A DNA stretch of 37,651 bases from Bacteroidales bacterium (GTDB lineage Bacteria; Bacteroidota; Bacteroidia; Bacteroidales; DTU049). The notes beneath the pieces are model-generated. The model made no database searches. It was not told the DNA's origin and saw only the letters and a list, made by a program, of their open reading frames with translations. The stretch is from contig JAOAAK010000037.1 of NCBI GenBank assembly GCA_026418905.1, positions 1 to 37,651 of the forward strand. The letters run 5' to 3'. The position numbers were made by a program, and so were the translations under genes. The first letter of the stretch is position 1, and each line of letters begins with the position of its first letter. This document shows, in pieces, positions 1-37,651 of the stretch.

Positions 1-2496
1 AGTTATCCCGTTCACATTCCCTTGTCCTGTACTCCATTGATAAACAACGGGGATATCCGACGAAGCACTAATCGTAGTAGTTTGCCCTTGACAAATTACA
101 GGAGAACCACTACTCAATGTTATATTTGGAACAGGATTCACAATAATGGTAATCTGCGCCGTACTAGTACACTGATTCGGCGTCGTACCAGTCACCGTAT
201 AAGTCGTAGTAGTAGTCGGCGAAACAGTAATCGAAGAACCTACATTCCCAGTCGACCAACTAAATACCGTACCAGCTATATTGGATGAAGCGGTAAGTGT
301 CACTTGAGATCCTGCGCAAATCACGGATTGACTTGCATTAACACTCAAAATAGGTCTAGGATTAACTATTACTCTACCAGTTGCTGTATTAGAACAATTG
401 TTAGCTGTTCCTGTTACAGTATAATTAGTAGTTGTAGGAGGGGAAACTGAAAGAGGATTTCCAATATAACCTGTATTCCATGTAAATGTGGTATTTGGAA
501 CATTAGAATTCGCCAACAATTGTGCTGTTTCACCTTCACATATGGTAACTGTAGGAACATTAATCTGAGGAATAGGATTGACATAAACTGTTACAGAATC
601 AACATTAGAACACAATGGAGCAAAAGAGATGTCGTCTAAAGCAAAGTCATTCCCATTTCTAATGGTATTTTGGTTTATAATGCAAATTTCAACGGAAGTA
701 TTGTTACCACTGTTCCAGATTTGATAAAATTGTTGCCAATTGCACACTACGTTGCTAGCTGTAAAAGGCGTACCTAACAATGATCCATTTACATAAAATT
801 GCAAAACAGCAGGGTTCAACGGATGAACACTTGTAACCCATGTAGAAAATGCATAATCGGTATTGGGTGTTACTTGAACCGTTTGACACCATACACGTTG
901 GTTAGCAACTGGAGCACCATTGATGACCATCATTAAGTTACCTGGAGCTGGTGTGTGATCTTGACATTGAGCAAAATTCGGATGAGTATTTCTTGGATTA
1001 TTAGTAACGTAGTAATTACCCTCAGGAATTAAATTTATATTGTATTGGTAATCCGTAGTAAAGCCTACATTACCTTGTTCGAAATCACCATTAAAAATAA
1101 CATTATCGCCTAAGGAATAACCTGTTAGATAATATGTGGTCGTTACAGAAGGTGTAGCAATGGGATTAGAAATATTAGGATTATTAAGTGTAGCTGCAGG
1201 ACGCCAATTGTATAACCAGGCCCCACTACCTTGTAATTGAGCAGATTGACCCTGACAAATGGTTTGATCTGGTCCAGCATCTACTTGAGGAAGTGGGAAA
1301 ATTCTAACAGTAACAGTAGTAGTATTGGTACACCCATTTTGATCTGTACCAGTAACAGTATAGGTTGTGGTTGCTGAAGGTGAGGCTATAACAGTTGAAC
1401 CTATCACTTGACTTAAACCTGTTGAAGGAGACCATTCATAATAACTGGCACCAGTTACTCTAAGAACAACAGAACCTCCCTGGCATACTCCTGGCATACG
1501 TGGTGTAATGGTTAAAGTAGGCGGAGGTAAAACTTGAACGGTAAAAGGAACGGTATCGTCGGGACAATTTGGTGCTTCATCAGATACAACCAAATAGTAA
1601 TTACCAGCAGTTGTTGCCATCCATTGAGTCCCAGTTCCTACCTGATTCCAACTGCTATTGTACCATCTATAGGTTAAATTTCCCCATCCCCCTGTTGCAG
1701 ATGCATTCACTAATCTGCCAGGAGTGCCTTGACAAATAACCACAGGATTAGGATTAATAGTTGCGTCCAGTGGTTGAAACATAGTAACCCTTACTGTATC
1801 ACAAAAATTAATCACACCCGCACAATTCGGTGCTGCTACTGTTCCACATACTTCATAATCAACAAAAGGTGGTGGATTTAACGATGGAGTTACAATGGGA
1901 TTGGCGCAATTAGTACAGCTTAAAAAAGCATCATATATACCTGTACCACTGGTGATATCTCGCCAGCGAATAGTGTTTGGATTAAGTCCTTGAACCCAAA
2001 GTTGAGCTGGGCAATTTTGACTGGCAATAGTTGGAGGAGACACCTGAGGAGAAGGAATTGCACGAATAGCATAAGTGTTTGGATTGTTTCCGGGCTTACA
2101 GAAAGTAAGAGTATATGGACCCGGACCATTCAAGCAAATAGGTTGTCCCACAGGAATCTGAGGACCACAGTTGATTTGATAAAAAAGAGCTCCTGGAGGA
2201 ACAGCGCCGGACGCAATTTCGAAATTCACTGCAATAGTTTGAGGGTGCAGGCGTATTTCAAACTCAATACACCTGTCAGGTGCAGTAGTTCCACAGCAAA
2301 GATCTCTTCGACTAACGTTAGGGGAAACCCACGTACCCCCCGGAGAAGAAGAGAGATCGACCAAAAAAAAGGGGGTGTTTGGTCCGCATGAACCAGATTG
2401 TGCAATGACAGGATGAGTATGAAATATCAGCATGAAAAAAAACATTAGCCACCCTGTCATTACCCCCATCCTCAAAATAAAATTTCTTTTTTTCAT
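1..2496 (-). CDS. Large secreted Ig/PKD-like repeat protein, 5' part (C-terminus beyond window)
   Basis: The frame is open from ATG at 2496 to the left edge, giving 832 codons with no stop, so the gene is cut by the window. A signal peptide (Lys/Arg start, hydrophobic core about residues 13-31, cleavage probably after VIA) points to export. Residues about 35-250 form a Cys-rich unit (for example RDLCCG). PKD/Ig-like modules of about 70-80 residues follow, recognisable by CxG near their start and TTTYTVTGT or variants near their end (about 255-465 and 635-832). Between them, residues about 468-625 run from NGDFE to DDISFAP and look like a carbohydrate-binding-type jelly roll set inside one Ig-like module. 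In Bacteroidota such proteins are usually T9SS-exported surface or adhesive proteins with a C-terminal sorting domain; that end is not visible. The exact role and ligand are unknown. Confidence 0.85.
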   Translation of the reverse strand, partial: MKKRNFILRMGVMTGWLMFFFMLIFHTHPVIAQSGSCGPNTPFFLVDLSSSPGGTWVSPNVSRRDLCCGTTAPDRCIEFEIRLHPQTIAVNFEIASGAVPPGALFYQINCGPQIPVGQPICLNGPGPYTLTFCKPGNNPNTYAIRAIPSPQVSPPTIASQNCPAQLWVQGLNPNTIRWRDITSGTGIYDAFLSCTNCANPIVTPSLNPPPFVDYEVCGTVAAPNCAGVINFCDTVRVTMFQPLDATINPNPVVICQGTPGRLVNASATGGWGNLTYRWYNSSWNQVGTGTQWMATTAGNYYLVVSDEAPNCPDDTVPFTVQVLPPPTLTITPRMPGVCQGGSVVLRVTGASYYEWSPSTGLSQVIGSTVIASPSATTTYTVTGTDQNGCTNTTTVTVRIFPLPQVDAGPDQTICQGQSAQLQGSGAWLYNWRPAATLNNPNISNPIATPSVTTTYYLTGYSLGDNVIFNGDFEQGNVGFTTDYQYNINLIPEGNYYVTNNPRNTHPNFAQCQDHTPAPGNLMMVINGAPVANQRVWCQTVQVTPNTDYAFSTWVTSVHPLNPAVLQFYVNGSLLGTPFTASNVVCNWQQFYQIWNSGNNTSVEICIINQNTIRNGNDFALDDISFAPLCSNVDSVTVYVNPIPQINVPTVTICEGETAQLLANSNVPNTTFTWNTGYIGNPLSVSPPTTTNYTVTGTANNCSNTATGRVIVNPRPILSVNASQSVICAGSQVTLTASSNIAGTVFSWSTGNVGSSITVSPTTTTTYTVTGTTPNQCTSTAQITIIVNPVPNITLSSGSPVICQGQTTTISASSDIPVVYQWSTGQGNVNGIT

Positions 2497-2683
2497 GGCT
2501 CATGTATTTTAACTCTTACGAGTGAATTCCTTTACTCTTATATCATTTGGACTATTTTTATAATATAAAGTTTATATAAAATATAGAAAAAATTAATAAG
2601 CAAAAACACTTAATATCTGATTTTATAAGGCAGTTATTAAACTTTAAATAAAACACAAATGTCATCAAATAAAATATTATTTT

Positions 2684-2691
2684 TACTTTTG
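2684..2691 (+). promoter_or_regulatory. Candidate -7 box of the efp-lpxD operon
   Basis: TACTTTTG fits the Bacteroidota -7 consensus TAnnTTTG and lies 23 bases before the efp ATG. I see no clear TTG-type -33 element at the expected distance. The 218-base gap between the divergent adhesin gene and efp is otherwise AT-rich and featureless. Confidence 0.45.
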
Positions 2692-2714
2692 CACAGAGAG
2701 TTTAAAAAGAAATC

Positions 2715-3281
2715 ATGGCAACAACTGCTGATATTAAAAATGGTGTTTGTATTGAACTCAATGGCGATTTATATGTCGTGGTAGAATTCCAACATGTTAA
2801 ACCTGCCCGTGGTAATGCTTTCGTCAGAACCAAATTAAAAAGTCTCATGAGTGGTAAAATCATACAAAACACTTTTCCATCTGGGGCTAAAATTAATATA
2901 CAACGTGTTGAACGTAGACCATATCAATTCTTATATAAGGAAGGAACCACATACTTTTTTATGCATAGTGAAACGTACGAGCAAATTTCTTTAGAAGAAC
3001 ATTTGATTAATGCTCCTCAATTTTTAAAAGAAGGACAAGAAGTCGAAATTATGTTTCACGCAGAAACTGAAACACCCATTAACTGCGAATTACCCGCTTA
3101 CGTTGTACTTGAAGTAGTATATTCTGAACCTGGCCTAAAAGGTGATACTGCAACAAATGCTATGAAGCCTGCTACACTTGAAACCGGAGCTACGATTCAA
3201 GTTCCTCTTTTTGTAAATGTAGGAGATAAGATTAAAGTTGATACACGTACAGGTGAATATGGAGAAAGAGTAAAAGAATAA
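2715..3281 (+). CDS. efp: Translation elongation factor P
   Basis: The 188-residue protein has the full three-domain EF-P length. EF-P binds between the ribosomal P and E sites and relieves stalling on consecutive prolines. The N-terminal KOW-like domain (about 1-63), middle OB domain (about 65-125) and C-terminal OB domain with the signature GLKGDTA and KVDTRTGEY are all visible. The tip loop of domain I reads KPARGNAF, so the residue normally modified in EF-P (Lys34 in E. coli) is Arg32 here. Arg-type EF-Ps in other bacteria are rhamnosylated by EarP; no earP, epmA or epmB gene lies in this window, so the modification state is unknown. The lpxD-like gene starts four bases after the stop, so the two are probably co-transcribed. 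Confidence 0.96.
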   Translation: MATTADIKNGVCIELNGDLYVVVEFQHVKPARGNAFVRTKLKSLMSGKIIQNTFPSGAKINIQRVERRPYQFLYKEGTTYFFMHSETYEQISLEEHLINAPQFLKEGQEVEIMFHAETETPINCELPAYVVLEVVYSEPGLKGDTATNAMKPATLETGATIQVPLFVNVGDKIKVDTRTGEYGERVKE

Positions 3282-3285
3282 CCTC

Positions 3286-4224
3286 ATGAAACTGAGTAAG
3301 CCATATACAGTTAAACAATTGGTGGATATTATCCAAAATCCAAACATCAAAATTTTAGGAGATGCCCAGACGTTGGTCACAGGAATAAATGAAATTCACA
3401 ATGTTGAGGAGGGAGATATTACTTTTGTAGATCATCCCAAATATTACAACAAAGTATTACAATCAAAAGCTAGTGTCATTATTATCAATCAGCCATTTGA
3501 TCCCCCAGTTGGTAAAGTTTTGTTGCTAAGCAATGATCCTTTTAGTGATTACGTAAAATTAGTTAGATACTTTAAACCTTTTATTCCCTCAGAATCCGCC
3601 ATTAGTCCTACAGCGGAAATTGGTGAAGGGACCATTATTGAGCCTTTTGTTTTTATTGGACACAATGTTAAAATTGGGAAAAACTGCATTATATATGCTC
3701 ATGTGACTATACATTCGGACACCATCATCGGTAACAATGTAATCATCAACAGTGGAACTGTTATTGGTGGAGAGGCTTTTTACTTTAAACGGAGGCCAAC
3801 TCATTACGATAAGTTGGTAGGTTGTGGGAGAGTCATCATCGAAGATGACGTTGAGATTGGTTCCTGTTGCACTATCGATAGAGGTGTTTCCGGAGATACT
3901 ATTATTGGAAAAGGAACTAAGATGGATAATCATATTCAAGTAGGCCACGATACGATTATTGGTAAAAACTGCCTCATTTCATCACAAGTGGGAATAGCTG
4001 GTGTTGTCACCATTGAAGATGATGTAATTTTGTGGGGACAAGTAGGTGTCCAGAAAGATCTGACCATAGGCAAAGGTGCTGTAGTCCTCGGTCAATCCGG
4101 CGTTTCTAAATCATTAGAAGGCGGAAAAACTTATTTTGGTAGTCCTGTCCGTGAAGCTGTTGAAAAAATGAAAGAACTTGCCTTATTGAAACGTTTGCCT
4201 GAGTTGTTCGAGAAATTAAAATAA
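3286..4224 (+). CDS. LpxD-like UDP-acyl-GlcN N-acyltransferase (left-handed beta-helix)
   Basis: The 312-residue protein has an N-terminal LpxD-type UDP-binding domain (about 1-100, including GDITFVDHPKYY) followed by hexapeptide repeats forming a left-handed beta-helix (about 104-275; many I/V-G-x-x units). DNHIQVGH (His221) matches the catalytic-His region of LpxD, which transfers a 3-hydroxyacyl chain to the UDP-glucosamine lipid A precursor at the inner membrane. It is somewhat shorter than the roughly 340 residues usual for LpxD, and Bacteroidota often encode a second, shorter LpxD-like protein next to efp, so I leave the symbol blank. It could be the main LpxD or an acyltransferase of related specificity. 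The four-base gap to efp indicates one operon. Confidence 0.85.
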   Translation: MKLSKPYTVKQLVDIIQNPNIKILGDAQTLVTGINEIHNVEEGDITFVDHPKYYNKVLQSKASVIIINQPFDPPVGKVLLLSNDPFSDYVKLVRYFKPFIPSESAISPTAEIGEGTIIEPFVFIGHNVKIGKNCIIYAHVTIHSDTIIGNNVIINSGTVIGGEAFYFKRRPTHYDKLVGCGRVIIEDDVEIGSCCTIDRGVSGDTIIGKGTKMDNHIQVGHDTIIGKNCLISSQVGIAGVVTIEDDVILWGQVGVQKDLTIGKGAVVLGQSGVSKSLEGGKTYFGSPVREAVEKMKELALLKRLPELFEKLK

Positions 4225-4242
4225 TCATTTATCGTATACCCC

Positions 4243-4259
4243 TATTGAATGTTTCAATA
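4243..4259. terminator. Possible hairpin between convergent lpxD-like gene and mnmE
   Basis: TATTGAA (4243-4249) and TTCAATA (4253-4259) are perfect 7-base inverted arms around a 3-base loop in the 40-base gap between the convergent genes. There is no U-tract on either side, so terminator function is only a possibility. Confidence 0.3.
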
Positions 4260-4264
4260 AATGC

Positions 4265-5662
4265 CTATTTTCCAATACAAAATCGACTAAATATAGAATC
4301 TAATATGTCTTCATTTGTAATCTCACCTGTAATTTGTCCTAATTCCTGGATAGCAATCCGACAAGCTTGGGATACAAGATCTTGAGATGCATTTTTCCTT
4401 AAAAGCTCTATGGCTTCCTCAAGTTGTTTGATAATGCATGTAAATGCCTCAAAATGACGCAAGTTTGTTAGAACCACATCTGGAATTGCTTGAGGCTGGA
4501 TTTCATAGTATGAAACTATTTTATCTAACAACAAATTAATGTTTTCATTACGTTTGGCTGAGATGAATACTATATCTCTGTCCATAATTGTCTTCCAATG
4601 AGAGGGAAATTCATCTAGCAAATCAATTTTATTAAGTACAAAAATTAATTTTTTTTCATTAAAATCTTTTACATGATTTTGTAAAAGCGAAATTTGCTCT
4701 TGAATGTATTCCACAGAAACATCTGAAGGTTCTAACATCAGAAGTATAACTTCAGCTTCACGAGCCTTTTCATAAGTTTTTATAATACCAAGATGTTCTA
4801 CATGCTCGGCATCTCCCCTAATACCAGCCGTATCGATAAATCTCAGTGGTAAACCCCTTACGTAAATGACATCTTCGATATAATCACGAGTGGTACCGGG
4901 GAGATCACTAACTATAGCCCGATCTTCACCTAAAATACGATTAAGTAATGTAGACTTACCCACATTTGGCTTTCCTACGATAGCTACGGGGATACCATTT
5001 TTTAGCACATTACCCATGCGAAAAGTATCCAGCAATTGTTGACTTTCGCTTATTATTTCAAGTGCAATATTAATAAGTGTATTCCTATCAGCAAACTCAA
5101 CATCTTCTTCAGAAAAGTCTATCTCTAATTCAAGCAATGCTGTTAAATCGATCAGTTTTTGGCGTAAAGCCTGGATGCGCATCGTAAAAAAACCACGCAT
5201 TTGATTGATGGCCAATTTATGTGAAGCTTCGTGTTCAGCAAATACAAGGTCATTTATACTTTCAGCTTTTAACAAATCCATTTTTTGATTGAGGAATGCG
5301 CGAAAAGTAAATTCACCAGGTTTGGCAAGTCGGACTCCATTTGATATAAGGATTTCAAGAATTTTCTTTTGAATAAAAGGAGAACCGTGATGAAAAAATT
5401 CTGCCATATCTTCTCCTGTATAAGATCCTGGTGCTTTGTAGTACACCATTTGTATTTCATCAATTAGTTCTTCCTTATCGTAAAAATATCCGACGTATAA
5501 ATGCCTTGCTTTTGGATAATCATGAAATGAATAATAATGTGGAGTGAAAACTTTCTGAAGAATTTCTAATGTTTTATCACCACTCATTCTGATCACCCCT
5601 ATAGCACCAAAACCAGGTGGAGTTGATGGGGCACAAATTGTTTGATTAATATTTAGGATCAT
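4265..5662 (-). CDS. mnmE: tRNA modification GTPase MnmE
   Basis: The 465-residue protein matches MnmE (TrmE) over its whole length. With MnmG, this cytoplasmic GTPase installs the carboxymethylaminomethyl group on U34 of certain tRNAs. The N-terminal folate-binding domain contains TICAPSTPPGFGAIGVIRMS. The inserted G domain shows the P-loop GKPNVGKST, switch II DLPGTTRDY, DTAG and NKID. The C-terminus ends in FCIGK, the conserved MnmE tail whose Cys is functionally important. ATG at 5662 fits the family start. The gene is monocistronic, facing the lpxD-like gene and divergent from the lipoprotein gene. Confidence 0.97.
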   Translation of the reverse strand: MILNINQTICAPSTPPGFGAIGVIRMSGDKTLEILQKVFTPHYYSFHDYPKARHLYVGYFYDKEELIDEIQMVYYKAPGSYTGEDMAEFFHHGSPFIQKKILEILISNGVRLAKPGEFTFRAFLNQKMDLLKAESINDLVFAEHEASHKLAINQMRGFFTMRIQALRQKLIDLTALLELEIDFSEEDVEFADRNTLINIALEIISESQQLLDTFRMGNVLKNGIPVAIVGKPNVGKSTLLNRILGEDRAIVSDLPGTTRDYIEDVIYVRGLPLRFIDTAGIRGDAEHVEHLGIIKTYEKAREAEVILLMLEPSDVSVEYIQEQISLLQNHVKDFNEKKLIFVLNKIDLLDEFPSHWKTIMDRDIVFISAKRNENINLLLDKIVSYYEIQPQAIPDVVLTNLRHFEAFTCIIKQLEEAIELLRKNASQDLVSQACRIAIQELGQITGEITNEDILDSIFSRFCIGK

Positions 5663-5675
5663 TTTTTTATGTTTA

Positions 5676-5683
5676 CAAATATA
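5676..5683 (-). promoter_or_regulatory. Candidate -7 box of mnmE
   Basis: Read on the minus strand the site is TATATTTG (TAnnTTTG), 13 bases before the mnmE ATG. No clear -33 TTG is visible. Confidence 0.4.
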
Positions 5684-5776
5684 GAAAACACAGGAATATT
5701 TCTATTTTGAATAAAAAATATTTGTCTTTTTTTTCATTCTTTGATTATATTTTTTTTTAATTTTTTAATAAAAAAT

Positions 5777-5805
5777 TTTGTTTTTAAAAAAATTTTTTAT
5801 TTTTG
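5777..5805 (+). promoter_or_regulatory. Promoter of the small lipoprotein gene
   Basis: TTTG (5777-5780), 17 bases, then TATTTTTG (5798-5805) resembles the TTTG-N(about 19)-TAnnTTTG promoter of Bacteroidota. It argues against an upstream TTG start codon at 5803, which lies inside the -7 box. Confidence 0.5.
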
Positions 5806-5820
5806 CTAAAATTTATACGT

Positions 5821-6318
5821 ATGAGAAACAAACTTATTTCAATTTTAGCAAGTATTTTAATTTTAAGCGGTTGTGGTCCAACCACTGATGAAGTCGTGAA
5901 ATACAACGACAAGATAGTTGATATTATAAATGAAATAGATGGAAAGCATTCAAATTTATTAGACGTATTTAAAAAAGAAGACGTTACTGAAAGTACTTGT
6001 AAAATGGAACTCAACAATTACAGAGATTTTTTAATTGAGAAGAAAAAAGAAGTAGAAGGTTTAGAATGTCCAGATGATGAAAAAGTTAAAGCATTCAGAG
6101 ATGCAACCATCAATATGATCAACGAATTTATTAAACTAGCAGAAAAAGAATACGTTGAGGTAATTACACTTTTATTCAATTCTGGAGATGATCAATCTGC
6201 AGAGGAATATTTTGATTCACTTCTCGAAAAAATTGACAATACGGAAGGAAAATATTATGAAGAAGTTAAAAAGACTCAGAAAGAGATGGCTGATGCGTTT
6301 AACATTACATTAAAATAA
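5821..6318 (+). CDS. Small helical lipoprotein of unknown function
   Basis: I chose ATG at 5821 because the protein then begins with a lipoprotein signal (MRNKLISILASILILSGC, lipobox LSGC, acylated Cys18). A TTG 18 bases upstream lies in the -7 box. The mature part (about 147 residues) is highly charged and predicted from composition to be mostly alpha-helical, with two further Cys (in ESTC and GLEC) that could form a disulfide. It somewhat resembles helical surface lipoproteins such as the LIC11966 type, but I would not assign a family without a profile search. It has its own promoter and terminator, so it is a stand-alone transcription unit. Confidence 0.8.
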   Translation: MRNKLISILASILILSGCGPTTDEVVKYNDKIVDIINEIDGKHSNLLDVFKKEDVTESTCKMELNNYRDFLIEKKKEVEGLECPDDEKVKAFRDATINMINEFIKLAEKEYVEVITLLFNSGDDQSAEEYFDSLLEKIDNTEGKYYEEVKKTQKEMADAFNITLK

Positions 6319-6342
6319 CATTTATTCAATAAAGGAGAATAT

Positions 6343-6372
6343 AAGAGGGGATTACAAGTCCCCTTTTTTTTT
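6343..6372 (+). terminator. Intrinsic terminator of the lipoprotein gene
   Basis: AAGAGGGGA (6343-6351) pairs with TCCCCTTTT (6359-6367) around a 7-base loop, and the plus strand continues as T to 6372. It sits 24 bases after the lipoprotein stop and before the convergent queG. Confidence 0.85.
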
Positions 6373-6399
6373 AAACTCATTGCTTTTAAATCATTAACA

Positions 6400-7299
6400 T
6401 TATCTTGTATAATAATTTAAAAGCTTCATTATTTTTTCAGCAGAAACTCTATTCATAGGAGTAAATTTTTTTCTCGACATTAACTCATAAAACATTTTGT
6501 TACGAAACAAGTTGTATATTTCATTATTTTCCCAAGAAATTAACTTTTTTTTATGATTATAGGGACAAACATTCGTACAAATGTCGCAGCCGAAAATCCA
6601 ACCATCCCCCTTTTTTAAAATATGATCTGGAATGTCAACTTTTTTTGCTTCTATTGTCCAGTAAGCAATACATTTATTACTATCAATTATTGAAGGAAGC
6701 ACGATGGCTTTTGTAGGGCATGCATCCATGCAACGTTTACATTTACCACATGCATTATTAATTACCTCTCTTTTCTTGCCCTCGATCTTTGCAGAGGTAA
6801 AAATATGGGATATAAATATTTTAGACCCATGCGCAGGATGTATTAATTGACCATTTTTCCCAATAAAACCCAATCCGGCTTTCCATGCCCAATAGCGATC
6901 CATAATGGGAGCGCTATCAGTAAAAAAATAAGCATTCTTACCTGTTTTTCTTTCAATCAGTTTGAGAATTGGCAAGGCTTTTTCTCTTAAATAAAAATGA
7001 TAATCAATTCCTAGAGCATAACCAGAGATTTTAATCCTTCCTTGAATAGGTTCCTGGACAGGCCATGGAAATAACATGGTAATAATAGATTGAGTTCCAT
7101 CTACTAACAAACCTGGATTAAATCGCTTTTCAACATTCTTTCCCAAATATTGCATATCAGCATGAAACCCTGCATTTAACCAGTTTTTATATTGTTTTTC
7201 TACATCATTATCAACTTTTTCACAAACGTTCCATCCTGCATCGATAAATCCTTGCTGCAAGATGATCTTGAACACTTCATCCCATAACAAAGTTGCCAT
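6400..7299 (-). CDS. queG: Epoxyqueuosine reductase
   Basis: QueG performs the last step of queuosine synthesis in tRNA, reducing epoxyqueuosine with cobalamin and two [4Fe-4S] clusters. The 299-residue protein shows the family block TDSAPIMDRYWAWKAGLGFIG, with Asp128 at the expected catalytic acid position, then a ferredoxin-like region CGKCKRCMDACP (Cys184/187/190/194), Cys210 and CDICTNVCP (Cys238/241/245). It is shorter than E. coli QueG (about 380 residues) because it lacks the C-terminal HEAT-like extension, as many Bacteroidota versions do. Its ATG shares one base with the stop of the mgtC-family gene, so the two are probably translationally coupled. Confidence 0.95.
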   Translation of the reverse strand: MATLLWDEVFKIILQQGFIDAGWNVCEKVDNDVEKQYKNWLNAGFHADMQYLGKNVEKRFNPGLLVDGTQSIITMLFPWPVQEPIQGRIKISGYALGIDYHFYLREKALPILKLIERKTGKNAYFFTDSAPIMDRYWAWKAGLGFIGKNGQLIHPAHGSKIFISHIFTSAKIEGKKREVINNACGKCKRCMDACPTKAIVLPSIIDSNKCIAYWTIEAKKVDIPDHILKKGDGWIFGCDICTNVCPYNHKKKLISWENNEIYNLFRNKMFYELMSRKKFTPMNRVSAEKIMKLLNYYTR

Positions 7300-7988
7300 T
7301 AATTCAAATTTTGAAGTGATATTTCATGAACGATTAAACCTTCCTCTTGGAATAAAGAAGTTATATTTTCGATTAAATTTTCTACATCCAGCAAAGAAGG
7401 GATGGTTACGTTGAAAATAATTATCGAAGTTCCAGTTTGGAAGTTTTTTTTAAAATTCACCGTGAAGAACTGAATTTTACGCGATTTTAAAATGGCATGA
7501 AGTTTTTCTTTATTCTTAAAATTGCCTTCATACTCAATCAGTAACTCTTTAAAAATTTTTTCCTGAAAAAGAATTTTTTCAATCGAATCAATAAAAAGTA
7601 GTATAAATAATACAACTAACAAAGCAATAAATGCGGCTAAATAATAACCAGCGCCAATAGCCAAACCTATTGCAGAAGCAACCCAAATGGTTGAAGCAGT
7701 AGTTAAACCCTTGACATTTACACCCAATTTTATAATAGCTCCAGCTCCTATAAATCCAACGCCAGAAACAACTTGTGCTGCTATTCGAGAAGGATCAAAA
7801 TGATTATCCATACCAAATACCCATGGAACATACATCGATATCAACATTAACAAACCGGATCCAAGAGAGATGAGAGCATGTGGACGCATACTGATAAGTT
7901 CTCTATGACGTCCTCGCTCAAAACCAATTATCAAACCTGCTATAAAGCTTAATACTATTCTCAATACTATTTCTTCTACACTGATCAC
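7299..7988 (-). CDS. MgtC/SapB family membrane protein
   Basis: The 229-residue protein has four or five transmembrane segments in its first 140 residues, including the MgtC-family stretches GLIIGFERGRHRE, VVSGVGFIGAGAI and GLTTASTIWVASAIGLAIGAG. Residues about 145-229 form a soluble ACT-like C-terminal domain. MgtC proteins are linked to growth at low magnesium and to membrane ATPase control in pathogens; the role in free-living Bacteroidota is unclear. The start is GTG at 7988, which gives the usual family N-terminus. The gene lies downstream of the tRNA cluster and runs into queG. Confidence 0.88.
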   Translation of the reverse strand: MISVEEIVLRIVLSFIAGLIIGFERGRHRELISMRPHALISLGSGLLMLISMYVPWVFGMDNHFDPSRIAAQVVSGVGFIGAGAIIKLGVNVKGLTTASTIWVASAIGLAIGAGYYLAAFIALLVVLFILLFIDSIEKILFQEKIFKELLIEYEGNFKNKEKLHAILKSRKIQFFTVNFKKNFQTGTSIIIFNVTIPSLLDVENLIENITSLFQEEGLIVHEISLQNLN

Positions 7989-8003
7989 AGAAAAAAATTT
8001 TTA

Positions 8004-8011
8004 CAAACTTA
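8004..8011 (-). promoter_or_regulatory. Candidate -7 box of the mgtC-queG operon
   Basis: The minus strand reads TAAGTTTG (TAnnTTTG), 15 bases before the GTG start of the mgtC-family gene. No clear -33 element is seen, and read-through from the tRNA cluster is also possible. Confidence 0.4.
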
Positions 8012-8066
8012 AAAAAATGAAAGAAATTTTAATTGAACCTTATAAATAAAACTTCACGAATACAAG

Positions 8067-8141
8067 TGGGCGCTAACGGACTCGAACCATTGACCTCCTG
8101 CTTGTAAGGCAGGCGCTCTGAACCAGCTGAGCTAAGCGCCC
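8067..8141 (-). tRNA. tRNA-Val (anticodon TAC)
   Basis: The minus strand folds as a complete cloverleaf. Acceptor stem GGGCGCT pairs with AGCGCCC; the D arm is GCTCAGCTGGTTCAGAGC; the anticodon stem CCTGC/GCAGG encloses CTTACAA, placing TAC at 34-36; the T loop is GGTTCGAGTCC. Discriminator A is at 8067 and CCA is not encoded. Last of three tRNAs in one transcript. Confidence 0.95.
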
Positions 8142-8142
8142 G

Positions 8143-8230
8143 TACCCTGGGCGGGACTTGAACCCGCACGGCCATTTAATTGGCCACAGGATTTTAAGTC
8201 CTGCGTGTCTACCACTTCCACCACCAAGGC
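8143..8230 (-). tRNA. tRNA-Leu (anticodon TAA)
   Basis: This is a class II tRNA. Acceptor GCCTTGG pairs with CCAGGGT, with G-U pairs at 1-72 and 4-69. The anticodon stem CAGGA/TCCTG encloses CTTAAAA (TAA at 34-36). A long variable arm TGGCC/GGCC is present, and the T arm is GCGGG-TTCAAGT-CCCGC. CCA is not encoded. Confidence 0.94.
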
Positions 8231-8243
8231 CCGTATTATGTTG

Positions 8244-8316
8244 AGCAGTAGACGGGACTCGAACCCGCGGCCCTAACCTTGGCAAGGTTATGCTCTACCA
8301 ACTGAGCTACTACTGC
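8244..8316 (-). tRNA. tRNA-Gly (anticodon GCC)
   Basis: Acceptor GCAGTAG pairs with CTACTGC, discriminator U is at 8244, and the anticodon loop TTGCCAA gives GCC. The T arm is GCGGG-TTCGAGT-CCCGT. It is the first tRNA of the transcript and lies 15 bases after the -7 box. CCA is not encoded. Confidence 0.95.
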
Positions 8317-8331
8317 ATGAAAAAGATTGTA

Positions 8332-8363
8332 CAAAATTATATTGTTTTATTAAAAAAAACAAA
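8332..8363 (-). promoter_or_regulatory. Promoter of the tRNA Gly-Leu-Val operon
   Basis: On the minus strand TTTG (8363-8360), 20 bases, then TAATTTTG (8339-8332). Both elements and the spacing fit the Bacteroidota vegetative promoter. The -33 element lies just past the pth stop codon. Confidence 0.65.
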
Positions 8364-8368
8364 AAAAG

Positions 8369-8929
8369 TTAATAATTGTTGTAATGATTCATTGCAAAGT
8401 CCATACCTGATAACATCCAGGCTTCGATCGATTCAACAGCAATCAAGATACGTTCGTCAAGTTTTTTCAGTTCTTCCTCATTCCATTTTCCTAAAACATA
8501 ATCTACCTGCCTCCCACGCTCAAAATTTTTCCCTATTCCAAATCTAAGCCTATTAAATTCCTCGCTTCCAAGCCATTCAATGACGCTTTCCAATCCATTA
8601 TGTCCACCAGCACCTCCTTTTTTTCTCAAACGAATCTTTCCCAAGGGAAGAGAAATATCATCACATATAACCATAAAATCGTTGGGTTTTACTTGCTCCA
8701 TCCAGTACCGAACTGCCTTCCCACTTAAATTCATGTAAGTAGATGGCTTAATAACATAAACTAGCTTACCACGAAAAGCAAAATTTGCAATCTTAGCTAA
8801 TCGTGAAGCATGAAATGTTGCATCGTGTTTCTTAACTAACTGATTTACAATATCAAAACCTATATTATGCCGTGTACCAGCGTATTCCTCTTCGGGATTT
8901 CCCAGACCAACAATGAGATATTTTTCCAT
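8369..8929 (-). CDS. pth: Peptidyl-tRNA hydrolase
   Basis: Pth recycles tRNA by cleaving peptidyl-tRNA that drops off ribosomes. The 186-residue protein has the normal family length and motifs: GLGNPEEEYAGTRHNIGF with Asn11 and catalytic His21, KPSTYMNLSG with Asn67, CDDISLPLGKIR, and GGAGGHNGL with Asn111. The ATG lies only four bases beyond the T-tract of the terminator that ends the HU gene upstream. Expression therefore needs either read-through or the -7 box at 8956-8963. Confidence 0.96.
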   Translation of the reverse strand: MEKYLIVGLGNPEEEYAGTRHNIGFDIVNQLVKKHDATFHASRLAKIANFAFRGKLVYVIKPSTYMNLSGKAVRYWMEQVKPNDFMVICDDISLPLGKIRLRKKGGAGGHNGLESVIEWLGSEEFNRLRFGIGKNFERGRQVDYVLGKWNEEELKKLDERILIAVESIEAWMLSGMDFAMNHYNNY

Positions 8930-8933
8930 AAAT

Positions 8934-8955
8934 AAAAAAAGCCGCCTAAGCGGCT
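8934..8955 (-). terminator. Intrinsic terminator after the first HU gene
   Basis: On the minus strand AGCCGC (8955-8950) pairs with GCGGCT (8945-8940) around a 4-base loop, followed by a run of T ending at 8934. It is GC-rich in an AT-rich setting. Confidence 0.85.
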
Positions 8956-8963
8956 CAAAAATA
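8956..8963 (-). promoter_or_regulatory. Candidate -7 box for pth abutting the terminator hairpin
   Basis: The minus strand reads TATTTTTG, matching TAnnTTTG, directly before the hairpin at 8955-8940. Transcripts starting 5-8 bases later would begin inside the hairpin, lose its first arm and so avoid termination. No good -33 TTG is visible, so this is tentative. Confidence 0.3.
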
Positions 8964-8980
8964 ACAAGTTTTCTTTTTCT

Positions 8981-9253
8981 TTACTTGATTTTATCAGCCA
9001 TGTCCGACCCAGCTTTGAAACGCACAACTTTTTTAGCAGGAATTTGAATAACTTCACCTGTTCTAGGGTTCTTGCCTTTTCTTGCAGCTAGTTTTTTAAT
9101 CTTCCATGATCCCCAACCAGGAATCACTACATCATCGCCCTTAGAAAGGCTCTTTTTTACTGCTTTAATCAATGCGTCCAAGGCAGCTTTTGTTTTAACT
9201 TTTGTCATTTTTGCCTGAGCTGCCATTGCATCAATTAATTGTTCCTTATTCAT
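8981..9253 (-). CDS. HU-family DNA-binding protein (copy 1)
   Basis: A 90-residue HU/IHF-type nucleoid protein: two N-terminal helices (1-40), then beta-arms with GKNPRTGEVIQIPAKKVVRFKAG, including the Asn-Pro of the DNA-intercalating tip. It is more divergent than its neighbour: the usual GFGTF turn reads GWGSW and its N-terminal half is more basic. The two HU genes are tandem paralogues on one strand separated by a terminator, so copy 1 depends on read-through or an undetected promoter. The pair may form homo- or heterodimers. Confidence 0.93.
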   Translation of the reverse strand: MNKEQLIDAMAAQAKMTKVKTKAALDALIKAVKKSLSKGDDVVIPGWGSWKIKKLAARKGKNPRTGEVIQIPAKKVVRFKAGSDMADKIK

Positions 9254-9276
9254 ATATTTTGTTTTTTAGGTTAATC

Positions 9277-9301
9277 AAAAAAAGGTTGCTTTCGCAACCT
9301 T
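9277..9301 (-). terminator. Intrinsic terminator after HU copy 2
   Basis: On the minus strand AAGGTTGC (9301-9294), tetraloop GAAA, GCAACCTT (9289-9282), then T down to 9277. The stem starts four bases after the HU copy 2 stop codon. Confidence 0.88.
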
Positions 9302-9305
9302 AAAT

Positions 9306-9578
9306 TCATTTAACATTCTTGGATAGTTCTGACCCTGCTTTGAACTTTACAACTTTCTTTGCAGGAATTTTCATTTTTTTGCCAGTCTGAGGATTGATTC
9401 CTTCACGAGCACTTCTCTTAACTACGGAAAATGTACCAAAACCAACCAAAGCAATTTTGTCTCCTTTTTTCAAAGTGGCTTTGGTAACTTCCATGAAAGC
9501 TTCCAGGGCTTTCTTGGCTTCAACTTTTGTGATTTTTGCTTCTTTTGCAATGGCATCAATTAATTCTGTCTTGTTCAT
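9306..9578 (-). CDS. HU-family DNA-binding protein (copy 2)
   Basis: A 90-residue canonical HU protein with MNKTELIDAIA at the start, the turn GFGTFSV and the DNA-binding arm REGINPQTGKKMKIPAKK. HU bends and compacts DNA as a dimer. It has a well-formed promoter upstream and its own terminator, so it is likely the more strongly and independently expressed of the two HU genes. Confidence 0.95.
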   Translation of the reverse strand: MNKTELIDAIAKEAKITKVEAKKALEAFMEVTKATLKKGDKIALVGFGTFSVVKRSAREGINPQTGKKMKIPAKKVVKFKAGSELSKNVK

Positions 9579-9605
9579 ATCAATACTTTTTTAAGATTTA
9601 ATACA

Positions 9606-9635
9606 CAAATATAAGATGGAATAATGGTTTTGCAA
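9606..9635 (-). promoter_or_regulatory. Promoter of HU copy 2
   Basis: On the minus strand TTG (9635-9633), 19 bases, TATATTTG (9613-9606). This is close to the consensus and leaves a leader of about 20 bases before ATG at 9578. The remaining 235 bases up to the LysM gene are AT-rich and show only the inverted repeat listed next. Confidence 0.6.
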
Positions 9636-9832
9636 TAATTTACATCTGAAATTCACATTCATTGTTGATAAATTGCCACTTTTGTTAATAACTCTTCTAT
9701 TAATTTGTAAATTTTTCTTCAAAAATAAGGATTTTTTTAGAGATATTTTTTTCTATACTTTCAAATCAAAACATTAAAATTTAATTATCAGAATCTTTTA
9801 AAAAAAAACTTGTTTTCACTCGATACTGTCGC

Positions 9833-9866
9833 TAAAAGATCATTAATATTGAAAATCAATCTTTTA
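9833..9866 (-). terminator. Possible 3' hairpin of the SGNH/LysM transcript
   Basis: TAAAAGAT (9833-9840) and ATCTTTTA (9859-9866) form perfect inverted arms around an 18-base AT-rich loop, five bases past the stop codon. There is no T-tract after it on the minus strand, so it may be a weak terminator or only an RNA 3' end structure. Confidence 0.3.
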
Positions 9867-9870
9867 TGCT

Positions 9871-11592
9871 TTATTTAATGATAAGCTTTTGACCAGGCTG
9901 AATCTTGTCAGAACTTAGTTGATTATCTTTTTTTATCTTTTCAACGGTGGTATTGTACTTACGAGCAATACTCCAGAGAGATTCTCCTTCTTTGACAACA
10001 TGAGTAATATTTTTTGGAGAATTGAAAGCAGTTGAAACAGTTGCTTGAGTTTTTGAATTAGAGTGAATTTTTAATTTTTGACCTGGATATATGCTAGTTC
10101 CCTGAAGGTTATTCCATCGTTGAATATCTGCTACACTTACCCCATATTTTGAAGCAATAGATGAAAGGTTGTCTCCTTTCTGTACGACATATATTATTTC
10201 ATTAGCCTGAGATGAATTATCTTTTTTCGATGATTGGGTGTATGCGTTCTGAGCATTTACAATATTTTTCTTACATCCCACCAAAGTATCGACCCTTAAG
10301 GTGTCATTTTCAAAAAAATCCTGGGTATAGGAAAAAGGTTTTTTTAATAAATAAACTCTATACGCATTGAGAATGGCATTAATAAAAAGTTCACCACGAC
10401 GCACATATCCCTCAAAGGTTAAATGCTTCTTGTCTCGCTGAGCAAGGTTAAAAGCATACCAGTTTTTCATAGAATAATCCCCGCCAGCAACGGTAAAATA
10501 ATCATACAAAGCTACTTTTTCTTTCTCGGCTATTCTTCGTATTAATGCACTATATAATTTGCAGTTGGGTATGTTGATGTTTCTATACATAACATTCTGA
10601 GGACTTACTAAAATCATAGACGTCGTGGGTAAATTAGTTCGTATCTCCTGAATCAACTTTAAAAGATTCATTAGAATAAAGTTTTCATGAAATGCAGTTC
10701 GGTAAATATCATTAATCCCTACATCTATAATAACTAAATCGGGCTTTAAATATTTAAGGTGCTCAATGGCAAGATTCTGTTTGAGAAGACTTGATATTCC
10801 TGCACCGTTAATGCCTGTACTGATGTATAGTATGCCTTTATCGTTTGTGGATTCGATGATGATGGCATACAATTCAAAAAATTTCTGTTCTGGTTTGTTC
10901 TTTTTAACTTTGAAAAACAAAGTGTCATAACTCTGAGCTGGCAAATCAAGACAAATGTAAGGTAAAGTTGCATTTTGAGATATTTCTGTTTCAATCCATT
11001 CCATTTCTGATGAAGTTCTCAATAAAAGATCCATACTTTCGCGGGAAGTATTGCAAAAAATTCTAATACGATTGAAACCATTTCGCAGAGTCTGAAATTT
11101 TTTGCGAAATACAATCGCAAAGCCAGCCGTACTGTCTGTGGTTTTGCACGTAATACCGGAAAAACTCAAAGGAAACCGAGGTTGCATTTCTACATTTCTT
11201 GTATACATCCATTCTCCTTCGACGATAGATGTATAATCATACGCGGAATTAGTTTTTGCTGCTTTGTAGGGAAAAACATAGCCCCTCCCACCATAACCAA
11301 AAATTTCTTGAAGCCTGTCACGAATTACACCTGTAAAAACATCGCTCTGAACATGTGAATCACCAATGTGTAAAATGACAACCTTATCATTATCGGCATT
11401 TTTTAATTTTTCAAAAAAAGGGAAAATAGCATCTGGATGATACCATTCAATCACATTTTTGCTATAACAAATAAAAGGATATGTCTTTTCATAATTTATC
11501 CATCCGGCAATGTAAGACGGATTCTCCAATAAGTCTTGGCCTTGACAAAGTATGAAATAAGATAAAAAGATAAAAAAATTTTTACTTTTCAT
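9871..11592 (-). CDS. Secreted SGNH-hydrolase-like protein with two C-terminal LysM domains
   Basis: The 573-residue protein starts with a signal peptide (MKSKNFFIFLSYFILCQG). The SGNH/GDSL-type fold is shown by HIGDSHVQSD (nucleophile Ser79), GINGAGIS as candidate block II, DVGINDIY (Asn294) and DKKH (Asp387, His390) as the catalytic pair. Two LysM domains follow (about 466-510 and 530-573), which usually bind peptidoglycan or chitin-like N-acetylglucosamine chains. The likely role is adding or removing O-acyl groups on peptidoglycan or another envelope glycan in the periplasm. Its start overlaps the end of the upstream SGNH lipoprotein gene by 11 bases, so the two are co-expressed and may act in sequence. 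No MBOAT acyltransferase partner is in the window. Confidence 0.88.
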   Translation of the reverse strand: MKSKNFFIFLSYFILCQGQDLLENPSYIAGWINYEKTYPFICYSKNVIEWYHPDAIFPFFEKLKNADNDKVVILHIGDSHVQSDVFTGVIRDRLQEIFGYGGRGYVFPYKAAKTNSAYDYTSIVEGEWMYTRNVEMQPRFPLSFSGITCKTTDSTAGFAIVFRKKFQTLRNGFNRIRIFCNTSRESMDLLLRTSSEMEWIETEISQNATLPYICLDLPAQSYDTLFFKVKKNKPEQKFFELYAIIIESTNDKGILYISTGINGAGISSLLKQNLAIEHLKYLKPDLVIIDVGINDIYRTAFHENFILMNLLKLIQEIRTNLPTTSMILVSPQNVMYRNINIPNCKLYSALIRRIAEKEKVALYDYFTVAGGDYSMKNWYAFNLAQRDKKHLTFEGYVRRGELFINAILNAYRVYLLKKPFSYTQDFFENDTLRVDTLVGCKKNIVNAQNAYTQSSKKDNSSQANEIIYVVQKGDNLSSIASKYGVSVADIQRWNNLQGTSIYPGQKLKIHSNSKTQATVSTAFNSPKNITHVVKEGESLWSIARKYNTTVEKIKKDNQLSSDKIQPGQKLIIK

Positions 11593-12940
11593 GGTGTAAT
11601 AACCTCAAAAGATAATTATGATATTCGTGCATGATAGCATCGGTGAAAGCTTTAGCGATTTCTTCGCGCCCTTTATCAGTAAAATGCCCGTCTTTTGACA
11701 ACAATCCTTTTTCGATCCATGGTTTTAAACTATTTTCGCCTCCCATCAATTGATACGTGTCAAAATATGCAAAATGATATTTTAAGGCCAATTTTTTTAG
11801 TTCTTCGTTAAATTGATTCAAGTATGGATGCGACATAAGTCCATGACGAGGAGGCATATTTCCGGGACCGAAAAATATCACAGGTAAAGTTGGAAAAAAA
11901 CTTCTTATATGAGAAAATATTTTTTCATACATCTTACCCATCACGACAATATCCTCTTTTTTACGCAAATAAGGAACCACATTGGCTCCGTATTGAAGGA
12001 TTAAAAGCCGAACTTGTTTTCGTTTAACATACTTATTCATGATACTCTTCGATAGAAGCAACCATCCATCTCCACTATGACCCCGAACTCCAAAGTTATC
12101 TATGATAACTCCCTTATTTGATTCAAAACTTAATCCGTAAATCAAAGGTGTATTTAAAGGAAAAATTAATTTTATGAAAGTAGTTGAAGGAGAAATGGGC
12201 AAAACTAATTCATTAAAATCCTCTTTTCCTTGAAGGATGACCTGAAAACTTTTTCCACCAGCATATCCGTGAACAGTGCAAGGAGAACTTGCTTGACCAT
12301 ACCAAAGTGTTCCCTTATCATAAGGTTGAGGAATGTTGATCTGAACATAAGCATTGGTATAAGTTTTAGACAGTTTCTCTCTGGCAGAAACGGTATCTTT
12401 GAAAAATGATGCACTGTCAAGTATGACTGTGTAACTCATAGGTTTGAATGATACTCCGCCTGGCCCATAAGAAGAAGTTTTCAATCGATGCTGAAAAAAA
12501 GTATACCTCATCCAGTTGTCGCTAGCAACACGTGAAAATGAAACTGGATTGGTAACATCCACCACGGGTACGAAACCCAATCCTTTTCCCTTGAAAAGAT
12601 TTTGCATCTTTTTACGAATAGAATTGGTAAGGCGATCTCCTTCAATCTGAGAATCGCCCCAATGACCTATGCGAATGACCTGATCTGTATCATGTTCAAG
12701 AGCATAAAAAAATGAATCTAATGCTAAAGAAAAAGAATCCAATGGAGGCACGATTAGAAAGGTTTGAGATGATTTCAATGAAGAGTCTATAATTCTAACA
12801 TTCAAAGCTTTACAATCTATCCTTACGTCATCAACGGAAATCTGCTGATCGTTACTCAAATTTGATGTACATGATAGAAAGAAAAGCATATTTAAAAAAG
12901 GAATTATTACACCGACCTTCACCTTACAGTTGTTGACCAT
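11582..12940 (-). CDS. SGNH-hydrolase-like lipoprotein
   Basis: The 452-residue protein has a lipoprotein signal ending in LFFLSC (Cys24), so it is membrane anchored. The SGNH-like core has GHWGDSQIEGDR (Ser97), FGVRGHSGDGW as candidate block II, LQYGANVVPY (Asn320) and SKDGHFT (Asp417, His419). The last is a DxH spacing, one residue shorter than the common DxxH. Between the first two blocks lie about 185 residues of beta-rich sequence, as in acyl-transfer SGNH proteins of the AlgX/PatB type. It precedes and overlaps the LysM-containing SGNH gene, and the pair probably acts on the same cell-envelope glycan. Substrate and direction of reaction cannot be read from sequence alone. Confidence 0.83.
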   Translation of the reverse strand: MVNNCKVKVGVIIPFLNMLFFLSCTSNLSNDQQISVDDVRIDCKALNVRIIDSSLKSSQTFLIVPPLDSFSLALDSFFYALEHDTDQVIRIGHWGDSQIEGDRLTNSIRKKMQNLFKGKGLGFVPVVDVTNPVSFSRVASDNWMRYTFFQHRLKTSSYGPGGVSFKPMSYTVILDSASFFKDTVSAREKLSKTYTNAYVQINIPQPYDKGTLWYGQASSPCTVHGYAGGKSFQVILQGKEDFNELVLPISPSTTFIKLIFPLNTPLIYGLSFESNKGVIIDNFGVRGHSGDGWLLLSKSIMNKYVKRKQVRLLILQYGANVVPYLRKKEDIVVMGKMYEKIFSHIRSFFPTLPVIFFGPGNMPPRHGLMSHPYLNQFNEELKKLALKYHFAYFDTYQLMGGENSLKPWIEKGLLSKDGHFTDKGREEIAKAFTDAIMHEYHNYLLRLLHHEK

Positions 12941-12954
12941 TTGAAAGCTTTAAA

Positions 12955-12962
12955 CAAAAATA
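12955..12962 (-). promoter_or_regulatory. Candidate -7 box of the SGNH gene pair
   Basis: The minus strand reads TATTTTTG (TAnnTTTG), 14 bases before the ATG at 12940. The -33 region has no clear TTG. Confidence 0.4.
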
Positions 12963-13037
12963 CTATTCTTTTAAGAACTGATAATTTTTCCGCACAATCT
13001 AGACACTGGTATAAATTTAAACTCGTTGATACCATCT

Positions 13038-14927
13038 TTAACGTACGATCATGATAGGTTCCACATTTAACTCATGAAGAGATTGAGCCTGAATGTAGTA
13101 CACACCATTTTTCCAATTTCCTGTATACACAGAAACTTGACGATCGATCGGACCATGCCATATTATTCTACCCTGAATGTCATAAATAGTTAAGAAAACA
13201 AATTCATTTTTATTTAGTTTAACTATTAACCACTTGCCATCGGATGAAACAAAAGATTCTATCCATGATTCTTTAACTTGATCGTTAATCCTCAATGGAT
13301 ATTGATCAACTGGCAAAACCACAGAACTTGGATAGTATTGACCAACATGTATTGCATTACGTGCAACCAAAGTATCCCCAGATGTATACATTGGTCCACC
13401 GTTATTCAAATTTATGTCAAATCTTGGATAATTCGAAGAAGTTATTGAGAGACGCAATTTATGTTGTGGCAAAAATGTATAAGAGATGTCATAGAAATTC
13501 ATTTCAATCCGATAAATAGAATCATCCTGCATAAATAATTCGTCCGATTGAGAATACCCTTTCCTAAAGCGCATTCTCTGGATTTGTTCACGAACAAGAA
13601 TAGATCTTCCATCGGGATAAACATCAGTAAGTCGTAAAGCAAAATCCGTATCCAAGACATCAGATGAAACCCATAAAATCACTTTAATCTTTCCAGTTAC
13701 GGTCACCGGAATGCTAAAATCGTCGCTAGTAAAAACGACAATATCATTGCGAGATTCAACTTGTTGAGACTGATCATATGGTCCTTGAAGAAGGTCATTC
13801 CTCAATGTCATACCACCCACCGTTGGAGAAGGATTTCGTGGATCATAAACAAACTGTATAGTATCATGATGATAAGTAGGGGGTTCATCAGATAATCTTC
13901 CTTCTTTGAGCAAATAAAGAGTAATAGATGTTTGATTTTGTATTGTGGTTTGCCATGAAGTTGTGCTCTCCCAAATATTTTTTCCAGGTATAAAAAAACG
14001 CAAGGGGGGTTCATTTTCCCAATTATTATTAATCCCACGCAAATAGTAATCAAAGAAACGTAAAGCAAGTGAGTCACCCCAACCGACTGCTTGTGGAAAA
14101 GTCAATTCGCCTTGTTGGGGCGTTCCTACTTGAGATGTCCCATGACCCCCATGTACCCATGGACCAATCAAGAATTTATGTTTATACCTCACTTGTACTT
14201 CACTCTGAGTCTGTAATGCGGCAAAAAAATCCAACATCAACTGAATATTATGATCAAACCAACCACCAATCAAAAACATGGGAATTCGAATATTTTGCGG
14301 ATAAAATGTCAACCATTCTGCTAATTGCCAATACGTGTCATAATAAGGATGTGTAAGCAGGGTAGATGATAAACCAAACCCTAGAGCGTCCAGTTGATCG
14401 ACGTATTCTTTCCGATAGACGCCACCTGGAAAATATTCTAGATAAAGACTTTGTGGAGCAGCCACTAAAGGTACTGCACAAATATGATTTGGATGATTCT
14501 CTTTGGCAGTAAGATATTGAATTTTACCCAACGCCGACGGCCCCCACGTTCCAACTTTACCGTTACTCCACGGCTGGTTGACTATCCATTCGATGACGTC
14601 ATAGCCGTCTTTTCCTCGATCGGGATTAGGAACAGCAGCTGCTGCTGATCCATAAAAACCTCGCCAATCTACAATAACAAAAGCATATGGGCATCCGTCT
14701 AAATTGATTCCAATACCTAGTGGTAACCCAAATCTGAACAACAGCCGATTATACGGAGTTTGAATAAGTATAGTTGGGTATTTTATTGTTCCCGACGTAT
14801 CTTGCACATAACAATCTGCCGCCAACCATTTCCCATCTCGCATAGGAATATGTTTTACAAAAGGTTGTAACAACTGAGCATTAAGAATTATTACAAACAA
14901 GAGAAAGATAAAAAAAATCCGTTTCAT
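13038..14927 (-). CDS. Secreted CocE/NonD-type (S15) hydrolase with T9SS type A sorting domain
   Basis: I start at ATG 14927 (629 residues), giving the signal peptide MKRIFFIFLLFVIILNAQ; a TTG nine bases upstream lies in the -7 box. The alpha/beta-hydrolase domain covers about 20-330 with WGPSALG (nucleophile Ser131), GGWFDHN (Asp225) and GPWVHGGHG (His259). A jelly-roll X-Pro dipeptidyl-peptidase C-terminal domain (about 330-550) follows. The final roughly 75 residues (FLTIYDIQGRIIWHG to GVYYIQ) resemble the T9SS type A sorting domain, so the protein is probably secreted or anchored on the cell surface. Members cleave acyl esters, beta-lactam side chains or X-Pro peptides; the substrate here is not predictable. 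It is monocistronic, divergent from prmC. Confidence 0.9.
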   Translation of the reverse strand: MKRIFFIFLLFVIILNAQLLQPFVKHIPMRDGKWLAADCYVQDTSGTIKYPTILIQTPYNRLLFRFGLPLGIGINLDGCPYAFVIVDWRGFYGSAAAAVPNPDRGKDGYDVIEWIVNQPWSNGKVGTWGPSALGKIQYLTAKENHPNHICAVPLVAAPQSLYLEYFPGGVYRKEYVDQLDALGFGLSSTLLTHPYYDTYWQLAEWLTFYPQNIRIPMFLIGGWFDHNIQLMLDFFAALQTQSEVQVRYKHKFLIGPWVHGGHGTSQVGTPQQGELTFPQAVGWGDSLALRFFDYYLRGINNNWENEPPLRFFIPGKNIWESTTSWQTTIQNQTSITLYLLKEGRLSDEPPTYHHDTIQFVYDPRNPSPTVGGMTLRNDLLQGPYDQSQQVESRNDIVVFTSDDFSIPVTVTGKIKVILWVSSDVLDTDFALRLTDVYPDGRSILVREQIQRMRFRKGYSQSDELFMQDDSIYRIEMNFYDISYTFLPQHKLRLSITSSNYPRFDINLNNGGPMYTSGDTLVARNAIHVGQYYPSSVVLPVDQYPLRINDQVKESWIESFVSSDGKWLIVKLNKNEFVFLTIYDIQGRIIWHGPIDRQVSVYTGNWKNGVYYIQAQSLHELNVEPIMIVR

Positions 14928-14933
14928 TTTTTT

Positions 14934-14941
14934 CAAATATA
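14934..14941 (-). promoter_or_regulatory. Candidate -7 box of the S15-type hydrolase gene
   Basis: The minus strand reads TATATTTG, six bases before ATG at 14927, so the mRNA leader would be near zero. The -33 region is not recognisable. Confidence 0.4.
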
Positions 14942-14966
14942 AAATTTATCCTCGTCTAAAATGAAG

Positions 14967-14974
14967 TAATTTTG
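14967..14974 (+). promoter_or_regulatory. Candidate -7 box of prmC
   Basis: TAATTTTG matches TAnnTTTG nine bases before ATG at 14984. A TTG start at 14972 would lie inside this box. No clear -33 element. Confidence 0.4.
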
Positions 14975-14983
14975 GAAAATTTT

Positions 14984-15832
14984 ATGAAAATTAACGAGCT
15001 TTTAACTAAAATAATTAACCAAATTCTTCCAACTTACAACGGCGATATAAAAGAAGCCCGTGCTGTAGCACTAAGACTTCTTGCTCATCATTTGCATTGC
15101 AAACCCTATGAAATGTTTGCAATCCCAGATCATGAAATCAATTTAAATCTTGCCATTCTTAACGAAGACATATCGAAATTAAAAAACGGAATGCCAATTC
15201 AATACATCACTAATGAACAAGAATTTTGCGGTTTATCTCTATGGGTAAAGCCGGGAGTTTTGATTCCACGGCCGGAAACCGAAGAACTTCTTCACATCAT
15301 CATTAAACAAAAACCAACATTTGATGTGGCTATTGACATTGGAACAGGTAGTGGATGTATTGCTCTTGCTCTCAAACATGTTTTTCCTCAAAAAAGAGTC
15401 ATAGCTATCGACATCGATCCGACAAGCATTGAAGTAACCCAAATCAACGCCATAAAGCATCAACTGCAAATTGAAATTTTACAACTAGATATTTTTGACT
15501 GGGAACCCATTTCTTATTTCAGTTCCGACGAAAGAATTCTTGTCATTAGCAATCCCCCGTACGTTCACCCATCCGAAAGAGAAAACATGACTCAACAAGT
15601 TCTTAACTTTGAACCTGAGCATGCATTGTTTGTTCCGAGCCATGATCCCATCATATATTACAAAACCATACTTTACAAGTTCTCCCCTTTAACATCAGAG
15701 TTTTACTTCGAAGTTAACCCTATGTTCGTCAAAAAACTAAAAGATTATTTATGCTCATTGAATATGAATTACACATTCTTTAATGATTTTAAAGAAAACA
15801 TTCGCTTTTTAAAAGTATTGCCCAAAACTTGA
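14984..15832 (+). CDS. prmC: Peptide chain release factor N5-glutamine methyltransferase
   Basis: PrmC (HemK) methylates the Gln of the GGQ motif in release factors using S-adenosylmethionine. The 282-residue protein has the N-terminal helical substrate-binding domain (1-85), the PRPETEELL lead-in, the SAM-binding motif DIGTGSGCIAL and the diagnostic catalytic NPPY in VISNPPYVHPSE. ATG at 14984 is preferred over TTG at 14972. No other gene follows on this strand for about 10 kb, so it is monocistronic. An 8-base inverted repeat (15828-15835/15841-15848) overlaps the stop codon but lacks a U-tract. Confidence 0.95.
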   Translation: MKINELLTKIINQILPTYNGDIKEARAVALRLLAHHLHCKPYEMFAIPDHEINLNLAILNEDISKLKNGMPIQYITNEQEFCGLSLWVKPGVLIPRPETEELLHIIIKQKPTFDVAIDIGTGSGCIALALKHVFPQKRVIAIDIDPTSIEVTQINAIKHQLQIEILQLDIFDWEPISYFSSDERILVISNPPYVHPSERENMTQQVLNFEPEHALFVPSHDPIIYYKTILYKFSPLTSEFYFEVNPMFVKKLKDYLCSLNMNYTFFNDFKENIRFLKVLPKT

Positions 15833-16183
15833 TTTTTTCTAAATCAAGAATATTTAATTCGAAATCATTTTGAGCATAAAATAAGTACGACTTCAGTTGT
15901 TGTTTGTAGAATTTATTAGCCTTTCTCATCTTTACTTCTAGCTGACTCTTCGATAAACATTCATTTTGAATAATTTGTCATGATGACATTGTGAGCTGTT
16001 ACAAAAAGGTAGAGCAAAATATAAGTTAATGATATTCACTTTCATGCTCCTTAAATTTTATTGGTGTTTAAAATCAATTTATTATTTGTTTGCTATTATT
16101 TGTTTTTTTAGCATTACTCATCATCCGTATTCCTAAATCCTTAATTATTTTATGACTTATTATGCCATTGAAAGTTGATATCT
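15833..16183. other. 351-base convergent gap without a confident gene
   Basis: AT-rich sequence between the ends of prmC and the OmpA-like gene. It holds the 3' arm of the inverted repeat at the prmC stop, a perfect palindromic TGTCA-TGA-TGACA element at 15976-15988, and a 35-codon plus-strand reading frame (16029-16136) for a very hydrophobic peptide. A 46-codon minus frame (15789-15929) overlaps the end of prmC. None has a recognisable TAnnTTTG promoter or homologue I can name, so I call no gene. Confidence 0.5.
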
Positions 16184-18481
16184 TTAACCGGCTCGGATGT
16201 ACAGGACTTCTTGGCTTCCAGAGGGTTCGTTGGTTTCAAAAAAAAGCAAAACCATCTTAAGAGCCCGAAGTTTTAGTAAATCAACACAAATTTTCATTTC
16301 AACCTTTTCGGATGGTAAGATCTCAGATTTAGAAAGATAAAATTCGACCCATGAATGAGACGATAGAATTTTTTTTATGACTAAAGGAGAAGTTCCCACA
16401 TTTTGTATGGTAATGGTCTTACAAGGTATATTTTCAGTTCCAGACCACACGAGATCATGAGTAGAAAAGCTGGCCACAGGAAATTTTTGTTGCTCAGTTG
16501 AAAGGGAAAACGTAGATTGATAAGAAGAAATCTGAATACGCCGTTCCTTAGAGGCCTTAATGCTATATATGGAATTGCGAGCATCATGAGGATTATCACT
16601 TACAGTAGGATCTGCCAATACTTCCCCTACAGGTTTCTCGATGATTCGCAATTTAGGAGTATCGCTTTCCAAGTATGATTGAAAAAAGCCTTGTTGATAC
16701 TTTTTCATAAAATTAATTAAGCTTTTAATACGCCTTTTAGCTAAATTCAGGTTGTATTCTGTCGTAGTAAGAGGACTCGTAAAACCTTGAATAGTAATAG
16801 TAACGCGACTTCCGTTTTGCAAATCTTCACGCATAAGCTGCAGAAATTCAATCAATCGTTCGTATCCTCCTACAACATCAAGGGTAAAAAATCTTTCCAT
16901 GTCTTCCAGCGCCTTTTGTTTTTGGTCTCCTTCTAGCCCTTTGCTGTACTCTTTCTTGAATTTTTCGATCAGTGAAAGATAGAATTCATAAGTTTCGTCG
17001 TATGTTGTCTGTGTAAGAGAATCTTTGCTTCTGGGATCTGGATAATCATTATGAAAATAAAGATTGATCGGCAAGAGAGATTGAATTTTGTTTTTCAAGG
17101 TCATGTTAATCGTATCAATAGATGGTCTTTCAAATGTATCCTTCTTAACTAGAGTAGGTTTTATTTCAAAAGTATAAATGTCGTAGCAACATGTTTCACC
17201 TTTAATAGCATAAGAGCCCTTGCGATTAGAAGTTAAATATCCTTCTTGATTACCCTGGGTAAATTTGAAATATACGTCGTTGGAAGGACTGTTAATGGGT
17301 CGCCCAACATTTACAGGTTTCTCCCACCGACTGTAACTCCCTTTTGAACGAAAAATATCGAATCCTCCCAAACCAATCCAATAGTCACTTGAAAAATACA
17401 ATGTGTTGGAAAGCGTGTCATAAAATGGGCTCATTTCATTACCAGGAGAGTTTATGAAACTCCCAGCATTGATAGGTTGTCCATACTGAGAATTTTTTCG
17501 AACTACATACCAAATGTCTAATCCACCATAACCGCCAGGACGATCACTAGAGAAAAAAATAATTTCCTGACCGAGAGAATCTTTAGCAAAAGCTGGTTGA
17601 GTAGTCGTATAGCCAGGAAGATTAAAAGGAAGCTTTATTGGTTTTGTCCAAGTATTGTCCGATTGCTTTTGAGATGAGTATAAATCACACCTAAACTGAT
17701 TTTTTTCTCCGAAATAACATATATTAAACCATGCTTCAGTTCCAAAAGGATTAAAAACCAAGTTGGCGGTATGATTTTTTTTATCATTGAAGGGATAATT
17801 TAATTTTTGTGGTCGTTTGTACCCAAATCCTCCGAAGTTAGAAAAATAAATCGCTGAACCAAAATCATTTTCAAATAAGAATTCGGATGTTTTTTCATAA
17901 ACAGGCCTGATGGAAGTGAAAAAAAGTGTGTCTTCTCTTTGAAATGCACCAAATTCGCTGTAAGGTGTGTTTACTGGCATAGGTAGATGATCTATCTCGA
18001 CGGAGGAATCTACGTTCTCCACCAATTTTAATAAATCAGCTTTGTTTGCGACATAGTTCTTTGATTTCTGAATCATAAATTCATCCTTACGAGAATCGTC
18101 TTTGACTAAAAAATATTCATAATAAGCTAGGGCTTCTTCATATTTTTCAAGAGAGCGACTAACTTCAGCAAGATCAAAGAAAAGACTAGGATAATAATTT
18201 TCCTTTCCCAGCCAGATGATTTGTTTAAAACATTCATATGCTTTGTCGTTTAAGGACAATTCTCGAGCAGATTTTCCTAAATAAAACCACGCATCTGACA
18301 TCATAGAGTCCTGTTGTACCAAATGAGAAAAAATAGTATAAGATTCAAAGTAATTGCCCTTTTCGTAAAAATTTTTTCCTGCATTAAACAAATCAGTGAT
18401 TTCCTGAGAATTTAGAAAAGCTGTACCTCCCAGCAGAGCATACAAAAAAAGACCTAAAAAAGCTCTCAAAAAATGGGGCAT
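16184..18481 (-). CDS. TPR / PD40 / OmpA-like protein of a T9SS type B cargo module
   Basis: The 765-residue protein has a signal peptide (1-25), TPR repeats (about 28-140), a beta-propeller of PD40-type repeats (about 185-440; FFSSDRPGGYGGLDIW, LYFSSDYWIGLGGFDIF, YLTSNRKGS), and an OmpA-like domain (about 560-650; GFTSPLTTTEYNLNLAKRRI to SKERRIQI). A C-terminal Ig-like domain resembling DUF1573/ASPM-type folds (about 665-765) follows. The Asp of the usual OmpA GHTD motif, which binds diaminopimelate, is Ser here, while the Arg in LAKRRI is kept, so peptidoglycan binding is uncertain. It overlaps the PorP/SprF gene by 16 bases. Such genes commonly accompany PorP/SprF and type B cargo genes and may anchor the complex in the periplasm. 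Confidence 0.85.
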   Translation of the reverse strand: MPHFLRAFLGLFLYALLGGTAFLNSQEITDLFNAGKNFYEKGNYFESYTIFSHLVQQDSMMSDAWFYLGKSARELSLNDKAYECFKQIIWLGKENYYPSLFFDLAEVSRSLEKYEEALAYYEYFLVKDDSRKDEFMIQKSKNYVANKADLLKLVENVDSSVEIDHLPMPVNTPYSEFGAFQREDTLFFTSIRPVYEKTSEFLFENDFGSAIYFSNFGGFGYKRPQKLNYPFNDKKNHTANLVFNPFGTEAWFNICYFGEKNQFRCDLYSSQKQSDNTWTKPIKLPFNLPGYTTTQPAFAKDSLGQEIIFFSSDRPGGYGGLDIWYVVRKNSQYGQPINAGSFINSPGNEMSPFYDTLSNTLYFSSDYWIGLGGFDIFRSKGSYSRWEKPVNVGRPINSPSNDVYFKFTQGNQEGYLTSNRKGSYAIKGETCCYDIYTFEIKPTLVKKDTFERPSIDTINMTLKNKIQSLLPINLYFHNDYPDPRSKDSLTQTTYDETYEFYLSLIEKFKKEYSKGLEGDQKQKALEDMERFFTLDVVGGYERLIEFLQLMREDLQNGSRVTITIQGFTSPLTTTEYNLNLAKRRIKSLINFMKKYQQGFFQSYLESDTPKLRIIEKPVGEVLADPTVSDNPHDARNSIYSIKASKERRIQISSYQSTFSLSTEQQKFPVASFSTHDLVWSGTENIPCKTITIQNVGTSPLVIKKILSSHSWVEFYLSKSEILPSEKVEMKICVDLLKLRALKMVLLFFETNEPSGSQEVLYIRAG

Positions 18482-19476
18482 ATGATTTCTCCCGGTCTTG
18501 CTCGTTTGCCTGGACTATGCAAATATATAAAACTCAACTCCCACCCTCCTCTACCATAACTCGCTTTTCTAAGTTTTGAAAGATTAACATCATAACTTAA
18601 ACCAATTCTGTATTGCAAAAAATCATAATAAGTCGAAAATAACAATCCGTCCCCTACACGCCACGAGGCTCCTGCAGAAAGAAATTGATAAGGTCCAGAT
18701 TTATCAGTAAGATTCCAGCTTAACATAATTCCAGGAAGCCATTCCTGTTGCGTGGATTGCCTAGAATAGAAAAGGAAATATCTAACATAGAAATCACTTT
18801 GAGTCTTTTGTTGATAAAGGACCGAAAGTGTATAGCGTGTTTTTAGAACAACTTCCTCATCGCCAAACCACGATATGTGGGGATTATTCATGTTCTTAAT
18901 TCCCACGCCTGCTTGAAAAAACTCATCTTTGGATTGGTAATATAGAAAACTTAATCCTCCCCCAAAAGACAAATAAGTTAATTTAAATTCGGGAAAAACT
19001 TCTCCTGCAGAAATAGTGGGATCAAAATGAACGCCGTTGAATTGTTGGTCAAACTGAAGTTGATCAATGCTGATACTTTTTCGATGATATTCTCCCGAAA
19101 CTCCAATTGAAAGAAATGCTTTATTTGAAGGATTTAAAGTTGAAAAATATGAAATCGAAGGGCCAGTTGCCAACGTACTTAGTTTACTATCCCCAGCTTT
19201 TTCAAAAAGCAACATCCATCCCACGCCAAATTTGCTTTTCGCCTGTTGCGATGTTTTAATATTCACTTCTCCACCAAGTAAGTATTGTTCGAATGGAACA
19301 GTAACGGAGGACCACTGCATTCTTACGTTAGAAGAAAACCTAAATTTTTCTTTAAAAAAAGCAGTCTGAGCTGGATTAAAATAAAATGGCACTCGTTCCA
19401 TTTGAGTAAAATGTACATCTTGCCCATGCAGAACATATAAAAAAATGAAAAATAAAACCCATAAAATTGTTCTCAT
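18466..19476 (-). CDS. PorP/SprF family T9SS outer-membrane protein
   Basis: ATG at 19476 gives 336 residues and a signal peptide (MRTILWVLFFIFLYVLHGQ). It shares four bases (ATGA) with the stop of the cargo gene upstream, so translation is coupled. The N-terminus reads DVHFTQMERVPFYFNPAQTAFF, the PorP/SprF signature, and the rest alternates short beta-strands as in a 14-strand outer-membrane barrel (for example PTISAGEVFPEFKLTYLSFGGGL). SprF-like proteins sit beside individual type B cargo genes and help export or surface attachment of that cargo. An in-frame upstream start at 19527 would remove the signal peptide from the N-terminus and is unlikely. Confidence 0.9.
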   Translation of the reverse strand: MRTILWVLFFIFLYVLHGQDVHFTQMERVPFYFNPAQTAFFKEKFRFSSNVRMQWSSVTVPFEQYLLGGEVNIKTSQQAKSKFGVGWMLLFEKAGDSKLSTLATGPSISYFSTLNPSNKAFLSIGVSGEYHRKSISIDQLQFDQQFNGVHFDPTISAGEVFPEFKLTYLSFGGGLSFLYYQSKDEFFQAGVGIKNMNNPHISWFGDEEVVLKTRYTLSVLYQQKTQSDFYVRYFLFYSRQSTQQEWLPGIMLSWNLTDKSGPYQFLSAGASWRVGDGLLFSTYYDFLQYRIGLSYDVNLSKLRKASYGRGGWELSFIYLHSPGKRARPGEIICPIF

Positions 19477-22400
19477 CGTATGAGTGTAATATTTCCTTTT
19501 TTTCTGAATTTTTGGCCACCAAAGCACTCAACCTCTAAGTAGTAATCAAAAACTTGAGGTTCAAGCAACTTGCCTTTATACGTTCCATCCCACCCTTCCA
19601 ATGGATTTGTTGTTTCGAAAACCTTTTCACCCCACCGATCAAAAATAGCGAAATACATTCTGTCAATATACTTACTCCTTACATATAGAACATCATTTTT
19701 CCCGTCTGAATTGGGTGTAAAAGCATTAGGTATAAATATGTATGGTTCATAACAAAAAACCTCCAGCACCACAATAGTAACGCTATCGTCATAGATGCAA
19801 CCTTCCCCATCATCTATTTTTATGTAATATGTAATCGTGTGAGGTGGCGTAGCAGTTGTATTTGGAGAGTTTGGATTAAGTAAGTAATCTGTTGGTGACC
19901 ACTGATAAGTCAGGAAACTATAAAGGGGAATTGCATGTATGCCCACTGACTGACCTTGATAGATGGTATCCTTATCTGCCCACGCATCAGCATTAGCATA
20001 AATGTTTTCCACGGGGACATAAGCAGATTTTTGTGTTTTACAATTATTTTTATCTGTAATAGTTACATGATAAGTGCCAGTACAAAGACCAAATATATTT
20101 TGAGTTGTTTGCTGATTACTCCATTGGTACGTATATGGTAATGTTCCCCCAGTTGGAAAAGCATAAATTTTACCATTGCAAGCATTTTCACAGTGAACTC
20201 CATAAGCTATGAGTTGAATCTCAAGTGGTTGAGGCTGACCAAGAGTTATTTGTAATATCTTTTGACAACTATCAGCATCCGTTACAGTTACAGAATAAAC
20301 CCCTGCCGGAATGTTATTCAACACTTGGGTATTAGCCCCCGTAGACCATTGATAGTGATATGGTGGGGTGCCTGTTTGAGGAGAAAGAATGATACTTCCA
20401 TCACTATAGCCATGACAAGAAGGTTGTATGGTGGAATAACTTACTTGTATAGATTGAAAATCAACATAAACTGAATCAATAACACTACACGCACCGTTAC
20501 TTACACGCACATAATACCAATGAGAATTGGTATTTGAAACGATCATGTATGGTACAGAAGCAGAAGTGTTCAGTGTGTCAGTAAAATTGTGATTTGAAGA
20601 CCAATGATATGAAAAAGTTGAACCACCAGTTGCCGAAGCATAGAGTGTATCACCCACATGACAAGTGACTAAATTTTGACCTGCATCAGCCTGAAGGTTC
20701 CATACATTAACTCGCTGATAAATGGTATCACGACATACTCCATTGTTGACAATTAGTCTATAATTCGTAGTCGTTGTTGGTGAAGCAATAGGATTGGATA
20801 GATTAGGATTGCTTAGACCTGTAGTGGGGTGCCATTGATATGTAATGTTTTGTGCAGGCAAAGGAGGAATACCGATGTTAACAGATTGTCCAACACAGAT
20901 ACTCACATCTGGTAAACTATAAGAAGTATCTTTCATGACAACGATTGTTTTAGAAACAGTATCGTTTTGATTACAGCTTGTTGCATCTGAAACTATGAGT
21001 GTAACTGTATAAACTCCCGGAGAAGTATATGCATGAGTGGGATTGCAGTTGGTGCTCTGGGTTCCGTCGCCAAAATCCCATAAACATTGAGCAACACCTG
21101 GATTTGGAAAATGAGAATTATTTGTGAAAGTTGGTACTTGAGGTAAACAAATAACAGGAGTTAGGTTGAAATCAGCAACAATAGCTGGAAGGTTAAAATC
21201 TATTTTTATAACGCCATTGTTACAGTTTGTACTGTTGTTAACATTGCTCCATGCGCCAGGTGTTGTAGGAAAATCATCATAACCACCACAACCTGCACAA
21301 ACCGATTGATAGATTCTTCCCATTTTATCGAATCGACTTGTTCCGCCATCTACATGTTCGGAACTTGATCCACCATAATATGTGCCGAACACAATGCCAG
21401 ATGCATCATCACGTATAGCAAGAAAGTAATAATCGTTATTATCTGTCGTGTGTTGAAATGCATTCGCAGTAATTGGCAATCCCGATGTTCCTCCAAAGCC
21501 ATTCAACGTCGGACTTCCCCAACCCGATAAGTAAATGTTTTTACAATAATCAACCAGAAAAGCTGTTGGACTGATATTGATAGTTCCGTTGGTCGTACCA
21601 AATCTGGTAGACCAGACAATGCTATTTAACAAAGGAGTCAGCTTAGAAATAAATTGACCACCCCCTACCGTATACCAAGAAGCATTATGGATTAAAACCG
21701 ATCCAGTAGATGAAGATTGTCCGAAAATGTACACATAGTTTTGCTTGTCAACTTCGACAAAATATATTTGATCATAGCTTGATGTTCCCCAATATGACGA
21801 TTTGAAAATGTTTGTGCCATCAGAACTAACCAAAGTAATAAATCCATCGACGTTTCCCTGATATGTAGGAGTTAGCACATTAGCAGTTACCGGAAAGTTG
21901 GTACTATTGGTACCTCCAGCAAGATAAACAGTACCGTTTTTTGCAATAGCAATGTTGTAGATAGCATCTGCATAATTACCTCCTAGATACGACGACCAAA
22001 TGATCTGAGAAAGAGCTCGATCCATTTTAATCACAAAACCATCCTGTCCGCCCCCGCCAGGAATTGGTTGAAAACTACCTGATGTGACAGGGAAATTTGT
22101 AGAATTAGTACTTCCTACGATGTAAACATTACTTTGCTCATCAATTAATATTTCTCCACGAACATCATCAGCATAGTTTTTTTTCAAATTACTACTGACA
22201 TTTAAACCATCATTAGATGTCCCTCCCACGTAAGTAGAATAAAGTAAGTTTGTTCCCGCTGAATTCAAACAACTAACAGCTACATCACTTCCTTGTGTGT
22301 AAGAAATCACATTTGTTAAGGTATAGTTGGTTCCTCCATTAAAAGTTAAATCGAAACATCCAGCCCTAACTGGATAGTTGCTTGAGCCTGTTATGGCCAT

Positions 22401-23414
22401 GATATAAAGTTCGCCAGCTGAATTAGCAACAAGACTTGCTGGAACTTCAGGGCCGCTACCTCCCAAGTATGTACTATAAGCCAAGGATGAACCATTTAAG
22501 TTGTATTTTGAAATGACAATATCAACGTTTCCTCCATAATTGGTCTGGTAAGCTCCTGTTGTAGTAGGGTATCCTAAACCAAAAATGTTACCACCAGTAT
22601 ATAAATGTCCCTGATCGTCATAAGTAGCTGTATAACCCCAATTATCTGCTGTGGAACCCGAGTAAGATGCAAACACAAGTACGGGATCTATATATAATGC
22701 TTTAGTTTTATCGTAACTCCCAACTATTCTATAGCTAACAATATTACCTTTGAGATCATATTCACACTTCAGATCAACTGTGTCGTTTTCTATGAACTGA
22801 TATGCTCTTGGAATAAATTCTTCGATATTTCCAACACTGGTTTTCAAAATAAGTCTGTTTTCCTTTAATTCAACTTTGTTTAATCCTTCAAATTTTAGCC
22901 GAATAACTGCAGGGTCAACACCTGGATGAACAACCAAATCATATTTAATAAAACGATGATTCCCATAAAACCTAACATCAACACCATCATAAATCGATGT
23001 ATAAGTAAGATCCTTAAAACCATAAACCTGCGATTTCCAACGAGTAGAATCTTGACCTAGAAAAAAATTATAATAATGCTCTGTTTTGTGATTCCCAAGA
23101 ACGGCAATTGGTTTGCCACCGACAAAAATCATATCAAAAGCATGTCCTCTAATTCTTGTGTCTGGTAAACCTCGTCTTTGTCTTTCCTCGTATGGCAAAA
23201 GTTTAAAATAAATAATTTCTTTCAGTTTCTTTTCATCTAACACATTAAATCTTATCCTGTCCTCAAAAAAAAAGGCTTCTCCATTTTGAAAACGAAACTT
23301 ATAAAGAAATGGTTGTTCCCACTGCCCAAGATTAGGAAGAAAAACATCTTGTGCTTTCAAATTCAAATATACTATACAAAAACAAGAACATATTAAAAAA
23401 TTATGAATTTTCAT
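19473..23414 (-). CDS. T9SS type B cargo protein with SBBP propeller, PKD, SprB repeats and gliding-type C-terminal domain
   Basis: The 1313-residue protein has a signal peptide (1-21), a DUF7948-like N-terminal domain (about 22-240, ending in LYIDPVLVFASYSG) and a long SBBP-type beta-propeller region (about 245-735; repeated AYSTYLGGSG, LLYSTYVGGTS, IWSSYLGGNYAD units). Next come a PKD domain (about 745-825, WDFGDGTQS), Ig-like modules, two SprB repeats (about 985-1060 and 1062-1140; CHGYSDGSI, CNGKIYAFPTGG) and a final CHU_C/type B sorting domain (about 1222-1313; FIPNAFTPNSDGKNDV, FDRWGEKVFE, GWDGTYKG). This places it on the cell surface through T9SS with the adjacent PorP/SprF. Adhesion or gliding-related function is likely but not shown. 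Confidence 0.93.
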   Translation of the reverse strand: MKIHNFLICSCFCIVYLNLKAQDVFLPNLGQWEQPFLYKFRFQNGEAFFFEDRIRFNVLDEKKLKEIIYFKLLPYEERQRRGLPDTRIRGHAFDMIFVGGKPIAVLGNHKTEHYYNFFLGQDSTRWKSQVYGFKDLTYTSIYDGVDVRFYGNHRFIKYDLVVHPGVDPAVIRLKFEGLNKVELKENRLILKTSVGNIEEFIPRAYQFIENDTVDLKCEYDLKGNIVSYRIVGSYDKTKALYIDPVLVFASYSGSTADNWGYTATYDDQGHLYTGGNIFGLGYPTTTGAYQTNYGGNVDIVISKYNLNGSSLAYSTYLGGSGPEVPASLVANSAGELYIMAITGSSNYPVRAGCFDLTFNGGTNYTLTNVISYTQGSDVAVSCLNSAGTNLLYSTYVGGTSNDGLNVSSNLKKNYADDVRGEILIDEQSNVYIVGSTNSTNFPVTSGSFQPIPGGGGQDGFVIKMDRALSQIIWSSYLGGNYADAIYNIAIAKNGTVYLAGGTNSTNFPVTANVLTPTYQGNVDGFITLVSSDGTNIFKSSYWGTSSYDQIYFVEVDKQNYVYIFGQSSSTGSVLIHNASWYTVGGGQFISKLTPLLNSIVWSTRFGTTNGTINISPTAFLVDYCKNIYLSGWGSPTLNGFGGTSGLPITANAFQHTTDNNDYYFLAIRDDASGIVFGTYYGGSSSEHVDGGTSRFDKMGRIYQSVCAGCGGYDDFPTTPGAWSNVNNSTNCNNGVIKIDFNLPAIVADFNLTPVICLPQVPTFTNNSHFPNPGVAQCLWDFGDGTQSTNCNPTHAYTSPGVYTVTLIVSDATSCNQNDTVSKTIVVMKDTSYSLPDVSICVGQSVNIGIPPLPAQNITYQWHPTTGLSNPNLSNPIASPTTTTNYRLIVNNGVCRDTIYQRVNVWNLQADAGQNLVTCHVGDTLYASATGGSTFSYHWSSNHNFTDTLNTSASVPYMIVSNTNSHWYYVRVSNGACSVIDSVYVDFQSIQVSYSTIQPSCHGYSDGSIILSPQTGTPPYHYQWSTGANTQVLNNIPAGVYSVTVTDADSCQKILQITLGQPQPLEIQLIAYGVHCENACNGKIYAFPTGGTLPYTYQWSNQQTTQNIFGLCTGTYHVTITDKNNCKTQKSAYVPVENIYANADAWADKDTIYQGQSVGIHAIPLYSFLTYQWSPTDYLLNPNSPNTTATPPHTITYYIKIDDGEGCIYDDSVTIVVLEVFCYEPYIFIPNAFTPNSDGKNDVLYVRSKYIDRMYFAIFDRWGEKVFETTNPLEGWDGTYKGKLLEPQVFDYYLEVECFGGQKFRKKGNITLIR

Positions 23415-23447
23415 CCCTTATGGATCATTTCGTTTGAAAATATATTG

Positions 23448-23478
23448 CAAATATAGGGCCTAATTTTTATTCAAGCAA
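23448..23478 (-). promoter_or_regulatory. Promoter of the type B cargo operon
   Basis: On the minus strand TTG (23478-23476), 20 bases, TATATTTG (23455-23448), followed 33 bases later by ATG at 23414. The -33 part lies in the last codons of the response-regulator gene. Confidence 0.5.
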
Positions 23479-24157
23479 CTATAAGCTTATAACCTTCGCC
23501 ATGAATGTTTATGAGTTTAATTTTTGAGTCTACAGACAATTTTTTCCTTAGTTTTGTTATGTACACATCTAAATTTCTACTTGCATAATATTCATCGTTT
23601 TTCCATATTTCCAATAGCAACTTTGTTCGAGGGACAACTTGATCAACGTTTTGAAAAAGAATTTTTAAAATGTCTGCTTCTTTGGATGTAAGATGAATGA
23701 CCTGAGTCCCATAGGTCAAAGTTTGCAACCGCGCATCAAAGAGAATATCACCAATTTGAAAACTTGTTTGAATTTCTTCCGTTTTCTTAGTTCTCTGAAG
23801 AATTGCGTTGATACGAGCAAGCAAAACTTGATTACTAAACGGTTTTGTTATATAGTCGTCCGCACCAGCCCGAAAACCTTCTAAAATGTCTTCTTCCATC
23901 CACTTGGCCGTTAAAAAAACTATAGGTATATCAGGAATTAATCGCTTCATTTCACGAGCCACTTCAAAACCATCTTTTTTAGGCAGCATAACATCAAGAA
24001 TGACAAGATTTAATTTCGGATTTTTTTTAAATAATTCCAGACCTTCGCTTCCATCCTTTGCAAGAAAAACTTCAAAACCTTTAATGGTTAAAAACATTTT
24101 TAAGGTATTACCCAATGACATGTCATCCTCAACCAATAAAATTCTAGGAGTTTCCAT
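23471..24157 (-). CDS. OmpR-family response regulator (RprY-like)
   Basis: The 228-residue protein has a receiver domain (1-120) with phospho-acceptor Asp55 in LVILDVMLPKKDGF, acidic pocket Glu10/Asp11/Asp12, Thr83 and Lys105, and a winged-helix DNA-binding domain (about 130-228; LTSKEADIL, RNLDVYITKLRKKL, IHGEGYKL). Its start lies within the end of the kinase gene (14-base overlap), so the two form one operon and a cognate pair. It resembles RprY of Bacteroidota. The type B cargo operon begins just downstream on the same strand with its own promoter and is a possible but unproven target. Confidence 0.93.
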   Translation of the reverse strand: METPRILLVEDDMSLGNTLKMFLTIKGFEVFLAKDGSEGLELFKKNPKLNLVILDVMLPKKDGFEVAREMKRLIPDIPIVFLTAKWMEEDILEGFRAGADDYITKPFSNQVLLARINAILQRTKKTEEIQTSFQIGDILFDARLQTLTYGTQVIHLTSKEADILKILFQNVDQVVPRTKLLLEIWKNDEYYASRNLDVYITKLRKKLSVDSKIKLINIHGEGYKLIVA

Positions 24158-25808
24158 ACAATGGCATTTTTATGATAAACTCACTTCCTTCATTTTCGAC
24201 GCTTTTTAGCTTAATGTCAAAACCATGCATGTCGATCACTGTTTTAACATAATGAAGACCGATTCCAAAGCCTTTTACATCATGAATATTCTCTTTTTGT
24301 GCTCGATAAAGCATATCAAAAACTCTTTCCTGCTCATCTGGAGAAATGCCAATGCCGTGATCGGAAATGGAAACCAATAAAAAACCATTTCTATTCTCTG
24401 TAGCCACTTCTATGTCAGGGAAATCCTTGCAATACTTAAAAGCATTGTCAAGAATATTATAAAAGACATTTTCCATGTGAACAGCGTCTGCCATAACCAG
24501 ATCATTCTGAGCCTTAAAAATTTTCCTTATTTGGCCATTTTTCTGATAGACCCAAAATTCAATTTTCTGGATGGCTTGCTCTAGAATTTCATGAACATGA
24601 AAAGGTTTTTTCGATAGTTTCATGGTGCCTTTTTGAATGAACGCTGAACGTAAAATATGTTCAGACAAATTCATCAAACGATTGTTTTCCAAGGCAATGA
24701 TATGAATTAATTTTTCCTTTTCTTCCATATTCATATTCTTCTCTTCCACAAGCATATCGCATGCTAGCCTTATAGTAGAGAGAGGAGTCTTGATTTCATG
24801 AGCCATGTTGTTAATAAATTTTGTCTTTTCTTCCGACAAACGTTTTTGTTGATAAAAAATAAACAACAAATACACGAAAATGGTTAAAACAGTTAAAATT
24901 AAAGATACAGAAATGATGACCATGTTCGCTGATTGTTGGTAAAGAAACTTTTTTTTCTCTGGGAAAAAAACAAGCAAATAATCTGAAAGATAAAACAAAT
25001 CGCTAGGATATAATTTGTATCGATAAGGAGTTTCTTTTAATTTTTCAAGTATTGATTTTGGTGGTTGATAGATAAAAGTATCCCTTCTACTTGAGTAGAT
25101 AGTGAAATAAAAGTCAGTTCGAATTTGGCGAGCATCGAATTCTTCGCGCAAAAGAGAATCCAGAAACACTGAATCAAGTCTTGTTTCTATAGGGAAAAAA
25201 TGGGTTAAATTGAAAAAATCAGTAAATACATCCGAAATGAGAAACGATTTTCGCAAAAAACTTTCAACATCGCCAAAAAGCTTAATAAGCAAATTCTTAT
25301 CCTTAATTTTTTCCGGGTTAAACTTTTTTTTGAAATGAATGTCGTAAATATCAAGTAAGTCAAGTGTTGCCTGACTTTGTTTTACTTTTGTAGTGTCTAT
25401 GTTCCGAATCAGTTCACCGTATTGGTCCATAGCTACTTGATAGCTGATTTTTTCTCTTGTTTCACGTGCCACACTGTCGGAAATATTACTATCGATACCA
25501 AATCTTCTTAGTGACTTGAACAATTCTTGATTTAATGAATCGAGTGTATGAATCAGTTTTTGTTCTTTTGAATAGTGAATACCTGATTTGATTTTCGATT
25601 TAAATTGAGCACTGATTTCTTTTTTTTCAATAAGATATGTAGCGTGAGCCATGGACTCATATACTTTTTTGTCAAATAAAGCTTCTTGTGCTTTGTATGT
25701 AATGTAAATGTAATAATATTGAATGCCTGCAATGGAAAGCAATGCTATGGCAGCCATGACAAGCATAGAAGGCCTTATCTTTCTTGGAATTATAATTTTT
25801 TTTAACAT
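24144..25808 (-). CDS. Sensor histidine kinase (RprX-like)
   Basis: The 554-residue protein has a first transmembrane segment (about 15-37), a periplasmic sensor region of about 255 residues, a second transmembrane segment (about 294-318) and a cytoplasmic kinase core. FINNMAHEIKTPLSTI places the phosphorylated His at 337. The ATPase domain shows the N box ENVFYNILDNAFKY, G1 DHGIGISPDEQERVF and G2 GFGIGLHYVK. It would phosphorylate the overlapping downstream response regulator. The periplasmic region is not recognisable as a known sensor domain, so the signal is unknown. Confidence 0.93.
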   Translation of the reverse strand: MLKKIIIPRKIRPSMLVMAAIALLSIAGIQYYYIYITYKAQEALFDKKVYESMAHATYLIEKKEISAQFKSKIKSGIHYSKEQKLIHTLDSLNQELFKSLRRFGIDSNISDSVARETREKISYQVAMDQYGELIRNIDTTKVKQSQATLDLLDIYDIHFKKKFNPEKIKDKNLLIKLFGDVESFLRKSFLISDVFTDFFNLTHFFPIETRLDSVFLDSLLREEFDARQIRTDFYFTIYSSRRDTFIYQPPKSILEKLKETPYRYKLYPSDLFYLSDYLLVFFPEKKKFLYQQSANMVIISVSLILTVLTIFVYLLFIFYQQKRLSEEKTKFINNMAHEIKTPLSTIRLACDMLVEEKNMNMEEKEKLIHIIALENNRLMNLSEHILRSAFIQKGTMKLSKKPFHVHEILEQAIQKIEFWVYQKNGQIRKIFKAQNDLVMADAVHMENVFYNILDNAFKYCKDFPDIEVATENRNGFLLVSISDHGIGISPDEQERVFDMLYRAQKENIHDVKGFGIGLHYVKTVIDMHGFDIKLKSVENEGSEFIIKMPLYGNS

Positions 25809-25858
25809 CTTTTAGGACTTTTTAACAAAAATTAACATTTCTTCGGGAAAATTCATTA

Positions 25859-25964
25859 TATTTTTGTATTGTGACCTAACGGCAGCAAGAGCACTCAATA
25901 TAAAAAGTTTTTTCATTGTGAGGTTTTTATAAGAGGCAATCCATAAGGGTTGCCTCTTTTTTTT
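25859..25964 (+). ncRNA. Candidate short RNA upstream of pgi
   Basis: TATTTTTG (25859-25866) matches the -7 box and a strong intrinsic terminator follows at 25931-25964. An RNA from about 25873 to 25962 (about 90 bases) would result, between the divergent kinase gene and pgi. No convincing coding sequence lies on the plus strand of this interval. The -33 region lacks a clear TTG. It could be a small regulatory RNA or a terminated leader; no Rfam family is recognised by eye. Confidence 0.35.
25931..25964 (+). terminator. Strong intrinsic terminator with no assigned upstream gene
   Basis: AAGAGGCAATCC (25931-25942) pairs with GGGTTGCCTCTT (25947-25958), one G-U pair, around loop ATAA, then T to 25964. 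The T-tract is on the plus strand only, so it terminates plus-strand transcription, yet the nearest upstream gene is on the minus strand. Confidence 0.88.
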
Positions 25965-25992
25965 GGATGATTCAGGAAAATGTATATTTTTG
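25962..25992 (+). promoter_or_regulatory. Promoter of the pgi operon
   Basis: TTTG (25962-25965), 19 bases, TATTTTTG (25985-25992), 18 bases before the pgi ATG. This is the best consensus match in the window. Its -33 box overlaps the end of the terminator T-tract. Confidence 0.7.
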
Positions 25993-26010
25993 AACATAAA
26001 AAAAACAGAT

Positions 26011-27303
26011 ATGAATTTGAACGTGAATATACCAAATAATTTTATTACCACAGAAGAATGGAATCAGCTTGAACCTTATGCCATTCACGCATATAAACTT
26101 TTAACAGAAAAATCTGGTGAAGGAAAAGAATTTACAGGATGGATTCATCTACCTGAATTAACTTTAAACAACAAAAATTGGATGAATTCTCTTTTTCAAT
26201 TAAAAAAACTTTACTCTGAAATTAACATAGATAGTCTCGTCATTATTGGAATTGGTGGTTCTTACATGGGGACGAAAGCTATTCATTTTGCACTGACATC
26301 TCATCTCATAACCCAAGAAAACTCAATACCTGTGCTTTATTTAGGCCATCATATCGAACCTACTTACTATTATCATGCACTTAGGTGGCTTGAAAGCAGA
26401 CACCCTTTGGTGATAGTCATCAGCAAATCTGGAACAACTACCGAGCCAGCTATTGCATTTCGCTTCATCCGCAAATGGATAGAAGAAACTTTTCCACATG
26501 AAAGTGCACGTCGAATCATTGCAATCACTGATGCTCGAAAAGGCTCTTTAAGAAAACTTGCTGATGAAAAGGGTTATACATCCTTTGCCATTCCCGATGA
26601 TGTGGGAGGTAGATTCTCTGTATTGACATCTGTCGGGCTTGTTCCATTAACTTTACTAGGTATCAACCCCGAAGCTTTGCTCGAAGGTGCGATGGACATG
26701 CAGAAAATATGTTTGGAACGCTCTCAGTTAAATAAAAATCCAGCTCTTCTCTATGCTACATGGCGTCATGCATTCCTCAGTCGTGGACGTCCCATCGAGG
26801 TGTGGACAACATTTTATCCTCAACTCTACTACCTGGGCGAATGGTGGAAACAACTCTTTGGCGAAAGTGAAGGCAAGCAGGGAAAAGGTATTTTTCCCAC
26901 CACACTAACATATACTACAGATCTTCATTCCATGGGACAATATATTCAGGATGGTTCTCGTATTATGTTCGAAACCATGATAAGCATCGAAACACCATCT
27001 CATGACGTTACCATACCGTGTTTGCCAGACAATCTCGATGACCTTCATTATATCGAGGGCAAAAATCTTTCATACGTTAACCAAAAAGCAGAAGATGGAA
27101 CAATTATGGCTCATGTTGATGGAAACGTGCCAGTCATTCGAATTTCAATCCCTGAATTAAATGAATATCATTTGGGACAATTAATATACTTTTTTGAATT
27201 TGCTTGTGGAATAAGTTCTTACATGTTCAATGTTAATCCTTTTGATCAGCCCGGCGTCGAAGCTTATAAAAATAACATGTTCAGATTGCTGGGTAAAATT
27301 TAA
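26011..27303 (+). CDS. pgi: Glucose-6-phosphate isomerase
   Basis: Pgi interconverts glucose 6-phosphate and fructose 6-phosphate. ATG at 26011 (430 residues) is chosen because an in-frame TTG at 25963 lies in the -33 box. Motifs include IIGIGGSYMGTKA and the sugar-phosphate loop ISKSGTTTEPA, FAIPDDVGGRFSVL, GESEGKQGKG (catalytic Glu285), DLHSMGQYIQDG (His306) and the C-terminal GVEAYKNNMF (catalytic Lys). The length is that of the short bacterial type. It leads an operon with pgk four bases downstream. Confidence 0.96.
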   Translation: MNLNVNIPNNFITTEEWNQLEPYAIHAYKLLTEKSGEGKEFTGWIHLPELTLNNKNWMNSLFQLKKLYSEINIDSLVIIGIGGSYMGTKAIHFALTSHLITQENSIPVLYLGHHIEPTYYYHALRWLESRHPLVIVISKSGTTTEPAIAFRFIRKWIEETFPHESARRIIAITDARKGSLRKLADEKGYTSFAIPDDVGGRFSVLTSVGLVPLTLLGINPEALLEGAMDMQKICLERSQLNKNPALLYATWRHAFLSRGRPIEVWTTFYPQLYYLGEWWKQLFGESEGKQGKGIFPTTLTYTTDLHSMGQYIQDGSRIMFETMISIETPSHDVTIPCLPDNLDDLHYIEGKNLSYVNQKAEDGTIMAHVDGNVPVIRISIPELNEYHLGQLIYFFEFACGISSYMFNVNPFDQPGVEAYKNNMFRLLGKI

Positions 27304-27307
27304 AACC

Positions 27308-28597
27308 ATGATACATCAATTGCCACTAATTCAAGAGGCTTACATTAAAGGGAAAATTGTTTTGATCAGGGTAGATCATAACGTGGTCAAAAAAGGTGAA
27401 ATTCATGATCCATATCGTATCGATGCTACTTTAGGAACATTGTATTATATTGTTTCACGTGGAGGCAAACTTATTATCATGACTCATGTTGGCCGACCAC
27501 GAGATAAAAGAACAAATAAAATCACAATCGACGAAAACACATCTGTTGATCCCATTGTTCGCTATTTTGAAAATAAACTTCATGTTCGTTTTGTAGTACC
27601 TCAATTTTTTAACAAAACAGAATATGGCTACATGGGAATAGAAACTTCTATCAACCATTTGATACGTGAACTTAAAGAAGAAAAAATTGACGGTATTTAT
27701 CTTCCCAACACTCGCTGGTTTGCTGGCGAAGAGGATAAAGGTGACAAATTCAGACAATTTGCTTATCAGTTAGCTGGTTTGGCAGACGTCTTCGTAAATG
27801 ATGCTTTTGGTTCGTGGCAACCTCACGCATCAACAGTAGGTGTCAATGAATTTTTGCCATCATATGCTGGCTTTTTGATGCAAAAGGAAATACAAAACCT
27901 CGAACGAATTTTTAACCCTCAACGCCCATTTCTTGCTGTGGTAGCTGGTGCAAAATTCGACACCAAAATCGAGCCATTATATGCTCTTCTTCAGAAGGCC
28001 GATTTCGTTTTTTTAGGAGGGGTTATGTATAACGCCTATCTCGCTGCCAAATACGGTTTTAAAATAAAAGGTCTAGACCATGAAGATATAGAACAAGCCA
28101 AAAAATTTGTCGAATTCCAACAGCAGTTTCCCCACAAACTTATTGAATTACCATACATCATAGAATCTGACGTTTCAGACAACAAAATCGATGGTAAATG
28201 GCGAATTCACGACATTCGCACATTACCTCCCGGATGTGAATTAAACTATATATATGACGTTGCCCGAAAGTCCTTCGAAGAAGAATCCATCAGGAACATT
28301 TTTCACCAAGCCAAAACCATATTTGTCAATGCTGTGATGGGCTATGCTCCTTATTACACTGAAGGAACTATAGCTTTAGATGAACTTATTGACGAAAACA
28401 AAGACGCCATTAAGCTTTATGGGGGTGGGGATACCCTGCAAGAACTTAAGCGACTTTTGCCAGGTTTGTATATTGTTGCTCTAGATCATCCAAAATATCA
28501 TATTTTTACTGGTGGTGGAGCTGTTCTGAAAGCCATCGAGCAAGGAACTGCTTTTGGTCTCAGCCCCATTAAAGCTCTCGTGGAATCAAAAAAATGA
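27308..28597 (+). CDS. pgk: Divergent phosphoglycerate kinase
   Basis: PGK transfers phosphate between 1,3-bisphosphoglycerate and ADP. ATG at 27308 gives 429 residues. Retained substrate residues include RVDHN (Asp23, Asn25), DPYR (Arg37), THVGRP (His60, Arg63) and PNTRWF (Arg136); the nucleotide site has AGAKFDTK (Lys216, Lys220), GGGDT and FTGGGA. Several canonical blocks are changed: RVDFNVP is RVDHNVV, WNGPxG is VNAVMG, and GTAHRAHSS is GSWQPHAST, losing the arginine equivalent to Arg170 of mammalian PGK. It is still probably a PGK, but catalytic competence or substrate preference is open, and a canonical copy may exist elsewhere. The downstream rnhB starts one base after the stop. Confidence 0.85.
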   Translation: MIHQLPLIQEAYIKGKIVLIRVDHNVVKKGEIHDPYRIDATLGTLYYIVSRGGKLIIMTHVGRPRDKRTNKITIDENTSVDPIVRYFENKLHVRFVVPQFFNKTEYGYMGIETSINHLIRELKEEKIDGIYLPNTRWFAGEEDKGDKFRQFAYQLAGLADVFVNDAFGSWQPHASTVGVNEFLPSYAGFLMQKEIQNLERIFNPQRPFLAVVAGAKFDTKIEPLYALLQKADFVFLGGVMYNAYLAAKYGFKIKGLDHEDIEQAKKFVEFQQQFPHKLIELPYIIESDVSDNKIDGKWRIHDIRTLPPGCELNYIYDVARKSFEEESIRNIFHQAKTIFVNAVMGYAPYYTEGTIALDELIDENKDAIKLYGGGDTLQELKRLLPGLYIVALDHPKYHIFTGGGAVLKAIEQGTAFGLSPIKALVESKK

Positions 28598-28598
28598 C

Positions 28599-29210
28599 AT
28601 GACCCTTCTAACTCAATTTTCAGATTTTAAATTTGAGGCTGGTTGTGATGAAGCAGGGCGTGGTTGTCTGGCAGGCCCTGTTGTGGCAGCTGCAGTTATT
28701 CTCCCCCCCGGGGTTTATCATCCAGAACTAAATGATTCAAAACTCCTCTCTCCGAATAAAAGGGAAAAACTTCGCAAGATTATCGAACAAAACGCCGTTT
28801 CGTTTGCCGTTGAGATGGTCGACGCTCAAACTATCGACAAAATCAATATTTTACAAGCATCTATTTTTGCCATGCATAAAGCACTCAAAAAACTAAATCC
28901 TCAACCGCAATTCATCATCGTCGATGGAAACCGTTTCTCTTCTTATCAAAACATTCCTTTTAAAGCAATCCCTAAAGGCGACAGCATTTATGCTTCTATT
29001 GCCGCAGCTAGTATATTAGCAAAAACATATCGCGATGAATTTATGATATCACTGTCCCAAAAATTTCCAGCTTATCAATGGGATAAAAACAAAGGTTATC
29101 CTACTAAAAACCATATCAAAGCCATTTTACTTTATGGGTTAACACCATATCATCGAAAAACCTTCACATTTAAAAGGCAGCTCAAATTTGAACTCTATGA
29201 AACCGCATGA
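28599..29210 (+). CDS. rnhB: Ribonuclease HII
   Basis: RNase HII removes ribonucleotides from DNA and RNA of RNA-DNA hybrids. ATG at 28599 (203 residues) is one base past the pgk stop; an earlier in-frame ATG at 28554 would lie deep in pgk. The metal-binding residues are visible: GCDEAGRG (Asp17, Glu18), IIVDGN (Asp109) and SILAKTYRDE (Asp146). The downstream dehydrogenase gene starts 14 bases before this stop codon, so translation of the four-gene cluster is tightly linked. Confidence 0.95.
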   Translation: MTLLTQFSDFKFEAGCDEAGRGCLAGPVVAAAVILPPGVYHPELNDSKLLSPNKREKLRKIIEQNAVSFAVEMVDAQTIDKINILQASIFAMHKALKKLNPQPQFIIVDGNRFSSYQNIPFKAIPKGDSIYASIAAASILAKTYRDEFMISLSQKFPAYQWDKNKGYPTKNHIKAILLYGLTPYHRKTFTFKRQLKFELYETA

Positions 29211-30180
29211 TTTTATCGTGCTCATTCTCGACGACATACATCCAGATCTTCAGAGGGGCTTAGAGTTGGCTGGCTTTCGTGTGGAATTTTTTGAAGATTC
29301 TTCACAATTAAAAAACTCCCACGGATGGGTTGTTCGGAGCAAATACCAAATTACTCGCCAATGGATAGAACAAGCTTCTCACTTACAATTCATTGCACGT
29401 GCTGGATCTGGTTTAGAAAACATAGATGTTTCTTATGCTCAAGAACGAGGAATTAGTGTTTTAAATTCTCCCGAAGGCAATCGAGATGCTGTCGGAGAAC
29501 ATGCGCTAGGAATGTTGCTTTCACTTCTAAACAATTTATTTCGATGTAATTTACAGGTTAAAAACCGAATCTGGCTAAGAAAGGAAAATTGGGGACATGA
29601 ACTCAAAGGAAAAACTATTGGTATCATTGGCTACGGAAATACTGGAAGTTCTTTTGCAAAGAAACTTTCTTCTCTAGAATGTAACATACTTGCTTACGAT
29701 AAATACAAACAAAACTTTGGCAATTCATACGTAAAAGAATGCTCCATGGAGGATATTTTTTTATACTCCGACATTGTTTCCTTGCATGTTCCTCTAACCG
29801 ACGAAACTACTTATATGGCTAACAAGAAATTTTTTTCATGCTTCAAAAAACCAATTTGGTTCATTAATACCTCTCGCGGACTTGTCTGTAATACCCAAGA
29901 TTTAGTTGATGCCCTTAAAGCAGGTAAAGTACTTGGTGCTGCACTGGATGTTTTAGAGTGGGAAGACATTTCTTTTGAAAAATTCTCTCTACAAAATCTT
30001 CCCAAAACATTTCAAGAGCTTATCCAAATGGACAACGTTATTCTCAGTCCTCATGTTGCCGGGTGGACTTTCGAAGCTTACCGAAGGCATTCCCTCGTTC
30101 TGCTTCAAAAAATATTACATTGGTTTAATAATAAATTTCAATCTCAAATCGACGCAAGTAAAATTATCGAAAACTTATAA
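29197..30180 (+). CDS. D-2-hydroxyacid dehydrogenase, phosphoglycerate dehydrogenase-like
   Basis: ATG at 29197 gives 327 residues; TTG at 29188 is an alternative. The protein has the catalytic-domain halves of the D-2-hydroxyacid dehydrogenases around an NAD-binding Rossmann domain (IGIIGYGNTGSSFA, about 141-154; Asp168 after the second strand favours NAD). Active-site residues are Arg227 (NTSRG), Glu256 (DVLEWE) and His286 (SPHVAG). It lacks the ACT regulatory domain of long SerA proteins. The most likely role is 3-phosphoglycerate dehydrogenase, the first step of serine synthesis, which suits its place after pgk. Other 2-hydroxyacids cannot be excluded. Confidence 0.88.
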   Translation: MKPHDFIVLILDDIHPDLQRGLELAGFRVEFFEDSSQLKNSHGWVVRSKYQITRQWIEQASHLQFIARAGSGLENIDVSYAQERGISVLNSPEGNRDAVGEHALGMLLSLLNNLFRCNLQVKNRIWLRKENWGHELKGKTIGIIGYGNTGSSFAKKLSSLECNILAYDKYKQNFGNSYVKECSMEDIFLYSDIVSLHVPLTDETTYMANKKFFSCFKKPIWFINTSRGLVCNTQDLVDALKAGKVLGAALDVLEWEDISFEKFSLQNLPKTFQELIQMDNVILSPHVAGWTFEAYRRHSLVLLQKILHWFNNKFQSQIDASKIIENL

Positions 30181-30185
30181 TTGAA

Positions 30186-31007
30186 TCATTCTTCATATAC
30201 ATGAAAACTATCTTCCCATTTTGGCAATTTTTCATCTTTAGGGAAAATTCCAAATATTGCAGAACCAGTACCACTCATGGATGCATATAATGCTTTTTTT
30301 TCGTACATTTTTTCTTTTATTTCTTTCAGTAACGGATAACGACTAAACATGACAGTCTCAAAATCATTTTCTATGAAACGTCTCCATTCTTTCAAAGGCA
30401 ATTCTTTCAAATCTCTCAATGAAAACTCTGCTCTCTTAGGTTTGATCAACTTATATGCTTCCTTTGTTGATATTCCTATGTTGGTTCCTAGACGTTTTGG
30501 AACGACTACTTGGATTCTAAAGGGTGATAAATCTAAATCAATGAACTCTATTACTTCCCCTCTGCCCGAGACAAAAGCAGGTTTAGCATAAAGAAAAAAC
30601 GGAACATCGCTTCCTATTTGCAATGCCAAAGTGCAAAGTTTGTTATCATCCAATTGTAAATTAAAGATTTCCCGAAGCATTTTCAGAGTTAAAGCTGCAT
30701 TTCCACTTCCTCCTCCGAGACCTGCTTGTATGGGTATTCGTTTCCAAATATATGCTCGAATAGGACTTATTGCATATTCAAGATGTAAAAGTTCCCAACT
30801 TTTATATACCATGTTTTGATGAGATGGAAAATCAAAAGAAGATAATACGGTTTCGATTTGTGTCTCTCCCGCCTTTAAAGGCAATATCTCTATAACATCA
30901 TGCCAATTAATGGGATAAAATATAGATTCAATGTTATGGTATCCATCATCTCTTTTGCCGATAATCTTTAATCCAATGTTTATCTTAGCAAGTGAAAAAC
31001 TTGTCAT
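30186..31007 (-). CDS. ispE: 4-diphosphocytidyl-2-C-methyl-D-erythritol kinase
   Basis: IspE phosphorylates CDP-methylerythritol in the MEP isoprenoid pathway. ATG at 31007 gives 273 residues; a TTG 15 bases upstream overlaps the -7 box. GHMP-kinase features are AKINIGL (Lys8), the ATP loop PIQAGLGGGSGNAA (about 92-104; most IspE have GGGSSDAA) and GSDVPFFL (catalytic Asp134), plus a C-terminal MSGTGSAIFGIF motif. The gene faces the dehydrogenase end to end with a five-base gap, so no separate terminator fits between them. Confidence 0.95.
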   Translation of the reverse strand: MTSFSLAKINIGLKIIGKRDDGYHNIESIFYPINWHDVIEILPLKAGETQIETVLSSFDFPSHQNMVYKSWELLHLEYAISPIRAYIWKRIPIQAGLGGGSGNAALTLKMLREIFNLQLDDNKLCTLALQIGSDVPFFLYAKPAFVSGRGEVIEFIDLDLSPFRIQVVVPKRLGTNIGISTKEAYKLIKPKRAEFSLRDLKELPLKEWRRFIENDFETVMFSRYPLLKEIKEKMYEKKALYASMSGTGSAIFGIFPKDEKLPKWEDSFHVYEE

Positions 31008-31019
31008 AATTGTTTTGTA

Positions 31020-31027
31020 CAAAAATA
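31020..31027 (-). promoter_or_regulatory. Candidate -7 box of ispE
   Basis: The minus strand reads TATTTTTG, 12 bases before ATG at 31007. No clear -33 TTG. Confidence 0.4.
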
Positions 31028-31059
31028 TAAAGGCTCCCTATTCGTTGTTATAAAACCTA

Positions 31060-31067
31060 TAATTTTG
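31060..31067 (+). promoter_or_regulatory. Candidate -7 box of the Wzz-like gene
   Basis: TAATTTTG matches TAnnTTTG seven bases before ATG at 31075, implying an almost leaderless mRNA. The -33 element is not obvious. Confidence 0.4.
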
Positions 31068-31074
31068 TAGAAAA

Positions 31075-32112
31075 ATGGAAAAAAATTCGTTGACTCAAAA
31101 CGAAAATCAATTCAATCAATCTCATTTACTTTATTTTATTTTTCGACACAGAAAAATTTTTATTCTTGTAGGTTTAATCACTTTCATTGGTTCAGCTCTT
31201 ATTTCTCTTCTTATTCCTAACCGTTATTCTGCATCCGTTATCATGTTTCCTACATCAACCAACGCCATATCCAAAGCTCTTCTTACCCAAACCACATCCG
31301 CACGGCAAGACCTTCTGGAATTTGGAGAAGAAGAACAAGCCGAACAAATGCTTCAAATTCTTCATTCTAATGAGATTCGAGATAAAGTTATCACCAAATT
31401 CAATTTGCTCGAACATTATCGGATTAATCCTAATTCTAAAAACAAACTTGCAAAACTATATAAGGCTTATGAAAATAATATCACGTTCAGACGAACCAAA
31501 TACATGGCTGTAGAAATACGTGTGACAGATAAAGACCCCCAACTTGCAGCTGACATTGCAAACTACATAGCCAATCTTTACGATACCATCAAAAACAACA
31601 TGCAGAAGCAACGTTCTATGGCTGGATATTATATTGTTCTCGAAGAATACAATAGCTTGTTCGCAGATATAGAAAGAAAAAAACACATTATCGATTCCCT
31701 CTCCCGAAAAGGGATTCAGAATTATGAAAAACAAACTGAGCGTTTATACGAAGGTCTCGCCCGTGAGATCGGAAAAGGAAACTCTCAAGCTGTGCTATCC
31801 ATTCAAAAACAATTGGATACCCTGGCTAAGTATGGCACCACGTACATCACCCTCACCCAGGAAATTGAAAACGACCTGAAAAAATTGTCTGAATTAAAAG
31901 CAAAACTAAGTGAGGCCCGTGTGGACGCATATTCATTTATCCCCCAGAAATTTATTGTCAACAATGCTTACAAACCTGAAAAAAAATCGTTTCCTCCCCG
32001 TACTTTGATTGTAATTATTTCCACTGTATCTTCTTTGCTGCTTTTACTTATCTTGTTGTTGTTGTTAGAAACAATCAAAGGTTTCAGAACAAGAGAGAAA
32101 ACTGAATTATGA
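31075..32112 (+). CDS. Wzz-like polysaccharide chain-length regulator
   Basis: The 345-residue protein has the Wzz/PCP arrangement: a short cytoplasmic N-terminus, transmembrane segment about 27-47, a long charged and partly coiled-coil periplasmic domain (about 50-305), then a PEKKSFPPRT proline-rich lead-in and transmembrane segment about 309-334. There is no C-terminal tyrosine kinase domain. Such proteins set the length of O-antigen or exopolysaccharide chains at the inner membrane. Its stop overlaps the start of the O-antigen ligase/polymerase-like gene by four bases (ATGA), supporting a shared pathway. No glycosyltransferases are nearby. Confidence 0.85.
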   Translation: MEKNSLTQNENQFNQSHLLYFIFRHRKIFILVGLITFIGSALISLLIPNRYSASVIMFPTSTNAISKALLTQTTSARQDLLEFGEEEQAEQMLQILHSNEIRDKVITKFNLLEHYRINPNSKNKLAKLYKAYENNITFRRTKYMAVEIRVTDKDPQLAADIANYIANLYDTIKNNMQKQRSMAGYYIVLEEYNSLFADIERKKHIIDSLSRKGIQNYEKQTERLYEGLAREIGKGNSQAVLSIQKQLDTLAKYGTTYITLTQEIENDLKKLSELKAKLSEARVDAYSFIPQKFIVNNAYKPEKKSFPPRTLIVIISTVSSLLLLLILLLLLETIKGFRTREKTEL

Positions 32113-33560
32113 AAGGATTTCTTATTTTTTTTTCTCTTCTATCTATAGTTTTTAGTCTCTTTATTACCCTACTTCTTAATTTCACTGAACAAGCATGGTA
32201 TTTGTATTTCATTCCTGGTATATTGGGCATCTTAATTCTTTATTTTTATAAACTCGATCTGATTTTTCTTCTCACTACTGTAATGATACCATTTTCTATT
32301 AATATTGAAAACTTTGAATGGGATTTTGCTCTTTTTGTTCCCACCGAGCCGCTTTTGATAGGAATGCTATTTTTTTTAATCCTTGAACTGTTTTATCAAA
32401 GAAGTTTTCTTCTACAAAATTTTATGAAAGAACCTTTGTTTTTCCTGATATTATTGTATTTTACATGGATGTTTTTTACTTCAATGACCTCACAGATACC
32501 TCTGGTATCCTTTAAATATCTTCTTGCTCATGCTTGGCTTATTTTCCCACCCCTTGTACTTGGCTATCGACTTTTTTTACATAAACCCCAATGGCAAGAA
32601 AATTTTATATACTTGTATGCCATCCCACTCAGCATAGTAGTTATTTACACAACGATACATCATTATCTCTGGAATTTTGACGACAAGGCTGGTCAATGGG
32701 TGATGCAACCATTTTATAAAGATCATGCAATTTATGGAACTGCTATTGCTCTTGTTTGTCCATTGCTTTTTATGGAAATACTAAACAGAAAACGTTCTTT
32801 GATTATACGCATACTTGCCGGAATCATGTTTACAATCCTTCTTTTGGGTTTGTATCTGTCCTTTAGTAGGGGTGCCTGGTTGGGTTTTATAGTTGCTCTT
32901 GTAGCAGGATTGATCGTGTATTTCCGAATACCTTTTAAATACCTCTTTATTTCATTCCTGGTTGTCGTGATAGGAGGATTTATCTTTCAACAAAAAATTT
33001 TTGAACTCCTTTACAAAAACAAACAGGATTCTTCACCCAATTTTTTAGAAAATGTTCAGAGCATTACTAACATTCGAACAGATGCAAGTAATTTAGAACG
33101 AATCAATAGATGGAATTGTGCCATTCGAATGGCTCTTGATTACCCTATAACTGGAACCGGACCTGGTACTTACCAATTTTTATATGCTCCTTATCAAATG
33201 TCGTACGAAAGGACAATTATCAGTACCAACGCCGGAACATTAGGGAATGCTCATTCAGAATATCTTGGCTCAATGGCTGAACAAGGTTTTCCCGGGATGA
33301 TGATTTTTCTAGCAATCATCATTTATGTATTTTACATGGGATTCGAACTGTTTAACAAACTCCGTCGGATAGATCCACAAAAATCATATCTTGTTTTTGG
33401 TATTTTATTGGGTTTACTGACTTACTTTACGCACGCTTTTTTAAACAATTTTCTCGATACTGACAAAATTTCGTTTGTTTTGTATACTTTTATCGCTTTA
33501 CTACTTGCTGTAAAGCACAATTTAGTTAATAAAGCTCACAAAGAGATACAAATAAAATAA
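32109..33560 (+). CDS. O-antigen ligase / polymerase family membrane protein
   Basis: The 483-residue protein has about ten to twelve transmembrane segments. The Wzy_C/WaaL family core is visible: LSFSRGAWLGF (about 250-260), a large periplasmic loop, and GTGPGTYQFLY then NAHSEYLGSMAEQG (about 378-392), including the His often needed for ligase activity. Members either polymerise repeat units (Wzy) or ligate glycans to lipid A core or proteins (WaaL, PglL); sequence alone does not decide. Coupling to the Wzz-like gene favours a polysaccharide assembly role. A hairpin at 33563 ends the transcript. Confidence 0.87.
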   Translation: MKGFLIFFSLLSIVFSLFITLLLNFTEQAWYLYFIPGILGILILYFYKLDLIFLLTTVMIPFSINIENFEWDFALFVPTEPLLIGMLFFLILELFYQRSFLLQNFMKEPLFFLILLYFTWMFFTSMTSQIPLVSFKYLLAHAWLIFPPLVLGYRLFLHKPQWQENFIYLYAIPLSIVVIYTTIHHYLWNFDDKAGQWVMQPFYKDHAIYGTAIALVCPLLFMEILNRKRSLIIRILAGIMFTILLLGLYLSFSRGAWLGFIVALVAGLIVYFRIPFKYLFISFLVVVIGGFIFQQKIFELLYKNKQDSSPNFLENVQSITNIRTDASNLERINRWNCAIRMALDYPITGTGPGTYQFLYAPYQMSYERTIISTNAGTLGNAHSEYLGSMAEQGFPGMMIFLAIIIYVFYMGFELFNKLRRIDPQKSYLVFGILLGLLTYFTHAFLNNFLDTDKISFVLYTFIALLLAVKHNLVNKAHKEIQIK

Positions 33561-33562
33561 AG

Positions 33563-33588
33563 AGAGCTGCATTTTGCAGCTCTTTGTT
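33563..33588. terminator. Bidirectional terminator between ligase-like gene and dnaK
   Basis: AGAGCTGC (33563-33570), loop ATTTT, GCAGCTCT (33576-33583). T-rich sequence follows on the plus strand (TTTGTT) and also on the minus strand (past 33563), so it can serve both convergent genes. Confidence 0.75.
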
Positions 33589-33618
33589 AATAAACTTTTT
33601 TCATCTCAAAAGGAAGTA

Positions 33619-35505
33619 TTATTTAACTTCCTCGTACTCTGCATCCGTTACATTGCTTTCATTAGAAGCATGGCTGCTAGAAGTAGTATGAGAAGTTTGT
33701 TGTTGGGTTGCACGATACATTTCTTCACTAGCAGCAGCCCATGCTGTATTGAGTTTCTTTATAGCGTTCTCTATTCCACTCAAATTTTCACTTTTGTGAG
33801 CTTCTTTAAGTTCGTTTAATGCTGCTTCAATGGCAGACTTTTTGTCAGCAGGAATTTTATCCCCATATTCTGCTAGTTGTTTTTCCGTAGTGTAAATAAG
33901 GCTATCTGCCTGGTTCATTTTGTCGATTTTTTCACGAAGTTTTCTATCAGCTTCTTCATTAGCTTTGGCTTCTTCTTTCATTCGACGTATTTCCTCTTCA
34001 GTAAGACCAGAGCTGGCTTCTATGCGAATATGTTGAGCCTTCCCTGTTGCTTTATCTTTTGCCGTCACATTTAAAATTCCATTAGCATCAATATCAAAAG
34101 TGACTTCAATTTGAGGAACACCTCGTGGTGCAGGAGGAATTCCATCTAAATGAAAACGCCCAATGGTCTTGTTTTGGCTAGCAAGAGGTCTTTCACCTTG
34201 GAGAACGTGTATTTCAACAGAAGTTTGATTATCTGCAGCTGTAGTAAAAACTTCAGTTTTCCTCGTTGGAATGGTTGTATTGGCTTCTATAAGTTTAGTC
34301 ATAACACCTCCGAGTGTCTCAATGCCCAAAGATATAGGAATTACATCCAATAACAATATATCTTTAACTTCACCAGTAAGCACACCTCCTTGTATGGCGG
34401 CACCTACAGCTACGACTTCATCTGGGTTAACTCCCTTACTGGGTTTCTTTCCGAAAAATTTTTCCACCACTTCCTGAATCTTAGGAACACGCGTAGATCC
34501 CCCCACCAGAATAACTTCATCGATGTCTGCAGGTGTAAGCTTTGCATCTTCGAGAGCTTTTCTACATGGCTCAATTGTTGCCTGAATAAGGTCATCAATA
34601 AGTTGCTCAAATTTAGCCCTTGTAAGAGTTTTTACAAGGTGACGAGGAACTCCATCAACCACTGCTATATAAGGAAGATTTATTTCTGTCGACATACTTG
34701 AAGATAATTCAATCTTAGCTTTTTCAGCTGCCTCTTTCAGACGCTGCAAAGCCATGGGATCTTTTCTCAGATCGACTCCTTCTTCCTTCTGAAATTCATT
34801 GGCAATCCAATCTATAATTCTTTGATCGAAATCATCTCCTCCCAGGTGAGTATTTCCGTTGGTAGACTTAACCTCGAAAACCCCATCGCCCAATTCTAAG
34901 ATAGAAATATCAAACGTGCCTCCTCCTAAGTCATAAACAGCTACTTTTAAGTTTTTGTGCTTCTTGTCTAATCCATATGCAAGTGCAGCAGCAGTTGGTT
35001 CATTGATAATACGACGAACTGTCAATCCAGCTATTTCCCCCGCTTCTTTCGTAGCTTGTCGTTGAGCATCATTAAAATATGCTGGTACAGTAATGACAGC
35101 CTCGGTCACTTCATGTCCCAAGTAATCTTCTGCTGTTTTTTTCATTTTTTGCAAAATCATAGCAGAGATCTCCTGAGGAGTATATAGCCTACCATCGATA
35201 TCAACTCGAGGGGTATTGTTGGGGCCACGCTTGACTGCATAAGGAACTCTTTTTATTTCTTCTTGAACCTCATCGTAGTCCCTTCCCATAAATCTTTTAA
35301 TGGAAAAAATAGTCTTTTTGGGATTTATAATAGCCTGTCGTTTGGCTGGATCACCGACTTTGATTTCGCCACTATCGGTAAATGCTACCATGCTGGGGGT
35401 AGTTCTTTTACCTTCACTGTTAGCTATCACAACAGGTTCATTACCTTCCATCACGGCCACACACGAATTGGTCGTTCCTAAATCTATTCCTATGATTTTT
35501 CCCAT
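33619..35505 (-). CDS. dnaK: Chaperone DnaK (Hsp70)
   Basis: ATG at 35505 gives 628 residues beginning [18 protein letters not shown]; in-frame sequence further upstream is non-homologous. The ATPase domain (about 1-380) shows [15 protein letters not shown] and [14 protein letters not shown]. The linker region reads [10 protein letters not shown] where DVTPLSLGIE is usual. The substrate-binding domain follows (about 390-500) with the C-terminal helical lid, and the tail ends DAEYEEVK. DnaK folds proteins with DnaJ and GrpE, whose genes are not in the window. No TAnnTTTG box is visible upstream; instead there is a triple TGNCA element at 35576-35596. The gene appears monocistronic. Confidence 0.98.
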
Positions 35506-35575
35506 ACAATTTTTTTGACCTTCGTAATCAATAAATATACCAGTTCTCCATTGAAAAAAAACAATAAAGAAAAAC

Positions 35576-35596
35576 TGCCAATATGACAGTCTGTCA
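35576..35596. promoter_or_regulatory. Phased triple TGNCA element between dnaK and the phoB-like gene
   Basis: TGCCA (35576-35580), TGACA (35584-35588) and TGTCA (35592-35596) are separated by exactly three bases each, an 8-base period. The two right-hand units form a perfect 6+1+6 palindrome. The element is 71 bases from the dnaK ATG and 78 from the response-regulator ATG. A regulator operator or an alternative promoter element for heat-shock control of dnaK is the inferred role. Confidence 0.45.
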
Positions 35597-35632
35597 AAAA
35601 AATATAAACTATTTATGAATTTTTCGTTAAAC

Positions 35633-35664
35633 TTGCATAACAACAACGCATTATTATAATTTTG
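35633..35664 (+). promoter_or_regulatory. Promoter of the PhoBR-like operon
   Basis: TTG (35633-35635), 21 bases, TATAATTTTG with the -7 box at 35657-35664, nine bases before ATG at 35674. A TTG start codon at 35662 lies inside the box. Confidence 0.55.
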
Positions 35665-35673
35665 AAAAAAAAC

Positions 35674-36366
35674 ATGGGAGAAGAAATAAGGGTTTTATTA
35701 GTTGATGATGAAGAAGACATACTCGAAATTATGGAGTACAATTTGAAAAAACATGGATTTGAAGTAGTTTGTGCCACCAATGGGGAAGATGCCATAAAAA
35801 AAGCCCAAGAATGGAATCCACACATCATTGTTTTAGATATTATGATGCCTAATATGGACGGAATCACTCTTTGCAAAGAATTACGCTCCTATGAAAAATT
35901 TAAAGATACTATCATTATCTTTCTCACAGCAAGAACAGAAGACTTCACGCAAATCATAGCACTTGAAAACGGAGGTGACGATTACATCACCAAGCCCATT
36001 ACACCACAAGTATTTGTTACGAAAATTAAGACTTATGCACGGCGCCTAATAGAAAATCAAGAAATAGAACAACAGAAAAAAACCATCCATGTGGGATCTT
36101 ATATCATAGATCTTGAAAAATACGAAATTATTCACAACCAAAAAACCTATTATTTACCAAGAAAAGAGTTCCAGATAGTAGTATTACTGGCAACTTCCCC
36201 CGGAAAAGTCTTTTCGCGAGACGAAATATACGCTCATGTCTGGGGCGATGAAGTCATCGTAGGCGAAAGAACCATTGATGTTCACATGCGAAAAATAAGA
36301 AAAAAACTGGGCAATGAATTCATCGAAACCATCAAAGGTGTTGGGTATAGAATTAAAAAAGTTTAA
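35674..36366 (+). CDS. OmpR/PhoB-family response regulator
   Basis: ATG at 35674 gives 230 residues. The receiver domain (1-125) has Asp11/Asp12, phospho-acceptor Asp55 in [13 protein letters not shown], the Thr of FLTAR and the Lys of ITKP. The winged-helix domain (about 140-230) has [27 protein letters not shown] and [10 protein letters not shown]. The downstream kinase gene overlaps its end, so they form a cognate pair. It resembles PhoB, but a phosphate role is not shown. Divergent from dnaK, with the TGNCA element between them. Confidence 0.94.
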
Positions 36367-37411
36367 ACTACCATGGGGTAACCCTGTTTTTCTTGCTATT
36401 TTTCTAAGTTTCATTCTAACCTTAACTTTAGTTGCATTATTATTTTCCTCAGGTGATGATGTTTTATTGTTTAAGCATCCATGGTTGTTAATTATATATC
36501 CGTCACTTTCGTTTGTTTTACTTTATGTCATTCTCAGTCGCTTCATTTTCGAAAAAATTCGAATCATATATAAAAACATCATTGAATTTAAAACTGGGAA
36601 AAAAACGCCATGGCTTATAACCCACAATGCGCTCGAAAAAACTCATAAAGACGTTGAAAACTGGATTACAACTAAAACCAAAGAAATAGCTGTGCTGAAA
36701 GAAGCTGAAAAATATCGCAGAGAATTTTTAGGCAATCTGGCACATGAGCTAAAAACCCCTCTGACCACCATCCAAGGATATGTGCTAACATTATTAGACG
36801 GAGGATTATACGACAATGAAATCAACATGAAATACCTTCGGAGAACTTTTCAAAATATTGAAAGACTTCGATCAATTATTAATGATCTCGACGAAATAGC
36901 AAGGCTTGAAAAAGGTTTGGAGAGTTTACATATGAAAAATTTTGATCTGCACTCACTTATTTGTGAAGTTATTGAAATGTTCGAAACTATTCTCCAAAAA
37001 AAGAAGATTTCTATTCGGAACAACATGAAGCCTCAGGAAGTGATTGTTTTTGCTGATCCAGACAAAATAAGACAAGTAATTATCAATCTTTTGGACAATG
37101 CTATTAAATACTCTAATGAAAAAGGATCCATTGAAATTGAAGCATATTCTATGGAAGACCGTTATCTCATTGAAATTACTGATCACGGGATTGGTATCGA
37201 TCCAGAAGACATACCAAGAATTTTTGAAAGATTTTTCAGAACTGAAAAAAGCAGAAACAAAGTCAAAGAAGGTTCAGGATTAGGACTTTCAATCGTCAAA
37301 CACATCATTGAAGCTCACGAACAAAGCATACATGTACGTTCAGCACCAAATGTAGGAACTACTATTTCATTTACACTATCAAAAGCTAAAGAAGAAATAA
37401 ATAGTCGTTAA
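36314..37411 (+). CDS. Sensor histidine kinase (PhoR-like)
   Basis: With the only available ATG (36314) the protein has 365 residues and overlaps the response regulator by 53 bases; a TTG at 36341 is an alternative that would remove nine poorly hydrophobic residues. Two adjacent transmembrane segments (about 24-45 and 55-77) leave almost no periplasmic loop, so it may sense through the membrane or a partner. HisKA has FLGNLAHELKTPLTTI (His144). The ATPase domain shows DKIRQVIINLLDNAIKYS, DHGIGIDPEDIPRIFERFFR and GSGLGLSIVKHI. There is no PAS domain, unlike typical PhoR. Confidence 0.92.
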   Translation: MNSSKPSKVLGIELKKFKLPWGNPVFLAIFLSFILTLTLVALLFSSGDDVLLFKHPWLLIIYPSLSFVLLYVILSRFIFEKIRIIYKNIIEFKTGKKTPWLITHNALEKTHKDVENWITTKTKEIAVLKEAEKYRREFLGNLAHELKTPLTTIQGYVLTLLDGGLYDNEINMKYLRRTFQNIERLRSIINDLDEIARLEKGLESLHMKNFDLHSLICEVIEMFETILQKKKISIRNNMKPQEVIVFADPDKIRQVIINLLDNAIKYSNEKGSIEIEAYSMEDRYLIEITDHGIGIDPEDIPRIFERFFRTEKSRNKVKEGSGLGLSIVKHIIEAHEQSIHVRSAPNVGTTISFTLSKAKEEINSR

Positions 37412-37448
37412 TTTTTTGGAATTTTTCTAACTTCCCCAAAATTACATA

Positions 37449-37651
37449 ATGCAGGTTTTTGATGATACATATTTCATGCGAGAAGCTTTAAAAGAAGTCC
37501 AAAAAGCCTTGGAAAAAAATGAGGTTCCTATTGGAGCGATTTTAGTTTATCAGAATAAAATCATAGCTCGTGCTCACAATCAAACCATAATGCAATCAGA
37601 CGTAACAGCCCATGCTGAAATGCTTGTCATTTCATCTGCACTATCCAATTA
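37449..37651 (+). CDS. tadA: tRNA-specific adenosine deaminase, 5' part (cut by window)
   Basis: ATG at 37449 opens a frame of 67 complete codons to the right edge. The sequence FMREALKEVQKALEKNEVPI and VTAHAEM (zinc ligand His55 and proton-shuttling Glu57) match the N-terminal half of TadA/CDA-type deaminases, which convert A34 to inosine in tRNA-Arg. The second zinc motif PCxxC lies beyond the window, so a related nucleoside deaminase cannot be excluded. It starts 37 bases after the kinase gene. Confidence 0.85.
   Translation, partial: MQVFDDTYFMREALKEVQKALEKNEVPIGAILVYQNKIIARAHNQTIMQSDVTAHAEMLVISSALSN

Follow-up and report, generated by a model that had tools for sequence, protein, structure and literature searches.

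The dnaK gene of this Bacteroidales genome is preceded by three TGNCA pentamers, and the question raised by the locus is whether this array controls the gene and, if so, as what kind of site. The window is the whole stretch of DNA that was analysed, 37,651 nucleotides long. As the original prediction described, TGCCA (35576-35580), TGACA (35584-35588) and TGTCA (35592-35596) follow each other at an 8-base step; the dnaK strand reads TGACA-GAC-TGTCA-TAT-TGGCA. The array is also as rare as was claimed. The window has a single copy of the TGNCA triple, 100 shuffles gave no copy, and from base composition alone 0.0013 copies would be expected there and 0.075 across the genome. Of the TGNCA-N3-TGNCA doublet, the window contains 3 copies where 0.58 are expected, and 1 of 100 shuffles reached this number. 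Genome-wide, there is no clear excess of the doublet: it was found at 24 places, base composition predicts 22.9, and a reversed control pattern gave 11. The evidence therefore lies in where the sites stand, not in how many there are. A further exact doublet of the window, TGTCATGATGACA at 15976-15988, is flanked by a forward gene (end near 15833) and a reverse gene (end near 16185), and no promoter element was seen beside it.

The gap upstream of dnaK measures 168 bases, as first reported, if the divergent response regulator starts at the ATG at 35674. The vegetative TAnnTTTG -7 box is present before the divergent gene, and the exact box was not seen before dnaK, which agrees with the earlier reading. 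Because the box occurs only at the divergent gene, dnaK and the response regulator seem to use different promoters. A -24/-12 type element, unreported in the original prediction, stands before dnaK. The sigma-54 consensus is TGGCAC-N5-TTGC. Before dnaK, and downstream of the inner of the two pentamer pairs (Table 1), TGGTATATTTATTG matches sigma-54 -24/-12 promoters in its GG-N10-TG spacing; its -12 half is TTGA, without the classical GC dinucleotide.

Table 1. Features of the dnaK upstream region, in window coordinates
Feature	Position	Strand	Remarks
Inner palindrome TGTCA-TAT-TGGCA, putative upstream activating site	35576..35588	-	Distance to the -24 element 46 bp, in phase with relatives (25 + n x 10.5 bp)
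Outer overlapping pair TGACA-GAC-TGTCA, middle pentamer in common	35584..35596	-	54 bp from the -24 element, ~2.5 bp off phase
Sigma-54-type -24/-12 element TGGTATATTTATTG of dnaK	35542-35529	-	TGG-N8-WTG, 37 bp before ATG
dnaK, 628 aa	33619..35505	-	ORF, ATG at 35505; 80 relatives kept, 73-80% identical
TAnnTTTG -7 box TAATTTTG of the divergent response-regulator gene	35657..35664	+	Consensus from PMC9723704
Divergent PhoB-type response regulator	35674..36366	+	Pfam Response_reg and Trans_reg_C

Other chaperone genes of the same genome carry similar elements. Of the 24 doublets, 17 fall within ORFs, and the rest are found before chaperone genes (two overlapping at dnaK, two at hsp20 that are 31 bp apart, and one at htpG), in a terminator-like stem (one), and at window position 15976. 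The TGG-N8-WTG element precedes all seven genes checked, in an uncontrolled count, at -37 (dnaK), -62 (hsp20), -38 (htpG), -39 (groES), -45 (clpB, where it reads TGGTGA), -40 (grpE) and -44 (lon, checked in this genome only) relative to the ATG. The palindrome with 0-1 mismatch accompanies it in 5 of the 7 genes, likewise uncontrolled, 23-101 bp upstream of the promoter element (dnaK 46 and 54 bp, hsp20 70 and 101, htpG 23, clpB 26, grpE 25). The expectation that the doublet would stand before other chaperone genes thus held in part. The doublet is exact at hsp20, twice, and at htpG and has one mismatch at clpB and grpE, but at 0-1 mismatch it was not found before groES and lon. An inverted repeat, TTGGCATGT-N5-ACATGCCAA, lies 66-88 bp before clpB (L327) and overlaps the near-site of that gene.

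Recurrence was followed in 80 DnaK loci of relatives (Bacteroidales, Chitinophaga, Mucilaginibacter and others) and in upstream regions from further genomes, with at most 30 loci per gene taken from searches of 59 genomes. Before dnaK, 29 of 107 upstreams, counting that of this genome, have the exact doublet, and none has the reversed control (3 of 110 loci were too short to count). With 0-1 mismatch in the last 250 bp before the gene, the count rises to 103/107, and seven rearranged controls gave 1-15/107. The exact doublet is also present before groES (19/29), htpG (8/25), hsp20 (17/30), clpB (12/30) and grpE (8/29), with a reversed control of 0 for each gene. At 0-1 mismatch, it precedes groES in 25/29 and htpG in 24/25 cases (control 3 each). 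One of 30 groES and 5 of 30 htpG entries were left out of the promoter and spacing set, as was 1 of 30 grpE entries from its own. The motif is therefore found both before other chaperone genes and before dnaK of relatives. The idea of a chaperone control element stands, since the site recurs before dnaK, groES, htpG, hsp20, clpB and grpE, but it is spread over the Bacteroidota and is not a property of one lineage.

The promoter element recurs with the site. The form TGGYAY-N6-TG is found within 170 bp of the ATG in 108 of 119 dnaK upstreams (124 entries minus 3 short, 1 duplicate and 1 start-less, the grpE stretch L145), in 24/25 htpG and in 23/29 groES upstreams, with reversed controls of 0. 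Before hsp20, it is present in 24/30 (control 0), and in this count and the strict counts of clpB and grpE the promoter with a site was chosen where present, which can favour matches. The looser TGGYA-N6-WTG precedes grpE in 23/29 (control 1) and clpB in 13/30 (control 0) cases. For the dnaK, groES, htpG and looser grpE and clpB counts, the promoter nearest to the gene was used, and all reversed controls were run on the same regions. The strict TGGYAY-N5-TTG is scarce (groES 3/29, clpB 2/30, grpE 2/29), and the groES element mostly has ATG in place of TTG. The classical GC at -12 is mostly missing: the consensus is TTGA at dnaK and hsp20 and ATGA at groES, and TTTGC occurs only at grpE. These gene-specific -12 halves look as if promoter strength were set per gene. 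Within the 80 dnaK loci, a palindrome lies upstream of 41 of 70 promoter-like sites inside dnaK promoters versus 7 of 138 outside them. A proximal box, TGNCATNTTTGCAT, was also seen by eye before many dnaK genes among the matches listed.

The distance between the two elements is not random. It was taken from the start of the palindrome (TGNC-N5-GNCA) to the first T of TGG, over 13-130 bp. Distances cluster at 24-25, 35-36, 45-48, 54-58, 76-80, 86-91, 98-100 and 111 bp. They repeat every 10.5 bp, one turn of B-DNA, with a Rayleigh value of 57.2 (N=97, the other 21 of 118 sites lying beyond 130 bp), whereas 500 random sets, with the best of all periods taken for each, did not exceed 11.4. The value of 57.2 overstates independence because the sequences are related, and counting each gene-distance once gives a fairer figure of 18.2 (43 values). 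By gene, the value is 42.7 for dnaK (71 sites) and 9.4 for groES (12 sites, at 10.9 bp). The htpG sites are nearly all 23-25 bp from the promoter and are thus uninformative on a period. Adding hsp20, clpB and grpE lowers the value to 50.0 (129 sites), so these genes weaken the phase signal; hsp20 itself showed none in 18 sites, and its distances, among them 70 and 101 in this genome and five at 81, are poorly phased. In the dnaK series, the helical position at about 67 bp is nearly empty, with one site at 68.

These results bear on what the unit of the array is. Around the inner pair at dnaK, which is on phase, the dyad extends to ACTGTCA-TAT-TGGCAGT (35574-35590); the outer pair is off phase and shows no such extension. 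On sequence grounds, the 13-bp palindrome TGNCA-N3-TGNCA, rather than the triplet, is the working unit. The triplet was rejected as a unit, as the exact triple is limited to 2 of 107 dnaK upstreams (own and L033) and, at this locus, the outer pair does not keep the phase. The proposal that the pentamer array is a regulator site is accordingly kept for a palindromic pair and dropped for the third pentamer, which is out of phase, is rare elsewhere and could be a chance match. The inner palindrome is likely an upstream activating site, and the outer pair is probably accessory or incidental. The position of the inner palindrome 46 bp from the -24/-12 element, its recurrence and the 10.5-bp phasing together point to a sigma-54 enhancer-binding protein that would use it as its upstream activating site. 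Helical face matters in some sigma-54 enhancer systems (PMC7408454). Sites of enhancer-binding proteins are usually described 100-150 bp away (PMC7057263), so the many nearer sites count against such a reading, and a close, phased position would be unusual for these proteins.

A different regulator, for example one of the OmpR type acting on or beside the promoter, could also recognize the palindrome. The cop box of CusR/CopR-type regulators, TGACA-N3-TGTCA, has the same half-site layout, and the gene divergent to dnaK encodes a PhoB-like regulator. However, this neighbour was rejected as the binder: tblastn matched it in just 3 of 110 dnaK loci, this one and two others at ~30% identity, whereas the site recurs at six chaperone genes. 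The divergent response regulator is a neighbour and lies outside the element. In addition, sigma-54 promoters require an AAA+ enhancer-binding protein (PMC7057263), and the phased spacing fits one. Control by such another regulator is therefore judged unlikely. The palindrome may instead be the operator of a heat-shock repressor similar to HrcA or HspR, since it precedes several chaperone operons as CIRCE or HAIR would. CIRCE, bound by HrcA near dnaK and groES, has the consensus TTAGCACTC-N9-GAGTGCTAA, and HAIR, bound by HspR, has the consensus CTTGAGT-N7-ACTCAAG. The absence of both types of site, noted from the window, extends to 148 upstreams (119 dnaK and 29 groES), in which the best matches to these consensuses have at least 6/18 (CIRCE) and at least 4/14 (HAIR) mismatches. 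The palindrome also stands ahead of the promoter, at distances that keep the phase, rather than overlapping it, which makes a repressor operator distinctly improbable. A composition effect in an AT-rich intergenic gap would agree with the genome-wide doublet count, but the location of the sites, their conservation with zero reversed controls and the 10.5-bp phasing leave chance with almost no credibility.

A sigma-54 enhancer calls for both RpoN and an activator. This genome encodes one RpoN (G000:C45) with all three Pfam domains, and RpoN was found in 54 of 59 genomes, own included, and in 296 of 296 genomes of a phylum sample. The G015 and G027 assemblies are without RpoN and keep the promoter element and the near-site. 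The absence is taken as an assembly gap because RpoN occurs in 296/296 phylum genomes; genomes without RpoN were rejected as a negative control, as these two are presumed gaps and no real control was found.

Seven PF00158 matches are present in this genome. Five are weak (20-38 bits), two of them in ClpB-family genes, and two are strong (232 and 247 bits). One of the strong matches, encoded at G000:C3:181890-183125, is composed of an AAA+ domain and a C-terminal Fis-type HTH with no Pfam input domain, and is the candidate activator. The second, L135:1090-2268 (G000:C3, ~9 kb from hsp20), has a receiver and an AAA+ domain and no DNA-binding domain by Pfam. In the structural model of the candidate (mean pLDDT 77), a long helix and a linker of low confidence stand between the AAA+ domain and the HTH. 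PspF is likewise a standalone enhancer-binding protein without an input domain (PMC7057263), and the AAA+ domain of the candidate matches PspF structures. It differs from PspF in that NtrC1 and FleQ are its nearest solved structures, with PspF further down, and in that its regulon would be chaperones.

A full-length ortholog of the candidate is encoded in 57 of 59 genomes, own included. Its HTH is nearly invariant, reading GISERTL(Y/F)RK in 29 of 29 sequences that reach the C terminus, out of 30. The ortholog is the only match in G012, G013, G030 and G039 (99% completeness). Among the 14 chaperone upstreams of these four genomes, the promoter is present in 12, of which 8 also carry the palindrome at 0-1 mismatch; in G012, neither groES nor grpE has a site within 130 bp. 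The G045 assembly lacks the ortholog, yet promoter and near-site are kept. In 23 of 56 genomes having both, by a count made by eye from which contig breaks may hide more cases, the activator gene is co-directional with groES, 1.65-2.82 kb upstream. In this genome, the gene is followed by lptE, a TPR protein and secG. Unlike in those 23 genomes, groES-groEL is located apart from this activator-lptE-secG cluster (G000:C3, G000:C29). On these sequence data, the standalone AAA+/Fis-HTH protein is likely the binder of the palindrome. Taken as a whole, it is probable that the TGNCA pair is the enhancer, or upstream activating site, of a sigma-54 promoter for Bacteroidota chaperone genes and that this protein binds it.

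Sigma-54 control of Bacteroidota chaperones is already known (PMC9723704, PMC12316311). In Flavobacterium psychrophilum, a 2021 map of transcription start sites placed a -24/-12 motif (SM4) at the mapped starts of groESL, lon, dnaK, grpE-dnaJ, htpG and clpB (PMC9723704). The inducing conditions described were blood agar, high osmotic pressure, plasma and freshwater, and "heat shock" never occurs in the main text. The main text makes no mention of "upstream activating", "palindrom" or "inverted repeat" and no activator was seen to be assigned; the paper mentions three PF00158 proteins and suggests that co-expression clusters might correspond to distinct activators (PMC9723704). A gene for a sigma-54-dependent regulator, followed by lptE, lies a few locus numbers from groES-groEL (PMC9723704), and these locus numbers suggest the same neighbourhood as in the groES-linked genomes above. 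Predictions from 2025 found Bacteroidota sigma-54 promoters enriched for GroEL, IbpA, GroES, GrpE, DnaJ and DnaK, and for HSP90 in Bacteroidia (PMC12316311). That regulon covers the same class of genes and concerns the promoter. The SM4 promoters have the same -24/-12 element as the genes studied here, to which computation adds the palindrome, its phased spacing at dnaK and groES, its recurrence with the promoter element at several chaperone genes, and a candidate activator. No title or abstract start in the searched literature, with subscription journals mostly outside it, names the palindrome, the spacing rule or this activator. Relative to that literature, the site and the proposed activator at chaperone sigma-54 promoters appear to be new.

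In the proposed mechanism, a dimer of the standalone enhancer-binding protein, with its AAA+ domain, Fis-type HTH and no recognised input domain, would bind the palindrome, close to the -24/-12 element and on a preferred helical face relative to it. Binding would lead to activation, in which the AAA+ ring opens the sigma-54 closed complex through ATP hydrolysis. Heat or unfolded-protein stress would be the signal, possibly relayed by titration of chaperones or by an inhibitor working in trans, in the way that PspA controls PspF. PspF and HrpRS are both controlled in trans (PMC7057263). Both routes are guesses, and titration by chaperones would be natural for a chaperone regulon. A wider and more tentative possibility, held with less than even confidence, is a phylum-wide sigma-54 heat-shock system that replaces RpoH and HrcA. 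It would have one standalone activator, often encoded just before groESL, that acts through phased, short-range TGNCA-N3-TGNCA sites and is inhibited by chaperones or another trans-acting inhibitor. Little in the literature searched describes how the Bacteroidota, a major phylum in gut, soil and sea, turn on their chaperones. With a specific site, a rule for its spacing and one candidate activator, this question of chaperone control becomes testable.
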